Source of the DNA: Thermococcus sp. AM4
GTDB taxonomy: Archaea > Methanobacteriota_B > Thermococci > Thermococcales > Thermococcaceae
Direction of reading: 5' to 3'
DNA: 64,000 nt
Assembly (NCBI RefSeq): GCF_000151205.2
Contig: NC_016051.1
Location: 558,001-622,000 of the forward strand
In this document: positions 1 to 64,000 of the stretch, piece after piece
Position numbering within the stretch: the stretch's first letter is position 1
How the letters are laid out: each line of letters opens with the position of its first letter
Program-made: the position numbers and the translations under genes
Notes under the pieces: generated by a model
What the model was told of the DNA's origin: nothing
The model's database searches: none
Seen by the model: only the letters and a program-made list of their open reading frames with translations

Positions 1-5
1 CGCTG

Positions 6-572
6 GTGCTGGCTGGAATAATTCTCATGTGGGACCTAACCCGAAAGGTGGAAAAGCTCAGGCTGGGAACTCGAAGGCTGTCCTTCCTCATTTTAATCGG
101 CGGCATCCTGACGGCTGTGGGTTTCATCACGTACTCACGGAGCGTTGATCACACGTGGGAGGCCTTTCTCGTAATGTTCGGCCCCGTTCTCATAGCGTAC
201 AGCCTCTCGGAGAGCGGTCTGGTCCAGCCCAAGCTTGAGATGCTCGCCCAGGTGGCAATAATGCTGGGCTCAATCGGGATTAGTGCCCACAAGGCGTTCT
301 ACACCATGCTCATGTTCTCGGCCCTCTCAATCCTGCTGATGATAGACGCGGTCGCCTTTTACAGGTACGTCCCGCAGCCTTACGGAAAGATAGCGAGGCT
401 CTCAGCGTGGCTCTTCGTGGCCTTTACGGTCGTCAACGCAATAAGCTACGGCAGTCCGCTCGCCTTCGCCATCTACTTTCTCTCCATTGTCCTCTGGATC
501 GGGACTCTGATCTGCCTTGAGCTCTACCTCAGCCGGATTGATGTGGACAGATGTGGCCAAAAAGCCTTATAA
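6..572 (+). CDS. Polytopic membrane protein, 5' end probably outside the window
   Basis: The frame is open to the left edge of the window, and the GTG at 6 is only the first possible start inside it, so the gene is probably truncated at its 5' end. The visible 188 residues hold about five or six hydrophobic helices joined by short loops, with no catalytic motif I recognise. It ends in a short tail (about 30 bases before the next start), so it is not fused to the downstream DUF59 genes. I do not recognise the family; a Thermococcales-specific integral membrane protein is the safest description. Confidence 0.6.
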   Translation: MLAGIILMWDLTRKVEKLRLGTRRLSFLILIGGILTAVGFITYSRSVDHTWEAFLVMFGPVLIAYSLSESGLVQPKLEMLAQVAIMLGSIGISAHKAFYTMLMFSALSILLMIDAVAFYRYVPQPYGKIARLSAWLFVAFTVVNAISYGSPLAFAIYFLSIVLWIGTLICLELYLSRIDVDRCGQKAL

Positions 573-602
573 CTGCCCTTTCAAACCCCCTCCGGTGAGA
601 AC

Positions 603-962
603 ATGAAGATCTATATGCCAGACAGGAAATGGCCCGAGCCATATAGGGCGGTCATCGAGGAGCTGAGAAAGATAACCGATCCCGTTACCGGTGGGGATAT
701 CCTTGACTCAGGCGTCGTGGCCGGTCTTGAGGTGAGCGAGGACACGCTTAAGATCTGGCTCCGATTCGAGAGCCACGCCGAGTACAACATCATCGGCGAG
801 AGCCCGATAGCTTACTCCAAGATAATCGGCGACATAATGGAGCGCTTCGCCCTCGTCAAGTTCGACAACGTCTACGTCTACGACCTGGCCAACCACGTCG
901 TCGGAAAGTTCGAGAACAGAAAGGGCTACAAGCCGGAGGATCTGAGCGAGGGGCGTGTGTAG
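603..962 (+). CDS. DUF59 / MIP18-like iron-sulfur cluster assembly protein
   Basis: The product is 119 residues. It has the DUF59 pattern of an N-terminal helix followed by ITDPVTGGDILDSGVVAGLEV, the counterpart of the DPE(T/L)GxxI(V/L)xxGLV motif of this family. Relatives (PaaD, SufT, MIP18/AE7) help load Fe-S clusters on target proteins. This copy lacks the cysteine seen in its neighbour, so it may act as a scaffold partner rather than a metal carrier (inference). The ATG at 603 has a GGTGAG ribosome site 5 bases upstream. It overlaps the next DUF59 gene by 8 bases, so the two are probably translated together. Confidence 0.8.
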   Translation: MKIYMPDRKWPEPYRAVIEELRKITDPVTGGDILDSGVVAGLEVSEDTLKIWLRFESHAEYNIIGESPIAYSKIIGDIMERFALVKFDNVYVYDLANHVVGKFENRKGYKPEDLSEGRV

Positions 963-1314
963 ATTGTCCCTCCTGGCTTTTCTTAAACCGAAGGCCCGAC
1001 CCAGGCGGGGTCCCCGAGGGGATCTTCCGGATGATGTCAAAGCGGTCGTCCGAATCTTAGAGGATGTCAAAGACCCCGAGACCGGTCTGAACGTGGTCGA
1101 GGAGGGGCTCGTTTACGGCCTCACCGTGAAAGAGAGGAGCGTGGACGTTTTCATGCTCATGGCCCACTCCACCCCGGAATGCCACTTCTGCCAGATGCTC
1201 GCCATAAGCGTCCAGAACAGGATCCTGAAGGATGTTGTGGAGGCACTGAAAAGAAAAGGCTTTGAGAGGGTTAAGGTGTACAACGAGCTGGGCCTCCTGC
1301 TCGCGGAGGGCTGA
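955..1314 (+). CDS. Second DUF59-like protein, cysteine-bearing
   Basis: This 119-residue protein carries the DUF59 core VKDPETGLNVVEEGLVYGL near residue 40. Further on it has a Cys pair (ECHFC) in the segment where other members carry the conserved Cys that binds iron or transient Fe-S clusters. The N-terminal 25 residues are basic and look unstructured. The GTG at 955 overlaps the end of the upstream DUF59 gene; a TTG at 964 is an alternative start. Two unequal DUF59 paralogues in tandem suggest a heterodimer for cluster delivery (inference). Confidence 0.75.
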   Translation: MCRLSLLAFLKPKARPRRGPRGDLPDDVKAVVRILEDVKDPETGLNVVEEGLVYGLTVKERSVDVFMLMAHSTPECHFCQMLAISVQNRILKDVVEALKRKGFERVKVYNELGLLLAEG

Positions 1315-1608
1315 TCACCCCTCAAGGTAGGGAATGCGCGGCTTTCTGAACAGCTCGTCGAGTTCGGCCCTTCTCCTCCTGACCCTCTCGTAGAGCTCCC
1401 CAACCCGGGGATCGTCGTGCCTCGTCTTCAGGGTGAGCAGGATCCCCTCCAGAAAGCCCAGTATTGAGACCTCTATGAACTCCTTCCCCTTTTTGCTCTC
1501 AAGCCCCTCGTTGAGCATAACGAACGAGTCCACTGCCCTCACGAGGCCGGACTCGCCGAGCTCCTCCAGGAGGGCCTTAACTTCTTCCACCTCGGGGACC
1601 TTCACCAT
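1315..1608 (-). CDS. Small conserved hypothetical protein after tatD
   Basis: This is a helical, charged protein of about 97 residues, with a segment around EVKALLEELGESGLVRAVDSF and a very basic stretch (RRRRAELDELF) near the C terminus. I see no known domain. The start chosen is the ATG at 1608, because the GAGGTGAT ribosome site lies 4 bases upstream of it; ATG 1614 overlaps the tatD stop and is less well placed. It follows tatD with almost no gap, so it is probably the second gene of that operon. Family unknown. Confidence 0.65.
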   Translation of the reverse strand: MVKVPEVEEVKALLEELGESGLVRAVDSFVMLNEGLESKKGKEFIEVSILGFLEGILLTLKTRHDDPRVGELYERVRRRRAELDELFRKPRIPYLEG

Positions 1609-1613
1609 CTCCA

Positions 1614-2381
1614 TCACCTCAACTCGAAGAACCTGAGGACGTTTTCCTCCGTTGCCCCCTCAACCTCCTCAAAAGTTAAGCCCCTCAGCTCGGCTATTCG
1701 TTTGATCGCGTATTCCACGTTCCAGGGGTAGTTTTTCTGCCCCTTGTAGGGGCTCATGTACGGCGAGTCGGTCTCGACGAGAACGTTCTCAAGCGGAACG
1801 AGTTCGGCGGCGTTCCTGACCTCGGGGATGAAGTCTATGCCAGTGTTTATGCCGACGACGTGCCCTGCCCGGGCGATCTCAACGGCCAGGTCACCGGGCC
1901 CGCTGTAGGAGTGGAAGTAGGCTTTAACGCCCGCCTTTTCGATTGCCTCGAAAACCTCCCGCTCGGCGTCCCTTGCGTGCAGAACAACCGGCAGATCCAG
2001 CTCAACTGCTAAACCCAGGAAGTGGGCGAATATCTCCCTCTGGTTCTTCCTCTCGGCCTCAGTCCTCGCGTAGTAGAAGTCCAGGCCGATCTCGCCGACT
2101 GCCACTATCTCACCGGCGTGCTCCCGTATGAACTCCTCAACCCTCTTTACCTTCTCCCAGTTGCCCCTCCTCGCCTCGTTCGGCGCGTAGCCGAGCGTCG
2201 GCTGGATGAAACCGAAGTAGGGCTTTAGAGCCTCCCAGCTCTTCCAGACGTGGAACTTCCTGTACTCGGTTATGGAATCGACGATGAGTTTCAGCCTCTT
2301 CCTGCTCTCCTCAACGACTTCCGGAATTTTTCCCTTGAACATCTCAACGTGAGCGTGAGCGTCGATCATGGCCTTCCCCAT
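1614..2381 (-). CDS. TatD family metal-dependent hydrolase (DNase-type)
   Basis: The protein is 255 residues from MGKAM, or 251 from the next ATG at 2369. It has the TIM-barrel amidohydrolase signature of the TatD family: DAHAH near the N terminus, GEIGLDFYY in the middle, a later LHARDA, and VETDSPYMSP near the end, where family members place metal ligands. TatD enzymes are Mg-dependent 3'-5' exonucleases acting on DNA. The open frame extends 45 codons further upstream but without family similarity, so the internal ATG is preferred. The downstream small gene is coupled to it; the upstream neighbour is divergent. Confidence 0.85.
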   Translation of the reverse strand: MGKAMIDAHAHVEMFKGKIPEVVEESRKRLKLIVDSITEYRKFHVWKSWEALKPYFGFIQPTLGYAPNEARRGNWEKVKRVEEFIREHAGEIVAVGEIGLDFYYARTEAERKNQREIFAHFLGLAVELDLPVVLHARDAEREVFEAIEKAGVKAYFHSYSGPGDLAVEIARAGHVVGINTGIDFIPEVRNAAELVPLENVLVETDSPYMSPYKGQKNYPWNVEYAIKRIAELRGLTFEEVEGATEENVLRFFELR

Positions 2382-2399
2382 CGAAGGTTTGATCCCGAT

Positions 2400-2430
2400 A
2401 GAAAAGCTTTTCTCCAGGGTTTTCAAAACC
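2400..2430. promoter_or_regulatory. Two palindromes in the tatD / ferritin-like divergent promoter
   Basis: The 68-base gap between tatD and the ferritin-like gene contains AGAAAAGCTTTTCT (2400-2413) and GGTTTTCAAAACC (2418-2430), both perfect palindromes. They could be operators controlling one or both genes. No known consensus is recognised. Confidence 0.35.
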
Positions 2431-2449
2431 AATAACGGCGGTGAGGCCG

Positions 2450-3424
2450 ATGGATGATCACAACTCCAGTCAGCTCGATGAGTATCTGAGCACGATCGTT
2501 GATAGACTGAAATCACTGTCCTTCAAGGAGGCCCTGAGCTACGCGATCTTCAACGAGGAGGACGAGGCAAAATACTACGCGGAGCTGGCCCAGAAGGCGA
2601 AGAGGCCAAGCGTCAGGGCGCTCTTTCTCCAGATGAGCGACGAAAGCCTTGAGCACAGGGACAGGCTTTACAGGCTCTTCAAGAAGGTCTTTCCGAACGA
2701 GGAGCCGGTTAAGGTCGACGCCCCTCCGGTGGAGGTGGCGCCCTTCTATCCCGAGTTCGAGAAAGTCGAGGACTACCTCCACGCCCTGGAGTACTGCATG
2801 GAGAGCGAGCTCTTCGCGAAGAGAACCTACGAGATACTCTCCACCAAGGCGGAGGATGAAGAGGCGAGGGCTCTGTTTGCCCAGCTCGCCCTCATGGAGG
2901 ACGAACACTACGAGAGGATAAAGAAGGTTTACGAGCTCATATCCCAGATGAAGAAAAGGCGCATCGCCCTTGAGAACATTGAGCCCGAGGGGTACCTCTT
3001 CGAGGACAGGGTAAAGGCGCGCTACACCTTCCTCGACGTAGCGGAAGGTGAGAAAGGCATGGTAATAACGCGCGAGCACCCGAAGAAGATCCGCTCGTGG
3101 ATGAAGAGCGACGTTCCGGTTCTCTGGCTGTCGGAGAGCGCGATGAGGATGGAAGGCGTTAAGACACTGCCCCCTAGGCTTCTGCTCGATAAGGCGGAGG
3201 ACATAGCCGAGTGCATTTCCTCCGAGAATCTGAAGGCGATCCTCCTCGAAAGCGCCGAATACCTGCTCCTCGAAGCCCCGGAGAAGGACCTCATAAAGTT
3301 CCTCCTCGATCTGCGGGATCTCGCCATAGAGAGGGGCTTTTACCTGATCGTCTCGGCGGAGAGGGAAGCGTTTACCCCGACGGGCTGGGCCATACTGAGG
3401 GCCAACATGGCCAGGGTAGAGTGA
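2450..3424 (+). CDS. Ferritin-like (rubrerythrin-type) domain fused to DUF835
   Basis: The N-terminal half (about residues 10-165) is a four-helix, Glu/His-rich bundle of rubrerythrin type. It has segments such as NEEDEAKYYAEL, DESLEHRDRL, MESELFAKRTYE and LMEDEHYERIKK that would supply diiron ligands. No rubredoxin-like CxxC domain follows. The C-terminal half (residues 185-325) instead matches the DUF835 pattern: GMVITREHP, then WLS, then a stretch equivalent to the DGxEYL region. DUF835 is common in Thermococcales and often linked to signalling. The ATG at 2450 is chosen over the GTG at 2441 because the GGTGAGG site precedes it. A redox or metal sensing role is inference. Confidence 0.75.
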   Translation: MDDHNSSQLDEYLSTIVDRLKSLSFKEALSYAIFNEEDEAKYYAELAQKAKRPSVRALFLQMSDESLEHRDRLYRLFKKVFPNEEPVKVDAPPVEVAPFYPEFEKVEDYLHALEYCMESELFAKRTYEILSTKAEDEEARALFAQLALMEDEHYERIKKVYELISQMKKRRIALENIEPEGYLFEDRVKARYTFLDVAEGEKGMVITREHPKKIRSWMKSDVPVLWLSESAMRMEGVKTLPPRLLLDKAEDIAECISSENLKAILLESAEYLLLEAPEKDLIKFLLDLRDLAIERGFYLIVSAEREAFTPTGWAILRANMARVE

Positions 3425-3676
3425 TCAGGGCTTCCGCTTTCCCCTCTCCCACACGACCCTTCCGTTCTTCTTCACGACCCTGATGATGCGGTGGTAGGGG
3501 ATCTGCGTCTCGCCTATGAAGAAGTAGCCGTGTCCGAGCTCTATCATCTCGACGGGTATCTTCTTCTCGTTTCCATAAGCCCCCCGGTGCTCGATGACGA
3601 TGTAGTAGTCTCTCTCATCCTCCCGGGGATCGTGCTTGATCTTGGCCAAAACCTCCTTCAGCGAGCCCCTCCTCAT
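3425..3676 (-). CDS. DUF504 (UPF0248) small protein
   Basis: This is an 83-residue basic protein of the DUF504/UPF0248 type. It runs from MRRGSLKEVLAKIKHDPRE through an YYIVIEHRG strand and an IPYHRIIRVVKKNG segment to a basic tail. Function is not established; the fold suggests nucleic acid contact (inference). Its ATG at 3676 overlaps the stop of the upstream MBL hydrolase as ATGA, so the two are translationally coupled. An upstream in-frame extension exists but is only the hydrolase gene read in another frame. Confidence 0.8.
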   Translation of the reverse strand: MRRGSLKEVLAKIKHDPREDERDYYIVIEHRGAYGNEKKIPVEMIELGHGYFFIGETQIPYHRIIRVVKKNGRVVWERGKRKP

Positions 3677-4401
3677 CCTACCAGCCCCATCACTTCCTCC
3701 AGGTTCTTCCTCCACTCGGTTATCGGCTTTCCGTGACCTGGCAGTCCGAAGTCCACCTCAAATTCAAGAAGCCGCTCAAGGCTCTCCCTGAGCTCCCATC
3801 CGTTCCCGGTGGGCAGATCAACCCTTCCGACCGTTCCGTTAAAGACAGTATCGCCCGTGAACATCACCCTTGTCTCGCCGTCGAGGTAGAGACAGGCGCT
3901 CCCGGCGGTGTGGCCCGGCGTGTGGATCAGCTCAAACCTGAGGGAACCAATTTTAATTCTGTCTCCATCTTTGAGCTTTATATCAACAGTCTGGGGCTCA
4001 AAGGGCCTGCCGTAGGCGTAGCCGAGGATCACGTAGTCGTCCCCCCGCTCGAGGGTTCTGGCGGTTATCTCGTGGGCCGCGAAAAGGACTTCGATGCCCC
4101 TGCTTTTCAGCCACTCCCCAAACGCCCTGTTCCCTCCAACGTGGTCGAAGTGCTCGTGCGTGTTGAAGATCACCGCCCTCTTTATCCCCCTGAGATAGCC
4201 GTTTCTCGTCCAGATTTCAGCGTAGACGTGCCAGTTAACGCCCGTCCCCGTGTCCACGATTAGGGCCTCTCCACCGCTTCTGACTAAGTAGACGTTGGAG
4301 TCCCAGCCTATGCCCCTGAGCATGACAACGTCGGGCGGGATCTCTATGGGGACGATGTCGCGGGGAAACTCCTCGATGGGGCTTATCCTCAAACCGCTCA
4401 C
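3673..4401 (-). CDS. Metallo-beta-lactamase fold hydrolase (glyoxalase II-like)
   Basis: The protein is 242 residues with the complete MBL metal-site set: NTHEHFDH, TPGHTAG, FTGDTVF and LPGHGKP, in the order expected for two zinc or iron ions. Such enzymes hydrolyse thioesters (glyoxalase II), phosphodiesters or lactones; the substrate cannot be read from sequence. I place the start at GTG 4401 because a TATA box (reverse-strand CTATAAAC, 4422-4429) lies about 25 bases upstream, which fits a leaderless transcript. A longer frame to 4479 runs into the promoter and lacks family similarity. DUF504 is coupled downstream. Confidence 0.8.
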   Translation of the reverse strand: MSGLRISPIEEFPRDIVPIEIPPDVVMLRGIGWDSNVYLVRSGGEALIVDTGTGVNWHVYAEIWTRNGYLRGIKRAVIFNTHEHFDHVGGNRAFGEWLKSRGIEVLFAAHEITARTLERGDDYVILGYAYGRPFEPQTVDIKLKDGDRIKIGSLRFELIHTPGHTAGSACLYLDGETRVMFTGDTVFNGTVGRVDLPTGNGWELRESLERLLEFEVDFGLPGHGKPITEWRKNLEEVMGLVG

Positions 4402-4505
4402 CGTACTTGATTGGAGGCGCGGTTTATAGCATTGACCCCGGGACGGCCGGCCAAAATATTTATTAGGGGAAGTGCCCATGTTTTACTCCAGCCGTAATAA
4501 AAGCG

Positions 4506-5393
4506 ATGGTGATGGCTGTGAGGAAGGCTTACCTTGGCCTGTTTCTGGTTCTCATCCTGCTCGTGGGATACGTCTCCATTGGTCGTAACCCATCGAAACC
4601 TCCCAGTAGTTCCCGGGAAAAGCCTTCGATTTTCTTGGAGATATTCAACGACTATGAAACCAACTCAACCATCAACAAAGCGATCAACGGAAACCACCTC
4701 TGGGACAAGCTCGATCCAAATCCCTGCAACGGGACAATCACCACCAACGCAACGGTTCTCAACCAAACCGCCCGGGAGAACATTGAACTGTTCAGAAACC
4801 TCTCCGCGAGGGAGGAATCGAGGCGCGACCTCATCGGGGTTCTCCTCCTCAACGACCTGAGGGAAGACGCCGGGGGCATGACAGCAAAGAAGAGATGGGC
4901 CCTCATAGGGCTGAGGGATGATATCTGCGCGCTGAACGAGCGCCTCAGGAACTTTGATGCCTACAAAGAGAAGGCCGTTGAGGTGTACGGGGAGCCAAAG
5001 TTTTCCTACGAGGATCTGTACAACCTCAGCATGGAGCTGAAGGCAATTGTTTCAGATACCTACCGGCCGTTCTCGGGATCTTGGGTTGTCGATACGAGAT
5101 CGGCCCTGCTCCACTTCCTCTACCGGGGCATATCCAACGGGTCGATACCCGACTACCTCTTTGCAAACTACAGCCCCGAGAAGAGCGCCGCGACGCTGAA
5201 ACGCGTTTACAATGAAATCCGGGCCGATCCCTACGCCGAGGCCCTGTTCGGGCCCTCGCTGGCGTACCTCGCGGATTGGTGGAAGTACGAGGACATGCAC
5301 ACAAAGGATCACGAAGCGGTTGACGATAAGTACCTCAGGCTGTTCTGGGCCTGGTACAACCTCGTGAGGCCGGAGCGTTTCGGCTGCGGATAG
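4506..5393 (+). CDS. Secreted or membrane-anchored protein upstream of an ABC exporter
   Basis: A hydrophobic N-terminal segment (about residues 8-27, LGLFLVLILLVGYVSIG) acts as signal or anchor. About 265 hydrophilic residues with several NxS/T sequons (NSTI, NGTI, NATV, NQTA, NGSI) follow, as in exported archaeal glycoproteins. No catalytic motif is recognised. A TATA box at about 4456-4464 (ATATTTATT) precedes it. Only about 24 bases separate it from the permease gene, so it is likely the substrate or accessory subunit of that transporter (inference). ATG 4512 and GTG 4518 are possible alternative starts. Confidence 0.65.
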   Translation: MVMAVRKAYLGLFLVLILLVGYVSIGRNPSKPPSSSREKPSIFLEIFNDYETNSTINKAINGNHLWDKLDPNPCNGTITTNATVLNQTARENIELFRNLSAREESRRDLIGVLLLNDLREDAGGMTAKKRWALIGLRDDICALNERLRNFDAYKEKAVEVYGEPKFSYEDLYNLSMELKAIVSDTYRPFSGSWVVDTRSALLHFLYRGISNGSIPDYLFANYSPEKSAATLKRVYNEIRADPYAEALFGPSLAYLADWWKYEDMHTKDHEAVDDKYLRLFWAWYNLVRPERFGCG

Positions 5394-5417
5394 CGAAGAT
5401 GCGTACGGGTGAGCGCC

Positions 5418-7466
5418 GTGATCCGCCACGCTCTAAAGATCCTCCTCAAAAAGAAGAGCCTCGGCTTCCTGTTAGGAATGGTCTTCATAATCTCTCTCAT
5501 CGTGCTTAACCTCGTCTCACAGGTCGGAACGCTCGTCGACGCGAACCTCGAATACGGTTTCAAAGAATACCGCCCCCACTCAGTTTACAGGATCATGCTT
5601 GATTTCGGGAGGAACTCCACGAACCTGACGGAAGAGCTGAGAACTGCTATCGAGGATCTCAGGGAGGGAACTTCAAACAACAGCACGGAAAGCGGCGTTC
5701 TGATAGCTTTCTCATGGTCCCTGTTAAAGCCCGTGAGGATGGGCAACCACACGGTGAACGTCGTTGTGTACCTCTTCGAGACCCCCGAAGATCTGAGGGA
5801 GTTCGGCTTTGGAGGAAACTTCTCCAGCTCCTCCATAGTTCTGCTGAAGGAGAGGCTGAACGGAAACATCTCAGCCGGGGACGTGATCTCAAGGGTTTTC
5901 AACGGAAGTGTGGAGCTGAAGAAAGCGTACGGCATCTTTAAGGGGTATCCCCTGCTCGAGAACAAGGAGGTTGAGTACGTCCAGGTGGCGGCCCCGCTGA
6001 GGGAATGGGCCGTCAACGCCTGCATCAGGCGCGGAAACTCAATTCTGATAAACTCAAGCAGCTACGTACTTCCCATATACATCGCGGTTAACTTCCGGAG
6101 CGTACACCGGGATCCCGGGGTTTTGGAGAAGACCCTGAAGAAGGAGATCCCCGACAGGATAATAAACTCGACGGTGAAGTTCTATCAGGAAGAGAGATGC
6201 AGGAACAGGCCGATGATAGTTTTTGGGGATGATTGGGCCTACGTAAACGGAACGTGGCTCTCCACAACACCCAAGGAGCTGGAGTACAAACTAAGCCAGA
6301 CCCTTTTGGAGAACCGGGGAAAGTGGTGCACGATGGGAAAGCTCATAGGGCCGGAGCTTGAGGGATGGGATATACTCACCATCGTGAAGAACTCCGGGAG
6401 CCAGACTTTGAAGTTCTTCGGCCTCTTCGGCGGACTGCTCGTTACCTTCTACCTGCCGCTCTTCCTCATGCTGATCTACTCCGGAGCGAGCATGTTCTCC
6501 GACCTGAGAAAAGACCTCGAAGTGCTCTCCCTCCGAGGGATAGGCAGCAAGGTAACGCTAATCCAGAAAACGACCGTCTTTTTGCTGACAATCGGGGTTT
6601 CCGTAGCCGCCTACAGGATCTTCGAGGAAACAACTGGCAGGGGCCTACCGGTTTCCGCGGAGCTTGCGGTGGTTCTCCTCGTTCTGGTTTCCGTGGCGAT
6701 CTCGGACAGGGCGGCCTCTTTCAACCTGCCGTCAAAGGTAATCGCCTCGGCCATCGCGCTCATGGGAGTGATCATCGCCCTCGGATACGCGAGGATAAAC
6801 GAGACCGTCCTCTTGGCCAGGGGTTACGGGGGACTCTCGATCTTCCTCGCGATGCTGACGGCGTTGATTCCCCTGCTCGGCCTGTTCGTTGGGCCTCTCT
6901 TTCAGAGGGCGTGCGTGAGAGGCCTCTCTTTGCTGGAGCGGCCCTTTGATACGAGACACTACTTCAGATGGCTGAAGAACTACGGACCGGTGATAACGTT
7001 CTCCGCCTACTCCCTCTCAATCGCACTGATACCGAGGATCACCTCAATCCACCGGGTTCTGGAGGAGATATACCGGAACGAGTACCTGGCAGTCGTTGGG
7101 TACTCGGAAACGGTCTCCCTCGATATCCTCGGGAGATACCTCAGCACACTGGGAACGTGGTTCGCGCTGTTCGGCCTGCTCTCCATTGCGGTTCTGGCGG
7201 CGCTTTCATTCAGACGGTACCTCAGGATCGGCTTGTACTCGGGAATCAGGGGGATTGATAAAAAAGAAGTCCGGAGGTCGTTTCTGAAGTTCATGGCGTC
7301 CCAGCTCATCTTTGTGGTCGTGCTGACCCTGTTAATCACGGCGTTTTTAGTGGCATTCGTGGATGCCTACATCGGGCTCGTCTACACCCGCGCCGAGATA
7401 GCCTTCACCGGGGGCAGGTTCATTGTTGAGTCGCTTTTCCGGCCGCCGCACATATGGGGGTGGTGA
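5418..7466 (+). CDS. FtsX/MacB-type ABC transporter permease
   Basis: About 682 residues. One membrane helix near residues 12-32 is followed by a large external domain of roughly 300 residues with many N-glycosylation sequons. Then come clusters of membrane helices (for example GLFGGLLVTFYLPLFLMLIY and later FVVVLTLLITAFLVAF). This is the layout of FtsX/MacB family permeases, which move lipoproteins or peptides or act as mechanotransmitters. GTG 5418 is preferred to GTG 5409 because GGGTGAG lies 4 bases before it. It forms a unit with the secreted protein upstream and the ATPase downstream, whose ATG begins one base after its stop. Confidence 0.75.
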   Translation: MIRHALKILLKKKSLGFLLGMVFIISLIVLNLVSQVGTLVDANLEYGFKEYRPHSVYRIMLDFGRNSTNLTEELRTAIEDLREGTSNNSTESGVLIAFSWSLLKPVRMGNHTVNVVVYLFETPEDLREFGFGGNFSSSSIVLLKERLNGNISAGDVISRVFNGSVELKKAYGIFKGYPLLENKEVEYVQVAAPLREWAVNACIRRGNSILINSSSYVLPIYIAVNFRSVHRDPGVLEKTLKKEIPDRIINSTVKFYQEERCRNRPMIVFGDDWAYVNGTWLSTTPKELEYKLSQTLLENRGKWCTMGKLIGPELEGWDILTIVKNSGSQTLKFFGLFGGLLVTFYLPLFLMLIYSGASMFSDLRKDLEVLSLRGIGSKVTLIQKTTVFLLTIGVSVAAYRIFEETTGRGLPVSAELAVVLLVLVSVAISDRAASFNLPSKVIASAIALMGVIIALGYARINETVLLARGYGGLSIFLAMLTALIPLLGLFVGPLFQRACVRGLSLLERPFDTRHYFRWLKNYGPVITFSAYSLSIALIPRITSIHRVLEEIYRNEYLAVVGYSETVSLDILGRYLSTLGTWFALFGLLSIAVLAALSFRRYLRIGLYSGIRGIDKKEVRRSFLKFMASQLIFVVVLTLLITAFLVAFVDAYIGLVYTRAEIAFTGGRFIVESLFRPPHIWGW

Positions 7467-7467
7467 A

Positions 7468-8196
7468 ATGGTCGTTGTTGAGTTTGAGGATGTGTTTGTA
7501 AAGTACGAAACCTACACGGGTGGGGTCTTGGCATTAAGGGGAGTAACCTTCAGTTTGGATAAAAGCGAAGCAATCCTCATCATGGGGCCCTCTGGAAGTG
7601 GAAAAACCACAATCCTCAAGGCCATCCTCGGATTAGTTCAACCAATGCACGGAACAGTCAAAGTTTTCGGGATTGAACCAAAGGACGAGAAACGTGCCTT
7701 AGAAGTCAGGCGGAAGATTGGTTACCTTACCCAGGAGGGGAGAATGATAAACGAACTGACTGTGTGGGAGAACATCGTCTTCTACGCAAAGGGCAGGGGG
7801 AGAGGCTTGGACGATGGTAGGATTAGGGAGCTTGCGGGGGAACTCAACATTGAAACCATCCTCGACAAGCGTCCGGGCCAGTTGAGTGGTGGTGAGCTTA
7901 AGAGGGCTGAGTTGTTGATGGTGCTTTCTGATGATCCGGATCTCTTGCTCCTCGACGAGCCGACTTCGATGCTCGACGCGGAGAATTCGGAGGCCGTTGT
8001 TAGTGTTCTCTCGGCGCTCAAAGGGAGGGTTCCAATGATAATCACCTCCCACGATCCAAGACTCCAAAAGATCAGCAACAAAACCCTGGAGATAATAGGA
8101 GGAGAACTAAAAGGGGCTCGAGGGGGGACCGCGTCTTCATCTCGGGGGGAGCGAGTCCCCGTCAGGAGGGATGAATCTCTTCATCGCCCCGGCTGA
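7468..8196 (+). CDS. ABC transporter ATP-binding protein with an unusual C-terminal tail
   Basis: A complete ABC ATPase of the LolD/MacB group: Walker A GPSGSGKTT, Q-loop LTQEG, signature LSGGELKRAEL, Walker B LLLLDEPTS and H-loop ITSHD. The core ends near LEIIGGELKG (about residue 211). It is followed by about 26 Arg/Ser/Gly-rich residues that look like read-through of non-coding DNA and overlap two hairpins. Codon choice is more AT-rich than in the flanking genes. ATG 7468 follows a GGTGGTGAA site. It energises the permease upstream; the tail suggests the original stop has been lost or replaced. Confidence 0.8.
   Translation: MVVVEFEDVFVKYETYTGGVLALRGVTFSLDKSEAILIMGPSGSGKTTILKAILGLVQPMHGTVKVFGIEPKDEKRALEVRRKIGYLTQEGRMINELTVWENIVFYAKGRGRGLDDGRIRELAGELNIETILDKRPGQLSGGELKRAELLMVLSDDPDLLLLDEPTSMLDAENSEAVVSVLSALKGRVPMIITSHDPRLQKISNKTLEIIGGELKGARGGTASSSRGERVPVRRDESLHRPG
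8146..8185 (+). other. Paired hairpins at the 3' end of the ABC ATPase gene
   Basis: Two perfect short stems lie in tandem: GGGGA/TCCCC around loop GCGAG (8146-8160) and GATGAA/TTCATC around TCTC (8170-8185). The GC-rich segment reads unlike the preceding coding sequence. It recalls the structured 3' ends of IS200/IS605-type tnpB genes, but no transposase is present, so this is only a suggestion. It could also be a plain stem-loop 3' end. Confidence 0.35.
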
Positions 8197-8306
8197 ATAG
8201 CCCCTTCCCTTGATAGACTTTTTGGTTTTCGATTCTGCACCGCCGTGTGGAAAAAGTTTTATACGATCGTGATGATTTAGGCACACCGTAAAATGGAGGG
8301 ATGGTG

Positions 8307-8591
8307 ATGGTTAAGATACTCGCCTCAAAGCTCAGGGACGTTGAGCTTATCACGGACACGGGAATCAGGCTCGGATGGGTCTACGATCTCAGCTTCGACG
8401 AAAAGACCGGGGAGTTACTCGTTATAGTCGCGGAGCCCGACGAGGATCTGGACACGAGCGAGTTCGTCACCGACCACGAGGGCCTCCTTCTGATACCCGT
8501 GAGCGCGGTGAGGAGCATCGGTGAGGTTATAATCATCGACTCCAGCAAGCTGGCTGTGAAATCAAAGCTCAGGGGGATACGGCACCGTTAG
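8307..8591 (+). CDS. PRC-barrel domain protein
   Basis: This is a 94-residue beta-rich protein. It has the PRC-barrel pattern: an N-terminal LRDVELITDTGIRLGWVYDL strand pair, then GELLVIVAEPDED and IPVSAVRSIGEVIIID. PRC-barrels occur in RimM and in photosynthetic reaction-centre H subunits; stand-alone archaeal copies are often linked to RNA metabolism or division, with function not settled. The ATG at 8307 is chosen because GGAGGG (8295-8300) is correctly spaced from it and too close to the ATG at 8301. A TATA box (TTTTATAC, about 8257-8264) lies upstream. Confidence 0.8.
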   Translation: MVKILASKLRDVELITDTGIRLGWVYDLSFDEKTGELLVIVAEPDEDLDTSEFVTDHEGLLLIPVSAVRSIGEVIIIDSSKLAVKSKLRGIRHR

Positions 8592-9289
8592 TAGCCCTCG
8601 AAGAGCCTCTCCGCAAGGAACCTCGGCAGTCCGGCTTCCATTATCTTTCTTGCCGCCTCTTCTACGTCGTATTCAACGCGGTGGAACTCCACCCTCCCCG
8701 GGGGTTCTGTGTCGATTAGGGCGTAGCTGGCCCTCCAGTCCCCATCCCTGGGCTGTCCAACGGAGCCGGGGTTTATTATCCGCCTTCCATCGATGACCTT
8801 GAGCATCGGCACGTGGGTGTGGCCGAGCAGAAGGTCGTCCTGCCTGACGTAGCTCAGGACTGCCCTGAACTCGCTCTCCGGGAGCCAGGGAAAGAGGTAC
8901 TCGTCGAGTGGAGCCCGAGGAGAACCGTGAATGAGCAGGTAGCTCCTCCCCGCGTCGTCCTCAAAAAGCTGTTTCACAGGCAGTTGTCTGAGGAACTCAA
9001 GGTTTTCAGAGCTCATGACCCACTGATGCCACCTCACGGCCTGCCTCGCGTAGGGGTTGAAGCTCCAATCCGCCCCGAAGGCAATCGCGTTGTCGTGGTT
9101 TCCGCGGACGCAGAGGAAGGTTCTCCTCTCCATCTCTCGCCTCACGAAGTCAACGACCTCGTTTGGGGAAGCGCCGTAACCAACGAGATCGCCCATGCAG
9201 AGGAAGACATCGGCGTCCTTGATCTCGTCCCACACGGCTTCGAGTGCCTCCAGGTTCGAGTGGATGTCGCTGATAAGCGCTATGATCAA
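8588..9289 (-). CDS. Calcineurin-like metallophosphoesterase (YfcE/MJ0936 type)
   Basis: About 233 residues with all phosphoesterase motifs: ISDIHSN, GDLVGYG, GNHDN, LIHGSP and GHTHVP, which together bind two metal ions. Family members hydrolyse phosphodiesters; the natural substrate of archaeal members is uncertain. The start is ambiguous: TTG 9289 has a well-placed GGTGGTGG site, while GTG 9295 and 9298 lie further upstream in the same frame. It converges on the PRC-barrel gene with a 4-base overlap of the 3' ends. Confidence 0.85.
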   Translation of the reverse strand: MIIALISDIHSNLEALEAVWDEIKDADVFLCMGDLVGYGASPNEVVDFVRREMERRTFLCVRGNHDNAIAFGADWSFNPYARQAVRWHQWVMSSENLEFLRQLPVKQLFEDDAGRSYLLIHGSPRAPLDEYLFPWLPESEFRAVLSYVRQDDLLLGHTHVPMLKVIDGRRIINPGSVGQPRDGDWRASYALIDTEPPGRVEFHRVEYDVEEAARKIMEAGLPRFLAERLFEGY

Positions 9290-9321
9290 GGCCACCACCG
9301 AAGGAAAATGGGAGAAGGGAC

Positions 9322-10110
9322 TTAAAACTTCATCCCGTAGGCGAACAGAATGATGCCCGCGAGCATGAGGCCGAGCCCGAGGGGAAGCTGGTATCGGGGG
9401 GAGCCGCTGGCCTGGCAGGCTTTGAGGGTCTCCTCGTAGTGCTCCGCGCAGTTTTTAAACCGGAGGTAAGAGGCAGGGTTATCGTAAACGACCATCTCCC
9501 TGACCAGCGTCCCGTTTTTCACGAGTATTCCCTCAAGGGGCCTCTGATAGAGTACGTCCTCCAGGCGGAGGGTGCCGTTGAGGTAAGTGGCCTCATACGT
9601 CCCAAAGTTCTCTGCGAGGGCGAGTTCAAGCCTTGTCGTGACCCTCGGGCTCACCCTGCCCGAGACCTTCATGTAGAACTCCCTTAGGGGCAGGTTGTAA
9701 TCGCTCAGGAAGAGGTAGCCCCCGATATCGTAGGTGACGTTTGGGAGGGTAACGTTGGAGAGGTACGTTTTGACCGTGTAGACCGTCAGGTTTCCCCGGC
9801 ATTCGGAAACGTAAAAGCTCCCAAAGTGCTCCATTCTGTCGGCGACGTAAACCGGGCCCTTTCTCTGGAACCTGACGTTTCCGCCGTCGGAGAAAACGTC
9901 GTGGACCTTACCGCTGCAGTTCCCCTCGAAGGCGATGACGTAAGCGTTAACTCCCCCGCCGTTTTCCACGTTGTAATCGGAAAGCTCGAGGACGGGAAAG
10001 CCGGAATGAAAACAGGCAATCCCCGAACAGTCTGGCCTGCTGTACGTTGCGGTGAGAACGAGGCCGATGATGAACACAAAAATTCCCACGATCCTAAGAC
10101 GGCCGTTCAT
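9322..10110 (-). CDS. Membrane-anchored extracellular protein, unknown
   Basis: The protein has 262 residues with an N-terminal hydrophobic segment (about 7-23) and a C-terminal one (about 240-258), so it should span the membrane twice with the bulk outside the cell. The external part has several NxT/S sequons and five to six cysteines (GIACFH, EGNCSG, SECRG, KNCAE, KACQA) that could form disulfides. No family recognised. A TATA box (TTTTTATACC on the reverse strand, about 10143-10152) lies about 38 bases upstream of the ATG. Confidence 0.65.
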   Translation of the reverse strand: MNGRLRIVGIFVFIIGLVLTATYSRPDCSGIACFHSGFPVLELSDYNVENGGGVNAYVIAFEGNCSGKVHDVFSDGGNVRFQRKGPVYVADRMEHFGSFYVSECRGNLTVYTVKTYLSNVTLPNVTYDIGGYLFLSDYNLPLREFYMKVSGRVSPRVTTRLELALAENFGTYEATYLNGTLRLEDVLYQRPLEGILVKNGTLVREMVVYDNPASYLRFKNCAEHYEETLKACQASGSPRYQLPLGLGLMLAGIILFAYGMKF

Positions 10111-10176
10111 ACGGACACCCTGACCGCTTACGTCAAGGTGGTATAAAAAGGTTTTGAAAAGTCGGGAAAAGAAAGA

Positions 10177-11568
10177 TCACTCCTGCTTGGCCTTCCACCT
10201 GCTCCAGCGGTAGAGCGCCGCCAGGGCCTTTATCGCCCTCTCCGGTTCGGGATAGGCAGGAATTCCCTCCTCGTTGAGCATGTCGATGGCCTCTTTGGCC
10301 TCGATTCCACCGACGATGGCAACGACGAGGGGCTTCTTTCTTCCGCTCTCGTTGTACTCACGGATGACGATCTTGGCGAGGTCCCTCGGGTCAAGGACTG
10401 CCGTCTGACAGTAGAGGACCGCTATGCTGTGCATCTCGGGGTGAGCGAGGGCGTCCCTGACGGCTCCTTCGTAGCTCTCGGCCCCGGCCATACCTGTTAG
10501 ATCAACGGGGTTCTTGTAGGATCCGAAGGGCGGCATGTGGTTGGCGAAGATCTTGAGCTCCTCGAGGTTGTCGTAGAGGTGCAGTCCGGCTTCCTCTGCC
10601 GCGTCCGTTGCCATAACTCCTATTCCACCGCCGTTGGTTATTATGACGAGGTTCTCACCCTCGGGCTCGGGGAGGTTGCTGAGGGTTCTCGCGTAGTCGA
10701 AGGCCTCGCCTATGGTGAGGGCCCTTATGACTCCCGCCTGCTTGAACGCTGCATCGTAGATCTTGTCGCTTCCCGCGAGCGAACCGGTGTGGGAAGCGGC
10801 CGCTTTGGCACCGCGCTCGCTCCTGCCTGCCTTGATGACGACTATCGGCTTGACCTTGCTGACCTTCTTCGCGACCTCCATGAAGCGCCTTCCGTCCTTA
10901 ACGCCCTCCATGTAGATGAGTATGGCCTTGGTGTTCTCGTCGACCTCGAAGTACTCGAGCAGGTCAGCGTCGTCGATGTCGCTCTTGTTTCCAATGCTGA
11001 CGACGGCGGAGAGGCCGACCTTCTCAAGGATCGTCCAGCCCATGAGGGCTATTCCCAAGGCACCGCTCTGGCTTATGAGGGCGAGCGGGCCGGGCATGAC
11101 GTCGGTGGGCCCGAAGGTGGCGTTGAGCTTCTCGGGGGTGTAGACGACGCCGAAGATGTTCGGGCCGAGGATCCTCATGCCGTACTTCCTGGCTATCTGA
11201 ACGAGCTGCTCCTCAACCTTCTTGCCCTCCGGCCCGAGCTCACCGAAACCGGAACTGATGATCGGAAGAACCTTGACGCCCTTCTTTCCACAGTCCTCGA
11301 CGACCTGCGGGACGAACTTGGCTGGAACGACTATAACCGCCATATCCACCTCATCGGGGACATCGAGAATGCTCTTGTAGGACTTGAAGACACGGTTGCC
11401 TATCTTTATCTCAACGCCCTTGATGTTGACGGGGTAGATCTTACCCTCGTAGCCGTACTCCACGAGGTTCTTCATAATCGCGTAGCCTATCTTTCCGGGT
11501 TTCTCCGAAGCGCCTATGACGGCGATGCTCTTCGGCTTGAAAAGGGCCTCGATGTTCGGGTCAACCAT
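10177..11568 (-). CDS. acdA: Acetate-CoA ligase (ADP-forming), alpha subunit
   Basis: The protein is 463 residues with an N-terminal CoA-binding Rossmann domain (SIAVIGASEKPGKIGYA), then CoA-ligase domains. The phosphorylated histidine sits in AAASHTGSLAG. ADP-forming acetyl-CoA synthetase converts acetyl-CoA, ADP and phosphate to acetate, CoA and ATP, the main energy-conserving step of peptide and sugar fermentation in Thermococcales. The beta subunit (ATP-grasp) is not in this window, as usual for isoform I. The ATG at 11568 has GAGGTGAT 5 bases upstream; an in-frame GTG/ATG extension to 11589 lies across that site and is rejected. An operator-like palindrome lies just upstream. Confidence 0.9.
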   Translation of the reverse strand: MVDPNIEALFKPKSIAVIGASEKPGKIGYAIMKNLVEYGYEGKIYPVNIKGVEIKIGNRVFKSYKSILDVPDEVDMAVIVVPAKFVPQVVEDCGKKGVKVLPIISSGFGELGPEGKKVEEQLVQIARKYGMRILGPNIFGVVYTPEKLNATFGPTDVMPGPLALISQSGALGIALMGWTILEKVGLSAVVSIGNKSDIDDADLLEYFEVDENTKAILIYMEGVKDGRRFMEVAKKVSKVKPIVVIKAGRSERGAKAAASHTGSLAGSDKIYDAAFKQAGVIRALTIGEAFDYARTLSNLPEPEGENLVIITNGGGIGVMATDAAEEAGLHLYDNLEELKIFANHMPPFGSYKNPVDLTGMAGAESYEGAVRDALAHPEMHSIAVLYCQTAVLDPRDLAKIVIREYNESGRKKPLVVAIVGGIEAKEAIDMLNEEGIPAYPEPERAIKALAALYRWSRWKAKQE

Positions 11569-11595
11569 TTTTATCACCTCGGATGACACTTACAG

Positions 11596-11611
11596 TTTTA
11601 CGTCTGTAAAA
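11596..11611. promoter_or_regulatory. Palindrome upstream of acdA
   Basis: TTTTACGTCTGTAAAA is a perfect 6-4-6 inverted repeat 28 bases upstream of the acdA start. It lies just downstream of a TATA-like TTTTAAC on the acdA strand. At that place a bound protein would block transcription start. It does not match the Tgr (TATCAC-N5-GTGATA) motif, so the regulator is unknown. Confidence 0.4.
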
Positions 11612-11788
11612 GCCGTTAAAACCTTTCTCCTCTCTTTTTGCCGATGTTCAACTCGACGGACGTTAAAAAACCGCAGGTTTGGAACGGAACGTTCAGGGCT
11701 TCCCGGAGGGAGAATTAGGCTTTCGGACAACTTTTAGATTCTCCGAAAAGTTTTTAGAGCGAGCCTCAATTTTTAGGCGGGTGTGCGG

Positions 11789-12238
11789 ATGGGCAGGAAG
11801 CATCACGACATAGGGTTCATAGAGGACAGCCTTATCAAGTGGCTCAGCGTGATCTTCGACATAGTTGTTATCGGCCTCGCCACCATAACGATGGGCTACG
11901 TCGTGTACATGATGATAGAGCTCCTAATAACGGCCCCTCTCTCGATCGAGGACGTCCTCCACCACATCGTTCTCATCATAATCTTCCTCGAGATCTTCGA
12001 ACTGCTCACCATGTACGTCAAGGAGCACCACGTCAGCATGAGGAACGTCGTCGAGCTCGGCGTTCTGGCCATGGTGAGGAAGATCATAATAACCCTCGAC
12101 TACAACCTCCTCGGCTGGCAGACGCTCTTTGGAATGGCGGCCCTCATATTCGTCATGGGCTGGATCTACGTGCAGGAGAGACAGAGGAGGACGAGACACG
12201 AGGAGTTCCTCTTAACCCACGGCATCAAGAAGGTCTAG
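11789..12238 (+). CDS. PsiE-like membrane protein
   Basis: About 149 residues with four hydrophobic helices and the layout of the PsiE (phosphate-starvation-inducible E) family, including the loop ELLTMYVKEHHVSMRNVVELGVLAMVRKIIIT typical of the family. Function is unknown even in bacteria. The ATG at 11789 is preferred over GTG 11783 because of the GGCGGGTG site before it. The roughly 200-base gap upstream holds the acdA promoter on one strand and several imperfect inverted repeats (for example GGAGAAT at 11708 with ATTCTCC further on), with no gene visible. Confidence 0.7.
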   Translation: MGRKHHDIGFIEDSLIKWLSVIFDIVVIGLATITMGYVVYMMIELLITAPLSIEDVLHHIVLIIIFLEIFELLTMYVKEHHVSMRNVVELGVLAMVRKIIITLDYNLLGWQTLFGMAALIFVMGWIYVQERQRRTRHEEFLLTHGIKKV

Positions 12239-12239
12239 C

Positions 12240-12293
12240 CGATGACGACCCTTCCCCTCCCTGAGCGGTGATGAGCAACCCGGTAGGCCGAGG
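12240..12293 (+). ncRNA. C/D box sRNA candidate 1
   Basis: Right after the PsiE-like stop the boxes occur in the right order. Box C-like ATGACGA (12242-12248) is followed by a 12-base guide (12249-12260), D' CTGA (12261-12264), a 3-base spacer and a perfect C' GTGATGA (12268-12274). A 13-base guide (12275-12287) and D-like CCGA (12288-12291) complete it. Spacing is exactly that of archaeal 2'-O-methylation guides. One mismatch each in C and D lowers confidence. Confidence 0.45.
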
Positions 12294-12337
12294 CAAACCC
12301 TAAATACCCCTTTCCCCACTTTTCTTGGGTGGTGAAG

Positions 12338-13357
12338 ATGGGAGTCCAAATCGGCGAACTCATACCCAGAAAGGAAATCGAGCTGGAGCGGCTTTATGGA
12401 AAGAAGGTGGCGATAGATGCCTTCAACGCCATGTACCAGTTCCTCTCGACGATCAGACAGCGCGACGGGACGCCTTTAATGGACTCAAAGGGCAGGATAA
12501 CCTCTCACCTGAGCGGGTTCTTCTACAGGACGATTAACCTGATGGAGGCCGGCATAAAACCTGCCTACGTTTTCGACGGCGAGCCACCGGCGTTCAAGAG
12601 GAGAGAGCTTGAAAAGAGGCGTGAAGCCAGAGAGGAGGCCGAGGAGAAGTGGCATGAGGCCCTTGAGAGGGGCGACATAGAGGAGGCCAAGAAGTACGCG
12701 ATGAGGGCGACTAAACTGAACGAGACCCTCATAGAGGACGCCAAGAAACTGCTCGGGCTGATGGGCGTTCCCGTCGTCCAGGCCCCGAGCGAGGGCGAGG
12801 CACAGGCCGCTTACATGGCTTCAAAGAAGAAAGTTTACGCCTCCGCGAGCCAGGACTACGACAGCCTTCTCTTCGGGGCACCGAGGCTCGTCAGGAACCT
12901 CACGATAACCGGGAGAAGAAAGCTCCCCGGCAAGAACGTCTACGTTGAGGTCAAGCCGGAACTCATAATTCTCGAAGAGGTACTCAAAGAGCTCGGCATA
13001 GACAGGGAGAAGCTAATCGAGCTGGCCATCCTCGTTGGGACGGACTACAACCCGGGCGGAATCAAGGGAATCGGGCCCAAGAAGGCCCTGACGATAGTCA
13101 AACGCTCGAAGGACCCGCTGGCGAAGTACCAGAAGATGAGCGACGTTGATCTGTACGCGATAAAGGAGTTCTTCCTAAACCCACCTGTCACGGACGACTA
13201 CGAGCTCAAGTGGCGCGAGCCCGACGAGGAAGGAATCATTAGGTTCCTCTGCGATGAGCACGACTTCAGCGAGGAGCGCGTCAAGAACGGCCTCGAAAGG
13301 CTGAAGAAGGCGATAAAGGCCGGAAAACAAAGAACTCTCGAGAGCTGGTTCCGCTGA
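12338..13357 (+). CDS. fen: Flap endonuclease 1 (FEN1/XPG family)
   Basis: The protein is 339 residues with the N-terminal nuclease motif ([18 protein letters not shown]), the I domain ([28 protein letters not shown]) and a helix-hairpin-helix ([11 protein letters not shown]). It cleaves 5' flaps in Okazaki fragment maturation and repair. The C terminus QRTLESWFR is a PCNA-binding PIP box. The ATG at 12338 follows GGTGGTGAAG; the open frame begins nine bases earlier without support. It converges on the TFB gene, with adjacent stops. Confidence 0.95.
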
Positions 13358-14260
13358 TCAGCCTATCGGAACCTTGAGGTTGAGCTTCTCTATCAGCTCT
13401 TTGTACCTGTTTCTTACCGTTACCTCGGTGACCCTCGCTACCTCGGCAACCTCGCGCTGGGTTCTCCGCTCTCCCTCCATGATGCCCGCTATGTAGAGTG
13501 CCGCCGCAACGAGGCCGGCCGGGCTCTTTCCGCTCGTGAGGCCCTTTTCGTAGGCCTCCTCAAGCAGTTCTATCGCCCTCCTCCTCACCTTCTCGCTCAG
13601 GCCGAGCTCGTCCGCGAACTTGCTGACGTAGTCCGTCGGCTTGACAAAGAGCTTCTTTGGAGTGAGGTTGAGGTGCCTCGCTATGAAGCGGAAGCTCCTG
13701 CCTATCTCCTTCTTGTCGACGCGGGAAACCTCCGCTATCTCGTCGAGGGTCCTCGGGATCTTGAGCAGCCTGCAGGCGGCGTAAACGCAGGCCGCTATGA
13801 CGCTCTCAATGGAGCGGCCCCTTATCAGGCCCTTTCTGACGGCTTCTCTATAGAGTCTCGCTGCTTCCTCCTCGACGTGCCTTGGAAGGCGGAGGTTGCT
13901 TGCCAGTCTATCGAGCTCGCTGAGGGCGAACGCCAAATTCCTCTCGGCGGCGTCGCTGACCCTCAGGCGGGACTGCCACTTCCTAAGGCGGTACATCTTC
14001 TCCCTCATCAAACCCGTGAGGGAGCGGTCGATGCCTATGTCCGTCGACAGGCCTTTATCGTGAAGGAGTATGCTCTCGGGGGCACCTGCACGGGCCCTCT
14101 TCTCCCTCTGGCTCGCGTCAAAGGCCCTCCACTCGGGCCCCATGTCCACAACGTTTTCCTCAATAACGTAGCCGCAGACCTTACAAACGACCTCTCCCCT
14201 GCTGGGGTCGTAGATGAACTCGGTGGAACCGCAGATGGGGCAGACCCTCTTCTTACTCAC
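13358..14260 (-). CDS. tfb: Transcription initiation factor IIB (TFB)
   Basis: About 300 residues: a zinc ribbon (CPICGS...CKVCG), the B-finger/linker (GPEWRAFD...ARAGAP), and two cyclin-like repeats (about 120-200 and 215-295). The second contains the HTH (REVAEVARVTEVTVRNRYKEL) that reads the BRE next to the TATA box. It recruits RNA polymerase to TBP-bound promoters. I choose GTG 14260 because GGGGGTG lies 5-6 bases upstream and the zinc ribbon starts just after it; the frame extends 19 codons further without similarity. It is the last gene of a run starting at 15885. Confidence 0.93.
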   Translation of the reverse strand: MSKKRVCPICGSTEFIYDPSRGEVVCKVCGYVIEENVVDMGPEWRAFDASQREKRARAGAPESILLHDKGLSTDIGIDRSLTGLMREKMYRLRKWQSRLRVSDAAERNLAFALSELDRLASNLRLPRHVEEEAARLYREAVRKGLIRGRSIESVIAACVYAACRLLKIPRTLDEIAEVSRVDKKEIGRSFRFIARHLNLTPKKLFVKPTDYVSKFADELGLSEKVRRRAIELLEEAYEKGLTSGKSPAGLVAAALYIAGIMEGERRTQREVAEVARVTEVTVRNRYKELIEKLNLKVPIG

Positions 14261-14313
14261 CCAAACACCCCCACGGCGGGCCCTATACGAGTGCCTCTTA
14301 TAAATGTTCCCAC

Positions 14314-14592
14314 TCACTTTCCCTTTTTGGCGGGAACGTAGCGGAGGATCCAGGCGAGGTCTTCCCTCTTGAAGGTTATCCTCTCCAGAACCCTGACGTC
14401 CTCGTCCCCGTCATCAACGACGTTCGCGTATATCCACAGGAACACGGGGTCGTCGTCGCTGCCGAGGTGGAGGTTGCGGTAGAGGATGTCCACCGTACCG
14501 TCCCTGTTGTTCTTAACGGAGATCGCCTTCCAGGTCTCGAGGCTTACCTCTCCTTTCTCGTCGAGGATCTCGATTATCCTCTTGATCTCCAT
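14314..14592 (-). CDS. Small conserved hypothetical protein between PDCD5 and TFB genes
   Basis: This is an acidic protein of about 92 residues starting MEIKRIIEILDEKGEV. It has alternating strands (DGTVDILYRNLHLG, VFLWIYANVVDDGDEDVRVLERITF) and a helix near the end. No named domain is recognised. The ATG at 14592 has GGTGA spaced 5 bases upstream. Its place between PDCD5 and TFB genes in one operon suggests a role in information processing (inference from context). Confidence 0.65.
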   Translation of the reverse strand: MEIKRIIEILDEKGEVSLETWKAISVKNNRDGTVDILYRNLHLGSDDDPVFLWIYANVVDDGDEDVRVLERITFKREDLAWILRYVPAKKGK

Positions 14593-14606
14593 CTCTTCAC
14601 CTTCCG

Positions 14607-14945
14607 CTACCACCTGATCCTGAACTCCCTTCTCGTCCTCGCGTCGATCTGGGCGAGGATTTTCTTCAGCTTGGCGTCGTCTATGGGCTCCCTTATCTGG
14701 CCGGCTTGGTAGAGCTGAACGAGGACTAGCTCAACCTGTCTCGCGAGTTCCGGCTTGACGAGCTTAACGCGACCGAGCCTCTCCCTCGCGTCCGGTGTCA
14801 GGATTTTCCTCATTATGGCATCGAGCTGGGCCTGGAGCTCCATCTCCTGCTTTATTGCCTCCTCCTGGGCCTTCTGCTGTTCGAGGTACCTCTTCTGAAG
14901 CTCCATGAGCTTGCGCTTCCTAATCTCCTCAATGTCCTCGGCCAT
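14607..14945 (-). CDS. PDCD5 (TFAR19) family DNA-binding protein
   Basis: A 112-residue helical protein that starts MAEDIEEIRKRKLMELQKRY. It continues with a Gln/Glu-rich helix, a core with LTPDARERLGRVKLVKPELARQVE and a basic end RTRREFRIRW. This is the archaeal PDCD5 family, which binds DNA non-specifically. ATG 14945 follows GGAGGTGAGG; the upstream extension of the frame crosses the S19e end and is not coding. Confidence 0.85.
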   Translation of the reverse strand: MAEDIEEIRKRKLMELQKRYLEQQKAQEEAIKQEMELQAQLDAIMRKILTPDARERLGRVKLVKPELARQVELVLVQLYQAGQIREPIDDAKLKKILAQIDARTRREFRIRW

Positions 14946-15018
14946 GCCCCTCACCTCCGGTTGGGGCTCAGAAGTAGGAGTTAAAAAGGTATTGGGTGGG
15001 ATGTGAGAAAAGGGGAGC

Positions 15019-15471
15019 TCAGTACTTCTTGAGCTCCGGAATCTGCTCCTCGAGCTCCTTCTTGAGCTCGGTGGCAATCTTGTCGAGGAAGCTCTGGCCC
15101 TTCGGGGTTATGACCCTTCCCTCTCCCGGAACCTTCTGGACGAAGCCGGCCGCCTCAAGCTGCTGGAGGGCCTTCCTGATTATGCTTCCCCCGGCCTTGT
15201 AGAAGTGCTCCGGGGCGTGTCCGCGGTTCTTCCTGCCTCCGTACCAGGTCCTGAGCCTCTCGATTCCAACTGGACCGTCGATGTAGACCTTTCTGAGTAT
15301 GCTGGCAACTCTGTAGTACCACCAGTCCTCCTGCTCGGGAAGCCTCTCCTTGTGCCTTCCGGTCTTAACGAAGGGCGCCCACTCGGGGGGCTTTATCTCC
15401 TCAACTTCTTTGAGTGCCTGCGCGACCCTCTCGACGAGCAGGTCACCGGGAACGTCATAGACAGTCGCCAT
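15019..15471 (-). CDS. rps19e: 30S ribosomal protein S19e
   Basis: The product is 150 residues and full length for archaeal S19e. It includes the conserved [31 protein letters not shown] block, which is the winged-helix region binding the 30S head. It sits 3 bases after the YhbY gene and in line with PDCD5 and TFB genes. Archaeal S19e is needed for small-subunit assembly. Confidence 0.95.
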
Positions 15472-15474
15472 CTT

Positions 15475-15885
15475 TCAATCCCTCCCCTTTCTAAACTTCT
15501 TCCTGAAGTTAGCGATGTCGAGCCTGACTTTACGGACGGGCTTCTCCCGCCTCTCAGCCGACGCCTTTCTTTCAAGGCGCCTTAAATACCTTTCCCAGCC
15601 TTCCCTCGGTTTGAACAATATAAACCTTTTGCCCCTGACGTCTATCAGCTCGCTGTCGGTGAGCTCGGCTACCTTCTCCGCTATGGCCTTCCTGTCCATT
15701 CCGGTCGAGATGAGCGCTCCCTTCCTAATCTCGACCTTAAGGACACCGTCCTTCTCAAGCTGTGTCTCAATCTCCTCAATCACGCTCTCGGCGAGACCCT
15801 TCTTACCAATCCACGCTCGCGGTTCGATGTCGTAGTATCTCGCGCGCAGAGCCCTCCTCACTTTACCGGGTAAGCGTTTCTCCAT
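15475..15885 (-). CDS. YhbY-family (CRM domain) RNA-binding protein
   Basis: About 136 residues with the CRM/YhbY fold: GKVRRALRARYYDIEPRAWIGKKG carries the GxxG-type RNA contact, and LIDVRGKRFILF follows, with a strongly basic C-terminal tail. Relatives bind pre-50S particles or group II introns. It is the first gene of the S19e-PDCD5-TFB run. The start is ATG 15885, behind GAGGTGA; a TATA-like CTTTTTAAG (reverse strand, about 15919-15927) lies about 35 bases upstream. Confidence 0.8.
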   Translation of the reverse strand: MEKRLPGKVRRALRARYYDIEPRAWIGKKGLAESVIEEIETQLEKDGVLKVEIRKGALISTGMDRKAIAEKVAELTDSELIDVRGKRFILFKPREGWERYLRRLERKASAERREKPVRKVRLDIANFRKKFRKGRD

Positions 15886-15943
15886 CTCTCTCACCTCTTA
15901 ACCTCTCGCCCGGAAGGGCCTTAAAAAGGTTGGCCTTTTAAGG

Positions 15944-16339
15944 CTATTTGCCGAACCTCTCCATGACCTCCTCAGGCGTTAGAACCTCGGGAAGCCAGCT
16001 GAAGTCCTTTTTATTGTACGTAACCAGCGGGGCGTTGAGCTTTAGAGCCAATGAGCCTATCATGTAGTCCCTCGCGTTCTTTGAGAAGTCCCAGCGACCG
16101 AGGGCAGATTCCACCGCAAGCTCTGCACATTCCCAATCAAAGTCCATAACCTCAATTGCCAGCGAGTTGAAAACGGCCATTAACTTGCTCCTAGCTTCGG
16201 CGAGACCCTTTCGTCTGGCATATTTGTAGAGCAGTTCCATATAAACCACCGAACTCGTTACCGGCTCAAGGCCTGAGTGCCTCAACCATTCGAGAAAGGT
16301 CCTGTTGTTGAAGACGTTGGTATCGAGTACAACGTTCAT
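15944..16339 (-). CDS. vapC: PIN domain ribonuclease, VapC-type toxin
   Basis: The protein is 131 residues with PIN acidic residues in VVLDTNVF, the MELLYKY region, a Glu/Asp near LGRWDFSKNARDYMIGSLAL, and a terminal TYNKKDF. VapC toxins cut specific RNAs, often initiator tRNA. Its start overlaps the stop of the AbrB-type antitoxin gene as ATGA, so the pair is co-translated. Confidence 0.85.
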   Translation of the reverse strand: MNVVLDTNVFNNRTFLEWLRHSGLEPVTSSVVYMELLYKYARRKGLAEARSKLMAVFNSLAIEVMDFDWECAELAVESALGRWDFSKNARDYMIGSLALKLNAPLVTYNKKDFSWLPEVLTPEEVMERFGK

Positions 16340-16584
16340 TCCTCTCCCTCCAGCTCGCGCAGAGAGCGTTCTATACCCCTCGCCAGTCCCTGTCTAACTT
16401 CTTCAACTGTCTCGTCTATGTCACTTGTTATCTCGCTAAGCTCCTTGAGGAGGTCGGTAAGCTTCATCAAAACGTAACGATTCCCCTCTCTAACGAAAAC
16501 CACCTCGTCTCCGGCCTTTATTCCAAGCGCCTCCCTAACCTCCTTGGGTATCGTGACCTGGTATTTCTTCGTGACGACTGGCAT
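16336..16584 (-). CDS. vapB: AbrB/SpoVT-type antitoxin
   Basis: About 82 residues starting MPVVTKKYQVTIPKEVREALGIKAGDEVVFVREG, the swapped-hairpin AbrB DNA-binding domain. An acidic helix (LLKELSEITSDIDETVEEVR) that would wrap the toxin follows. The ATG at 16584 with GGTGA upstream is preferred over the TTG 12 bases earlier. It probably represses its own promoter. Confidence 0.85.
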   Translation of the reverse strand: MPVVTKKYQVTIPKEVREALGIKAGDEVVFVREGNRYVLMKLTDLLKELSEITSDIDETVEEVRQGLARGIERSLRELEGEE

Positions 16585-16663
16585 TACCTTCACCAAAATA
16601 GTATTACCCTCAACCCTTAATAACCCCTGCGGTCGCTAATAAGCCCGAGAAAAGGTGATGAGG

Positions 16664-17263
16664 ATGAAGGTTCACCACCTCTACTCCGGCGGGAAGGACT
16701 CAAGCTTGGCCGCGTGGATTCTGAGCCAGCTCGGCTACGAGGTCGAGCTCGTGACGGTCACCTTCGGCCTGCTCGACAACTGGAAGTACGCGAGGGAAAC
16801 AGCTGAGAGGCTCGGCTTTGCCCATCGAGTTCTGGAGCTTCCAGTTGAAATCCTCGAAAAAGCCGGGGAGATTGCCATAAGCGACGGCCACCCGAACAAC
16901 GCGATACAGTTCATCCACGAGAGGGCTCTGGAGGCTCTGGCTTCTCTTCCCGAGGTGGAAAGGGTGAGCGACGGAACTCGGAGGGACGACAGGGTTCCGC
17001 TCCTCGATTTGCCTAAAGCGAGGTCGCTGGAGGACCGCTTCGGCGTTGCATACATAAGGCCACTCCTCGGTCTCGGCTACAAGACGATACGCGAGCTGAC
17101 AGAGAAGCTCTTTGTAGTCGAAATCCGGGAGAGCGAGGAGCTTGAGAAGGCCGACTACGAGGTCGAGCTGAGGCATCTCCTCAGGGAGAAGGGTATCGAT
17201 CCGCTCGAAATCTTTCCTAAGAGACACTACCAGTCAAGGGTCTTGGGCTGGAGGGGGAGATAA
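16664..17263 (+). CDS. PP-loop ATPase (adenylating, asparagine-synthase/tRNA-thiolation fold)
   Basis: A 199-residue protein with the PP-loop LYSGGKDSSLAAW at the N terminus, as in N-type ATP pyrophosphatases, and a C-terminal RHYQSRVLGWRGR. The substrate is not evident; some relatives are annotated as alpha hydrolases or queuosine/diphthamide-type ligases. ATG 16664 has an AGGTGAT site upstream. It abuts the DNA glycosylase gene (next start immediately after its stop). Confidence 0.75.
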   Translation: MKVHHLYSGGKDSSLAAWILSQLGYEVELVTVTFGLLDNWKYARETAERLGFAHRVLELPVEILEKAGEIAISDGHPNNAIQFIHERALEALASLPEVERVSDGTRRDDRVPLLDLPKARSLEDRFGVAYIRPLLGLGYKTIRELTEKLFVVEIRESEELEKADYEVELRHLLREKGIDPLEIFPKRHYQSRVLGWRGR

Positions 17264-18100
17264 ATGATAAGCCTCGAAAAAACCGCAAATGAAATGATAC
17301 GCAACGGCACCTGGGCCTTCAGGGACGGCACTTTCTACCAGGCCCTGAGGCTGAGCAACGGGAAGACCGGAGTTGTTTCATACGACGGGGACTACCGCTT
17401 TCCCGAGGACTGGGGAAGGGGCGAGAGGAAGGAAGCGAGGGAAAAGCTAACTTTCGTTCTCGGCCTCGACACGGATTTGGATTCCTTCTACGCCGAGATA
17501 GGCGATTCGCCCTTTGCGTTCCTCATAGACGAGTTCTACGGTCTCGTTACCCCGGCGTCGCCGAGCACATACCAGGCCCTCATCGAGGTGATAGCCCAGC
17601 AGCAGGTTAACTACGAGTTCGCCCAGCGGACGATTAGAAACCTCGTCAAACTCGCCGGAGAACCCGTTGGCGAACTCTACGCCTTTCCGACCGCCGAGAG
17701 GATTGCAGGGCTGAGCGAGGAGGAGCTAAAGGGGGCAAGACTAGGTTATAGAGCGGGCTACATAAAGTCCCTCACCGAGTCCTACCTAAAGGGCGAGCTG
17801 AACCTCGAACTCCAAAATCTTGAAGTCGATGAAGCAATCAAATACCTCACGAAGTTTCGAGGAATAGGGAAGTGGAGCGCGGAGCTGTTCCTTGCCTATG
17901 GCCTTAGGAAGAACGTTTATCCGGCGGGAGACCTCGGGCTGAGGAGGGGGATAGCGAAGATTTTCGGCAAACGGCCGAAAGAAGTTAGAGAAAGGGACGT
18001 TAGGGAAATCATCGAGCCCTACGGAAGGTGGAAGGGGCTTCTGGCCTTTTACATTCTCTGCTACGACAGGAAGACCGAGATGGAGAGGAGGAAGAGATGA
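17264..18100 (+). CDS. DNA-3-methyladenine glycosylase (AlkA/OGG superfamily, HhH-GPD)
   Basis: The protein is 278 residues with an N-terminal antiparallel sheet and the HhH-GPD core. LIEVIAQQQVNYEFAQRTIRNL opens the helical domain. FRGIGKWSAELFLAYGL is the helix-hairpin-helix and YPAGDLGLRRG carries the catalytic Asp. It excises alkylated or oxidised bases. Its last four bases (ATGA) overlap the start of the coiled-coil gene. Confidence 0.88.
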   Translation: MISLEKTANEMIRNGTWAFRDGTFYQALRLSNGKTGVVSYDGDYRFPEDWGRGERKEAREKLTFVLGLDTDLDSFYAEIGDSPFAFLIDEFYGLVTPASPSTYQALIEVIAQQQVNYEFAQRTIRNLVKLAGEPVGELYAFPTAERIAGLSEEELKGARLGYRAGYIKSLTESYLKGELNLELQNLEVDEAIKYLTKFRGIGKWSAELFLAYGLRKNVYPAGDLGLRRGIAKIFGKRPKEVRERDVREIIEPYGRWKGLLAFYILCYDRKTEMERRKR

Positions 18101-18459
18101 GCGATGTTGTGATTATCCTGCCCCGCGAGAAGTTCAAGTCCCTGAAGGGAAGGGACGTTAAGGCCTTAATCGAGGAGAACCTGCCCAGGGTTGAGGAAAC
18201 CCTTAGGGCCGAGCGGGAGGAGTTCCTTCGGGAGAAAATTGGGAAGCTCGAGGAGAAACTTCAAGAAATGGAGAACCAACTCGGCGAGCTGAGGGAGTTC
18301 TACGAGAAAGCCCTGAGGGACAGGGAGCTAATGATGGCCGAGCGAGATAAGCTGAGAAAGGAGAACGAGGAGCTGAGGAAAAGGCTCGAAGAGAGGAGAA
18401 GTTCACAAGACGTGAACGACTCGTTCACGGAGCGTGAACAAAAAGTTCATAAATCATGA
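18097..18459 (+). CDS. Coiled-coil protein whose 3' end carries an operator array
   Basis: This is a 120-residue protein: a short strand (SDVVIILPREKFKSLKG), then an almost unbroken heptad coiled coil from about residue 40 to 105. I do not recognise a family. The last 19 codons (SSQDVNDSFTEREQKVHKS) are simply the translation of the GTTCAC/GTGAAC half-site array that continues into the gap. The tail sequence is therefore likely dictated by the regulatory DNA. ATG 18097 overlaps the glycosylase stop. Confidence 0.65.
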   Translation: MSDVVIILPREKFKSLKGRDVKALIEENLPRVEETLRAEREEFLREKIGKLEEKLQEMENQLGELREFYEKALRDRELMMAERDKLRKENEELRKRLEERRSSQDVNDSFTEREQKVHKS

Positions 18460-18461
18460 AC
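18401..18461. promoter_or_regulatory. Six-half-site operator array, 11-bp phased
   Basis: Half-sites GTTCAC (18401), GTGAAC (18412), GTTCAC (18423), GTGAAC (18434), GTTCAT (18445) and ATGAAC (18456) alternate in orientation. Their starts are exactly 11 bp apart (6-bp site plus 5-bp spacer). Every adjacent pair forms an inverted repeat, except that the GTGAAC/GTTCAT pair (18434 and 18445) has one mismatch. All half-sites face the same side of the helix. The array ends 13 bp before the ATG of the HTH-nucleotidyltransferase gene, whose N-terminal HTH is the natural candidate ligand. Confidence 0.85.
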
Positions 18462-18474
18462 GAGAGTTGGTAAC

Positions 18475-19090
18475 ATGTTCGAGCTCATTTCAACGCCGGA
18501 GCGGGTCAAGATTTTGACTATGCCCTTGAGAGAAAAGCGTCGGCGTCGAGGAAACCGCTCGGGCGACCGGGTTGAGCAAGGGGCTCGTTTCGAAAACGCT
18601 GAACCTCCTTACCAAGTACGGAATAGCGGAGAAGAAGGGTAGGAGGTTTGTAATTCTTCAAACACCAAAAACGCGCGAGTTAAAGAGGTTTTTGAACTTC
18701 GTCGTGCTCTCTGGGAAGCTTGAGCCTTTGAAAGAGGACTGGGTCTTGGCCCTTGGAGTATACGGAAGCTTTGCGAGGGGGGAGAACACCGACAAAAGCG
18801 ACCTTGACGTCTGGATTCTTGTGGAAAAGCCGAGCATACTGAAAACTGCCTCGTTGCAGAGGAAGATAGAAACCGCAACCGGAAGGGAAGTTGACCTGCT
18901 CGTTCTGACACCGAAGAGGGTCAAAGCGCTCCGTGAGAACGACCCAGTTTTTTATTACTCCCTCGCCTACGGCTCCATGATAATCTGGGGTGAAAGCCTT
19001 GAACGGATTCGAGACGTGCCTTCAAAGGAACCTGCTGAGAAGGATTACACCCTCACGAGAAAAGGCCCTGGTAAGCCTAAGACGAGCTGA
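18475..19090 (+). pseudogene. HTH-nucleotidyltransferase (MNT type), frameshifted
   Basis: From ATG 18475 the frame reads MFELISTPERVKILTMPLREK. After one extra C at 18538 the coding continues in the next frame as VGVEETARATGLSKGLVSKTLNLLTKYGI, together a winged HTH. The nucleotidyltransferase domain follows intact: GVYGSFARGENTDKSDLDVWIL has the GS-x-SDxD catalytic motif. Such MNT domains are antitoxins that AMPylate HEPN toxins. The frame ends at 19090 in a spurious tail after LTR near 19060, where a 2-base loss would restore continuity into the HEPN sequence. Without ribosomal frameshifting only the C-terminal ORF from 18572 could be made. Confidence 0.75.
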
Positions 19091-19467
19091 GGAGTGGCTC
19101 GAAGAGGCCAGACGACACCTCGGGTTCGGCTCTTACAGGACGTCGCTGGTTGAGTCGTACATGGCGATGTTTCACGGCGCGAGGGCTTTGCTCTTCAGGG
19201 ACGGGTGGAGGGAGAAGAGCCACTACTGCATAGCCCGCTACCTCGAGGAGTTCTACGTCAAAAGCGGAAAACTGGACGGGATATGGGTGGAACTGCTCGA
19301 CAGGATGAGGGAGCTGAGACACGAGGACCAGTACGACATCGTCTATGAGCCGATATGAGCCGAGGGCCGATGAGGCAGAGGAGGCTCTGAAACTCGCGGA
19401 GGAGTTCCTGAAGGTTATGAAGTTGCTGGTGGGTGGGGAAGATGAAGCTCACAATCAAACCCGATAG
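19059..19467 (+). pseudogene. HEPN domain toxin, frameshifted by a 10-bp duplication
   Basis: The segment from EKALVSLRRAEEWLEEARRHL is a HEPN domain (PF05168 type) with RDGWREKSHYC and the RX5H motif RMRELRH. The open frame stops at 19358. A perfect tandem duplication TATGAGCCGA (19344-19353 and 19354-19363) breaks it. Removing one copy continues the protein as YEPRADEAEEALKLAEEFLKVMKLL to a stop at 19467, overlapping the next gene. No good start codon lies near the domain, which suggests it was fused to, or read through from, the upstream MNT. Confidence 0.7.
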
Positions 19468-19831
19468 GGGCTTCGGGAAGGTTGAGGTCGCGCTCGATAA
19501 TACCGAGGTTGAAAAGCTCGCTGAGCGCTACGGCGTCTCTCCTGAGAGGATTATTAAAATCGCACTCACCGGAGAATTCAAGGAGTCGAAGGGAGAGCTT
19601 GATCAACTTGAGAAAAAGGCAGAAGAGCTTGAAAAGAAGGTCTGGAGGCTCGAAAAGGAGTACGCTCCGCTCCGTTACAAGGCCTACGGCCTGAGCGAGG
19701 ACAACAAAATCCTCGCAATCGAGCTCTCCGGCCTGATAGCGGAGAACAACCAGTTAAGGCGCTTCTTGAGGCTCCCCCCGAACAGGAACCTTGAGCTGAG
19801 AAAGCTTATATCCTACTACCTTCAAGGTTAA
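19442..19831 (+). CDS. Coiled-coil hypothetical protein
   Basis: About 129 residues. The N-terminal part looks like a small HTH or ribbon (VEVALDNTEVEKLAERYGVSPERIIKIAL), followed by a coiled coil (LDQLEKKAEELEKKVWRLEKEY) and a second helix (LSGLIAENNQLRRFLRL). Family not recognised. ATG 19442 follows GGTGGGGAAG. It overlaps the ancestral end of the HEPN pseudogene by 26 bases and was probably co-transcribed with it. Confidence 0.6.
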   Translation: MKLTIKPDRGFGKVEVALDNTEVEKLAERYGVSPERIIKIALTGEFKESKGELDQLEKKAEELEKKVWRLEKEYAPLRYKAYGLSEDNKILAIELSGLIAENNQLRRFLRLPPNRNLELRKLISYYLQG

Positions 19832-19835
19832 AACG

Positions 19836-19892
19836 CGGATGATGACAGCGAATTGCACCGAACGCTGTGATGACGAGGACTGGCCCTGACGC
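19836..19892 (+). ncRNA. C/D box sRNA candidate 2
   Basis: Eight bases after the preceding stop comes a textbook order of boxes. C ATGATGA (19839-19845) is followed by a 12-base guide (19846-19857), D' CCGA (19858-19861), a 5-base spacer and C' GTGATGA (19867-19873). A 12-base guide (19874-19885) and D CTGA (19886-19889) complete it. Three of four boxes are perfect and guide lengths are ideal. It should direct 2'-O-methylation of rRNA or tRNA at the base paired to the fifth guide nucleotide from D or D'. Confidence 0.65.
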
Positions 19893-20002
19893 CGTCCCGG
19901 GCCGGCCGTGAGGAATCCAAGACGGGATGAGCGAAGGCGATGATATACCCTATGAGCGCCGAGCCGGTCCGGGGCGTTGGACAAACCGCAACTTCTGGAA
20001 AA

Positions 20003-20012
20003 ACTTATAAAT
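20003..20012 (+). promoter_or_regulatory. TATA box of the amidase gene
   Basis: ACTTATAAAT centred near 20007 predicts a start near 20032, leaving a short leader with a GGAGGTG site before the ATG at 20055. The stretch between the sRNA candidate and this box (19893-20002) shows no gene. Confidence 0.55.
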
Positions 20013-20054
20013 TCGGCGTTCGTTTCTTTACATTAACAGCCGGAGGTGTGCACC

Positions 20055-21038
20055 ATGAGAAGAATAAGCGCTCTAATAATACTCCTTGTCTTTCTGGCCT
20101 TCGTGCCCGTTGGCAACGTCCCCAGTGTTGGAGCGGTCCAGAGCGACCTCAGCGGCTATACAATCTGCGTCGATGCCGGCCACGGCGGAACCGATCCTGG
20201 AGCGGTTGCAAACGGCGTTCAGGAGAAGGACATAAACCTCGCGATAGCCCTCAAGGTTGCCAAGCTCCTCGAGGAGGACGGTGCAAAGGTCGTCCTGACA
20301 AGGGACGGCGACTACTTCGTTACCCTCTCGGGCAGGGTTCAGATAGCCAACTCCGCCGGCTGCGACATCTTCATCAGCATACACGCCAACGCCGGGCCGA
20401 GCTCGGCGAGCGGATTCGAGGTCTACCACTACTACGGCTCGACCAGGGGCAACCTTCTCGCGACCTACGTTGACGAGGAGATAGCCAAGGAGATCCCGCT
20501 GAAGAACAGGGGCGTCAAGGAGGCGGGCTTTTACGTCATTAAATACACCAAGATGCCGGCGATACTCATCGAAACTGGCTTCGTCACCAACACCTACGAT
20601 GTGAGCATCATCACCGACGAGAACTACCAGTGGAAGTACGCCTACGCCATTCTGCACGGCGTCCAGCGCTACTTCGGCGTTCCGGTCCACGACCCGGTTC
20701 CGACCGTTACGGGCATAAGGTTCGCCCAGCACGACGGCTACTTCCGCGTCGTCCTCGACCTGAGCAAATCCGTGAGCTATCACGTCTACTACACCTCGTA
20801 CTCCTACGGCTACCACCTCGTGATCCAGCTCGACGGCGCAAAGCTCGCGGACCTCGGCTGGAACACCTACAACGGCTGGCAGTACATCTACACGGGCTCC
20901 CCAAGCGTTCCCTACATCTACGCGACCGAAAGCAACGGCTACGTCTTCATCGTGCTCGTGCTCAACACGCCCTACCTGCCCTACAACTCCTTCACCCTCA
21001 GCAACCCCGACAGAATAGTGGTAGACGTCTACAGCTAA
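20055..21038 (+). CDS. Secreted N-acetylmuramoyl-L-alanine amidase family protein (Amidase_3) with AMIN-like domain
   Basis: A signal peptide (residues 1-27, ending near SVGA) is followed by an Amidase_3 domain (about 33-225). It has the zinc ligands and catalytic Glu in [30 protein letters not shown] and [10 protein letters not shown]. The C-terminal 100 residues ([17 protein letters not shown]...[11 protein letters not shown]) resemble an AMIN beta-sandwich. Bacterial relatives cleave the muramoyl-peptide bond. Archaea of this type have no murein, so the substrate may be another glycan-peptide or a competitor's wall (inference). ATG 20055 follows GGAGGTG. Confidence 0.8.
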
Positions 21039-22114
21039 ACCGCCCCCGCCTTCTCCAATATTTTTGGTATCTCACCCGGTTCGAGGGCGCTCTCGACGAT
21101 GTATCCCTTCTCCACGAGGATTCTCGAAACGAGCTCCTCTCGCGTGAAGCCGTCCAGTGTTCTGTCGCCGTAGAACATCAGCTCCGGCAGAAGAAGCAGA
21201 CCGAGGTCGACCTCTGGAAGCTTTTCAACGGTTCTGAGAACGTCCCTGCCCGTGAGCAGGCCCGCCGTCCCTATGTTCCCTCCGAAGAACTCGTTTTTAA
21301 CCGCCACGACGGGAATCCTCGGGAAGATTCGCCTCAGCTCTGGATAGGCCAGCTCGCCGGTCAGTATGTAGGTCGGCATCTCCGGCTCGATTTCAAAGGG
21401 GCCAACATCGAGCCGGAACTCGCCGAGGAGGGCCTTGAAAATCGGCGGAATCACGACCTTTATCCCGGTCTCTCTCCCGACATCGAGGGCAGTTTCTTTG
21501 ACGAAGATTAGTTCGTCCCTCGTTAAGGGCCTAACGTCCCGGTTGTATCTCGTCACGCCGACTGGGAAGAGCCTGACCTCGGCAACGCCCATCGAGGCCA
21601 AATCCTCTATTATCTCCCCGATGTCGTCGACGTTGTAGCCCGGAGTGAGGATTATGTCCGCTATTACCCTAAAGGTCCGGGCCACAAGGGGAAGGAGGTC
21701 TATAAGTTTGCCGGCGAGCGGGCTTCTCATGAGGGCAATCCTCTTTTCCTTCTTGGTGGTATGAACTGAAATCTGCATCTCGTCAAGGCCGGCTTTCCAG
21801 AGGCTCTCAATCCGTTTCTCGTCGAGTCCGACGTTTCCAGCTGTATCTGTAACCCGAATCCACAGCTCGGGATAGTGCTCGCTCACGTAGGCAATCCTCC
21901 CCTCAAGCTCGGGGTCGTTCAGGGTGTCGTGGAAGGAAACGCGGTAAATCATCTCCGGTGGATTCTGCCGGAGGTAGCAGAAGAGGCAGTAGCTCCCGCA
22001 CGGGCCAGCCCTGCTCGATGGAGGAATGACCACCAAATCGTCCCGCTCATCGACGCCGTCCAGCTCGTACTTGGTGATTCGCCTGAGCTTGAAATCCTCG
22101 GTGAACTCGTACAT
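21035..22114 (-). CDS. Radical SAM protein of the DUF512 type
   Basis: The protein is 359 residues. [11 protein letters not shown] is the CX3CX2C motif binding the 4Fe-4S cluster; an N-terminal PDZ-like stretch precedes it. The C-terminal half (from about 230, including [24 protein letters not shown]) is the DUF512 region. Reaction unknown. The ATG at 22114 lies about 27 bases downstream of a TATA-like CTTTTAAAAAC on the reverse strand, so the mRNA may be leaderless. Its 3' end overlaps the amidase stop by 4 bases. Confidence 0.8.
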
Positions 22115-22173
22115 ACTCGAAACTCCGGGCTGGGTTTTTAAAAGCTTAAGGTGAAAGCTTAGAGGGTGGTGGC

Positions 22174-22707
22174 ATGATAATCGCGGTAACCGGAACGCCC
22201 GGGGTCGGAAAGACGACGGTTTCGAAGCTTTTGGCTCAAAAGCTCGGCTATGAGTACGTCAGCCTGAGGGACTACGCGATGGAAAAGGGCATCGGCGAGA
22301 TGAAGGGCGATGAGCTTGAAGTCGAGGTTGACGAGCTGGCCTACAACTTCGAGCGGGACTTTAAGGGAAAAAACGTCGTCGTTGACGGGCATCTCAGCCA
22401 CTTCCTCAACGCCGACCTCGTGGTTGTGCTCAGGGCTCACCCGAGGCTAATCGGCGAGAGGTTAACCGAGAGGGGTTATTCGCGGGAGAAGGTTGGGGAA
22501 AACGTCGAGGCCGAGCTCGTCGATGTCATTCTCGTCGAGGCCCTTGAGGAGAACGAGAACGTCGTAGAGGTCGACACTACCGGAAAGACGCCGGAAGAGG
22601 TCGTGAACGAGATTCTGGAGCTGATTGAGAAAGGTGTCAGGAGAAGGGTCAGCGTAGTTGACTGGAGCGAGGTCTACGACGAGGTGATTCCCTACCTGCG
22701 CCTCTGA
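22174..22707 (+). CDS. Adenylate kinase-like ATPase (AK6/Fap7 family)
   Basis: The protein is 177 residues with a P-loop GTPGVGKTT, an acidic centre ([15 protein letters not shown]), VVDGHLSHF and the LID-like [17 protein letters not shown]6/Fap7 proteins bind RpS11 (uS11) and assist late small-subunit rRNA maturation. The convergent neighbour is Nob1, acting in the same step. A GGTGGTGG site precedes the ATG. Confidence 0.88.
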
Positions 22708-23177
22708 CGCCTCCTCTTTTTCCTCGGTATGAGTCTAACCGGACTCCCGCAGTCGGGGCAGATACCTTCAGGGGGCATCTCAGAAAAGCGCTTCCCACAG
22801 CCGATGCAGACGTAGTTCCAGCGGATTACCCGCTTTATCCCGCGCTTGAGGGTCTTGAAGGAAATCCCGAGGGTTTTGGCTATATTCTGGAGGTTGTAGT
22901 CATCGGTGAGAATTGTGGCTTTAAGCTCGTACGCCAGCGCGAGGACCTCAACGTCGGCCTCGCTGAGCTCTTCCAGTTCCCCGGTCCTTCTTGCAGCTTC
23001 CTTAACGGCTTCAATGCTTTCTTTCGATGGAACGAGCACCCTAACCTTTCCCGCGCTTATCAGACCTTCAAGGAAGAGCCTTGACTCCGGGTCTTTAACC
23101 TCTTCAACGACCTTCGGCGTCGTGAAGCCTTCAACATCTATCCCCTGAATGAAGATTGCCGCGTCTATTACCTGCAT
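22692..23177 (-). CDS. nob1: Endoribonuclease Nob1
   Basis: The protein is 161 residues: a PIN domain with Asp residues at VIDAAIF and LTDDYNLQN, then a zinc ribbon (CIGCGKRF...CPDCGS) and a very basic tail ([10 protein letters not shown]). Nob1 makes the final 3' cut of 16S rRNA. The gene converges on the Fap7-type gene with a 16-base overlap. The ATG lies about 25 bases after a TATA-like TCTAAAAAA (reverse strand), suggesting a leaderless mRNA. Confidence 0.9.
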
Positions 23178-23235
23178 AGTTCAAACTCTGGGAAAGCCTT
23201 TTTTAGATTTCCGTCGAAATGAGGCCGGTGGGAGC

Positions 23236-24003
23236 ATGAGGGTCGATTTGAACTCCGACCTCGGGGAGAGCTTTGGCCGATACAAGCTGGGCCTCGACGA
23301 GGAGGTCATGAACTACATCACGAGCGCCAACGTCGCCACCGGCTGGCACGCCGGCGACCCGCTGGTTATGAGAAAGACCGTCAGGCTCGCGAAGGAGAAG
23401 GGAGTTGAAGTCGGTGCGCACCCGGGCTATCCCGATTTGATGGGCTTCGGGAGGAGGTACATGAAGCTCACGCCGGAAGAAGCTCGCAACTACATCCTCT
23501 ACCAGATTGGGGCACTCTACGCGTTCACTAAAGCTGAAGGTCTCGAACTTCAGCACGTCAAACCGCACGGAGCACTTTACAACGCCCTCGTTAAGGAGGA
23601 GGAACTCGCGAGGGCTGTGATTGAAGGAATCGCTGACTTCGATAAAAAGCTAATTTTTGTAACCCTCTCCGGTTCAAGGCCCGCCCAGATAGCCGAGGAG
23701 ATGGGCGTTAAGGTTGCCCACGAGGTCTTCGCTGACAGGGCCTACAACCCCGACGGAACGCTCGTCCCGCGCTCGAAGCCCGGAGCGGTTATCCACGACA
23801 AGGAGGAGATAGCGGAGCGCGTTATCTCGATGGTCAAGGACGGCGGGGTTAGGGCCATCAACGGCGAGTGGATTGAGCTTAAAGCTGATACAATCTGTGT
23901 CCACGGCGACAACCCGAAGGCGGTTGAGATAGCGAGGCACATCAGAGAGGTCCTCGAGAGGGAAGGAGTTAAGATAGTGCCGATGAAAGAGTTCATCCGT
24001 TAG
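23236..24003 (+). CDS. pxpA: 5-oxoprolinase subunit A (LamB/YcsF family)
   Basis: The protein is 255 residues beginning [14 protein letters not shown], the hallmark of the YcsF/LamB family. [16 protein letters not shown], a TLSGS segment and [11 protein letters not shown] follow. With PxpB and PxpC it forms the ATP-dependent 5-oxoprolinase, which recycles pyroglutamate to glutamate. The upstream 29 codons of the open frame lie over the nob1 start and are not family-like; ATG 23236 has a GGTGGGAG site. Two toxin-antitoxin genes separate it from pxpB. Confidence 0.9.
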
Positions 24004-24044
24004 GTTTATCACGCTTAACGAGTATAACAAACTGGGGGAGAAAA

Positions 24045-24248
24045 ATGGAAGTTATAGATGCCGTTTACGAAAACGGGGTTTTCAGGCCAACCAAAAAGCC
24101 TAACATTCCAGATAAAAGGAGAGTGAAGCTAATTGTAATTGACGAGTTCCTGAGGGACTTGGAGGATGCATTTGGAATCTTTGAAGAGGACATTGACGTC
24201 AGAAAACTTCGCGAAGAGTGGGACAGGAATGTATCTGGTGGACACTGA
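24045..24248 (+). CDS. Antitoxin of the DUF104 / AF2212 type
   Basis: The protein is 67 residues starting MEVIDAVYENGVFRPTKKPN, the diagnostic DUF104 beta-hairpin, with an acidic C-terminal helix that should bind the toxin. The GGGGGAG ribosome site is 5 bases before the ATG. Its end overlaps the PIN toxin start by 20 bases. Confidence 0.85.
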   Translation: MEVIDAVYENGVFRPTKKPNIPDKRRVKLIVIDEFLRDLEDAFGIFEEDIDVRKLREEWDRNVSGGH

Positions 24249-24606
24249 TGTCCTGATAGACGTGCTGAGGGGAGTCAATGAGGCAAAGCAATACCTAACG
24301 GAACTGGCCGGGGAAGGACTTGCGGTCTCCGTAATAACCGTCGCCGAGCTTTTCTCCGGCAGGGACACAAAAGACCCCATTAAGAGAGAAAAAGTCCTTA
24401 AACTCCTGAGGCACTTTGAAGTAATCCCTGTTGATAACGAAATAGCCGTTCTCGCAGGGGAAGTTCGGAGAGACTACGGCCTTCATCTGGGAGACGCAAT
24501 TATCTCGGCAACTGCAATAATCCACGGCCTAACCGTTGTAACCGGCAACCTGAAACACTTCGGGAAGGTTGAAGAGCTTCCAGTAATCAAACCGCCGTAC
24601 AGGTGA
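24229..24606 (+). CDS. vapC: PIN domain toxin (VapC-like), partner of the DUF104 antitoxin
   Basis: The protein is 125 residues with YLVDTDVLIDVLRG, TVAELFSG, a central Asp in GLHLGDAIISATA, and TGNLKHF. These are the PIN acidic positions of a VapC ribonuclease. The ATG at 24229 lies inside the antitoxin end, the normal coupling for these pairs; longer in-frame starts fall in the antitoxin. Only 4 bases separate it from pxpB. Confidence 0.85.
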   Translation: MYLVDTDVLIDVLRGVNEAKQYLTELAGEGLAVSVITVAELFSGRDTKDPIKREKVLKLLRHFEVIPVDNEIAVLAGEVRRDYGLHLGDAIISATAIIHGLTVVTGNLKHFGKVEELPVIKPPYR

Positions 24607-24610
24607 GACC

Positions 24611-25297
24611 ATGAACCTCAAACCCCTCGGCGACTCGGCGTTACTCGTCTCCTTCGGGGAGGTAATCGACGAAGAAACAAACGACCGCGTTCACGCCCTC
24701 GCTGGGGCGATAGAAAAAGCCAACTTCGAGTGGCTCATCGAAGTCGTTCCGGCCTACTCTTCCCTCGCTGTAATCTATGACCCCAAGCTCATAGACTTCG
24801 AAGGGGTCAAGCGGGCAATCCAGGGGCTTGAGTTCTCGGCTGAGAAGTTCGAGGGGAAGCTCGTTGAGATTCCGGTTCTCTACGGCGGTGAGTACGGCCC
24901 GGATTTGGAGTTCGTAGCGGAATACAACGGCCTGACTCCCGAGGAGGTCATTGAAATTCACTCGAAACCGGTTTACCGCGTCTACTTCCTCGGCTTTCTG
25001 CCCGGCTTCGCCTATCTGGGTGGAATGGACGAGCGCATAGCGACGCCGCGCCTTGAGAAGCCCAGACTGAAGGTTCCCGCCGGCTCCGTTGGAATAGCCG
25101 GAAAGCAGACCGGGATTTACCCCCTCGAAAGCCCCGGTGGCTGGAGGCTCATCGGCAGAACTCCGCTGAGGCTCTTCAACCCATCGAAGGAACCGCCGAC
25201 GCTCCTTCAGCCCGGCGACAGGGTAAAGTTCGTGCCGATTGACGAAGAGGAGTTCGAGGAGCTGTACAGAGCTGAATGGGGGCGCGGAAATGATTGA
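24611..25297 (+). CDS. pxpB: 5-oxoprolinase subunit B (KipI family)
   Basis: The protein is 228 residues with the KipI/AHS1 core: YRVYFLGFLPGFAYLGGMDERIATPRL, then PAGSVGIAGKQTGIYP and a final LFNPSKEPPTLLQPGDRVKF. It forms the active complex with PxpC. The start has GGTGAG upstream. It overlaps pxpC by 8 bases. Confidence 0.9.
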   Translation: MNLKPLGDSALLVSFGEVIDEETNDRVHALAGAIEKANFEWLIEVVPAYSSLAVIYDPKLIDFEGVKRAIQGLEFSAEKFEGKLVEIPVLYGGEYGPDLEFVAEYNGLTPEEVIEIHSKPVYRVYFLGFLPGFAYLGGMDERIATPRLEKPRLKVPAGSVGIAGKQTGIYPLESPGGWRLIGRTPLRLFNPSKEPPTLLQPGDRVKFVPIDEEEFEELYRAEWGRGND

Positions 25298-26279
25298 ACT
25301 CCTCAAAGTCCCGTCTTTGCTGACGGTTCAGGACTCCGGCAGGAGGGGCTACCGAAAGCTCGGCGTCCCGGTTTCCGGTTATATGGACGATTTCTCCGCG
25401 AGGATAGCCAATTACCTCGTCGGAAACTCCGGCGATGCCCCGCTTTTGGAGTTCCTCCTAATGGGACCAACGCTGAGATTCAATTCCTCTGCCGTTTTCG
25501 CCGTTGCCGGCGACGTTGAGGTTAGACTCAACGGCGTTCCCATCGAGCCCTGGGCAAGCTACTGGGCGAAGAGGGGAGACATCCTCGAAGTCGGAACGCT
25601 GAGGAGCGGTCTCTACGGCTACATCGCCTTCGCCGGTGGGATAAAGTGCGAGGGGCTCCTGGGCAGTTGCTCGACCTACGCCAAAGCGGGTTTAGGGCGG
25701 CCTTTAAAAACAGGCGACAAGCTGAACTTCGGCTACGCGATACTGACGGGCAGAGAGGGGCGCAGACTTCCAGAGGGGCTGAGACCAGACTACTCGGCGG
25801 TGGAGATAACCGTCGGCGTCGTTCTCGGCCCGGATTTGGACCATTTCACAGAAGAGGGCGTGCGGACTTTCCTAAGCGAGGCATACACCGTAACGCCGGA
25901 ATCGGACAGGATGGGCTACCGCCTCGATGGAAAGGTTATAGAGCACTCTGAAAAGGGAGCTGGGATAATCACCGGCCCGCTCGTTCCCGGAACGGTTCAG
26001 GTTCCTGCCAATGGAAAGCCAATCGTGATGATGAAGGATGCTCAGACCACCGGCGGTTACGCGAGGATTGGCGTCGTTGCGAGTGCATATCTGCACCGCC
26101 TTGCCCAGCTGAGGCCCGGTTTTAAGGTGCGCTTTAAGGAGATGAGCGTCGAAGAGGCCAGAAACGAGCTCTTGAAGAAGGAGAAGACGCTTGAGGCGAT
26201 AAGGCTTTTCCTTGAGGGAAGGCTGAGGGCCTACAGGATAAAGACGAGATCGCGGGAGTTCAGGGCGTTCGCGGGTTAA
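25290..26279 (+). CDS. pxpC: 5-oxoprolinase subunit C (KipA family)
   Basis: The protein is 329 residues and begins [20 protein letters not shown], the typical AHS2/KipA start. [32 protein letters not shown] and [19 protein letters not shown] follow. It pairs with PxpB to carry out the ATP-dependent ring opening together with PxpA. The true ATG is inside the end of pxpB; the earlier in-frame start at 25239 would overlap by 59 bases. Confidence 0.9.
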
Positions 26280-26319
26280 CGTTAAAAACCGAGACCCCTC
26301 ACCCCCACCGGTGGAGGAG

Positions 26320-27057
26320 ATGATAAAGGCGATCTCGCTCGATATAGACGGCACGATAACCTATCGAGACAGGACTCTGAGCGTCGAGGCTTTAAAGGCG
26401 ATACGGCTTGCGGAAAAGCTCGGCGTTCCGGTTATGCTTGTAACGGGCAATTCGGTTCCGTTCGCCGAGGCGGCGGCGGTTTTCATAGGGACGAGCGGGC
26501 CGGTTATAGCGGAGGACGGAGGGGCTCTCTCGCTGAAAGGAGAGGGAACGATGAGGGAGCGCGTTTTTTTAACGGACATGGACGAGGAGTGGATCCTTTG
26601 GAGCGAGCTCAAGAGGCGCTATCCGGAGGCGAGGCTGAGCTACTCGACGATGGAGAGGAAAGCTGGACTCGTGGTTATGAGAACTGTTCCCGTGGAGGCG
26701 GTGAGGGAGATTATAAAGGAGCTCGGGCTCAACCTGGTCGCGGTCGATTCGGGCTTTGCGATCCACATTAAGAAGCCCTGGATCAACAAGGGGACTGGTA
26801 TAGAGAAGGCCTGCGAGTACCTCGGGATAAAGCCGGACGAAGTTGCCCACGTGGGGGACGGGGAGAACGACCTCGATGCCTTCCGCGTCGTCGGGTACCG
26901 CGTAGCCATTGCCCAGGCCCCGGAGAGCCTCAAGAGGAAGGCCGACTACGTAACTGAGAAGCCCTACGGTGACGGCGGCGCGGAGGCGATAGTCCACATC
27001 CTCAGGAAGTTCGGCTACCTCGGTGAGGGGGATGAGGATCCGCTTCGCGACCCTTGA
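26320..27057 (+). CDS. Phosphoglycolate phosphatase (HAD superfamily, archaeal type)
   Basis: The protein is 245 residues: SLDIDGTIT (HAD motif I), VTGNS (motif II), a conserved Lys, and [12 protein letters not shown] (motif IV), with a C2-type cap between. Archaeal relatives hydrolyse 2-phosphoglycolate. It ends with a short extra tail ([11 protein letters not shown]) caused by overlap with the next gene's start. ATG 26320 is preferred over GTG 26311. Confidence 0.88.
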
Positions 27058-27865
27058 TGACGTCGGGGGAATAGTTGGACTCCATACCGCCGGAGAAGAG
27101 GTCAGCGGCAGCCTTTACGAGCGGTACGTTCAGGGCGGCCCCTGGATGGCCGTTGAAACCCTGGCTATTCACCTCAACAACCTCCTCCTCGATGACCAGC
27201 TCGTGGCCGTTGCGGAGCTGGAGGGCAGGATAGTGGGTGAAATCGAAGTGCTGTTCTCCGAGGAGCCCGTTAACGGCGAGATCCGGAGGATAGGACACGT
27301 TGACGTTATAGAGGTTCATTCCGAGTACAGGCGAAAAGGTATCGGGCGGGCGCTCGTGGAGTTTGCTGAGGACGTCGCGAGGGAGCGGGGAGCAGAGATG
27401 CTGACCGTCCAGCCGGAGAAGGAGGCAGAACCTTTCTACGAGAAGCTGGGGTTCGGGAAGAGGGTTTTCTCGGGCAAAGTGGCGTGGGTTCCCACCGGGG
27501 GTGAGGGGAGCGTTAAACGAATGAACCTCGAATGGGAGGCGATTAAGGGCCTTGAACTCGCGGCAGGGCGCTTTCAGAGTTCGTACAGCGTATGGTTTTC
27601 GGCTTTCAGGGACGAAATCGCCGGAATTCACTACACCATCGAAAGCGGAAGGGCCGGGAACTCATTCTACGCCCTACGAAACCTGCCGGGACGGGACGGC
27701 GTTGCCCTCTTCCTCTGGGGCCGGGTTGAGGATCTAAGGCCGGTTCTCGGAAGGGCAAAACTGCTGGGCTTTGAGAGGGCCCTAACCGTGCTCCCGGAAA
27801 ACATGGAGAGCGCTGGCATGAGGACCGTGGGAAAAATAGAGATGCTCGCGAAGGAACTCACCTGA
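27032..27865 (+). CDS. GNAT family N-acetyltransferase with a C-terminal extension
   Basis: About 277 residues. The N-terminal GNAT domain (1-150) has the acetyl-CoA loop [16 protein letters not shown] and the FYEKLGF motif. The remaining 120 residues look like a second, degenerate acetyltransferase-like fold, but lack the acetyl-CoA signature. Acceptor unknown. It overlaps the phosphatase gene by 26 bases, so they form an operon; ATG 27032 is chosen because GGTGAGGGG precedes it. Confidence 0.75.
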
Positions 27866-29009
27866 GGAACTCCCTCGCGAGGGCAACCTCCATAGCCGTG
27901 CCGATGTGGAGAACGTCCTCGTCCACGTCAAAGCGCGGGTGGTGGTGCGGGTAAACGATGCCCTTCTCCTCGTTCCTTATTCCCAGAGCCAAGAACGCCC
28001 CCGGAACCCTCTGAAGGTAGAAGGAGAAGTCCTCGGCGCCCATGGTGGGCGGAACTTCGTCGTACCTCAGCCCGTACTTCTCAGCTACTTTACGGGCGAA
28101 TCCGGCCATCTCGGGATCGTTGACGGTTGGGGGGGTGAGTTCGTCTATGCTGAGCTCGTACTGGATGTTGTGGGCGATGGCGATTCCCTTGGCGATCTCG
28201 TCCATCCTTCTCTTTATCAGGTCGCCAACCTCCTGCTTGAAAAACCGGAAGGTGCCCTTGAACTCGGCCCTCTCGGGGATGATGTTGAAGGCGGTTCCCG
28301 CGTGGACAGAGGTAACGCTCACGACGCCAGTCTCGATTGGATCGACGTTCCTGCTGACTATCGTCTGGTAGGCGAGGATCAGCTCGGCTAGAGCGGGCAC
28401 GGGGTCCTTGGCCTCATGGGGTGCCGCGCCGTGACCCCCTTTTCCAGTGAGCCTTCCGCTGAAGATGCCCGCGCCGGCCAGGAACGGGCCGTCCCTGATG
28501 CCTATCACACCGCTTGGGAGGTCCATCCAGACGTGGAAGCCGAAGATCGCATCGACGCCTTCGAGCGCTCCGCCTTCTATCATCTTGAGCGCTCCGTTTC
28601 CGCCTTCCTCCGCCGGCTGGAAGATGAGCCTTACCCTGCCGCTGAACTCCTCAACGTGCTCCGCGATTATTTTGCCTGCCCCAAGGAGCATTGCCGTGTG
28701 GGCGTCGTGGCCGCAGGCGTGCATCTTTCCCTGAACCCTCGATCTGTACGGAACGTCGTTTTCCTCCTGGATCGGCAGAGCGTCCATGTCCGCGCGAAGG
28801 GCGATGGTTTTTTCTCCCTCCCCGATGTCCGCTATAACCCCCGTCCCGACGCGCTTGATCCGGTAGCCCCACTCCCTGAGGTGCTCCTCGACGATCTTTG
28901 ATGTCCTCTCCTCCTCGTACTTGAGCTCCGGCCACATGTGGAAGTCCCGTCTCCAGGAGATTATGAGGTCTCTAATCCTCTCCGCCTCAAGAACCGGGTT
29001 GAACGTCAT
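27858..29009 (-). CDS. M20 family metallopeptidase/amidohydrolase
   Basis: About 383 residues of the M20D amidohydrolase group: RADMDALPI, ACGHDAHTAML, PAEEGGNGA, a dimerisation insert with GKGGHGAAP, and a final PHHHPRFDVDEDV. It uses two zinc ions. Relatives cleave N-acyl or hippurate-like amino acids or act as carboxypeptidases. The ATG at 29009 is chosen with GGTGGT just before it. It converges on the GNAT gene with an 8-base overlap. Confidence 0.85.
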   Translation of the reverse strand: MTFNPVLEAERIRDLIISWRRDFHMWPELKYEEERTSKIVEEHLREWGYRIKRVGTGVIADIGEGEKTIALRADMDALPIQEENDVPYRSRVQGKMHACGHDAHTAMLLGAGKIIAEHVEEFSGRVRLIFQPAEEGGNGALKMIEGGALEGVDAIFGFHVWMDLPSGVIGIRDGPFLAGAGIFSGRLTGKGGHGAAPHEAKDPVPALAELILAYQTIVSRNVDPIETGVVSVTSVHAGTAFNIIPERAEFKGTFRFFKQEVGDLIKRRMDEIAKGIAIAHNIQYELSIDELTPPTVNDPEMAGFARKVAEKYGLRYDEVPPTMGAEDFSFYLQRVPGAFLALGIRNEEKGIVYPHHHPRFDVDEDVLHIGTAMEVALAREFLR

Positions 29010-29063
29010 GGAGACCACCAAACCATGTTGTAAAAGGGAGATATTAACCTTTCGATGGAAGTC

Positions 29064-29456
29064 TCATCCCCTTCCGTGCCTCTCGTACCAGCCCCACTCC
29101 TTCTTCGGCCCGAAGGCTCTCACTCCTTTCTTCGCCAGCGTTATCCTCAGTTCTTTCGCGATCTCTGGCGTTATCTCGCCCCTGCTCTCCATCCAGTTGA
29201 TTATCTCCAAAGCCTCTTCGTCGGTCTCGCATCTCCGGAGGAAGTCTATCACGGTTGGATTGTAGCCGGCGAAGTTCCTCGGTTCGGCCAGCTCTTCACC
29301 CTCCTCAGCGGAGCTGCGGTAGGCGTCTATCCCCAGGCCCTCCCCTTCCTCAAGCTCCCTCGCGAGGGCAGGAAACATCTCCCTGAACTCGTCTTTGTCG
29401 TACTCCTGCCAGGCGAAGTCGTCAACTGGTTTCCTTCTCTCCCTGCGTTCCCCCAT
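29064..29456 (-). CDS. DUF2095 family protein
   Basis: This is a 130-residue acidic helical protein. It includes KDEFREMFPALARELEEGEG, then PTVIDFLRRCETDEEALEIINWMESRGEI, the DUF2095 pattern known from Pyrococcus and Thermococcus. Function unknown. It shares the short bidirectional promoter region, with the palindromic TATA at 29487-29496, with the divergent DUF123 gene. Confidence 0.75.
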   Translation of the reverse strand: MGERRERRKPVDDFAWQEYDKDEFREMFPALARELEEGEGLGIDAYRSSAEEGEELAEPRNFAGYNPTVIDFLRRCETDEEALEIINWMESRGEITPEIAKELRITLAKKGVRAFGPKKEWGWYERHGRG

Positions 29457-29486
29457 AGCTTACACCTAACCCGATATCGAGCCCGA

Positions 29487-29496
29487 AGTTTATAAA
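29487..29496. promoter_or_regulatory. Palindromic TATA box between divergent genes
   Basis: GTTTATAAAC is a perfect palindrome. It lies about 26 bases upstream of the ATG at 29518, the distance of a leaderless transcript, and about 35 bases upstream of the DUF2095 start on the other strand. One box could serve both genes. Confidence 0.5.
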
Positions 29497-29517
29497 CCCT
29501 CAGTGGAAGCCTGGGGC

Positions 29518-29955
29518 ATGAAGGGTTCGTACTTCCTCGTTATCAGGCTCGAGGAAGGGAGAAGGATCCGCACCAAAGGAAAAACCTTCGAGCTCAAGCC
29601 GGGTTACTACGTTTACGTGGGCTCGGCCATGAACTCCCTCGAAAAGCGCGTCGCGAGGCACTTCCGGCGGGAGAAAAGGCTACACTGGCACATTGATTAC
29701 CTCCTCAAAGAGGCCGGGCTTCTCAGGGCCTACCTCATCCCGAGCGAGGTGAAGCTGGAGGAGGAACTCTCGCGCGAGGTTTCTCGCTTCGGTGAGCCGG
29801 TTCCGGGCTTCGGGGCCAGCGACGTCAGAGTGAGCACGAACCTCTACCGCTTTGAGAACGAGCCGGACGAAGTCCTAACGAGAATCCTCGATAAGCTCGG
29901 ACTGGGCTGGAAAATCGTTAAAAGCGAAGACGACATAGGGAAAATACGGTGGTGA
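29518..29955 (+). CDS. DUF123 protein (GIY-YIG-like domain)
   Basis: The protein is 145 residues: SYFLVIRLEEGRRIRTKG, then LKPGYYVYVGSAMNSLEKRVARHFRREKRLHWHIDYLL, the DUF123 core. It is often fused to endonuclease III and resembles GIY-YIG nucleases. The catalytic role is unproven. The frame begins at 29503 with GTG, but ATG 29518 fits the TATA-to-start spacing of a leaderless mRNA. Confidence 0.82.
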   Translation: MKGSYFLVIRLEEGRRIRTKGKTFELKPGYYVYVGSAMNSLEKRVARHFRREKRLHWHIDYLLKEAGLLRAYLIPSEVKLEEELSREVSRFGEPVPGFGASDVRVSTNLYRFENEPDEVLTRILDKLGLGWKIVKSEDDIGKIRW

Positions 29956-29956
29956 T

Positions 29957-30157
29957 ATGACAGTCATCGAGGCCGTCTACGACGGCGAGACATTCAGGCC
30001 CCTAAAAAAGGTAAACCTCCCGAAGGGAGCGAGGGTCAAGGTAATCGTCGGTGAGACGATATGGGATTTGCTTGAAGAGATTGAGGGAATTCCCGTTGAT
30101 GCAAACGTCGAGGAAGTGCTCGAAGATGTCAGGGGACGAAAGAGGGTTCGTTATTGA
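29957..30157 (+). CDS. Second DUF104-type antitoxin
   Basis: The protein is 66 residues with MTVIEAVYDGETFRPLKKVNLPKG, the DUF104 hairpin, and an acidic tail. GGTGGTGAT overlaps the stop of the DUF123 gene and serves as its ribosome site. It overlaps the PIN toxin start by about 32 bases. Confidence 0.85.
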   Translation: MTVIEAVYDGETFRPLKKVNLPKGARVKVIVGETIWDLLEEIEGIPVDANVEEVLEDVRGRKRVRY

Positions 30158-30608
30158 CACTAACGTCATAGTCGGAGCGTTCTTTTACGAAAGGAACTAC
30201 CCCCAGATTAGAAACAAACAAGCGGTGCTCAGAAAATGCAGATTGATACTCGACTTGGTGAAAGGGAAAAACGTCGCAATCCCCCGAGTGGCAGTTGTTG
30301 AAGTCATAAGCGTTGTAAAAAGGATAAGCGGGGATACAAGTCTCGCCATCAGGCTTGGAAACGCCGTCGAGGCATCATTTGAGGTAGTGTCCGAGGAGGA
30401 AATCTATGGAATCGCCAAGGAAACTGCTTCATTAGTTGCGCCTTCTGGATTCGATACTTATTTCCTTGCCCTAACACTAATGAAAGGATACAGTCTGATA
30501 ACACGTGATAAACCCCTTTGTTCGCATTCAAAGGATTTAAACGTTCCTTGTCTTCTCATTGATGAATCTACCGATGACAATATGATTAAGGAATTCTTGG
30601 GGGTGTGA
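30126..30608 (+). CDS. PIN domain toxin (second DUF104 partner)
   Basis: The protein is 160 residues: FVIDTNVIVGAFFYERNYP, then a VVEVISVVK helix and FDTYFLALTLMKGYSLITRDKPL, the PIN acidic positions. The AT content is noticeably higher than in the flanking genes (long runs such as 30400-30600), suggesting arrival by transfer. The ATG at 30126 is inside the antitoxin end. Confidence 0.82.
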   Translation: MSGDERGFVIDTNVIVGAFFYERNYPQIRNKQAVLRKCRLILDLVKGKNVAIPRVAVVEVISVVKRISGDTSLAIRLGNAVEASFEVVSEEEIYGIAKETASLVAPSGFDTYFLALTLMKGYSLITRDKPLCSHSKDLNVPCLLIDESTDDNMIKEFLGV

Positions 30609-30610
30609 GC

Positions 30611-31369
30611 ATGTTGGAAATAGGCAAAGTTGAGCGCTACATTCACGAGAAGCTGAAGAAGGAGAAGCTCCACTTCGTTCTCCTCGACCCGGACGACGTT
30701 TCGCCGGAAACGGCGGGAAAGATAGCGGAGATGAGCGAAAGCATTGGCGTTGACGCGATAATGGTCGGGGGCTCGACCGGGGCCGAGGGAGACGTTCTCG
30801 ACAGCGTCGTTAAGGCGATAAAGGAATCATCCAGTCTGCCGGTAATTCTCTTCCCGGGCTCGCACGGCGGGATAAGCAGGTACGCCGACGCGATATTTTT
30901 CATGAGTCTGCTCAACTCGAGGAACCCCTTCTTCATAACCGGCTCCCAGGCTTTGGGAGCCTTCACCGTCAAGCGCTACGGAATAGAGCCGATTCCGATG
31001 GCCTATCTAATAGTCGAGCCCGGTGAAACCGTCGGCTGGGTTGGAGATGCGAAGCCGATACCGAGGCACAAGCCGAAGATTGCCGCCGCTTACGCTTTGG
31101 CCGGCCAGTACCTTGGCATGCGCCTCGTTTACCTCGAAGCGGGTAGCGGTGCGCCACAGCCGGTCCCGCCGGAGATGATTGCCCTCGTTAGGAAGGTCAT
31201 AGACGTTCCCCTCATCGTCGGCGGTGGCATAAGAAATGCCGAGCAGGCGAGGAGAGCGGTTGAAGCGGGGGCCAACATCATCGTTACCGGAACGGCGATA
31301 GAGAAGGCCGGCTCGATTGAAAGGGCAAGGGCAAAGCTCGAGGAGCTCAACTCGGGAATCAAAGGATGA
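30611..31369 (+). CDS. Geranylgeranylglyceryl phosphate synthase
   Basis: The protein is 252 residues and a TIM barrel with VLLDPDDVSPE, MVGGSTGAEGD, YLEAGSGAPQP, IVGGGIRNAEQA and VTGTAIEKAG, which bind glycerol-1-phosphate and the prenyl diphosphate. It makes the first ether bond of archaeal membrane lipids. The ATG at 30611 has GGGGGTGTGAG upstream and overlaps nothing; the preceding PIN toxin stops 2 bases before. Confidence 0.93.
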   Translation: MLEIGKVERYIHEKLKKEKLHFVLLDPDDVSPETAGKIAEMSESIGVDAIMVGGSTGAEGDVLDSVVKAIKESSSLPVILFPGSHGGISRYADAIFFMSLLNSRNPFFITGSQALGAFTVKRYGIEPIPMAYLIVEPGETVGWVGDAKPIPRHKPKIAAAYALAGQYLGMRLVYLEAGSGAPQPVPPEMIALVRKVIDVPLIVGGGIRNAEQARRAVEAGANIIVTGTAIEKAGSIERARAKLEELNSGIKG

Positions 31370-31408
31370 GTTTTTGCCCCAGCTCTCGAACCACAACTTT
31401 TTTATAAA

Positions 31409-31426
31409 CTTTAGGCCAGCCTAAAG
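31409..31426. promoter_or_regulatory. DtxR-like palindromic operator before the MgtE-type gene
   Basis: CTTTAGGCCAGCCTAAAG is a perfect 8-2-8 palindrome placed directly after the TATA box (TTTTTATAAAC, 31398-31408), at the transcription start. Its TTAGG...CCTAA core is that of DtxR/IdeR/MDR-type metal repressor sites. Confidence 0.55.
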
Positions 31427-31460
31427 CGGCGGTTGTTCAGCGGAACAAGGGGTGATGGGA

Positions 31461-31592
31461 ATGAACGCAACCAGAGGTGAGGACGATGACGGTAATAAAG
31501 AGCGCAGTGGGCACCTCGGGAACGTTCAGGGGCAAGCTCAGGGACGCGCTTCTGCTGTCGTTTCCGGCCCTGTTCCTGTGCCTGATATTTGA
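31461..31592 (+). CDS. Possible upstream ORF overlapping the transporter start
   Basis: ATG 31461 has a strong GGGGTGAT site 4 bases upstream and opens a 43-codon frame, starting MNATRGEDDDG. It crosses the transporter start in another frame and ends about 100 bases inside it. It resembles no protein. It may be a leader peptide affecting transporter translation, or a chance ORF. Confidence 0.3.
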   Translation: MNATRGEDDDGNKERSGHLGNVQGQAQGRASAVVSGPVPVPDI

Positions 31593-32676
31593 CTTCGTCG
31601 GCGGTGCGGTTCTCGGCAAGAACTGGGACACGATAATGAGCTACTTCCCGATTCTGGTCTTCATAATGCCCGGCCTCATGGATTTGAGGGGCAACATCTT
31701 CTCGGCTTTGGCTTCTCGCTTCACGACCAAGCTGTACCTGGGGCTCATAGACGGCATCCGCGATCCGGAAGTCACGACCCAGATCGTCATGGCGATCCTC
31801 AGCAGCAAGATCCCGCTCGTCGTGCTCTGGGTCGTTGGGCTTTTCCTCGTCCACAATCTCGTTCAAGACGCGATAGTCCTCCTGATGGTCGTTGCCTCCG
31901 CAATCTTCATAGGCGTTATCCTCGGCTACGGCACGGCCCTGATCACGATAATCCCCTTCAAGAAGGGCTACGATCCCGATTTAATCGCCGCGCCGCTGAT
32001 AAGCTCCGTCGCCGATCTGATAACGATGCCGACGATGGTTTACTTCGCCCTGCTATACCTCCGCCATGAGGGGGTCTTTTACGCCCTGTCCTTCACGATG
32101 CTCGCCCTGCTCCTCGTTCTCGCGCTAAAGGCGAAGTTTAAAGGAGAGCACAGGAGGGCCTTTGGGGAGCTTGCGGCGATAATAGGCGCGATGGCCCTGA
32201 TAGAGACCCTGACCGGAGGACTGCTTGTAACGTACGACAGGATAATCAACGCCGTGATAATAGTCAGCGTCATGTGGCCGAGCGTGAACGACAGCATGGG
32301 CAACTTCGGCTCGATAATAGCGGCGAAGGTCTCAACCAAGATTCACCTTGAAGGAGTCGAGGCCGTCAAGAGCAGGGAAACGCTCTACGATTTCCTCTCG
32401 CTCCTAATCCTCGCGCCGATAATCGGCTACCTGACGAACCTAATCTCGATGTGGGTTGTGGTCCATTACATCCACAGGCCCGCGAGAATTCTCTGGCAGT
32501 TTGTACTCGGCTTCCCGGCGATAATCCTCGTGGCGATGCTCATCGGGCTCGTCGTGGCAGTACTTGCCGACAGGTACAACTGGGACCCGGACAACGTGGC
32601 GATTCCGGTCGTTACAACCCTCAGCGACGTCATAGGAACGATGTTCCTCGTCTGGGTGGCGCTGAGCGCAATGTAA
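31486..32676 (+). CDS. MgtE/SLC41-type divalent cation transporter, two repeats
   Basis: About 396 residues with roughly ten membrane helices in two homologous MgtE halves. The first carries MPGLMDLRGNIFSALASR and the second WPSVNDSMGNFGSIIAAKVS, the paired pore motifs of this family. No cytosolic CBS or N domain is present, as in SLC41. Mg is the usual ion. The DtxR-like operator upstream raises the possibility of Fe or Mn (inference). ATG 31486 follows AGAGGTGAGG. Confidence 0.82.
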   Translation: MTVIKSAVGTSGTFRGKLRDALLLSFPALFLCLIFDFVGGAVLGKNWDTIMSYFPILVFIMPGLMDLRGNIFSALASRFTTKLYLGLIDGIRDPEVTTQIVMAILSSKIPLVVLWVVGLFLVHNLVQDAIVLLMVVASAIFIGVILGYGTALITIIPFKKGYDPDLIAAPLISSVADLITMPTMVYFALLYLRHEGVFYALSFTMLALLLVLALKAKFKGEHRRAFGELAAIIGAMALIETLTGGLLVTYDRIINAVIIVSVMWPSVNDSMGNFGSIIAAKVSTKIHLEGVEAVKSRETLYDFLSLLILAPIIGYLTNLISMWVVVHYIHRPARILWQFVLGFPAIILVAMLIGLVVAVLADRYNWDPDNVAIPVVTTLSDVIGTMFLVWVALSAM

Positions 32677-32682
32677 AAAGAA

Positions 32683-32916
32683 TCAGGCCTCCGAGAGCAC
32701 TCTAAACGAAAGCTTTCCGTTCTTTACTATTCCTTTGAGCTCCTGAACGAGCTCCCTGCCTCCAACGAGCTCCAGCCTAACCTCCGACATACCTGTGGCG
32801 TCAGGGGGAAGGAAGTGTATATCCCTTATCCTGCCGGAAACTCTGGAGAGCAGACGGCTTAACACGCTCCCCCTCTCACGGTAGGGGAGTTTGATGTCAA
32901 CTTCAAGAATTTGCAT
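32683..32916 (-). CDS. Small hypothetical protein, ACT- or ferredoxin-like fold
   Basis: This is a 77-residue protein with a beta-alpha-beta pattern: MQILEVDIKLPYRERGSVLSRLLSRV, then IRDIHFLPPDATGMSEVRLELVGG and a helix ELVQELKGIV. It is compatible with an ACT-like or similar sandwich but without a clear family. ATG 32916 follows GGTGATGG; two further codons upstream are possible. Confidence 0.6.
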   Translation of the reverse strand: MQILEVDIKLPYRERGSVLSRLLSRVSGRIRDIHFLPPDATGMSEVRLELVGGRELVQELKGIVKNGKLSFRVLSEA

Positions 32917-33021
32917 AGCCATCACCGTTTTATTCTAGGGAAGAAGGCCTATAAAACCTTTTTCATTCGCGATGGTAATCTCCGGAAGCCCGCGATATTC
33001 CCCGGGGTTATAACCCGGAGC

Positions 33022-33056
33022 GGCCAAACTTATATAAGATGTCGCACCATTTGGCC
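33022..33056. promoter_or_regulatory. smc promoter with flanking inverted repeat
   Basis: The TATA box ACTTATATAAG (33029-33039) sits between inverted arms GGCCAAA (33022-33028) and TTTGGCC (33050-33056), 21 bases apart. The arrangement brackets the TATA box and transcription start of smc and could be an operator or chance. Confidence 0.4.
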
Positions 33057-33070
33057 TTTAGGTGTCGAGT

Positions 33071-36000
33071 ATGCCGTACATAGAGAAGATTGAAATGAAG
33101 GGCTTCAAATCTTACGGTAACAGGAAGGTTGTCGTTCCGCTCTCCAAGGGCTTCACCGCCATCGTCGGTGCCAACGGTTCTGGAAAGAGCAACATCGGCG
33201 ATGCTGTTCTGTTCGTTCTCGGAGGCCTATCCGCCAAAGCGATGAGGGCGACGAGGATAAGCGACCTCATTTTCGCCGGGAACAAGGCAGAACCACCGGC
33301 CAAGTACGCGGAGGTTGCGATGTATTTCAACAACGAGGACAGGGGCTTTCCAATCGACGAGGACGAGGTCGTGATAAAGAGGAGGGTTTACCCCGACGGC
33401 AGGAGCACGTACTGGCTGAACGGCAAGAGGGCCACGAGAAGCGAGATACTCGATCTCCTGAGCGCGGCCATGATCTCACCCGAAGGCTACAACCTCGTCC
33501 TGCAGGGCGACATAACGAAGTTCATCAAGATGAGCGCGACGGAGAGAAGGCTGATCATAGACGAGATATCTGGAATAGCCGAGTACGATGCAAAAAAGGA
33601 GAAGGCGCTCGAAGAGCTCAAGAAGGCGGAGGAAAACCTCGCCAGGGTTGATCTTCTGATCAAGGAGGTAAAGAAACAGCTCGACAAGCTGGAGAAGGAG
33701 AGAAACGACGCCCTCCGGTACCTCGACCTTAAGGAGAAGGTGGAGCGCGCGAGGGTGGCCCTGCTTCTCGGAGAGATCAAGAGGCTCGAACTTCTGCTCG
33801 AGGAGAGCAGGAACAGGGATTCCGGCATTGAGGAGGAGATAGGGAAGGTTGAGGCGGAGCTAAAGGCCCTCGTGAAGGAGATCATAGCCAGGGAAAGGGA
33901 ACTCAACGAGGTCGAGCGCGAGCTGGAGGAGAAGAGCGAGGACGGAATCCTCGAGGTCACTCGGAAGATAAGCGAGGTCAAATCGAGGATCGAAATGGCC
34001 AGGAGAAACATAGAGAACGCCCGCCGTGAGATAGAGGAAGACCAGAGGAGACTCTCAAAGGCAAAGGAAGAGCTCAGGAAGGTCTCAGAGGAGATAGAGA
34101 AGAGCAAAAACGCGATAGTCCGGTGGAAAAAGAGAAGGGAGAAGCTCCTCGCCGAGATCAAGGAGAAGGAAACCGTGAGGAACAGCCTCGTCGTCAGGCT
34201 CGGGGAAATCGACAGGAGCTACGCCGTCGCGAGGGAGGAGTTTGATAAGGTTGTCGGCGAGCTGGAAGAGGCAAAGAAGGAGATGTACACCAGGGAAGCG
34301 GAGGTCGAAAAGTTCCGAGAGGAAATAGAGAGGCAGAGGTCGCTGATAACGCGGGCAAACCTCCGGAGAAACGCGCTCAGGGAATCCATAGCGAAGCTCA
34401 AGTCGGAGATAGACGAAAAGCGCTCCGAACTTTCGAACATCGACGGGAAGATGTCACGGATCGAGGCGAGGATAAGAAAGGCCGAGAAAGAGCTGGAAGA
34501 GAAGACCGCGAAGCTCAAAAAGCTCGATCCAGAGCTGGCAAAGGCAAGGGAGGAGCTCATAAAGGCCGAAGCCCAGAGGGAAGTCCGCGGCAATCGCGCC
34601 GTCGAGTTCCTGAAGAAGAGCAACATTCCCGGCCTTTACGGCACGCTCGGCGAGCTGATAACGGTTAAAGACGGGAGATACGCCCTGGCGGTTGAGGTGG
34701 CCCTCGGCGGGAACTACGACAACGTGGTTGTTGAGGACGACAGGGTCGCGGAGAAGGCGATAAAGCTCCTCAAGGAGAAAAAACTCGGAAGGTTAACCTT
34801 CCTCCCGCTCAACAAGATAAAGCCCCGCTCTATGCGTGAGAAGCCATCCCTCGGAATCCCGGCTATGGACGTCGTGAGCTACGACCCGCGCTTCAGGAAC
34901 GCCGTCGCTTACGCCCTCGGAGATACCCTCATCGTCGAGGACATGGACGAAGCGAGGAGCGTCGGCATAGGGAAGGTCAGAATGGTGACCCTTGGCGGCG
35001 AGCTGCTCGAGAGGAGCGGGGCAATAACAGGCGGCCACTACAGGCCGAGGGGCAGGCTCGGGGTCAACGTCGACGAGATCAGGGCGAAGGTCGAGAGGCT
35101 CGAGCGCGAGAAGGAAGCCCTTGAAGCGGAGGTTAATTCCCTGAAGGTCGAGGTAAACGGCCTCAGAAATGAACTCTTCGAGCTCCGCATGAGGAAGAGC
35201 GAGCTCTCAAAGGACCTCCAGGTCGCGCAGAGGGAGATGGAAAGACTCCTCGCGGAGGACAGGGCGCTGAAAGAGGAGATAGAAACTGCAGAGGAGACGA
35301 TAAAGAAACTAGAGGCCAAGATAGAGGAGTACAGGGGCGAGATCGCGAAGCTCCGCGGGAGGATCGAGAGACTTGAGAGGAAGAGGGAGAAGCTCAAGAG
35401 GGCCCTGGAGAACCCTGAGGCGAGGGAGCTCAACGCGAAGATAAGGGAAGTTGAGGGACAGATCGCAAAGCTCAAGGAGGAGCTCAGCAGGGTCGAGAGC
35501 AAGCTTGAGAGTCTTGAGAGCAGGATAAACGAGGAACTGCTCCCGAGGAAGGCCGACCTCGAGGAGGAAATCGAGGGCTTGATCAACAGGATAAACGCGC
35601 TCCAGGCCAACATAAAGGAGAACGAGGAGGCGATAAAGAAGTTTGAGGCGGAGCTTGAGGAGCTCAAGAAGGCCGAGGAGAACGTGAAGGATGAACTCAA
35701 GGAGCTCCGCGAGAGGCGCGAGAGGCTGAGGAACGAGATAATCGAGCTGAGGGAGAAGAAGGACGAGCTGAGTTCCAAACTTCAGGAGCTCAGGATAGAG
35801 GCCAACACCCTCAAAATAAAGATGGGGCAGTACGAGGCCGAGCTCGAGGAAAAGAGGGCGGAGCTCAAACACCACGATCCAAAGCTGGTCAGATCGATAA
35901 AGCCCGACGAGATACCGGAGCCTGAGAAGCTCGGTGAGCTCAAGGAAAGGATCGAGTCTATGGAGGAGGAGATACGCTCCCTTGAGCCCGTGAACATGAA

Positions 36001-36649
36001 GGCCATCGAGGACTTCGAGGTCGTGGAGAGGCGCTATCTCGAACTTAGCAGCAAGCGCGAGCAGGTTTTAGCGGAGAAGGAGAGCATAGAGGAGTTCATA
36101 GCCGAGATCGAGGGGCAGAAGAGGGAGGTTTTCATGAGAACCCTGGAGGCAATAGCGAAGAACTTCTCGGAGCTGTTCGCCAAGCTCTCGCCGGGCGGGA
36201 GCGCGAGGCTCATACTCGAGAACCCGGAGGATCCGTTCTCGGGGGGCCTGGAGATAGAGGCCAAGCCCGCTGGGAAGGACGTCAAGAGGATCGAGGCGAT
36301 GAGCGGCGGCGAGAAGGCCTTAACTGCCTTGGCTTTCGTCTTCGCAATCCAGCGCTACAAGCCGGCCCCGTTCTACCTCTTCGACGAGATCGACGCCCAC
36401 CTCGACGACGCGAACGTCAAGCGCGTTGCGGACCTTATCAAGGAATCCTCCCAGTCGAGCCAGTTCATAGTCATAACCCTGAGGGACGTCATGATGGCCA
36501 ACGCCGACAAGATCATCGGCGTCAGCATGAGGAACGGAATAAGCAGGGTCGTGTCGCTCAGCCTTGAGAAGGCCATGAAGATACTCGAAGAGGCCAGGAG
36601 AAGGAGCGACGAGGAGCACAGGGAAATGTTCGGCCATCTGGAGGGCTGA
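33071..36649 (+). CDS. smc: Chromosome segregation protein SMC
   Basis: The protein is 1192 residues and full length for archaeal SMC. It has Walker A VGANGSGKSN near the N terminus, a first coiled coil (about 170-500), a hinge (about 510-650, GLYGTLGELITVKDGRY), a second coiled coil (about 670-1010) and the C-terminal head with MSGGEKALTALAF and YLFDEIDAHLDD. It works with ScpA, whose gene follows after an 825-bp insert. ATG 33071 follows AGGTG; the TATA box is about 35-40 bases upstream. Confidence 0.96.
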   Translation: MPYIEKIEMKGFKSYGNRKVVVPLSKGFTAIVGANGSGKSNIGDAVLFVLGGLSAKAMRATRISDLIFAGNKAEPPAKYAEVAMYFNNEDRGFPIDEDEVVIKRRVYPDGRSTYWLNGKRATRSEILDLLSAAMISPEGYNLVLQGDITKFIKMSATERRLIIDEISGIAEYDAKKEKALEELKKAEENLARVDLLIKEVKKQLDKLEKERNDALRYLDLKEKVERARVALLLGEIKRLELLLEESRNRDSGIEEEIGKVEAELKALVKEIIARERELNEVERELEEKSEDGILEVTRKISEVKSRIEMARRNIENARREIEEDQRRLSKAKEELRKVSEEIEKSKNAIVRWKKRREKLLAEIKEKETVRNSLVVRLGEIDRSYAVAREEFDKVVGELEEAKKEMYTREAEVEKFREEIERQRSLITRANLRRNALRESIAKLKSEIDEKRSELSNIDGKMSRIEARIRKAEKELEEKTAKLKKLDPELAKAREELIKAEAQREVRGNRAVEFLKKSNIPGLYGTLGELITVKDGRYALAVEVALGGNYDNVVVEDDRVAEKAIKLLKEKKLGRLTFLPLNKIKPRSMREKPSLGIPAMDVVSYDPRFRNAVAYALGDTLIVEDMDEARSVGIGKVRMVTLGGELLERSGAITGGHYRPRGRLGVNVDEIRAKVERLEREKEALEAEVNSLKVEVNGLRNELFELRMRKSELSKDLQVAQREMERLLAEDRALKEEIETAEETIKKLEAKIEEYRGEIAKLRGRIERLERKREKLKRALENPEARELNAKIREVEGQIAKLKEELSRVESKLESLESRINEELLPRKADLEEEIEGLINRINALQANIKENEEAIKKFEAELEELKKAEENVKDELKELRERRERLRNEIIELREKKDELSSKLQELRIEANTLKIKMGQYEAELEEKRAELKHHDPKLVRSIKPDEIPEPEKLGELKERIESMEEEIRSLEPVNMKAIEDFEVVERRYLELSSKREQVLAEKESIEEFIAEIEGQKREVFMRTLEAIAKNFSELFAKLSPGGSARLILENPEDPFSGGLEIEAKPAGKDVKRIEAMSGGEKALTALAFVFAIQRYKPAPFYLFDEIDAHLDDANVKRVADLIKESSQSSQFIVITLRDVMMANADKIIGVSMRNGISRVVSLSLEKAMKILEEARRRSDEEHREMFGHLEG

Positions 36650-36654
36650 GGATG
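36639..36654 (+). repeat. Direct repeat, left copy flanking the HEPN/MNT insert
   Basis: TGGAGGGCTGAGGATG holds the last codons and stop of smc plus an ATG. It is identical to 37464-37479. In this copy the final ATG (36652) is the start of the HEPN gene. Confidence 0.8.
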
Positions 36655-37065
36655 TTTGATGAAGAGGAATACAGACGATGGATGGACCAGGCTGAATACA
36701 CACTCAGGAGTGCGGAGAACGATATGAGGGCGGGCTTCTACTCGTGGGCGTGCTTCAAAGCACAGCAGGCAGGGGAATACGCGGTTAAGGCCCTTCTTTA
36801 CGGGATGGGCGTGATGGCTTACGGGCACTCAATAAAAAAGCTCCTCGATGTGTTATCGCAAAAAATAGAGGTTCCCAGCGAACTGTTCAACAGGGCAAGG
36901 CTACTTGACAGGCATTACATACCCCCCAGATATCCGGATGCGTACATAGAGGGTTCTCCTTACGAGTACTACGGCGAGAATGACGCCAGAGAGGCAATAA
37001 ATTCGGCTAGGGAGATAATAGAGTTCATCAGGAGGATTGCACATGAGAAGATTGAAAAATCCTGA
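36652..37065 (+). CDS. HEPN domain protein (toxin type), between smc and scpA
   Basis: The protein is 137 residues of the PF05168 type: YRRWMDQAEYTLRSAENDMRAGFYSWACFKAQQAGEYAVKALL, then the RX4H motif RLLDRH followed by YIPPRYPDAYIEG. HEPN toxins are RNases or are inactivated by AMPylation of a nearby Tyr. The composition is more AT-rich than smc and scpA. It overlaps the MNT gene by 23 bases. Confidence 0.85.
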   Translation: MFDEEEYRRWMDQAEYTLRSAENDMRAGFYSWACFKAQQAGEYAVKALLYGMGVMAYGHSIKKLLDVLSQKIEVPSELFNRARLLDRHYIPPRYPDAYIEGSPYEYYGENDAREAINSAREIIEFIRRIAHEKIEKS

Positions 37066-37474
37066 GAAAATACCATACTGGGAGGAAATTCAGCGATACG
37101 TCCAGGACGTTGTTAGGGCCATTAATCCAAAGTTAATTCTCCTGTACGGCTCAATATCCAGGGGAACCTTTGGAATTGGAAGCGACGTTGACCTGCTCAT
37201 AATCGCGGATAATCTGCCCAAAAACCCAAACGAACGACTCAAACTGCTCTATTCCCTTGACAGGACAAAAGCACCACTCGACCCCAAAGCTTACACTCCC
37301 TCTGAGGCTTTAAAAATGCTCAGAAAAGGACACCCCCTCCTCATGGATGCACTGGAAGACGGGATAATCCTTTACGCAGACGAGGACTACTTCCGGGAAC
37401 TCGTGAAGGCATTTCAGCTGGCGAAGAGAAGATACCAGCGCTTTGAGAGAGGTTGGATTAGGATGGAGGGCTGA
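37043..37474 (+). CDS. Nucleotidyltransferase (MNT type antitoxin)
   Basis: About 143 residues with LYGSISRGTFGIGSDVDLLII, the GS-x-SDxD catalytic motif of minimal nucleotidyltransferases, and a helical C-terminal part ending RYQRFERGWIRMEG. Its last two codons and stop lie in the right copy of the smc-end repeat, so its natural end has been replaced. MNT partners of HEPN proteins add AMP to the toxin. Confidence 0.82.
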   Translation: MRRLKNPEKIPYWEEIQRYVQDVVRAINPKLILLYGSISRGTFGIGSDVDLLIIADNLPKNPNERLKLLYSLDRTKAPLDPKAYTPSEALKMLRKGHPLLMDALEDGIILYADEDYFRELVKAFQLAKRRYQRFERGWIRMEG

Positions 37475-37479
37475 GGATG
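37464..37479 (+). repeat. Direct repeat, right copy flanking the HEPN/MNT insert
   Basis: The same 16 bases as 36639-36654. Here they give the last codons and stop of the MNT gene, and the ATG (37477) starts scpA. The two copies lie 825 bp apart. Confidence 0.8.
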
Positions 37480-38151
37480 GAATCGAGGTTTGAAACCGAG
37501 ATAACTCCCGTGGATATACTGCTCCAGCTGGTCAAAATGGGAAAAGTCGACCCCTGGAACATAGACATAGTGGACCTGACCGAGAAGTACATAAAGATGC
37601 TGCGCGAGATGAGGGAGCTCGACCTCAGGGTTTCCGCGAGGGCCATTTTAGCGGCTTCAATCCTCGTCAGGATGAAGACCGAGGCCCTTCTGAGCGAGGA
37701 CGAAGAGGAGGAAGAGGAGAAAGGCGAAGAGAGGATCAGGGTGGAGGTTGAGCCCCTCGCACCGCCGATAAGGAGATCGGAGCGCTATTACACCTTCGAC
37801 GACCTCATAGAGGCCCTCATGGATGCACTCGAGGAAGCGGAGAGAAGAAAGCCGAGGAAGCGGAAGAAGGAGAACATAGAGGAGCAGGTCTTTGTGGTTG
37901 ATGACTTCCGCGTCGACATTGAGAAGCACGTCCACAGACTGCACGGCATAGTGGTGAAGCTCTACCGCGAAACAGGGAAGCCGATAAGGTTCTGGGACCT
38001 CGTCTTCGATCCGAGCCCGAAGATAGTGGCGAGGACCTTCCTCTACCTCCTCTTCCTCTCGAACATGGGGAAGGTAGAGCTCATTCAGGAGGAGCCCTTC
38101 GGGGAGATCCTTGTTCTTCCACTCGATCAAGATCGCAGCCGGCCAGCGTGA
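37477..38151 (+). CDS. scpA: Segregation and condensation protein ScpA
   Basis: The protein is 224 residues with the ScpA/kleisin N-terminal block ITPVDILLQLVKMGKVDPWNIDIVDLTEKYI, then an acidic linker and a winged-helix C terminus. It bridges the SMC heads. The gene should lie immediately behind smc; here a HEPN/MNT pair intervenes. Its end overlaps the convergent membrane-protein gene by 71 bases. Confidence 0.92.
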   Translation: MESRFETEITPVDILLQLVKMGKVDPWNIDIVDLTEKYIKMLREMRELDLRVSARAILAASILVRMKTEALLSEDEEEEEEKGEERIRVEVEPLAPPIRRSERYYTFDDLIEALMDALEEAERRKPRKRKKENIEEQVFVVDDFRVDIEKHVHRLHGIVVKLYRETGKPIRFWDLVFDPSPKIVARTFLYLLFLSNMGKVELIQEEPFGEILVLPLDQDRSRPA

Positions 38152-38536
38152 GGGAAGAGAGAACCTTTTTGGCCTTGTTTTCGCTTATCCTTCCTTCTTC
38201 GATCGCCTTCTGGAGGAGGTACTCTATCATGAAGCACTGAGCCGGGAGGAGGGGATTTCTGGTTAGAGCGTAGCTCTGCTCCCTCTTGAACATGAAGTGC
38301 CAGTCGAGCTCGGCCAAGAGCACGAAGCCGATGACGGCGAGGGTGTAGGTGACTCCCACGAACTCCCGGAAGCTGAACCTGGAGGCTATCCAGGGAACTG
38401 AGTAGAGCTCCTTGGCGAACACGAAGAGGATCATGAAGCTGTTCGCTATGCTGAGGTAGCTCGCGGCCCTCGTTATCTTGAGCTTCCACAGGACGATTCT
38501 ATCCCGGGCTTTAACGAGGCTTTTTGCCCTCATCAT
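38081..38536 (-). CDS. Membrane protein of unknown family
   Basis: About 151 residues. It has basic N-terminal residues and two to three hydrophobic segments ([19 protein letters not shown], and [15 protein letters not shown]), then a soluble part ([28 protein letters not shown]). No family recognised. ATG 38536 or 38533 is the likely start. It overlaps the end of scpA on the other strand by 71 bases, so the C-terminal stretch after VLSSL may be only partly conserved. Confidence 0.6.
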
Positions 38537-39008
38537 CGTTCTCACCCGAAGGGGCACTCTCAACGCCAGCGATAAAGTTTTCTGACGGTGTTCTCTCCTC
38601 TCTCTTCGCGGGCCTCAGCGTTATCGCGAGTAAAGGCTCCTCTCTCCCGATGTAGAGGCTCCGCTTTTCCCTGTTGAGGTAGAAGCAGTAAATGCCGTTC
38701 GGAATTTCGGAAAGGAACTTGATTGGGGACGTTTCCCTCGCGAGCCTCTTATCAGGAAAGACGCAGCGGTAGGTCCCATTTAAGCCCTTCACGCGCTCCC
38801 GGATTTCATCGAGGTGGAGCCTCTCGCACTCGAGTTTTGCACACACGAGGCTCTTCCTTCCGTCGGTAAAGATTACAACGCGCTCGTTGACCTCGATCCT
38901 CCGCGAGCGGTCGAGGAACGACCAGAGCTCCGAGTAGACCCGCTCAAGCTTTCTCCTCTTTGCCAGCCTCTTCACGAGCCTTTCCTCGGCGTGCCTCGTC
39001 AGGAGCAT
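38511..39008 (-). CDS. Hypothetical protein upstream of the membrane-protein gene
   Basis: About 165 residues, basic: [38 protein letters not shown], then a beta-rich middle and a Glu/Lys tail. Not recognised. ATG 39008 has GGAGAG upstream; GTG 39038 is an alternative. Its end overlaps the start of the next membrane-protein gene by about 26 bases, so the two are co-transcribed. Confidence 0.6.
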
Positions 39009-39120
39009 AGGCAATCTCTCCAAAGCTTTGAAGGTCACGGATGCACCTACACAGGTACGTACATATGCAGGTTTTGACTAGTGAAAAAGGTATTTAAGTC
39101 TTAGAACCTGAGAGGAACCC

Positions 39121-39489
39121 ATGAAGGGAAAAGTTTACCTGCTTGCCTTCGTGGCCCTCGCGCTCATCGACGCGCTCACAACGTGGTTCGGTGTTAGAAT
39201 GGGCTTTGTCGAAGCCAACGGGATAATAGCCGAAAGACTGAGGAACCCGGTTCTTTTCTTCGGCAGCTACGCCCTCTTTACCGCGCTCGGCGCCGGCGTT
39301 ATCGTCGTCTCGATCAGGCTGGAAAGGCTCAGCCCCGCTTTCAGGCTTGTGGTGATCGGGATGATCATCCTCAAAGCGGTTCCGGCAGTTAACAACCTCC
39401 TTCTCCTCGCGGGGATTTCGAGGTCAAGCGTCCTTCTAACGACTGCGGAGCCGCTGTTAAGAGCCCCATACGCAGCCAATCTGCCATGA
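39121..39489 (+). CDS. Small four-helix membrane protein (DUF5658-like)
   Basis: The protein is 122 residues with about four hydrophobic helices (LLAFVALALIDALTTWFGV, LFFGSYALFTALGAGVIVV, FRLVVIGMIILKAVPAVNNLLLLAGI). The start DALTTWFGVRMGFVEANGI resembles DUF5658-type proteins. The TATA-like GGTATTTAAGT (about 39090-39099) is about 25 bases upstream of the ATG, so the mRNA may be leaderless. Confidence 0.65.
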   Translation: MKGKVYLLAFVALALIDALTTWFGVRMGFVEANGIIAERLRNPVLFFGSYALFTALGAGVIVVSIRLERLSPAFRLVVIGMIILKAVPAVNNLLLLAGISRSSVLLTTAEPLLRAPYAANLP

Positions 39490-39693
39490 CTTTTTAAATC
39501 CTTTTGTAACTGCTTTCATCCCTTCTAAAGAACGCCAAAAGACAAATTTATGGGCAGGATACGGAGTTATGTGAAGCTCTTCAGCGAGCTCATCAAGTTT
39601 TTGAAGAATATTGCGTGTTTCCTCCTCAGACAGCCCCTTAAGGGCCTTTTCAAGGTCTTTGTAGAATCGTTCAGAGACGAGGACTTTCCACAT
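39457..39693 (-). pseudogene. RelE/ParE-type toxin, C-terminally broken
   Basis: The N-terminal 50 residues (KVLVSERFYKDLEKALKGL...ELAEELHITPYPAHKFV) match the RelE/ParE toxin fold. The rest (FWRSLEGMKAVTKGFKKSWQIGC) lacks the expected strand and Arg/Tyr pattern and overlaps the end of the neighbouring membrane-protein gene on the other strand. The toxin is therefore probably truncated and inactive. It follows its antitoxin with one shared base. Confidence 0.6.
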
Positions 39694-39890
39694 TACCTGA
39701 TCAGCCCCCGCGCCTTACCCCATCTGGTAAAGTCCCCTGGCCGATACTCCCGAACCTCCACAGCATCATCAACATGAAATTCCTCGTCGTCTTCGGGGAT
39801 AAGGGCTTCGATAACCTCTTCCAGCACGTCAAGGCGTCTCTCTATTTCCTCTATTCTGTGGAGAATACGTGAGACCTCAACTCTTTCCAC
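39693..39890 (-). CDS. RelB-like antitoxin
   Basis: About 65 residues starting (GTG) ERVEVSRILHRIEEIERRLDVLEEVIEAL, a helix for dimerisation, then an acidic stretch and EYRPGDFTRWGKARGLIR. The GAGGGG ribosome site lies in a hairpin (39892-39906: CCCCTC/GAGGGG, loop ACC), which could reduce translation when folded. Its toxin partner is damaged. Confidence 0.65.
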   Translation of the reverse strand: MERVEVSRILHRIEEIERRLDVLEEVIEALIPEDDEEFHVDDAVEVREYRPGDFTRWGKARGLIR

Positions 39891-39973
39891 ACCCCTCACC
39901 GAGGGGAAGTAGGGCACGGAGGATATTAACCTTGCTCGGAAAGCTTTTATGGTTGGCCGCCGAAGGGCTCAAC

Positions 39974-42355
39974 ATGTCCTATCTCAGAAGGGATTTAATC
40001 GAGCCCCGCGTTTACCAGGAGGTCATCTACGCCCGCTGTAAGGAGCGGAACTGCCTCGTCGTCCTGCCAACTGGCTTAGGAAAGACGCTCATAGCGATGC
40101 TCATAGCGGATTACAGGCTCTCGAAGTACGGGGGAAAGGTTCTCTTCTTAGCTCCAACCAAACCGCTGGCTATGCAACACGCCGAGAGCTTTAGAAAACT
40201 CTTCAACCTTCCGCCCGAGAAGATTAACGTCCTCACGGGTGAGCTTTCCCCGGATAAGCGCGCTGAACTCTGGAGGAAGAGCGTCGTCATTACCGCAACG
40301 CCCCAAACAATTGAAAACGACCTCCTAACGGGCAGGATTTCGCTTGAGGACGTCGTCCTGCTCGTCGTCGATGAGGCTCACAGGGCCGTTGGCAACTACG
40401 CCTACGTCTTCATAGCGAAGGAGTACCTTAAGACCGCCAAACATCCCCTCGTCCTCGGATTAACTGCATCGCCGGGGAGTGACGAGGAAAAGATTCGCGA
40501 GATAGTTGGGAACCTTGGGATAGAGCGCATAGAAATCAGAACCGAGAACTCGCCGGACGTCAAGCCCTACGTCCAGAGGATAGCCTTTGACTGGGTGAAA
40601 GTTGAGCTGCCGGGAATCTACAAAGATGTAAGAAAAATCCTGCGCGAGATGCTCAAGGATTCCCTAAAGCCCCTCGCAGATGCCGGGCTCGTGAGCTCCT
40701 CTTCACCGGACATCTCGAAGAGGGAGGTCCTTCAGGCGGGCTCGAAGATAAACCAGGCGATGGCCAAGGGCGACTACTCCATCGGCTACCTCAAGAAGCA
40801 CCAGGCCAAGGCCATGAAGCTCCACCACGCGATTGAACTTTTGGAGACGCAGGGGCTAACGGCCCTCAGGAGCTACCTCAAGAAGCTCCGCGAGGACCGC
40901 TCAAAGTCTGGGAGAGAGCTCATGGAAGACCCGCGTATGAGGAAGGTCACTTACCTCCTCGTTCAGGCGAAAGAACTTGGCCTCGACCACCCGAAGATGG
41001 AGAAGCTGAAGGAGCTTATCCGGAAACAGCTCCAGAAAAAGCCGGACTCGAAGATAATCGTTTTCACGAACTACCGCGACACTGGGAAGAAGATAGTCGA
41101 GGAGCTCCAGGAGATGGGCATCTCGGCAGAGCGCTTCATAGGGCAGGCGAGCAGGGGAAGAGATAGGGGGATGAGTCAGAGGGAGCAGAAGGAAGTCCTG
41201 GATAGGTTCTCGCGCGGTGAGTTCAACGTTTTAGTTGCCACGAGCGTCGGCGAGGAGGGGCTGGACGTTCCCGAGGTTGATTTGGTCGTCTTCTACGAGC
41301 CCGTGCCTTCAGCAATAAGGAGCATTCAGCGCCGTGGCAGGACCGGAAGGCACAGGCCCGGAAAGGTGGTAATCCTCATGGCCAAGGGGACGCGGGACGA
41401 GGCCTACTACTGGAGCTCCCGGAGGAAGGAGAAGGGCATGTTCGAGGCGATAAGGAAAGTCGCGAGGGAATTGGAGAGCCTTGAGAGGGAATCCAAAGGC
41501 CGGGAGAGGGTTGAGGTGGGGAAGGGTAAGATAACATCCCTTGACGCGTTTCTAAAGGTTGGCAGGAGCAAGAAGGCCGGGAGTGAGAAGGAGAAAGAAC
41601 CGGAGAAAAAGGCCGAATCAAAAGCTCCGCAGGTTCAAGATGAGAAAAAAGAGAAAAGCAAGAGCGGGGAAATCCCGGTTAAGCCGATATTCGTGAGGAA
41701 GCCGAAGGGGATAGTCGTCTACGTTGACTCGCGCGAGCTGAGGAGCGGAGTGCCGAAGATTCTGAAGGAGCTCGGGGCAGAGATTGAAGTTAAAACCCTT
41801 GATGTGGCAGATTACGTCGTCAGCGAGGAGGTGGGAATAGAAAGGAAGAGTGCCAACGACTTCATACAGTCAATAATAGACGGCAGGCTCTTCGACCAGG
41901 TTGAGAGGCTCAAGAGGGCCTACGAGAAGCCCGTGATAATCATCGAGGGCGAGCTCTACGGCATCAGGAACGTCCATCCCAACGCGATTAGGGGAGCCAT
42001 AGCCTCGGTAACCGTTGACTGGGGTGTTCCGGTGCTCTTCTCCTCGGGAAAGGAGGAAACGGCGAGCTTCATCTACCTCTTAGCTAAACGCGAGCAAGAG
42101 GAGCGGAAGAAGGAGGTAAGGCTGAGGGGCGAGAAGAAGGCCCTAACCTTAGCTGAGAGACAGCGCCTAATCGTTGAGGGCCTTCCAAACGTTTCCTCGA
42201 CGCTGGCCAAGCGCCTGCTCAAACATTTTGGCAACGTCGAGCGGGTCTTCACGGCAACCGAGGAGGAGCTCAAGGAGGTCGAGGGGATAGGGCCAAAGAA
42301 GGCGAGGGAGATAAGAAAAGTTATAACCGCGCCCTACGTGGAGGACGAGGGGTGA
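39974..42355 (+). CDS. hef: Hef: ERCC4-like helicase-nuclease (FANCM/XPF family)
   Basis: The protein is 793 residues. The SF2 helicase part has VVLPTGLGKTLIAM (motif I), VVDEAH (II), LTASPG (III), then FTNYRDTG and GRTGRHRPG. A charged linker about residues 530-580 follows. Then comes the XPF nuclease domain with VDSRELRSG and EVGIERKSANDFIQSIIDGRLFDQ, and a tandem helix-hairpin-helix. It repairs stalled forks. No intein. The ATG at 39974 is well inside the open frame that begins 105 bases earlier. It overlaps the GH5-like gene by 22 bases at its 3' end. Confidence 0.95.
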   Translation: MSYLRRDLIEPRVYQEVIYARCKERNCLVVLPTGLGKTLIAMLIADYRLSKYGGKVLFLAPTKPLAMQHAESFRKLFNLPPEKINVLTGELSPDKRAELWRKSVVITATPQTIENDLLTGRISLEDVVLLVVDEAHRAVGNYAYVFIAKEYLKTAKHPLVLGLTASPGSDEEKIREIVGNLGIERIEIRTENSPDVKPYVQRIAFDWVKVELPGIYKDVRKILREMLKDSLKPLADAGLVSSSSPDISKREVLQAGSKINQAMAKGDYSIGYLKKHQAKAMKLHHAIELLETQGLTALRSYLKKLREDRSKSGRELMEDPRMRKVTYLLVQAKELGLDHPKMEKLKELIRKQLQKKPDSKIIVFTNYRDTGKKIVEELQEMGISAERFIGQASRGRDRGMSQREQKEVLDRFSRGEFNVLVATSVGEEGLDVPEVDLVVFYEPVPSAIRSIQRRGRTGRHRPGKVVILMAKGTRDEAYYWSSRRKEKGMFEAIRKVARELESLERESKGRERVEVGKGKITSLDAFLKVGRSKKAGSEKEKEPEKKAESKAPQVQDEKKEKSKSGEIPVKPIFVRKPKGIVVYVDSRELRSGVPKILKELGAEIEVKTLDVADYVVSEEVGIERKSANDFIQSIIDGRLFDQVERLKRAYEKPVIIIEGELYGIRNVHPNAIRGAIASVTVDWGVPVLFSSGKEETASFIYLLAKREQEERKKEVRLRGEKKALTLAERQRLIVEGLPNVSSTLAKRLLKHFGNVERVFTATEEELKEVEGIGPKKAREIRKVITAPYVEDEG

Positions 42356-43377
42356 AGAACCGCCCTCAGAACCGGGAGCCTGTCCCGATACCACGTGAGG
42401 TTTTCAATGTTGAAGAACCAGGTATCTGCGTTGATGTCGTAGGGGATTCCGGCGCTCCAGAGTGCCGAAGCCATGACCTTTCCGAAATCCTCGTCAGCCT
42501 GAATCGGGCACTGAACGCTTTTATCCTTCTTTGAAAACCAGAATGGCCTCCACGCACCCACCCACGTGGGAATTCCCGTCTTTTTCGACCAGGCAAGAGA
42601 AGCGTTTATCGCGCTCTCTATGAGCGTCATATTGTAGGTGCAGTGCTTTGGGCCACCCGCGTATATGTGCCACTCGGCGAGGGTGTAGCCGTCGTTGGTA
42701 ACGTTGAGGTACTTGAGGTAGAAGGGACTTGAGACTCGCGCCGGGGTCACGAAGACGAGCCGGTAGGGGTCGATTTTTCTGATTTCGGCTATCGTCTGGG
42801 CGTAAACCTTGTTGAGAACGTCGGGATAGCTCTTTATCGGGCCGCTCGACTCGATGAGGAGGTCGTAGGAGAGGAGGTATGAGGTCCCCCTAAAGTACTC
42901 GGCGACGGTCTTCCACCAGAGGACGAAGTGCTCCTGGGCCTTCTCGCTCGTCGGGTCGTTCCTCAGCTCCGGTGCCGTGTAAGTGATGATTGGAATAAGG
43001 CCAGCGCTGAGGGTGTCGTTGACTATCTCGCCGAGCTGTATCAGAGCAGTTCTGTTGTTCACGACGTCAGCTTCCACCCTTATCCGGACGTTGGAGAAGC
43101 CAGCTTTCTTGAAGTACTCCGGTATGTTAACTCCTTTCGAGCGCCAGTAGAAGTAGTAGCGGTGAACCCTCGCGAAGCTCATCCAATCAACGTCGATTCC
43201 AACGCCGAGGAGCTTCTCGTACTGCTGAGCCATTATGGGCTCTTTTCCAAGGAAATAAAGGGACTGATTGGCTGCAGGAGCAGCGGTGTGAGTAGGGGTC
43301 TGGTTTTTGATGATTCTCGTGTGCATACCCCACAACACGAGGAGGAGCAGGACGAGCGCGAGACCGAGCCTCTTCAT
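42334..43377 (-). CDS. Secreted GH5-like protein, catalytic nucleophile apparently missing
   Basis: The protein is 347 residues: a signal segment (2-20), a low-complexity linker, then a TIM-barrel sequence resembling GH5. It has AGFSNVRIRVEAD near the start, LSYDLLIESSG with the expected acid Glu, AEWHIYAGG, and PTWVGAWRPFWF where cellulases have GE(F/W). The second Glu is Ala here. If the alignment is right it cannot hydrolyse by the normal mechanism and may only bind glycans. The gene converges on hef. Confidence 0.6.
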   Translation of the reverse strand: MKRLGLALVLLLLVLWGMHTRIIKNQTPTHTAAPAANQSLYFLGKEPIMAQQYEKLLGVGIDVDWMSFARVHRYYFYWRSKGVNIPEYFKKAGFSNVRIRVEADVVNNRTALIQLGEIVNDTLSAGLIPIITYTAPELRNDPTSEKAQEHFVLWWKTVAEYFRGTSYLLSYDLLIESSGPIKSYPDVLNKVYAQTIAEIRKIDPYRLVFVTPARVSSPFYLKYLNVTNDGYTLAEWHIYAGGPKHCTYNMTLIESAINASLAWSKKTGIPTWVGAWRPFWFSKKDKSVQCPIQADEDFGKVMASALWSAGIPYDINADTWFFNIENLTWYRDRLPVLRAVLHPSSST

Positions 43378-43502
43378 GAGGAAAAGGACGAGCTGGAACA
43401 GTTAAGCCTTTTGGTTCAACTATGGGTCAGAGATGTTCTCGGGGTTAAACGCTCTGAAATTAAACCCAATTGATACCTCAAGAAAGAGTTACGAACCTTG
43501 GT

Positions 43503-43526
43503 CAAACTTCGCCTGCGCGAAGTTTG
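43503..43526. repeat. Perfect hairpin downstream of tRNA-Met
   Basis: CAAACTTCGC and GCGAAGTTTG form a 10-bp stem with a CTGC loop. It lies 7 bases past the CCA end of the tRNA gene. It may be part of a repeated palindrome family or a processing/termination signal; no second copy was noticed in this window. Confidence 0.5.
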
Positions 43527-43532
43527 CTAGAA

Positions 43533-43640
43533 TGGTGCCGGGGCGGGGCTTTGAACCCCGGACCTCTCGGTTTCTCAGGCTCCCCCGAAGGGGAGCGGCC
43601 CTATGAGCCGAGCGCTCTGACCAGGCTAAGCTACCCCGGC
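43533..43640 (-). tRNA. tRNA-Met (CAT), with a 30-base intron and encoded CCA
   Basis: The acceptor GCCGGGG pairs with CCCCGGC, and the D arm, variable loop and T arm GGTTCAAAG are intact. The anticodon stem CTCGG/CCGAG has loop CTCATA+A interrupted at 43572-43601. CTCA pairs with TGAG in a bulge-helix-bulge, with cleavage expected in TAG and AAA, giving a 7-base CTCATAA loop. CCA is encoded at 43533-43535. Anticodon CAT and GC-rich stems fit an elongator tRNA-Met. A TATA-like TTTAAAAAG (43677-43685, reverse strand) lies about 40 bases upstream. Confidence 0.92.
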
Positions 43641-43697
43641 ACTGCCCGAGCGCTCGACCTATACCTTTCGGAGGAGCTTTTTAAATCTTTCGATGCC

Positions 43698-44444
43698 CTA
43701 AAGCCTGAAAAGACCGAGGATCCAGAGGCCTATCGCGATGAGCAAAAGCCCGGCAACAACCGAGAGCTCGGCGGAGTGCCTCACCATGGCCCTCGAGAAC
43801 TCCTTGCTCTCCCTTAAGCTTCCCATCGCGAACAGTATCGTGAGCAGGGGAAGGATGAATATGAGGTTGTAGAGAGCCAGGAGGAGGAACACCATCGCGG
43901 TCGAGGCCCTGGCTATAACGGCCGCGTAGACGAGGTAGGGTCCGGCGGAGCACGGAAGTAGGGTTGTTGAAACGCTTATTCCGAGTATGAGCGCCCCTAT
44001 GACCGTTGTCTCGGCCGAGAACATCTTCCTGCGGAGGGCCCTTTTGTCACCGGTCCTCGAACGCTCGGCCAGGCCGGTGAGAATCGTGTAGAGGCCAAAG
44101 GCTATTGCGAAGTAGCCGGCCCACCTCAGGGGAATTCTGCCGGCTATGAGCGTTAGGCCCAGCCCGAGGGTGTAGTAGGAGATGTAAACAGCGACGACGA
44201 AGGAGAGACCGACGATGTAGAGCCTCTTCTTGTCAACTCCCTTCACCGAGAGCGCGATGAGGAAGAGCGTGTAAACCGCGAAGGTGCAGGGGTTCACCGA
44301 GTCCGTCAGGGCCAGCGTCAGGAACTGCGGTATGAAGTAGGACATGCCCAGCAGGGAGAGAACGGCCGCGCTTATCCCGAAGGACAGGAGAATTATCAGG
44401 AGCAGGTACCTGAACTCCCTCTGGTGCAGGATTTTCTCCGACAT
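43698..44444 (-). CDS. CcdA/DsbD-type thiol-redox membrane protein
   Basis: About 248 residues with six to seven membrane helices. Two conserved Cys sit in TDSVNPCTFAVYT and LLPCSAGPYLVYA, the pair that carries electrons across the membrane. The frame extends 40 codons upstream but the start MSEKILHQREFRYL at 44444 is preferred. The divergent operon encodes a cysteine desulfurase, and DtxR-like sites lie between. Role in reducing external thiols or cytochrome/Fe-S assembly is inferred. Confidence 0.82.
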   Translation of the reverse strand: MSEKILHQREFRYLLLIILLSFGISAAVLSLLGMSYFIPQFLTLALTDSVNPCTFAVYTLFLIALSVKGVDKKRLYIVGLSFVVAVYISYYTLGLGLTLIAGRIPLRWAGYFAIAFGLYTILTGLAERSRTGDKRALRRKMFSAETTVIGALILGISVSTTLLPCSAGPYLVYAAVIARASTAMVFLLLALYNLIFILPLLTILFAMGSLRESKEFSRAMVRHSAELSVVAGLLLIAIGLWILGLFRL

Positions 44445-44469
44445 GATACCGGCTAAGGGCCGGCGGATA

Positions 44470-44528
44470 TTAGGTTTTCCTAAACCGATGGTTCTCAACC
44501 TTGGGAGCGGAGGCTTTAACCTAAGGTT
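44470..44528. promoter_or_regulatory. DtxR-like palindromes between ccdA-type and cysteine desulfurase genes
   Basis: TTAGGTTTTCCTAA (44470-44483) and AACCTAAGGTT (44518-44528) are palindromes with the TTAGG/CCTAA core. The first is near the ccdA-type start, and the second lies upstream of the TATA-like CCATAAAATC (about 44537-44547) of the divergent operon. The same core is in the operator at 31409-31426. Confidence 0.5.
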
Positions 44529-44575
44529 TGGGAAACCCATAAAATCTGGCCGGCGGAGAATCAAACGGTGGGATC

Positions 44576-44869
44576 ATGATCATCTCGAAACCCTGCGTCA
44601 CGATGAAGGGCGTCGTTATAGGGGCCTACTCGTGGGAGAAGAGGATAAAGCTCGACCTGACGAAAACGGCCCAGTGTTTGAAGGGGCGGGGCTACACGGT
44701 AAAAAAGCTCCTGCCCGGAATGATGCTAATCCTGGAGATGGAGGGCTACGAGGTCAGCGTTTACCCGAGCGGGAAGATAATCGTCAAACTCTTGGAGGAT
44801 GCGAAGAAAGGTGAGGAAATCGCGAGGATTGTTTACGACTGCGCCGGGGTTCTGGAGGTGGTATCGTGA
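44576..44869 (+). CDS. Small protein, TBP-like or helix-grip fold, in the desulfurase operon
   Basis: The protein is 97 residues with alternating strands: KGVVIGAYSWEKRIKLDL, VKKLLPGMMLILEMEGYEVSVYPSGKIIVKLL, and a final helix EEIARIVYDCAGVLEVV. The YPSGKI-type strand turn recalls one repeat of a TBP-like domain (inference). It overlaps the desulfurase start as GTGA. Two cysteines (KPCVTM, AQCLKG) plus YDC could take part in sulfur handling. Confidence 0.6.
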   Translation: MIISKPCVTMKGVVIGAYSWEKRIKLDLTKTAQCLKGRGYTVKKLLPGMMLILEMEGYEVSVYPSGKIIVKLLEDAKKGEEIARIVYDCAGVLEVVS

Positions 44870-46065
44870 GGATTCCGGAGGATGTTAGGAAGGACATACC
44901 GCTGACGGGCGAGGTTATCTACTTCGACAACACGGCAACCTCGTTAACGCCGAAGCCGGTCGTTGAGGCCATGGACGAGTACTACCTCAGATACCGCGCC
45001 AACGTCCACCGCGGTGTGCACAGGCTCTCCCAGATGGCGACGCACAAGTACGAGGAGAGCAGGAAAGTGGTTGCAGACTTCATCAACGCGAAGTTCGAGG
45101 AGATAGCGTTCACCAAGAACACGAGCGAGAGCCTCAACCTTGTCGCCCTCGGCCTTGAGGACGTCTTCAAGCCGGGGGACAAGATAGTCACGACCCCGTA
45201 CGAGCACCACTCGGATTTACTTCCCTGGCAGAGGTTGGCTAAAAAGCTCAACCTCAGGCTCGAGTTCATTGACGGGGACGACGAGGGCAACCTCGATTTG
45301 AGCGATGCGGAAAAGAAGATTAAGGGAGCCAAGCTCGTCGCGGTTCAGCACGTTTCAAATGCGCTCGGTGTTATCCACGAGGTCGAGGAGCTCGGAAAGA
45401 TGGCAGAGGAGGAAGGAGCGATATTCGTCGTCGATGCGGCACAGAGCGCCGGGCACATGGAGGTTGACGTTAGGAAACTACACGCGGACTTCCTGGCCTT
45501 TTCCGGCCACAAGGGGCCGATGGGACCGACGGGAATAGGCGTCCTTTACATTAACGAGGAGTTCTTTGACGTCTTCGAGCCGCCGCTAATCGGCGGTGGG
45601 ACGATTGAGGACGTTGATTTGGATTCCTACAAGCTGACCGAGCCACCGGAGCGGTTCGAGGCCGGAACACCGAACATAGGCGGTGCGATAGGACTGGCTG
45701 CAGGAATAAGGTACATTGAGAGGATTGGGTTAGACAGAATCGAGAGGCAGGAGAGGAAGCTCGTTAAGCGCACTACGGAAGGCCTTGACGAGCTTGAGAT
45801 TCCCTGGTACGGGCCGAGAAACCTCAAAAAGCACGCCGGAGTGGTTAGCTTCAACGTCCCGCCGCTTCACCCGCACGACGTCGCGGCGATACTCGACGAG
45901 AACAACATAATGGTTCGCTCCGGTCACCACTGCGCCCTGCCGGTGATGAAAAAGCTGGGGATAAACGGAACGGTGAGGGCTTCGTTCCACGTCTACAACA
46001 GCCTTGAGGAGGTCGAGACGTTCCTCGGCGTTCTTGAGGAGCTGGTTAAGGGGCTGAGGGCCTAA
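44866..46065 (+). CDS. Cysteine desulfurase (SufS/CsdA type)
   Basis: The protein is 399 residues of the class V aminotransferase fold. PYEHHSDLLPW, VVDAAQSAGH, the PLP-lysine in FSGHKGPMGPTG, and the loop Cys in VRSGHHCALPVM are all present. It makes sulfane sulfur for Fe-S clusters or tRNA thiolation. Start GTG 44866 overlaps the preceding stop. Confidence 0.92.
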   Translation: MRIPEDVRKDIPLTGEVIYFDNTATSLTPKPVVEAMDEYYLRYRANVHRGVHRLSQMATHKYEESRKVVADFINAKFEEIAFTKNTSESLNLVALGLEDVFKPGDKIVTTPYEHHSDLLPWQRLAKKLNLRLEFIDGDDEGNLDLSDAEKKIKGAKLVAVQHVSNALGVIHEVEELGKMAEEEGAIFVVDAAQSAGHMEVDVRKLHADFLAFSGHKGPMGPTGIGVLYINEEFFDVFEPPLIGGGTIEDVDLDSYKLTEPPERFEAGTPNIGGAIGLAAGIRYIERIGLDRIERQERKLVKRTTEGLDELEIPWYGPRNLKKHAGVVSFNVPPLHPHDVAAILDENNIMVRSGHHCALPVMKKLGINGTVRASFHVYNSLEEVETFLGVLEELVKGLRA

Positions 46066-46958
46066 AAGGGCACCTCCCCCCACTCCACGTTTATCGTCTC
46101 GGGCGTGCGGTATACGAAGGCTCCCTCGTCCTTCTGAACGTACCTCCTCATCGGACCCGGAGGAACGCCGTTGGCCTCGTAGATAACGCTCTGAGTGTCC
46201 GGCTCGTGGTACAGGACGAGGGTCGGCCCGGACAGGTTCATTATGGAATCGACGACGTAGTTCGTTCCCAGAACGGTTACGCGGCCCCTCAGCGGTTTCG
46301 TTATCAGGGGGACCGCCGCGCTCCCTATCTCGGTGTATGCGAGAACGGCGGCGTCATTTACGGCGACGACAGTTTTTCTCCTGTGCCTCACCACCGCGCT
46401 GACTATGAGGAAGGCCAGACTCGCCACCGTTATGCTGTACGCCCCTCCAAGATCGACGAGGACGTTCCTCCCGAACTCAGGCGCATCCCCCGAAAACAGA
46501 GCCTCGTCGAGGGGAGTGTAACTTTCGGCAATTACCTCGGCGTATTTCTCGCCGGAGGAGAGTGCCTCTGGAACGCTCCTGACCTTTCCCCGCATGAAAT
46601 CGGCGTAGAGCCTCTCGGTCAGAACCCTGTCCAGACCGTAAGCCGTCTGAACTATCGTGGCGGCGGTGTAGCCATCGAGTACTCCCCGGGATGCGAGGGT
46701 TATGGGATCCAGTCCGGCCGGTGAGCCGTCCCGAACCTCGATTATGGTATCAAATCCCTCCCGGGGAAAGCTTCCTTCGGTGTCGAAGACGATGGTCCCG
46801 TAGTCCAGCTTTCTGTATGCCGAAACAACGTACTCCAGTGCTTTCGCCGGCCAGTCATCCATACCGAAAACCTTCAGCGTTCTGCCGTGGAAAACCGGGT
46901 CGTAGAAAACCGGCTCCTCGGCATCGATAATCTTTATCGCGATTCGGCTGTGCTTCAT
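46062..46958 (-). CDS. HerA/FtsK-like protein without a clear P-loop
   Basis: About 298 residues. The middle (TIVFDTEGSFPREGFDTIIEVRDGSPAGLDPITLASRGVLDGYTAATIVQTAYGLDRVLTERL) resembles the region after Walker B of HerA-type ATPases. TLVLYHEPDT and a VP tail follow. I see no proper GxxxxGK(S/T), so it may be a non-ATPase relative. ATG 46958 chosen. It converges on the desulfurase gene with a 4-base overlap. Confidence 0.55.
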   Translation of the reverse strand: MKHSRIAIKIIDAEEPVFYDPVFHGRTLKVFGMDDWPAKALEYVVSAYRKLDYGTIVFDTEGSFPREGFDTIIEVRDGSPAGLDPITLASRGVLDGYTAATIVQTAYGLDRVLTERLYADFMRGKVRSVPEALSSGEKYAEVIAESYTPLDEALFSGDAPEFGRNVLVDLGGAYSITVASLAFLIVSAVVRHRRKTVVAVNDAAVLAYTEIGSAAVPLITKPLRGRVTVLGTNYVVDSIMNLSGPTLVLYHEPDTQSVIYEANGVPPGPMRRYVQKDEGAFVYRTPETINVEWGEVPF

Positions 46959-47005
46959 GAAAACCACCGGAAGAAATAGGGCGAGGTACTATAAACGGCT
47001 TCCGC

Positions 47006-48133
47006 TCAGGCCACCTTCACGAGCTTCTCCATCCAGGGACTCACGCGGACCCGCAGGTAGCCCCTGAACTTCCCATCAACCTCCGGGTCACCGGTGTAAA
47101 CGCGAATCGGACCGGTCAGCTTGTCCGGCGTTGCAACGACGATTACGTTCTCCCTCGGAATTCTCCTGAGGACTTCGGCCGAGAACTGCTGGTTGCCCCT
47201 GCCGAAGAGGAAGTTGGCCCCCCCAACGACGGTGACGACCACTCTGGGATTTCTATCGACGAACCGGAGCAGGTCTTTCTCCGTCGCGTCCTTGACGAGG
47301 AGCTTGGCCTTGCCGTCCTTCACCTCAACGATATCGACGCCGAGGAGCGTCCCGTCTATGCCGAGATTGTCCTTTATCCTCTTCACCGTCGAGCCCGAGC
47401 CGAGGAAATAAATCCCCTCGCTTTCAAGGATTTCCTCAGCCAGAGCCTCCGCCAGGGTCTCAAGCTCCTCGCTCTCGTCGGCCTTGATAGCTTCCTTGCT
47501 CCCCTGCACGAGGTTCTCGACGACTGGAACGAGGGCCTTTCCGTAGGTTTTAGCTCTAATCTCGTCCCTTCTGAAAGCCTCTTCGTCGATGTCCCTGATT
47601 TCTCTCTCCTCGAGTTTAGCTTCCCCGCGCAGGAACCTAACGAGGACTTCCGCGGCCTTCTCCGGCGAAACCGCGAAGACGCCGGAGTACATCTTGACCC
47701 CGGTTGGAATCCCGAGGATTGGAACCTTCCTACCGACCACGCTGACGATGTCGCGGGCGGTTCCGTCGCCGCCGGCGAAGACTATGAGCTTAACTTTATC
47801 GGCCATCTCTCGGGCGAGCCTCCTGGTGTGCTCCGAGCTCGTGTCAGGAATCCTAACGCCGTTGATCTCGCGGTGGTGGAACTCGAGGGGAATAACCTCA
47901 AAGCGGAAGCCGAACTCCCGAAGGTAGTCCTCGCCGAGCGGGCCGGGGCCGGTGAGGAAGGTTATCGAGCGGGCCTCGGGATAGTGGGACAGCTCCTTCA
48001 AAAAGAGCCTGACGAGGTCCGGAGAAACCGGCCTGGCACCCCGCCTGATGGCCTCCTCAACCACCCCATCGGTGCCCTTGAGGGCCACTCGCCCGCCCAT
48101 TCCGGCTATGGGGTTCACTATTAGCCCTATCAC
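47006..48133 (-). CDS. ATP-NAD kinase family protein
   Basis: The protein is 375 residues with IVFAGGDGTARDIVSVVG (the GGDGT loop of the NAD kinase/diacylglycerol kinase fold), LGIPTGVKMYSGVFAVSP, and a C-terminal domain. This archaeal subgroup is larger than ordinary NAD kinase and its substrate is not certain. GTG 48133 follows GAGGTGAGAGC, 2 bases after the upstream channel gene. Confidence 0.82.
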   Translation of the reverse strand: MIGLIVNPIAGMGGRVALKGTDGVVEEAIRRGARPVSPDLVRLFLKELSHYPEARSITFLTGPGPLGEDYLREFGFRFEVIPLEFHHREINGVRIPDTSSEHTRRLAREMADKVKLIVFAGGDGTARDIVSVVGRKVPILGIPTGVKMYSGVFAVSPEKAAEVLVRFLRGEAKLEEREIRDIDEEAFRRDEIRAKTYGKALVPVVENLVQGSKEAIKADESEELETLAEALAEEILESEGIYFLGSGSTVKRIKDNLGIDGTLLGVDIVEVKDGKAKLLVKDATEKDLLRFVDRNPRVVVTVVGGANFLFGRGNQQFSAEVLRRIPRENVIVVATPDKLTGPIRVYTGDPEVDGKFRGYLRVRVSPWMEKLVKVA

Positions 48134-48137
48134 GCTC

Positions 48138-49586
48138 TCACCTCATGTACTTCCTCGCGAACACCGTCAGGAAGACCGCCCACATGAACATTCCGAAGAG
48201 GGCCTCTATTGAGGCTATTACCCTGCCGACGCCTATCGGGTGGTAGTCGCCGTAGCCGAGGGTCGTCGCCGTGACGACGCTGAAGTACTCGTAATCGAGG
48301 AGGGTCATTCTGCTGGATAGGCCCTGGACGCTTCCAGTCGCGAGGAAGAGGATCGGAAAGAGGACGTTGACCGCGAACAGCCATATCATGATCGGTCTCT
48401 TCCAGTCCGTTCCGTACTTGCAGGTTAGATCCGCGAAGAGCCACTCGAAGAGTATCTCCATCTTTCTGAGGAGCTTTTTCCATCCCCTTCTTCTCGCGGA
48501 GGCCCTTATCTTCCTCTTGGCGAGCATTTCAAGGTAGTAGTACTCGTCGGCCTTTTCAAAGTCCCCGCTCCTTTCCCAGCTCGTTCTGGCCAGGCGGTAG
48601 AAGACCTCCTCGGCGTAGGGACTGTTGAAGGAGCACTCCTCCACGATGACGAAGCCCTCAACGTTGAGCTCCAGCGGCAGGGTCGGCAGGACGGTAAGGT
48701 TCCATGTCGGCGAGACCACCACCGTTGACCTGCGCAGGATGAAGTTGCTCTCGATGCGGACGTGAACGAACTCAGGCGAGAGCAGCCTGCTCTGTCTCAC
48801 CTCAACGTGGCCAAAGACCTCGAGGTTCTCAAGGGTCAGCCTGCCCGAGAAGCCCCTAACGGTAAGCCTGACCTGCCTCTTGAACCTCGGGGCTGTGTCG
48901 AAGCTTATGTCCCTCAGAACCAGCTCCCTCGCCCTGACCATCCGGGCCTTGCCCTCTGAGACGCTGACGCCGTGCTCCTCCAGGATCTTCCTGAGGAGGG
49001 GATAGCGGGTGTTTATGCCGATCTTCCTCACGTTCTCAAGGCCTGAAACCTCTATAACTCCGAGGATCTCCTTTTTCTCCCCGTATGCCGCTTCCTCGCC
49101 TTCCTCCCCACCGCCCACGTAGCGGGTGGAGTTTATCATGAGGTACTTAACGTCGGAATCGCGGACGGCTATGTGGCCGCTGAAATCAACGCGGAGTATG
49201 TTGAGACCGAATATCTTCGAGTCCTTGAAGAGGAGAACCTCAAGTTTCGTATCGAAGACGATGACCCTCTCCACCGTCGAGCCGACTATCACGAGCCCCT
49301 TAACGGACGAGCCATCAACTATCAGGTTCTTGATGTGGGAGTTCTTGAAAACCAGAACCCTCTCGGAGGTGAAGTCCTTTATCGCAACGTCGTACAGGTA
49401 AACCCCTTCAAAGTAGCTCTGGCCTGTTTTGAGCCTTTCCGCGAACTTCTCCGCTTTAATCCGCTTTATCTCCTCTCCGAGGAGCTTTTCGCCCTCATCG
49501 TAGGGTATGTGCAGGGGACAGTACTTCGACCCCTCGACGGGCTTTAGCCTGCACTTCCTTCCGTTGCTGTAGACGTACTCACACAG
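48138..49586 (-). CDS. 2TM ion channel with N-terminal zinc motif and non-canonical start
   Basis: The frame is open from 49586 to the stop at 48138 (about 482 codons), while the first ATG/GTG/TTG in frame is GTG 49292. The part before it is clearly protein: CEYVYSNGRKC...KYCPLH (C-X9-C-X10-C-X2-H), then repeated beta strands. The C terminus has a two-helix pore with TATTLGYGD, the K+ filter. The only plausible start is CTG at 49584-49586, 5 bases after AGGGGGGAG and just behind the GNAT stop. The long beta-strand domain resembles pentapeptide-like repeats. Confidence 0.7.
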   Translation of the reverse strand: MCEYVYSNGRKCRLKPVEGSKYCPLHIPYDEGEKLLGEEIKRIKAEKFAERLKTGQSYFEGVYLYDVAIKDFTSERVLVFKNSHIKNLIVDGSSVKGLVIVGSTVERVIVFDTKLEVLLFKDSKIFGLNILRVDFSGHIAVRDSDVKYLMINSTRYVGGGEEGEEAAYGEKKEILGVIEVSGLENVRKIGINTRYPLLRKILEEHGVSVSEGKARMVRARELVLRDISFDTAPRFKRQVRLTVRGFSGRLTLENLEVFGHVEVRQSRLLSPEFVHVRIESNFILRRSTVVVSPTWNLTVLPTLPLELNVEGFVIVEECSFNSPYAEEVFYRLARTSWERSGDFEKADEYYYLEMLAKRKIRASARRRGWKKLLRKMEILFEWLFADLTCKYGTDWKRPIMIWLFAVNVLFPILFLATGSVQGLSSRMTLLDYEYFSVVTATTLGYGDYHPIGVGRVIASIEALFGMFMWAVFLTVFARKYMR

Positions 49587-49588
49587 CG

Positions 49589-50122
49589 CTACTCCCCCCT
49601 GAAGAGCTCGTATATCAGAACGTCCACGAAACCCTCACCCGGGACGTACTGGTGTTTCCTCAACCGGCCGGCAAGCTCGAATCCGTTCTTTTCGAGAACG
49701 CGGGCCGAGGCGGCGTTTGAGCTGAACACACGGGCGTAGAGCTTCCTGAGGTTGAGCCACTCGAAGGCGTAGGTCACCGCGAGAGAAACGGCCTCGGTCG
49801 CGTAGCCCTTCCCCCAGTGCTCCGGCCCGAGAAAGTAGCCGAGCTCGGCGTTCCCGCTGTGGAGGTCAACGTTGTGAAGACCGATGAGGCCGATGAGGGT
49901 TTTCCCCTCGTTCTTTACGATGGCAAAAACCTTCTCCCTCGCCTTCTCCCGCCTAACCGCTTCGTACCACTCCATCTCATCCTCGAAGAAAAAGATCTCG
50001 TGGGGTTTGGTGAGGTACCTCCTGACGGTTCTGTCGTTGTACCATCTCCACAGGGTGTGAACGTCCTCCCTCATCGGGACGGCGAGGCTAACCTTCCTTC
50101 CCTCCAGTATGATCGGCCTCAT
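49589..50122 (-). CDS. GNAT acetyltransferase (RimJ/RimL type)
   Basis: The protein is 177 residues of the RimJ/RimL type: RPIILEGRKVSLAVPMREDVHTLWRWYND, then GYFLGPEHWGKGYATEAVSLAVTYAF (acetyl-CoA loop), and RVLEKNGFELAGRLRKHQ. It may acetylate protein N termini or small molecules. ATG 50122 is chosen, with GGTG upstream. It heads an operon with the channel gene and the NAD kinase-like gene. Confidence 0.8.
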   Translation of the reverse strand: MRPIILEGRKVSLAVPMREDVHTLWRWYNDRTVRRYLTKPHEIFFFEDEMEWYEAVRREKAREKVFAIVKNEGKTLIGLIGLHNVDLHSGNAELGYFLGPEHWGKGYATEAVSLAVTYAFEWLNLRKLYARVFSSNAASARVLEKNGFELAGRLRKHQYVPGEGFVDVLIYELFRGE

Positions 50123-50168
50123 CTCAAGCACCTTAAACTTAAAAGGATCGTCCCGTATTTAAAGCTTG

Positions 50169-51122
50169 ATGGAGAGGGAGAGACTCATAGATGTCGTCGC
50201 GAGGATACTTCAGAGGTCCGGCCTCAAGGTTGCGAGGGTCGAGCTTAGGGGAGGGTGTTTTGACCTCGTCGCGAGCGGGCTCTTCACGCTCCTCTTCATA
50301 AAGGTAGTCACCAACATCGACACGGTTACCCAGGAGCAGGCCGAGGATCTGAAGAGGCTGGCCAAGCTCTTCAAGGCGACGCCGATGATAGTCGGGATCA
50401 GAACCAAGAACTCGGAGATAGAGGAAGGTGTGATCTACGAGCGCTTTGGGATCTACGCCCTCAACCCCGCAACGCTCTACCGGGTTCTCGTCGAGGGTGA
50501 GTTTCCAGCGATATTCGCGGAACGCGGCGGCCTCTACGTCCGGATCAACGGCGAGCTTTTGAGGAAGCTTCGCGAGAAGCACGGCTACTCCGTGGGCGAG
50601 CTTGCCTCCCTTCTGGGGGTTTCGAGGAAGAGCCTCCTTAACTACGAGCGGAACGAGCAGGCGGTTTCCCTTGAAGTCGCGCTCCGCATGGAGGAGCTCT
50701 TCGACGAGCCCATAGCCGAGCCCATAGACGTCCTGAGGGCGAAGGTTGACGTCGAGCTCAAGCCCGCTGAACCGGAAACGCCCCTCGAGCGGGACGTCTT
50801 TGAAAAGCTCAAGGAACTGGGCATGGGCGTGGTCAAGGTGAAGAGGGCTCCCTTCAACGCCCTGTCCCGGGAGGAGGAGGTCACGATTCTTACCGGCATA
50901 GACGAGAGGAAGACCCGCTCAACGGTTAAGAGGGCCGAGATGGTCGCCGAGGTGGGGCGGATAATCAACACGGGCGGCCTCTTCGTCCTGGAGAAGTCCA
51001 AGATGGAGGTCGTTTCCGAGGTCCCGCTGATCCCCAAGGAGAGCCTGAAGGAGATAAAGGACGTTGACGAGCTCATCGAACTCATCGAGGGGCTCAAAAA
51101 GGAGATAAAGAAGAGCGTTTAG
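50169..51122 (+). CDS. XRE-type HTH transcriptional regulator with nuclease-like N domain
   Basis: The protein is 317 residues: an N-terminal alpha/beta domain (ERLIDVVARILQRSGLKVARVELRGGCFDLVA), then HTH_3 (LRKLREKHGYSVGELASLLGVSRKSLLNYERNEQ, about 130-170) and a C-terminal domain. It is the conserved euryarchaeal HTH regulator family. A TATA-like CTTAAAAGG (about 50135-50143) lies about 28 bases upstream, so the ATG at 50169 is probably leaderless. Confidence 0.8.
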   Translation: MERERLIDVVARILQRSGLKVARVELRGGCFDLVASGLFTLLFIKVVTNIDTVTQEQAEDLKRLAKLFKATPMIVGIRTKNSEIEEGVIYERFGIYALNPATLYRVLVEGEFPAIFAERGGLYVRINGELLRKLREKHGYSVGELASLLGVSRKSLLNYERNEQAVSLEVALRMEELFDEPIAEPIDVLRAKVDVELKPAEPETPLERDVFEKLKELGMGVVKVKRAPFNALSREEEVTILTGIDERKTRSTVKRAEMVAEVGRIINTGGLFVLEKSKMEVVSEVPLIPKESLKEIKDVDELIELIEGLKKEIKKSV

Positions 51123-52360
51123 GAGAAGAGAACCTTTCTCCACACCTCCCGGAGCTTCTCCACGTACTCCGCAGGCGATGCTATGAGAACCGCCCATCTG
51201 GGCGTCTGCCTCCTTTTGAGGGCATTCGCGAGAGGCGTAACCCGGGTCAGGGGTTCGAGCTCACCGTTCTCCATGAGCACGTTTATCTCCGTCGCCTTGA
51301 GCCTCGGCTCGCTGAGCATGAGATCCGCTATGCTGAACTCGAGGATCACCTCCCCCTCCCTGGCGCCGACTTCACTCGCGAGCTTCCTCTCGAGCTCCTG
51401 TCTCTTCTTCACGTTGCGATAGGCCGCCAAAAGTTCCCTCTTCTCCTCCGAGCTGAGCTCCCCAGCCCCGGCCAGAACGGCGGCCTTGTAGAGGTTCCTG
51501 TACTTCACCCTCTTCCCCATCTCCGAGGGGAAGCCCTCAAGATCCTCCAGCTCGACCATAACCCGGCAGTCTATCATCTTCCAGAAGTCCCAGAGGTGGC
51601 CTTCCTCAAGGGCGAACTCCAAAGCCCTCGTCAGCATCCCCTCTGCTATCTTGACCGTGTGGTGGAAGTAAACCCTCGAGTACATGAGTGAGCGCGCCAC
51701 CATCATGCCCTCTACCGCCTCAACGCCCTTCTCCTCGACCACCAGCTCATCGTCGTGAATCGTCAGGACCTTCAGCAGTCTCTCCATGTCTATTATCCCG
51801 TGGGCGACGCCCGTGTAGTGGGCATCCCTTATGAGGTAGTCTATCTGATCGACGTCCACGTCGCCGTGAAGGGCCTGGCCGAGGTACCTCTTCTCGTGCT
51901 TTCCGAGGATGAGGTCGGCGACGGCTTTGGGATCGATGCCCCACCTCTCGAGTATCTCGGGGATAGTCCCCCCACCGTTCCCGTCGGTTATGTCTATCTT
52001 GCCGAGGATGATCCTCTGGCCGAGGCGCATGTGGTCGTATTCCTTCGTGTAGTGCTTGTAGATGCTCTCAAACGTGTGGCTGAAGGGGCCGTGGCCTATA
52101 TCGTGGAGCAAAGCGGCCGTTTCAAGGAGAAGCGCCTCCTCCTCAGGCAGGCCGAGCTCGGCCGAGAGTCTTCTCGCCACGTTCCAAGCTCCCAGCGAGT
52201 GTTCAAAGCGGGAGTGGTTGGCACCGGGATAGACAAGAAACGCCAGACCGAGCTGTCTGATGTGCCTGAGCCTCTGGAACTCGGGGGTTTTAACCACGTC
52301 GAGGACAACGCCGTCTATCTTCATGCTCCCGTGTATGGCGTCGTGTATGACCTTTGCCAT
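51119..52360 (-). CDS. HD domain phosphohydrolase (dGTPase/SAMHD-like)
   Basis: About 413 residues with HIRQLGLAFLVYPGANHSRFEHSLG and LLHDIGHGPFSHTFE. These hold the metal-binding His and Asp pair of HD hydrolases; relatives remove triphosphate from dNTPs or cleave phosphodiesters. The start at 52360 has GGTGCG upstream; the frame extends 22 codons further without similarity. Its end overlaps the HTH gene by 4 bases. Confidence 0.85.
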   Translation of the reverse strand: MAKVIHDAIHGSMKIDGVVLDVVKTPEFQRLRHIRQLGLAFLVYPGANHSRFEHSLGAWNVARRLSAELGLPEEEALLLETAALLHDIGHGPFSHTFESIYKHYTKEYDHMRLGQRIILGKIDITDGNGGGTIPEILERWGIDPKAVADLILGKHEKRYLGQALHGDVDVDQIDYLIRDAHYTGVAHGIIDMERLLKVLTIHDDELVVEEKGVEAVEGMMVARSLMYSRVYFHHTVKIAEGMLTRALEFALEEGHLWDFWKMIDCRVMVELEDLEGFPSEMGKRVKYRNLYKAAVLAGAGELSSEEKRELLAAYRNVKKRQELERKLASEVGAREGEVILEFSIADLMLSEPRLKATEINVLMENGELEPLTRVTPLANALKRRQTPRWAVLIASPAEYVEKLREVWRKVLFS

Positions 52361-52445
52361 TCGCACCACCTGAGAACAGTTGCCAACGGGTTTAAAATAG
52401 TTTTCCGCAGAAGGACAAAAGATCAAGGGGAAAATAGGACGAAAT

Positions 52446-54569
52446 TCACCGGTACTCGCGCTCCAGCTGCATCTGTTTGAGCTTGGCTGTAAAGCCCTTC
52501 AGCGGTGCGGTGTCCTCCTTCAGGATCTTCCCGGTCCTGGAATCTATCCTCGCATAGTAGAGCCCCCTGCTTCCGGAGAGCTTTATGTGGACGTAACCCC
52601 TGTCCTTGTAATGCGTCAGCCTCTCAGTTCTGAGCTCGCCCTCCCCGTACTTCTCCTTCACGTGCTTCCTGTACATCTCCTCTATGGCCCTCTCCGTGAA
52701 GTTCACCCTCTTCTCGATGACCCCGCCGGTGGCCCTGTGGAGAACCAGCTCCCCGACCTTTGAGACCCCCGTGAAGCGAACCACCCAGTTCTCGGCCAGT
52801 TCGATGCCCTCGACCTTGGCCTCCGGGTCGATCTCCCTGACCCTCTCCTCCGCCATCTTCTCCGCCAGCTTTCTCCTCAGAACCCGGTCCACTTCCTCGA
52901 TTACCTTTCCGTCCTTGCTCAGGCGAACCCTGATCTCGTGGGTTTCCCCTTCGGCGTCCACCAGGTACTCGTCCTTTTCGGCTATAACTGAAACGACGCT
53001 GTAACCGGGGTACCTCTCGGCGACGAGTTCTCCGGCTCTCTTCTCGGTGATCTCAAGGTAGTAGTCGAGCATGTCGCCGGTGGAGCCGTCTATCTTGACC
53101 CTCGCCCTTCCATCCTCTCCCTCAAGCTCGAGTTCGAGGTACTTATGGCCTGTGACGCGGAAGGACGAAAGCTCCAGCCCCTTAACCGGGAAGTTGCTCT
53201 CGATGACCTCTTTGGCCTTTTTGATCGCGCCGTCGAGCGGCGGGAACTTCGCCAGCTCCTCCATCTTCCCGTTCCTGAGGTCGATCCTAACTGCCAGGAC
53301 CGTTCCGTTCACCAGAACGTCCGCCACGGCACTCTTTTTGTTGAGCTCTATCCCGAGTATCTCGCTTCCGGGATAGCTGGACTCTATGAGCTTCCTCACG
53401 GCATCATCGCTCATCCTCGTGTCGAGGTGGAGCAGCTTTCCGGTGTAGGGGTTGAAGGACGCCTCAAAGGAAAACCTCTCCGTTTTGCCCCTGACGGTTA
53501 TCTTGCGCTCCTTCTGGATGACCTCAACGGCTCTGACTTCCTCCCCCGTCTCCTTTGAAACGGCCTTCACAGTCCGCTCTATGAAGTACTTCTCGGGGAG
53601 TGCTCTGAGCTCGACCTCAACCTTTCCATCGGGGAGTTCCACAAGGGCCTTTCCCCTGTTGGAGCCAACCCTGAACTCAACTTCGGCACGCCTGGGTATG
53701 TAGACCTTCCGCCTGTCAATGATCCTGACCTGGTTTTCGGTGACCCCGAACTCCCTGGCGGCCCGCTCCTTGAGCAGAACCACCGCCTCACCCGGACTGA
53801 GGGGGGTGTTTATCGTCCGCTCGGTCGCCTGAATAACGGCCGGAGAGTCCAGCTTGACCTTTCTGAGCTGGTTGGCCAACTTGGGATCGCTTTCAGCGTT
53901 GAGTATCATCTCGTCCCCGGAAAGAACCAGCGCCTCGCCGCGCTTTCCTTCCTCGACCGACCAGGAGACTATATAAGCTGTGTCGAGGTCTACCCTCAGG
54001 GATGCCAGCTCCACCTCGTCGGCCTTTACCGGGAAGCGCGAGGAAACGATCTTCGCGACCCTCTCAAGTACTTTGTCGGGCGAGAAATCGTAGAGAAGGG
54101 GAGCGTCGAGGTGGTACTCGTTGAGAACTGCTTTTTCTTCCTTTTCCTCTCTCTCAGCCACCTTCAGGTCATCGGGGACTGGGATCGAGTAGTTGTTGAG
54201 CAGGGAGGCAAGCTTCTCCCCGTCCCAGGGAACGATCCTTCCGCGGTATTCCCTCGAAAGGAGCAGCTTGGCGTCCTTCGTGAAGCCGGCCGGAGAGACG
54301 AGTATCCCCTTGTCCGCCTTCTGGGAGTTGATGATGTCGGCGAAGACGTTAACGTCCCTCGACGATGCCAGTCCCTTCTCGTGGACGGCTATGACTATCT
54401 TCTCGGTCCCGGCGATGGGGTCGCTCCTCAGGGCCACGATGTCGAGGCCCCACTCGCCCCTCCTCGCAACCTTCTCGTACTCCCTGAAGCCCATCCTCTT
54501 GAGTAACTCAACGATGAGATCCACGAGCCTTTCACGGGTCACCGACATGATCGTTTCAACTGTCCACAT
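52446..54569 (-). CDS. Mrr-type nuclease domain joined to PepSY-like repeats
   Basis: About 707 residues. The first 130 (LVDLIVELLKRMGFREYEKVARRGEWGLDIVALRSD...KIVIAVHEKG...DKGILVSPAGFTKDAKLL) resemble a restriction endonuclease-like domain, with Asp and a (H)EK in place of the usual QxK. The remainder is a series of PepSY-like units (for example EERVREIDPEAKVEGIELAENWVVRF and GLYYARIDSRTGKI). Function unknown. ATG 54569 follows GGTGGTGA. A TATA-like TTTATATGG (54606-54614, reverse strand) lies about 40 bases upstream. Confidence 0.7.
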   Translation of the reverse strand: MWTVETIMSVTRERLVDLIVELLKRMGFREYEKVARRGEWGLDIVALRSDPIAGTEKIVIAVHEKGLASSRDVNVFADIINSQKADKGILVSPAGFTKDAKLLLSREYRGRIVPWDGEKLASLLNNYSIPVPDDLKVAEREEKEEKAVLNEYHLDAPLLYDFSPDKVLERVAKIVSSRFPVKADEVELASLRVDLDTAYIVSWSVEEGKRGEALVLSGDEMILNAESDPKLANQLRKVKLDSPAVIQATERTINTPLSPGEAVVLLKERAAREFGVTENQVRIIDRRKVYIPRRAEVEFRVGSNRGKALVELPDGKVEVELRALPEKYFIERTVKAVSKETGEEVRAVEVIQKERKITVRGKTERFSFEASFNPYTGKLLHLDTRMSDDAVRKLIESSYPGSEILGIELNKKSAVADVLVNGTVLAVRIDLRNGKMEELAKFPPLDGAIKKAKEVIESNFPVKGLELSSFRVTGHKYLELELEGEDGRARVKIDGSTGDMLDYYLEITEKRAGELVAERYPGYSVVSVIAEKDEYLVDAEGETHEIRVRLSKDGKVIEEVDRVLRRKLAEKMAEERVREIDPEAKVEGIELAENWVVRFTGVSKVGELVLHRATGGVIEKRVNFTERAIEEMYRKHVKEKYGEGELRTERLTHYKDRGYVHIKLSGSRGLYYARIDSRTGKILKEDTAPLKGFTAKLKQMQLEREYR

Positions 54570-54633
54570 CGCTGTCACCACCACACTGTGAGAGTTTGTC
54601 GGAGGCCATATAAATCTCTTTCTTCTCCCTGTT

Positions 54634-54650
54634 TATCACCCGCAGTGTGC
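54634..54650 (+). promoter_or_regulatory. Tgr-type (TGM) motif upstream of pgk
   Basis: TATCAC-CCGCA-GTGTGC has the first half of the TATCAC-N5-GTGATA motif and the start of the second. It lies just upstream of a TATA-like TTTTTTAAC (54656-54664). In Thermococcales such a place means activation of a gluconeogenic gene by Tgr. Confidence 0.55.
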
Positions 54651-54699
54651 GGAACGTTTTTTAACACCGGTGGGGCAAGATACGACCGGGGGGCGATGA

Positions 54700-55932
54700 A
54701 TGGAAGGCATATTCCGGCTCACCGACTTCAACTTTTACAACAAAACGGTGTTCCTGAGGGTCGATCTTAACTCACCCGTCAAGGACGGCAGGATAATAAG
54801 CGACGCCCGGTTCAGGGCGGTTCTCCCGACCGTGAGGAAGCTCCTCGAGGACGGCGCCAAGGTCGTGGTCGCGACGCACCAGAGCAAGCCCTACAAGAGC
54901 GACTACGTAGCCACCGAAGAGCACGCTGAAATACTCGGAAGGCTCCTCGGCGTTGGGGTTGAATACGTCGAGGACATCTTCGGAAAGCTCGCAAGGGAGA
55001 GGATAAGGTCCCTCAAACCGGGCGAGATCTTAATGCTCGAGAACCTCCGCTTTTCGGCCGAGGAGGTCTTCTACCGGCCGCTCGAGGAGTGCGAGAGGAC
55101 GCACTTCGTCAGAAAACTCGCCCCTCTCTTTGACTACGCCGTGAACGACGCCTTCGCCGCCGCCCACAGGAGCCAGCCTTCCCTGGTGGGCTTTGCCCGA
55201 CTCGTGCCAACTGCCGCCGGCTTTCTCATGGAGAAGGAACTCAATGCCCTAGAGAAGGCCTACGAACACGGTGAGAGGCCCAGGGTTTACGTGCTCGGCG
55301 GGGCCAAGGTTGACGACTCGCTCAAGGTCGCGGAAAACGTTCTGAGGAAGGAGAAGGCCGACCTCATTCTGACCGGTGGCCTGGTGGGTCACGTCTTCAC
55401 GCTCGCCAAGGGCTTCAACCTCGGCGACGCAAACATCATGTTCCTCGAAAGGAAAGGCCTCCTCGAGCTTGTGGACTGGGCCGAGAGGATACTCGATGAG
55501 TTCTACCCCTACGTCAGGACGCCCGTGGACTTCGCGGTGGACGTGAACGGCGAGCGCGTTGAGGTTGACCTCCTGAGCGAGGAGAAGGAGCTCTTCGACC
55601 GCTATCCCATACTAGACATAGGCTCGAGAACCGTTGAGAAGTACCGCGAGATCCTCCTGAAGGCCGGAACGATAGTTGCCAACGGCCCGATGGGAGTTTT
55701 CGAGCGCGAGGAGTTCGCCCTTGGAACGGTGGGTGTCTTCAGGGCGATAGGGGAGAGCAGGGCCTTCAGCGTCGTCGGCGGGGGCCACTCGATAGCGAGC
55801 ATCTACCGCTACAACATAAAGGGGATAAGCCACGTCTCGACTGGCGGGGGAGCCATGCTGAGCTACTTCGCCGGCGAAAGCCTTCCCGTCATCGAGGCCC
55901 TCAGGGAGAGCTACCGGCTCTTCAGGGCTTGA
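54700..55932 (+). CDS. pgk: Phosphoglycerate kinase, archaeal type
   Basis: The protein is 410 residues: FLRVDLNSPVKDGRI, then DDFAAAHR-like NDAFAAAHRSQ, GGAKVDDSLKVAENVL, ANGPMGVFEREEF and VGGGHSIASIY. It interconverts 1,3-bisphosphoglycerate and 3-phosphoglycerate. The weak TGM upstream supports Tgr activation when sugars must be made. The 3' end overlaps the convergent DUF3783 gene by 11 bases. Confidence 0.95.
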   Translation: MEGIFRLTDFNFYNKTVFLRVDLNSPVKDGRIISDARFRAVLPTVRKLLEDGAKVVVATHQSKPYKSDYVATEEHAEILGRLLGVGVEYVEDIFGKLARERIRSLKPGEILMLENLRFSAEEVFYRPLEECERTHFVRKLAPLFDYAVNDAFAAAHRSQPSLVGFARLVPTAAGFLMEKELNALEKAYEHGERPRVYVLGGAKVDDSLKVAENVLRKEKADLILTGGLVGHVFTLAKGFNLGDANIMFLERKGLLELVDWAERILDEFYPYVRTPVDFAVDVNGERVEVDLLSEEKELFDRYPILDIGSRTVEKYREILLKAGTIVANGPMGVFEREEFALGTVGVFRAIGESRAFSVVGGGHSIASIYRYNIKGISHVSTGGGAMLSYFAGESLPVIEALRESYRLFRA

Positions 55933-56314
55933 AGTCGAGGAAGGGGCCTTTCTTCACGTTCTTCTTTGCCCAGCTCAGGGCCCTGAAGTAGTCGTCCTCC
56001 TCAACCAGTTCTTTCAGCAGTTCGTCGAGCGTCCACTTCATCGAAACCTCCGTGGGGGCCGCGAAGATCACCCTGCCCAGGCCCAGCTTTTTGACCTTCC
56101 CGATTATCTCCCTGATGGCCCTTCCATCGACGTCCGCCATCAGGACGAACTTCCTCTCGTGCCAGGGGCACTCGTCGCCCTTAGCACTCTCAAAGACCTC
56201 TGAGACCGGCATCTGGAGGCAATCCCTCGAAACGCACTCCACCGGAACTTCCAGGGTCTTCCGCAGGAGGTCGAGCTCCTCACGGCTGAAGCCTATTGCC
56301 AGAACCTTTGGCAC
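55922..56314 (-). CDS. DUF3783 family protein
   Basis: About 130 residues: [37 protein letters not shown], then [39 protein letters not shown] and a helical end. It is of the DUF3783 type, with a conserved PWHERK patch. GTG 56314 follows GGAGGTG and lies inside the sir2 end (35-base overlap). Confidence 0.75.
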
Positions 56315-57068
56315 CGAGAAACACCTCCACCGCCTTGAGGATTCTCTCCATCCCCTCCCCAGCGGGCTTGGGAATAAAAACATCGGCTATCGGCGTTATC
56401 CCGCTCCTCTTCGGGTTTATCTCTATCACCCTTCCGCCGTGCTCCTTAACGACGTATGGGATGTACGCGGCCGGATAAACGACCCCGCTCGTGCCTATGA
56501 CGAGAACGACGTCGGCGCGCGAGGCCAGCTCAAAGGCCCTCTCAAGTGCATCCTGCGGGAGCGGCTCGCCGAACCACACCACGTCCGGCCGGAGGAGGGA
56601 GTTGCAGCGGGGGCACCTCGGAAGATCCCTTGAGGAAAGGAACTCCTCAAGCCTTCCGCTCTCCTTCAGGTTCTCGCGGTAGGTGCATGAAGTGCAGCGG
56701 ACCCGGAAGATGTTGCCGTGAAGCTCGATGAGATTCTTCGTCCCGGCCTCGCGGTGTAAATCATCGACGTTCTGGGTTATCACCGCCTTGAGGATACCCA
56801 TCTCCTCGAGCCTCGCGAGGGCGAGATGGGCCTTATTCGGCCTGGCCTTCGCTATGAGCTGCATCCGCCACTTGTAGAACTCCCACACCAGTTGGGGATT
56901 CCTCCTGAAGGCCTCGGGGGTTGCCAGCTCCTCCGGCCTGTAGTTTCTCCACAGCCCGTTGGCGTCTCTAAAGGTTGGAACGCCGCTTTCTGCGCTTATT
57001 CCCGCCCCGGTGAAGGCTATTGCAAACTTCGCCTTTGCCAGAATCCTCCCGGCTTCCTCGCAGAGCAT
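56280..57068 (-). CDS. Sir2 family NAD-dependent protein deacetylase
   Basis: The protein is 262 residues with [29 protein letters not shown], the zinc set CTSC...CPRC, and [12 protein letters not shown]. It removes acetyl groups (for example from Alba) using NAD. A short promoter region is shared with the divergent lysA operon. Confidence 0.93.
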
Positions 57069-57135
57069 GATCCCCTTTGGGAGGCAAAACTTAAATCTTT
57101 AACTGACCAGTTCTAAACGTTAAGATGGCATTCGA

Positions 57136-57312
57136 GTGGGTGTCGCCGATGGCTCCGATGGAAAAGGGGCTATTCTTCTGGGGCTGCACATAACGTCCTT
57201 CTACGAGTTCCTGAGGGAGAACATCACCGCGTACTACGTTCTCTCGGCGATGCTCCTCACGACAATCGGAGCCATCACCATCATGTCCATACGGAAGGAG
57301 GAGGTGGGATGA
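57136..57312 (+). CDS. Small single-helix membrane ORF coupled to lysA
   Basis: This is a 58-codon frame from GTG 57136: LLGLHITSFYEFLRENITAYYVLSAM..., a charged N terminus, one hydrophobic helix (YYVLSAMLLTTIGAITIMSI) and a KEEVG tail. Its TGA touches the lysA ATG, and the GGAGGTGG site for lysA lies in its end. No ribosome site of its own is clear, so its start is uncertain. Confidence 0.45.
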   Translation: MGVADGSDGKGAILLGLHITSFYEFLRENITAYYVLSAMLLTTIGAITIMSIRKEEVG

Positions 57313-58551
57313 ATGTGGTGGGAGAAACCCGGTCATCTGCGAGCTGTTGGTAACAGGCTTTTCATCGGGGAGCACGACGTCGTTGAGCTCGCCGAAAAAC
57401 ACGGAACGCCCGTTTACATTTACAACTTGAGCAGAATACGGGACAACTACCTCAGAATGGCCGATGCCCTCAAGAAAGCCGGGTTCAGGGAATGGAGGAT
57501 ACACTACGCGATGAAGGCGAACAACAACAAAGAAGTCCTCGGATTGATCAGAGAGCTCGGCGGTGGGATAGATGCCACCTCGCCAGGAGAGGTCAAGCTC
57601 GCGAGGGAGATCGGCTTCAAGGATGAGGACATAATATTCACTGGAACATCCCTCAGCAACGGTGACCTTGAATTCCTCGCCAAAACGAACGTGCTCATAA
57701 ACTTCGACTCCGTCTCCTCTCTGAGACGCTTCAACGGCGAGGAAGGGCGAAAGGTCGGCCTCAGGATAAACACCGGCGTCGGGATCGGCAGGGTTGAGAA
57801 GACCACAACCGGCGGGCTCGAGGTAGGGAGCATTCCCGTCAAGTTCGGAATCTCCGGAAAGGCCATTGACCGGGCCTTTGATCTGATAGAGGAGAAGGGC
57901 CTCGAGCTTCACTGCCTGCACCACCACGTTGGCTCGGACTGGGTTGGGGAGAAGATCGCCAGATACTTCCAGGCGCTGGACAACCTCCTCAAGGTGGCCG
58001 AAAAGGCAGAGGCCCGCTTCGGCGGATCCCTTAAGGTTATCGACCTCGGAGGAGGTTACGGAGTTCCCCACAGTGCCGAAGAGGAAGAGTTCCCCGTTTA
58101 CGAGTTCTTCCAGCGGGTTAAAGAGCACATGGAGGAGTACGGCTTCGGCGACCTCAAAGTCATCGTGGAGCCCGGAACCTACCTTGTGAGCGACGCCGGC
58201 ATTCTGGTGGCCCAGGTCAACACCGTTGAGGAGAAGAACGGGAGGATTTTCGTGGGCGTTGACGCGGGTTTAAACGTCTTCAACTCGCCCGCCCTCTACA
58301 ACTACTATCATGAAATCGTGGTCTGCAACAGGGTCTCCAGCGAGGAGAAGATGGTCGCCACCGTTGTCGGGAACATCTGCGAGAGCGGAGACATATTTGC
58401 GGTAGACAGGGAGCTGCCGAAGATAGAGGAAGGGGACTACATAGCCATACTGAACGCCGGGGCCTACGGATACGTCATGGCCAACAACTACAACCTCCGC
58501 CCCAAGGGAAAAGAAGTCGTCGTTGGCGGTCCAGTTCGATTCCCTGATTGA
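57313..58551 (+). CDS. lysA: Diaminopimelate decarboxylase (fold-type III PLP)
   Basis: The protein is 412 residues with IHYAMKANNNKEVL (PLP-lysine), GGGIDATSPGEVKLA, HCLHHHVGSDW, IDLGGGYGVP, EPGTYLVSDAG, and CESGDIFAVDRELP. It fits diaminopimelate decarboxylase, although related archaeal enzymes act on other basic amino acids. The stop is followed by the permease gene with a separate promoter. Confidence 0.88.
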   Translation: MWWEKPGHLRAVGNRLFIGEHDVVELAEKHGTPVYIYNLSRIRDNYLRMADALKKAGFREWRIHYAMKANNNKEVLGLIRELGGGIDATSPGEVKLAREIGFKDEDIIFTGTSLSNGDLEFLAKTNVLINFDSVSSLRRFNGEEGRKVGLRINTGVGIGRVEKTTTGGLEVGSIPVKFGISGKAIDRAFDLIEEKGLELHCLHHHVGSDWVGEKIARYFQALDNLLKVAEKAEARFGGSLKVIDLGGGYGVPHSAEEEEFPVYEFFQRVKEHMEEYGFGDLKVIVEPGTYLVSDAGILVAQVNTVEEKNGRIFVGVDAGLNVFNSPALYNYYHEIVVCNRVSSEEKMVATVVGNICESGDIFAVDRELPKIEEGDYIAILNAGAYGYVMANNYNLRPKGKEVVVGGPVRFPD

Positions 58552-58667
58552 TCTCCCCCATTCCGTTCGGAGAGTTCCGGCATCTTCGAACGTTTTTTGA
58601 ATTTTCTTTCAGATTTTCGTGGGAGGGTTTAAATTGTGTTCATCCGTACATTGGACTGGTGAGAGAG

Positions 58668-59864
58668 ATGCCGGTCTCGGAGGGTGTTGAGAGGAGAAAG
58701 GTTACCACGTCACACGGTCGCTATTACTCGGCGAGAATAGCCGCGCAGAGGCGGAAAAAGCTCATAGTGATCCAGAACATCAGGCGGAGGAAGTGCATCC
58801 GGGGGTTGAGGGTAAGCACGATCCGCGTCGAGAAGAGGCGCATAACCCAAGGAGAGGCCCTGGCAATCCTCGTGGGGACGCAGATAGGCGCTGGAGTTCT
58901 CGGCCTGCCCTACGCAGCGAGCAAGGTCGGCCTCATACCTGCCCTTGCAGTGCTCATCGGCGTGATGTTCCTCATGCTCTGGACGGGCCTCATAGTTCTC
59001 AAATTCTCCGCCGGAATGGGCGGGGCGCAGATGAGCACCATAGCCCAGCGCGTCCTCGGAAAGGCCGGCGGCTGGCTGATGTACGTCAGCATCTTCATCA
59101 TGAGCTTCGGGGCCATCTTAGCTTACATAGCGGGAATGGGAAGCGTCTTCGCAAGCCTCTTCGGGATAAGCGAAACGGCGGGAGCTTTCATATTCTGGGT
59201 TCTCGCCTCGATAGTCGTCTACCGCGGCCTTGAAGCGAGCGGAAAGACCGAGCTTGCGATGAGCTACGTCATGCTGGCGCTCTTCATAGCGGTTACGCTC
59301 ATGCTCGTTCCCCACGCGAAGCTGAGCAACGGCCTCTACACCGACCTCTCGGGAATCCTCAGCATAACCGGTGTCGCAATATTCGCCCTCGGCTGCCACA
59401 CTGTAATTCCCGACGTCTACAAGGGCCTCGGGAGCTACGAGGAGACCAGGAAGGTCCTCGTCTGGGCCTTTATAATCCCCACGGCCATCTACGCGATATT
59501 CATGGTGGCTTTCCTCCTCGCCTTCGGCAGGAACACGCCCCAGATAGCCACGCAGGGCCTTGAGCTCCTCTACGGGCACATCGGAAGAATCGTCGGCAAC
59601 CTCATCCCGCTCCTGGCAATAACCACGAGCTACATCGGAATCGCCCTCGCACAGCAGAGCAACAACGAGGAGTTCGTCAGGCTCAAGAGGCCGATGGCGT
59701 GGGGCCTGACGGTCATTCCGCCCGCAATTGTATACTTCGCCGGCGTAAAGAACTTTGCCGACGTCTTGGCCTTCGCCGGTGACACCGGGGACATGATGGC
59801 CTTCATAATCCTGCCGATACTCATCTGGCTCGTTGACGGGCTGAGGAGGAAACGGCCCCATTAA
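58668..59864 (+). CDS. Amino acid permease (aromatic/HAAAP type) with long basic N tail
   Basis: About 398 residues: 63 N-terminal residues that are very basic (RYYSARIAAQRRKKL, NIRRRKCIRG), then eleven membrane helices beginning LAILVGTQIGAGVLGLPYAAS, the motif of the HAAAP/SdaC/TyrP group. The basic tail is unlike typical members. ATG 58668 follows GGTGAGAG; a TATA-like GGTTTAAATTG (58627-58637) precedes it. Confidence 0.8.
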   Translation: MPVSEGVERRKVTTSHGRYYSARIAAQRRKKLIVIQNIRRRKCIRGLRVSTIRVEKRRITQGEALAILVGTQIGAGVLGLPYAASKVGLIPALAVLIGVMFLMLWTGLIVLKFSAGMGGAQMSTIAQRVLGKAGGWLMYVSIFIMSFGAILAYIAGMGSVFASLFGISETAGAFIFWVLASIVVYRGLEASGKTELAMSYVMLALFIAVTLMLVPHAKLSNGLYTDLSGILSITGVAIFALGCHTVIPDVYKGLGSYEETRKVLVWAFIIPTAIYAIFMVAFLLAFGRNTPQIATQGLELLYGHIGRIVGNLIPLLAITTSYIGIALAQQSNNEEFVRLKRPMAWGLTVIPPAIVYFAGVKNFADVLAFAGDTGDMMAFIILPILIWLVDGLRRKRPH

Positions 59865-59898
59865 TGTACTTTTTTGTGCGCGTGGACAGCTGTGGTAA

Positions 59899-59908
59899 GG
59901 TTTATATC
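59899..59908 (+). promoter_or_regulatory. TATA box of glyA
   Basis: GGTTTATATCC around 59898-59908 is a standard box. It predicts a start near 59930, just before the GAGGTG ribosome site of the ATG at 59942. Confidence 0.55.
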
Positions 59909-59941
59909 CACGTCGTCCAAAGCACAATCGAGGTGTTTCCC

Positions 59942-61225
59942 ATGAGCTACCGTGAGTACCGCGACAGGGTTCTGAACTTTATTGAGGACCACGAGCACTG
60001 GAGGGCCCACACGATAAACCTCATAGCGAGCGAAAACGTGACTTCTCCGACGGTCACAAGGGCCGTCGCGAGCGGTTTCATGCACAAGTACGCCGAGGGC
60101 TGGCCGAGGCAGAGATACTACCAGGGCTGTAAGTACGTGGACGAGGTCGAGCTCATCGGCGTCGAGCTCTTCACCAAGCTCTTCCAGAGCGATTTTGCCG
60201 ATTTGAGACCGATCTCCGGAACAAACGCCAACCAGGCGGTCTTCTTCGGTCTGACTCAGCCGGGCGACAAGGCGATAGTCCTTCACACCAGCCACGGCGG
60301 GCATATAAGCCACATGCCCTTCGGAGCGGCTGGAATGAGGGGTTTAGAGGTTCACACCTGGCCCTTCGACAACGAGGCCTTTAACATCGACGTTGACAAG
60401 GCCGAGAAGCTTATCCGCGAGCTCGAGCCCAAGATAGTCGTCTTCGGCGGCTCGCTCTTCCCGTTCCCGCACCCGGTCAAGGAGCTCGCGCCCGTTGCCA
60501 AGGAAGTTGGAGCGTACGTCATGTACGATGCCGCCCACGTCCTCGGACTCATAGCAGGAAAGCAGTTCCAGGACCCGCTCCGCGAGGGCGTTGACGTCAT
60601 GACCGCCTCGACCCACAAGACCTTCCCCGGACCGCAGGGTGGTGTCATAATCTACAAGCGCTTCGGCGAGACCGAGGAGATAGCCAAGCTCCAGTGGGCC
60701 ATCTTCCCTGGAGTTCTTAGCAACCACCACCTCCACCACATGGCCGGAAAGACCCTAACCGCGGCCGAGATGCTCGAGTACGGTGAGAAGTACGCCGCCC
60801 AGATAGTCAAGAACGCGAAGGCCTTAGCTGAGGCCTTAGCTGAGGAGGGCTTCAAGGTCATCGGCGAGGACAGGGGCTACACCGAGAGCCACCAGGTCAT
60901 CGTCGATGTTTCAGACCTCCACCCCGCTGCCGGAGGCTGGGCGGCACCGCTCCTTGAAGAGGCCGGCATAATCCTCAACAAGAACCTCCTGCCCTGGGAC
61001 CCGCTTGAGAAGGTCAACGAGCCGAGCGGTCTGCGCATAGGCGTCCAGGAGATGACGAGGGTTGGAATGTTCGAGGACGACATGAAGGAGATTGCCAGGT
61101 TCATCCGCCGCGTCCTCATCGACAAGGAGGACCCGGCCAAGGTCAAGAGGGACGTCTACGGCTTCCGCGCCGAGTTCCAGAAGGTCTACTACTCCTTCGA
61201 CCACGGTCTCCCGCTCAGGGAGTGA
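59942..61225 (+). CDS. glyA: Serine hydroxymethyltransferase
   Basis: The protein is 427 residues: NLIASENVTSPTV, YYQGCKYVDEVE, VVFGGSLFPFPHPV, YDAAHVLGLIAG, and TASTHKTFPGPQGG with the PLP lysine. It converts serine and (in Thermococcales a modified) pterin to glycine. ATG 59942 follows GAGGTG. It is followed by an RNA-like hairpin. Confidence 0.95.
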   Translation: MSYREYRDRVLNFIEDHEHWRAHTINLIASENVTSPTVTRAVASGFMHKYAEGWPRQRYYQGCKYVDEVELIGVELFTKLFQSDFADLRPISGTNANQAVFFGLTQPGDKAIVLHTSHGGHISHMPFGAAGMRGLEVHTWPFDNEAFNIDVDKAEKLIRELEPKIVVFGGSLFPFPHPVKELAPVAKEVGAYVMYDAAHVLGLIAGKQFQDPLREGVDVMTASTHKTFPGPQGGVIIYKRFGETEEIAKLQWAIFPGVLSNHHLHHMAGKTLTAAEMLEYGEKYAAQIVKNAKALAEALAEEGFKVIGEDRGYTESHQVIVDVSDLHPAAGGWAAPLLEEAGIILNKNLLPWDPLEKVNEPSGLRIGVQEMTRVGMFEDDMKEIARFIRRVLIDKEDPAKVKRDVYGFRAEFQKVYYSFDHGLPLRE

Positions 61226-61261
61226 GGCTTTTCCTTCTTTCCCCTTCTTGGACCGAAAAAC

Positions 61262-61270
61262 GTTATAAGT
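61262..61270 (+). promoter_or_regulatory. TATA box upstream of the hairpin RNA candidate
   Basis: GTTATAAGT is centred 27 bases before the base of the hairpin at 61293, the normal distance to a transcription start. No protein gene follows on this strand, so it would drive an RNA gene. Confidence 0.5.
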
Positions 61271-61292
61271 TTCAGGAGCGTAGTCTCTTCTC

Positions 61293-61354
61293 GTGCGGTG
61301 CCCGGCCTTCGTCAGCCATGCACCCCCTGGTGGTTGAACGGCCGGGTGCCGCAC
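61293..61354 (+). ncRNA. Structured RNA candidate with a 15-bp stem
   Basis: GTGCGGTGCCCGGCC (61293-61307) pairs with GGCCGGGTGCCGCAC (61340-61354), with two G-U pairs. The inner 32 bases contain a further CACC/GGTG stem (61320-61331). An ACA follows the base (61352-61356), but the long lower stem does not match a standard H/ACA guide. It lies between convergent genes and behind its own TATA box. Confidence 0.5.
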
Positions 61355-61359
61355 AACCC

Positions 61360-62001
61360 TCAGAACACTACCTCGGCCCCGTATTCTTCGATGTCCAGCG
61401 ACTTCAGAACCCTCAAGCGGGACTTTCCATCGAAGGTCAGGCTCAGAACCCTCGTGCAGTGCTCCCTCAGCTCGTTTAGGGTTCTCTCGGAGATCAGGTC
61501 CCTGTTCACGAAGTAGACGGTTACCCTCTCGGGGTTTCCGAGGTGGGGGCGGACGAGATAGCCGAAGATGCGCTCCTTCTCGCGGGGGTCGTTCTCGTAG
61601 CTGGCGAGCACCTTTTCAAACCCCACTATGAGCCGGAAGCCCTTCTCCTCGCCGATCCCGGCCAGTATGGCCTCGTAGTGCTTCTTTCTGACGGGAGGTT
61701 CTTTGGCCAAGTCAACCTTTCCGACGACAGAGCCGGTCTCTATTATCCCGCCCATCTTCACTACCTTGGCGTTGTCGATAACGCCAGCGTCAAGCCCCAT
61801 TATTCCGAGGTGAGTCCTGAGAACGTGGAGCTGATCGAGCTCATCGAGGATCATGAAGGGCCTTCCAATGTCATTGAGGGTCCTGAGGAACCGGTAGAAA
61901 AGGATGTGAACCGGCGCCGTCGAGGAGTACTCGACGAGAACGTCTTCACCGGGCTTCAAGCCCTCTATAAACTCGCCGAGGGATACTTCGAGTTTCGTCA
62001 A
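61360..62001 (-). CDS. DUF257 family protein (RecA-fold-like)
   Basis: About 213 residues: EVSLGEFIEGLKPGEDVLVEYSSTAP, then LDELDQLHVLRTHLGIMGLD, KVDLAKEPPVRKKHYEAILAGI, and LVRPHLGNPERVTVYFVNRD. This is the DUF257 family of Thermococcales. TTG 62001 has GGTGAT 4 bases upstream; ATG 62007 is a less supported start. Confidence 0.72.
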   Translation of the reverse strand: MTKLEVSLGEFIEGLKPGEDVLVEYSSTAPVHILFYRFLRTLNDIGRPFMILDELDQLHVLRTHLGIMGLDAGVIDNAKVVKMGGIIETGSVVGKVDLAKEPPVRKKHYEAILAGIGEEKGFRLIVGFEKVLASYENDPREKERIFGYLVRPHLGNPERVTVYFVNRDLISERTLNELREHCTRVLSLTFDGKSRLRVLKSLDIEEYGAEVVF

Positions 62002-62045
62002 GGACATCACCTGTAGGGGTTACGGTTTTCGGCGTAAAAAGCTTT

Positions 62046-63047
62046 CTAAGTTCGTTTTTCAAACACGTAGAAGTACCTCTCAAGGCTCTTGTGAACCCTC
62101 TGGTAGTACCTCCCGAGCGTTTTGAAGCCGAGCCTTTCAGCTTCTTCCCTGCCATCAAAGCTCACGGGGAACGCTATCGCGAGCCGTCCTCCGGGCCTCA
62201 GAACGCGGTAAACGCTCTCCAGCACCTTCCTGTAAAGCTCTTCCCTCTTCCTCCCCGCGAGCGTCGCAGCGGTTCCGTAGGGCGGGTCTGTTGCTACCGC
62301 CTCGAACTCCTTTCCGGGGAAGAGCTCCTCAAGCCTCGTCGCGTCGCCGAGCCTGAGCTCGAAATCCTTCACGCCGTAGTGCCTGAGGTTCATCTCGGCC
62401 CCTTCGACCATCTCCGGCTTTATATCGACGCCGTAAACCTTGAGCCCGAGCAGGCCCGCCTCGATCAGTATTCCGCCGGCGCCCATCATTGGATCGAGGA
62501 GCTCTTTCCTCGCCTTCGTCAGGTTCACCAGCGCGCGCGAGACCCTCGGGTGGAGTGAAATAGGCCGGAAAAAGGGCCTGTGGTGGGCCTTTCTCCTCTC
62601 GAAGTCCTTGGGGTCAAAGAAGCGGAGCCTTATTCCAGCGTAGAGCCTCTCGCCGCAGTAAACCCTCACGACTGTGTCGGGCCTCGACAGGTTCACGCGA
62701 AAGCCCTGGGAGTGAATCACCGCCCCGAGCTTCCTCGGGAGGTCGAGAACGTTAAAGCGGCAGTTGGCCATCGTTTCAGTATCGACCTTGAAAGAACCGC
62801 GAATCGGCCACTCGATCTCACAGGCCTTCTTCAGGAGATCCTCAACGGAATTAGCCTCCACCAAAAGCCGACCGTACTCGTGGGCGAGGCCGAGGCGGTT
62901 GAGGAACGGAAAGGCCCTCTCGGAAGCGTCAACCTTCAGGAAGAGGTAGTCCTGGCCGATTACCTTCCCTTCCCCGAGTTCGAGCATGGCCCTTACCTCG
63001 TCCCTCGCCATCTTCGGCAGGTTGCCCAGTATCTCAACGTAGAGCAA
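62046..63047 (-). CDS. tRNA (guanine(10)-N2)-dimethyltransferase (Trm-G10)
   Basis: About 333 residues: an N-terminal THUMP domain (1-150), then [16 protein letters not shown] (SAM site) and [11 protein letters not shown], the amine methyltransferase motif. It methylates N2 of G10 in tRNAs. The start is TTG 63047 ([17 protein letters not shown]), behind GAGGTG; GTG codons further upstream are also open. Confidence 0.9.
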
Positions 63048-63057
63048 AGCCACCACC

Positions 63058-63819
63058 TCACAGGACGTTCAGGTACTTGTGAACCTGGAAGCTCAGCCCG
63101 ACGTTCTTCCGACCGAGGATCAAAGCGGCCTCGCGGTAGAGCTCCATAAGCTTTTCCTGGCCGATCTCGATCGGCTCCCTCGGCTGGATTACGAGCGGGG
63201 CGAGGCCCCTTAACAGCTCGGCGTACCAGCGGACGTTTTCGAGCTTTGTCTCCGACGTAACGACCAGCTTGGCGTAAACTTTGGCCCCGGCTTCCTTCAG
63301 AATCCTTATGCTCTCGACCTCGCGGAGAACCAGGGAGCGCCAGTCCTCGGTAGCTTTAGCGGTCTCGTCCTTTATATCAACGCTCGCGTAATCGGTGAGA
63401 TGAGCCACTTCCCTGATGAGTTCAGGCAAACCCCCGTGGGTTTCGAGGAAGTTGTCGAAGCCGAGGCTTTTCATCTCTTCCATGAGAGCCTTGAGCGGCT
63501 TCACCTGGAGGGTCGGCTCTCCCCCGGTGTAGCTTATCGAGTGTATATCGCCCGTGTCGAGGCGAGTAACGGCTTCAACGACCTCATCGAGCGAAGCGGG
63601 GTTTGGCCTGTACTCGAACTTCCCCGTGAAGGGCTCCACCTCATACCTCCAGCGGGAAACGCGGGAGGCATCGATGTACTCGCGGGAGTCGCACCAGGCA
63701 CAGTTAAGGTCGCAACCGGCAAATCTAATAAAAATCTGCCTCCTCCCGAAGGCAGAGCCTTCAACGCTCCCCCCTTCGCCCTGCCAGCTGTTGAAGACCT
63801 CGGCCATTATGACTCTCAT
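63058..63819 (-). CDS. queE: 7-carboxy-7-deazaguanine synthase (QueE)
   Basis: The protein is 253 residues with [10 protein letters not shown], then [12 protein letters not shown] (radical SAM CX3CX2C) and YTGGEPTLQ. It makes CDG in the archaeosine/queuosine pathway. ATG 63819 is about 27 bases after a TATA-like CTTAAAAC (reverse strand), so the mRNA is probably leaderless. It lies just upstream of the trmG10 gene. Confidence 0.9.
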
Positions 63820-63914
63820 GGATTGAACTACCCGACCGGGGTTTTAAGGATTTGGCTCCGGCTCTCGCGGACTTGTTGGAGTCATCGGGCGAGAAATAAA
63901 AAACTGGAAATCCA

Positions 63915-64000
63915 CTATACCGAAACCGTTAGAGGCTCTGACCATATCTTGAACGAGTCCCTGTAATGGGCATCAAAGGACAGCTCGGCAAACGCCCGTA
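63915..64000 (-). CDS. C-terminal end of a protein running out of the window
   Basis: The reverse-strand frame ending at TAG 63915-63917 reads RAFAELSFDAHYRDSFKIWSEPLTVSV, and the other two frames carry stops. It is the 3' end of a gene that begins beyond the right edge. A T-rich run follows the stop on its strand (about 63900-63908), as in archaeal termination. Family unknown. Confidence 0.45.
   Translation of the reverse strand, partial: RAFAELSFDAHYRDSFKIWSEPLTVSV

Follow-up and report, generated by a model that had tools for sequence, protein, structure and literature searches.

The window, a stretch of 64,000 nucleotides from the genome of Thermococcus sp. AM4, contains a regular array of half-sites located between a coiled-coil protein gene, denoted cc, and a gene pair of the HEPN-MNT toxin-antitoxin type. 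The array (18401-18461, 61 bp) consists of three palindromes, P1 to P3, with 6-bp arms and 5-bp inner spacers, spaced 22 bp from centre to centre on an exact 11-bp grid. It reads GTTCAC-aagac-GTGAAC-gactc-GTTCAC-ggagc-GTGAAC-aaaaa-GTTCAT-aaatc-ATGAAC. The genes and features of the locus are as follows.

17264-18100, + strand: HhH-GPD DNA glycosylase gene, the flank anchor for the tree
18097-18459, + strand: cc, coiled-coil protein gene, upstream; last codons encoded by the array
18401-18417, no strand: palindrome P1, GTTCAC-aagac-GTGAAC, aligned across genomes
18423-18439, no strand: palindrome P2, GTTCAC-ggagc-GTGAAC
18440-18453, + strand: putative core promoter, with an A-rich BRE (18440-18444) and the TATA-like stretch TTCATAAA (18446-18453)
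18445-18461, no strand: palindrome P3, GTTCAT-aaatc-ATGAAC, overlapping the BRE/TATA-like stretch
18475-19090, + strand: HTH-MNT antitoxin gene (winged HTH plus PF01909 nucleotidyltransferase), frameshifted
18990-19427, + strand: disrupted HEPN (PF05168) toxin gene, with an approximate end for the former frame
19442-19831, + strand: next, coiled-coil protein gene, downstream; directly behind P1 and P2 in module-less genomes

The half-sites start at 18401, 18412, 18423, 18434, 18445 and 18456, the last one ending at 18461, 13 bp before the antitoxin ATG at 18475; in these positions, in the 11-bp phasing and in the distance to the ATG, the original prediction was exact. The half-site sequence given there, GTTCAC/GTGAAC, holds for the first two pairs, but the last pair is GTTCAT/ATGAAC. 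The perfect motif GTTCACN5GTGAAC is confined to the array within the 2.09-Mb genome. In a generic scan for any six alternating half-sites in 11-bp phase, the array scored 34 of 36, compared to a mean of 16.8 (sd 1.8) and a maximum of 26 in the rest of the window, and a chance origin was rejected on these scores. The two-palindrome pattern was detected in 54 of the 94 Thermococcales genomes that were compared, mostly at one place per genome; a reversed control pattern yielded 0 matches in this set.

In the window genome, both genes of the module are disrupted, as judged by comparison with L001, which is 95% identical over the module stretch. The antitoxin gene has lost 1 bp at each of two places, near 18518 and near 18538; these deletions break the N-terminal HTH that the original prediction attributed to the downstream protein, and the frame of the gene is open only from 18572. 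The HEPN gene contains a 10-bp tandem duplication, TATGAGCCGA, at approximately 19344-19353, and the ORF stops at 19358. With these lesions, the window copy looks dead and, because antitoxin and toxin are both frameshifted, its operator is probably orphaned; both statements apply to one assembly, where sequencing error is possible. In L001, a 7-bp insertion near the start of the HEPN gene splits the frame, so that both modules of this clade look damaged.

Several other features of the window were noted. Behind next, at 19834-19891, there is a C/D-box sRNA-like sequence that matches Rfam sR17 with 26.9 bits, below the gathering score. Inspection of the translations by eye also pointed to a VapBC-type pair of PIN-like and AbrB-like genes on the minus strand (15944-16596) and a second small pair, antitoxin-like and PIN-like, at 24045-24606.

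Conservation of the array with the HEPN-MNT module

Of the 94 Thermococcales genomes, 21 encode a close homologue of the HTH-MNT protein (E ~1e-60 or better), and the three-palindrome array precedes the gene in all 21. Eighteen of these are located at the same junction, in the order DNA glycosylase, cc, array, HTH-MNT, HEPN, next, with P1-P3 present in 18/18. In the remaining three, from genomes of another genus, the module resides at other loci behind the same three palindromes, and therefore the array goes with the module. Across the tree of module genomes, the half-site cores changed at 0.10 per site, compared to 2.9 for the spacers. No such array was found at L059-L061, which represent distantly related HTH-MNT proteins from other genera of the order; there, the score of the generic 11-bp scan remained at the level of shuffled sequence. 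A phylum-wide search identified no close homologues outside Thermococcales.

The conserved array overlaps the predicted promoter of the module. The alignment of the module genomes hardly varies at P3, in the spacer ahead of it and in its inner spacer (columns s4, H5 and s5), whereas the spacer inside P1 and that between P1 and P2 are variable. Modules of either family (see below) have 13 bp between the last half-site and the ATG, except for two with 14 bp; for L057 and L058, the in-register ATG of the printed sequence was used, also at 13 bp. In T. onnurineus, promoters combine an A-rich BRE with a TATA box some 27 nt ahead of the start, and leaderless genes number 117 (PMC5316973). The centre of the TATA-like stretch lies about 26 bp before the antitoxin ATG, and a leaderless start is predicted for the module transcript because of this distance.

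The domain architecture of the antitoxin was assessed using intact relatives, in which a DNA-binding domain was identified, as a winged HTH in an AlphaFold2 (AF2) model and as Pfam HTH matches in family 2. The model of the HTH-MNT protein of G017 (pLDDT 88.6) begins with a winged HTH (residues 1-62), which is followed by a long helix (65-86) and then by the MNT domain (91-172). Its nearest solved folds are the MNT antitoxins of HEPN-MNT complexes, followed by winged HTH proteins of the IclR and MarR types; a TrmB match was weak and limited to family 2, where ArsR and IclR matches were stronger. Class II HEPN-MNT systems combine a PF05168 HEPN with a PF01909 MNT (PMC7641770), and the adjacent genes of the G017 module match both profiles (3.9e-24 and 1.1e-9, respectively), which places this module in Class II, whereas the window copy lacks the two intact genes that the assignment presupposes. 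The putative toxin matches PF05168 only, not PF01934 or PF08780 of Class I, and its motif, RMRELRHEDQY, differs from the RX4HXY of Class I HEPN proteins. The antitoxin scored 33.7 bits against the NCBIfam model MntA_antitoxin (NF047752), below the cut-off of 60.

A second family of the module, with an HTH-MNT protein about 50% identical to that of the first and a HEPN gene of its own, occupies a different locus (locus 2), between genes read from their translations as SAM-hydroxide-adenosyltransferase-like (sam) and NMN adenylyltransferase (NMNAT). Its array consists of two palindromes in the same 11-bp phase but with GTTCAR/YTGAAC half-sites, in place of the GTTCAY of family 1, that is, with the spacing conserved under a changed half-site sequence, which the original prediction had named as supporting evidence. 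The half-site type tracks the module family native to the locus, GTTCAY at cc/next and GTTCAR at sam/NMNAT. The recognition helix reads SKGLVSKT in family 1 and SKGxVS[STL]Y in family 2 and thus changes in step with the half-site, suggesting a residue-to-base correspondence. Perfect P1 and P2 are present at locus 2 in 5/8 module genomes vs 5/45 module-less ones (Fisher p=0.004, an indicative value, as species are not independent), and arrays remain at this locus ahead of NMNAT or next to VapBC.

The sam/NMNAT intergenic site is a toxin-antitoxin hot spot. In many genomes (L159-L161, L163, L167-L169, L200-L252), a VapBC-like pair fills the site of the family-2 module, on either side of the array, and the last codons of VapC extend into the repeats.

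Arrays in module-less genomes

Approximately 30 module-less genomes retain P1 and P2 at the cc/next junction, with next starting 3-4 bp behind them and the P2 spacer, GGAGY, providing an SD-like sequence for this gene. P3 is found at this locus only where the module is present. A few module-less genomes keep one palindrome, and the junction is free of palindromes in other genera. In genus g5, two-palindrome arrays that lack a module occur in three genomes at a third locus, behind an amidohydrolase-like gene (L117, L118 and L119).

The orphan half-sites are strongly conserved: changes per site in the module-less genomes amount to 0.30 for the cores, 4.5 for spacers 1-2 and 6.2 for third codon positions of next, a contrast that remains in clades without any module (0.057 for cores vs 0.229 for spacers) and that plain decay of a relic does not predict, judging from these rates. 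The exception is an entirely module-less clade (G026/G029/G038/G040), with 6 core and 0 spacer changes. Within the array-bearing clade, with outgroups left out, perfect P1 and P2 are present in 16/18 module and 20/38 module-less genomes (Fisher p=0.009, again indicative given the non-independence of species). Among array-bearing genomes, orphan decay correlates only weakly with how far away the closest module genome is on the tree (Spearman 0.23, p=0.22); a strong overall correlation came from the array-less outgroups and was not used.

Mapped on a tree built from the flanking genes, the junction switches between module and empty some 16 times, each time with identical end points, and the distances of HTH-MNT and flanks are correlated (Mantel r=0.73, with 0 of 2000 permutations higher). 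The sequences of one sister pair, G071 (module) and G036 (empty), match without a difference up to the end of P2, diverge at several positions within the first ~55 bp of next and match again just beyond. This marks a recombination tract that has one of its ends at the array. We regard the two alleles, module and empty, as old and as having been swapped through homologous recombination, which is shown for this single pair; P1 and P2 of module-less relatives are part of the empty-site allele, exchanged with the module allele in this pair at least. Recent loss together with recombination explains much of the persistence of the orphan arrays. That these arrays are maintained as docking or exchange sites for repeated gain and loss of the module, their half-sites being selected even where the module is missing, seems doubtful to us.

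The array as a candidate operator

The best explanation, and in our view a likely one given the sequence comparison and one predicted structure, is that the array is the operator and promoter region of the HEPN-MNT module and is autorepressed through the winged HTH of the antitoxin. A dimer of the antitoxin would bind each 6-5-6 palindrome; since the centres are 22 bp apart, three dimers would be placed on roughly one face of the DNA and would likely fill the array cooperatively, an arrangement that would suffice in place of the polymerisation along DNA envisaged in the original prediction. Because P3 overlaps the BRE and the TATA-like stretch, an antitoxin dimer on it would keep TBP/TFB from binding, so that both genes would be repressed. 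Autorepression, likewise part of the original prediction, is favoured by the association of the array with HTH-MNT genes at other loci, with phase, ATG spacing and promoter overlap kept, but not as the sole role of the array, given the ~30 genomes that retain P1 and P2, with cores far steadier than spacers, at a junction lacking a close HTH-MNT gene. Also against the operator are the frameshifted antitoxin of the window itself and the distant HTH-MNT homologues without an array (L059-L061).

The orphan arrays bring in another reading, namely, that they are recombination anchors, supplying homology for the swapping of module and empty alleles at toxin-antitoxin hot spots. The ~16 state changes with identical end points, the G071/G036 tract ending at the array and the Mantel correlation all point in this direction. 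Such anchors would account for persistence but leave the 11-bp phase, the overlap with the promoter and the change of half-site unexplained; furthermore, the flanking genes offer far more homology than 39 bp, and there is only one clear tract. We consider this explanation unlikely, but it can hold alongside the operator. Distinctly improbable, in our assessment, is a host DNA-binding protein that acts on the downstream host gene, the module having merely settled behind its array. Such a protein would fit the strongly conserved P1 and P2 kept directly before next in module-less genomes and the arrays still found at locus 2 ahead of NMNAT or next to VapBC, but one regulator would not explain why GTTCAY or GTTCAR follows the locus-native module family. 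Also against it are the presence of the array with modules at other loci, its decay in one module-less clade (6 core and 0 spacer changes) and its absence from other relatives. A single genome-wide host regulator was rejected, given that the half-site type differs by locus.

Two further explanations place the constraint in the transcript or in the protein. If the repeats formed stem-loops in a cc-next transcript, each palindrome could give a 6-bp stem with a 5-nt loop, with GGAGY exposed in the P2 loop about 10 nt before the start of next, as conserved in module-less genomes. However, the fixed half-sites with a 22-bp period that change with the HTH family suggest recognition of the DNA by a protein, the predicted start of the module is downstream of the array, and the half-sites are nearly invariant rather than changing in compensating pairs, so that RNA hairpins or translational coupling appear very improbable. 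The notion that the coding constraint of cc creates the repeats starts from the cc frame of the window, which runs through the array to 18459; accordingly, the claim that the array dictates the C-terminal codons of the upstream gene stands for the window's clade, but it fails in other clades, where the cc frame ends within P1, on the TGA of GTGAAC. In those clades, the half-sites fall into a different frame or past the cc stop, and they also precede modules that have no cc gene upstream. We rejected this explanation, to which we assign practically no chance, because it is contradicted by the frame differences between clades.

Among known systems, the predicted module resembles Class II HEPN-MNT (PMC7641770) in the domain pair, the gene order, the PF05168 HEPN and the MNT motif GSFARGE...SDxD, and differs in the N-terminal winged HTH of the antitoxin, the phased array of putative operator sites and the frameshifted window copy. 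As in HepT/MntA of Shewanella oneidensis (SO_3166/SO_3165), the MNT antitoxin gene is upstream of the HEPN gene and palindromes are located at the promoter (PMC4621449). The SO_3165 antitoxin binds and represses its own promoter (PMC4621449), as the Thermococcus antitoxin presumably does, but it has no recognisable DNA-binding domain in place of the dedicated winged HTH, and its promoter has two dissimilar palindromes, compared to two or three near-identical ones on an 11-bp grid. The TrmBL1/Tgr proteins of Thermococcales are also winged HTH-type regulators with 6-5-6 palindromes (TATCAC-N5-GTGATA) near BRE/TATA (PMC4158304); their sites, with another half-site, are spread over a sugar regulon, whereas the HTH-MNT array is tandem, phased and found at one locus per genome, as would befit local autoregulation.

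Makarova and colleagues thought it improbable that the HEPN-MNT pair contains a transcription regulator and proposed that a partner acting in trans binds the DNA (PMC2701414). For one archaeal group, the HTH-fused antitoxin and the matching phased operator would provide a concrete answer in cis. The GTTCAY and GTTCAR families form a natural two-specificity pair for working out recognition, and the orphan arrays would mark the empty sites of a mobile module, the gain and loss of which can be traced across the genus.

Follow-up and report, generated by a model that had tools for sequence, protein, structure and literature searches.

What might a hairpin with its own TATA box do between two convergent genes? 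The question is raised by a short interval in the window analyzed here, the whole 64-kb stretch G000:C1:558001-622000 of a genome (G000) of 2,086,428 bases. An earlier note on this DNA described a long stem, an inner stem and a TATA box at the right distance, doubted an H/ACA assignment and considered a Thermococcales hairpin RNA outside the known families. Genome comparison leads us to a more specific reading: the plus strand of the interval (61291-61354) probably encodes a trans-encoded antisense small RNA (sRNA) with its own TATA promoter, which would mask the ribosome-binding site (RBS) of the first archaellin gene.

A conserved hairpin downstream of glyA

The features of the locus are collected in Table 1. 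The stem read from the sequence comprises 15 bp, including two G-U pairs, between the arms GUGCGGUGCCCGGCC and GGCCGGGUGCCGCAC, which enclose 32 nt. RNA folding of positions 61293-61356 on the plus strand gave -44.7 kcal/mol against a mean of -25.7 for shuffled sequences (z -6.10; 0 of 200 shuffles as good), which bears out the 15-bp stem described before. Folding is weaker on the reverse strand (-32.3, z -2.3, 2 of 200 shuffles as good) because the G-U pairs turn into mismatches there. The inner stem is present in G000 and in G014, which has an identical hairpin, but folds and alignment show that it is not kept in the other homologues.

Table 1. Positions of the features at the hairpin locus, numbered within the window.
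Feature	Position	Strand	Basis or remark
glyA (SHMT, PF00464)	ends 61225	+	Domain match
Promoter: A-rich BRE-like stretch and TATA box TTATAA (61263-61268)	61256..61268	+	Sequence; spacing in homologues
Predicted small RNA gene	61291..61354	+	Fold z -6.1; by covariance model, 20 of the 61 genus genomes carry a homologue
5' arm of stem	61293..61307	+	Sequence and fold; two-sided changes at six of 15 pairs
Putative antisense element (top of 5' arm and loop)	61304..61330	+	Antisense match to the flaB1/arlB0 start region (SD, spacer, AUG, codons 2-3)
3' arm of stem	61340..61354	+	Sequence, fold and stem pair changes
DUF257 ORF	61360-62010	-	Its end lies 6 nt from the hairpin

As the earlier note stated, the hairpin lies between convergent genes and its TATA box is suitably placed; the two genes in G000 are glyA and the DUF257 ORF. 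The stem begins 24 nt past this box, and the distance from the end of the TATA box to the stem is 21-24 nt in all 19 homologues checked (G067, which was outside the script's pattern, was left out of this count; a TATA box precedes its hairpin too). In G008 the upstream sequence is different, yet the TATA box is found at the same distance. The spacing in G000 is near the median TATA-to-TSS distance of 23 bp reported for T. kodakarensis (PMC4247193). The RNA is predicted to start at about 61291 (TATA plus 23), and its conserved part ends at 61354. We found no U-run terminator after the stem in the G000 sequence, and among the homologues neither a conserved U-run 3' of the stem (G036 has TTTTT 12 nt past its stem) nor conservation of the 3' sequence as such. 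A loosely periodic AAATNAGGGG-like motif with a spacing of about 13 nt occurs just 3' of the hairpin in L116, L118, L119, L157, L168, and L170.

BLAST gave clear matches to the hairpin in six other genomes and a weak one in G028 (E 0.0014), which was recognized on inspection, while the archaellin leader as query revealed two further hairpin genomes (G082 and G073). A covariance model of ten hairpins (R1) then added ten more homologues, which brings the number to 20 of the 61 genomes of the genus; four of the 24 genomes in the R1 tally were excluded, since they match only the antisense strand of the archaellin leader. A second model of all 20 hairpins (R2), run with strict filters on 94 genomes of the family, recovered these 20 with E-values of 6.8e-6 or lower, and under these filters the 33 genomes from five sister genera yielded nothing with an E-value of 0.1 or lower. 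One of the copies (C1:454720-454768) belongs to G010, which we take to be T. kodakarensis, a species with genetic tools, in which glyA is TK0528.

The earlier note had proposed a covariance search downstream of glyA, and 18 of the 20 homologues are indeed located there on the same strand, 15 of them within about 175 nt and the others farther away (0.7 kb in G008, 1.8 kb in G028, 3.2 kb in G036). In G027 and G073, glyA and the hairpin are on different contigs. Where the sRNA does not directly follow glyA, signs of rearrangement were seen (L007 in G027, L008 in G028, L004 in G008, and L074 in G073). A recombinase-like ORF in G027 and a TnpB-like ORF in G028, both judged by eye, lie near the sRNA, as do tRNA genes in G008 and G073.

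In the stem alignment, which holds 20 homologues in 19 distinct rows and leans towards the model since it is model-fitted, 93.7% of cells pair. Two-sided changes occur at six pairs and in 21 cells, these being counts of sequences rather than of events. None of 500 shuffles reached any of the three values (pairing, two-sided pairs, and cells), and pairing falls to 30-37% when the 3' partners are slid by one column. Rfam 15 at gathering score gave no match over the hairpin or in three homologue loci (L118, L113, and L119), and only chance-level matches were obtained for the hairpin at E up to 10. The 20 homologues in the genus, 18 of them after glyA, and the two-sided changes in the stem support the idea of an unknown Thermococcales hairpin RNA with its own promoter.

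Complementarity between the loop and the archaellin leader

Further analysis revealed an antisense relation of the loop to an archaellin start site, which was absent from the earlier note. Positions 61304-61330 pair with CCAGGGGGUGCAUGGCUGAUGAAGGCC over 27 nt with zero mismatches and one G-U pair. In the genome-wide BLAST search of G000, the hairpin has its best hit outside its own locus at 825302-825333, on the minus strand of the archaellin leader (E 8.8e-7, 94% over 32 nt), and the next one has an E-value of only 0.07. The predicted target is the first archaellin gene, flaB1/arlB0 (PF01917), which adjoins an EarA-family gene about 206 kb from the hairpin, and the Shine-Dalgarno sequence (SD) covered by the antisense element is GGGGGUG. 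Two of the other three archaellin genes at that locus have a pairing score of 8.0 versus 26.5 for flaB1. In the rest of the window, which represents a thirtieth of the genome, the top score was 14.5, and the maxima in 20 triplet-shuffled windows were 13.5-18.5. At 85 °C, with extrapolated parameters, the model energy of the duplex was -27.8 kcal/mol, compared with -14.2 for the hairpin and -2.4 for the leader by itself. Short matches to the hairpin (14-20 nt) exist in many genomes; nine such places were fetched, and the eight with the motif look like coding sequence by eye. A second site in G003 has no hairpin and also looks like coding sequence.

A flaB1 leader was also found in 16 of the 20 hairpin genomes, and in all 16 the two partners pair over 21 nt or more. 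The best block is free of mismatches in 13 of these, with some mismatches in G023, G028, and G082. Over a 24-bp core, 376 of 384 cells pair (353 Watson-Crick and 23 G-U; 8 unpaired). When reduced to 11 distinct rows, 97.0% of cells pair (0/500 shuffles), and two-sided changes are present at six positions (1/500 shuffles) and in 13 cells (0/500 shuffles). Further pair types show no excess over shuffles (86/500), and sliding the partners brings the pairing down to 37-48%. The co-changed positions are mostly in the spacer between SD and AUG, where the target is non-coding.

The summed score of own partners is above every permutation (0 of 200000 as high), where the permutation counts genomes as independent although they are related. 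A genome's own pair ranks first in just 6 of 16 cases by target and 7 of 16 by sRNA, because relatives share both partners. A glyA tree of 30 genomes has 12 of 27 inner branches well supported and is too weak for counting independent loop changes. Across the relatives, loop and target change together, which points to a putative conserved RNA switch for motility. It also gives an example from a hyperthermophile in which intermolecular RNA covariation can be read. In G028 (L051, around 1596 and 2248) the leader GGGGGUGUAUGGGGAAUGAAGG precedes two tandem archaellin genes, and therefore one sRNA could reach both.

Carriers without archaellins and hairpins with other loops

We found incongruences in the distribution of the two partners. 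Four hairpin carriers (G029, G036, G002, and G067) have no PF01917 archaellin that we could find. G067 no longer has the C-run that faces the SD, which is what loss of the target would lead one to expect, whereas the antisense element is largely intact in G029, G036, and G002 although no archaellin was found there. Among the flaB1 leaders read, which are part of those in the genus, at least ten with GGGGGUGCR come from genomes where the model and inspection of the region after glyA found no matching sRNA (G061, G034, G003, G069, G024, G006, G080, G004, G062, and G063); the leader is therefore kept without the sRNA.

Inspection of 20 regions downstream of glyA revealed five (G006, G011, G018, G026, and G062) where a TATA box accompanies a hairpin whose loop is different, and relatives of the G006 hairpin were also found in G066 and G013. 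Against their own flaB1, the five loops score 7.0, 7.5, 9.0, 10.5, and 13.5, and the reversed-leader controls 7.5, 7.5, 9.0, 10.0, and 7.5. The G062 loop alone stands out from its control and may represent a remnant. The hairpins at L167 (G006), L162 (G011), L176 (G066), and L178 (G013) are mutually related, follow a TATA box and have a common loop; in G006 and G011, both directly downstream of glyA, this loop is ATACATCAYTGTG, which has no flaB1 match.

Seen across the genus, the sRNA gene after glyA could tentatively be regarded as a modular antisense platform. It would silence the first archaellin cistron in most carriers, where it would determine filament composition or switch motility, and in other clades this promoter and stem would present loops directed at other mRNAs. 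If this is true, RNA-RNA co-evolution could be read over many species.

We consider it unlikely that the archaellin mRNA is just one of several regulated mRNAs, with the syntenic promoter and stem as platform and the loop re-aimed by clade. The largely intact loops in the three genomes without archaellins and the differently looped hairpins at the same place in other clades would fit such a scheme, but no other match in G000 comes near that to flaB1 (next E 0.07). Four other possible targets tried in G029, G002, and G036 scored 9-16, within or below the shuffled-window maxima of 13.5-18.5. A search of the G006 genome with its own loop found only the hairpin itself.

A candidate RBS-masking RNA and its relation to known systems

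The preferred reading, masking of the flaB1 RBS, can be put as a sequence of events. Transcription from the TATA promoter would begin at about 61291, at or just before the stem, and the long GC-rich stem would keep the short RNA intact at temperatures of about 85 °C. First contact would be between the C-rich loop and the G-rich SD, after which pairing would spread past the AUG, unzip the upper part of the stem and cover the SD, spacer, AUG, and next codons of the flaB1/arlB0 mRNA. In this model, the simplest outcome is that 30S binding is blocked and the first archaellin is translated less; the two further archaellin genes that were checked would escape repression. Two marks of a trans-encoded RBS-masking sRNA are present: the hairpin has a promoter of its own, at a different locus from the target, and its complementarity to the SD and start codon of the mRNA is conserved in 16 genomes.

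The same pairing might have the opposite outcome, with the sRNA stabilizing or activating the archaellin mRNA, or with an abundant mRNA acting as a sponge for the sRNA. The flagellin gene TK0038 ranks in the top 25 by reads in a pyruvate library of T. kodakarensis (PMC4247193, Table 1), so this mRNA can be abundant, but the SD and AUG themselves are covered, which is the usual place for repression. We therefore infer repression and regard stabilization or a sponge as quite unlikely. It is very unlikely that the hairpin has no RNA function and is either what remains in the DNA of an inverted flaB leader or a terminator serving the convergent genes. The position in G000 would suit this, but the TATA box has a fixed spacing, there is no U-run in G000, the stem covaries with G-U pairs on one strand and the loop with its target, and the next long ORF downstream in G010 and G067 is co-directional instead of convergent. 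It is hardly credible that the hairpin belongs to a guide or structural RNA (H/ACA, C/D, or some other housekeeping type) whose match to the archaellin leader is due to descent or chance: a stable hairpin with an ACA near its 3' side might suggest one, but this ACA (61352-61354) shares bases with the end of the stem and lacks conservation, the Rfam 15 search led to no C/D or other family assignment, and the loop co-changes with the archaellin leader.

RBS-masking sRNAs of the kind proposed for the hairpin have been described in archaea. M. mazei sRNA154 and sRNA41 (PMC5867862) are likewise intergenic, with a loop or stretch complementary to an RBS, and repress translation initiation. They come from another lineage, have other sequences, and act on other targets (nitrogen fixation and ACDS), and they were shown by experiment, whereas the Thermococcus hairpin is known from genome comparison alone. 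Transcriptome maps report 55 previously unrecognized small transcripts in T. kodakarensis (PMC4247193) and 86 ncRNAs in T. onnurineus (PMC5316973). The predicted RNA resembles these orphan sRNAs as a small TATA-driven intergenic transcript, and it may already be among them without an assigned function. The available parts of both maps (PMC4247193, PMC5316973) do not mention an archaellin mRNA as sRNA target, and searches of the open-access literature turned up no sRNA directed at archaellin mRNA. The kind of regulator is therefore known in archaea, while the RNA family and its archaellin target appear new. Many small RNAs are listed for Thermococcales, and according to a 2025 review their roles are only beginning to be defined; for the hairpin RNA, the target can be predicted at single-base resolution.

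In Thermococcales, EarA controls the archaellum operon, and the arlB0 leader of P. furiosus is 30 nt long (PMC10665913). EarA and the proposed RNA share the promoter-proximal archaellin gene as target, and an EarA-family gene adjoins flaB1 in G000. EarA acts on transcription of the cluster (PMC10665913), whereas the proposed RNA would affect how the first cistron is translated. One question raised in the 2023 EarA paper is how an archaellin that is not first in the operon could be post-transcriptionally regulated (PMC10665913), and an RNA that shuts only the first cistron would be a direct candidate answer. Elsewhere in the window, positions 12238-12294 (+) match the C/D box family snoPyro_CD (RF00095) with 47 bits versus a cut-off of 45.
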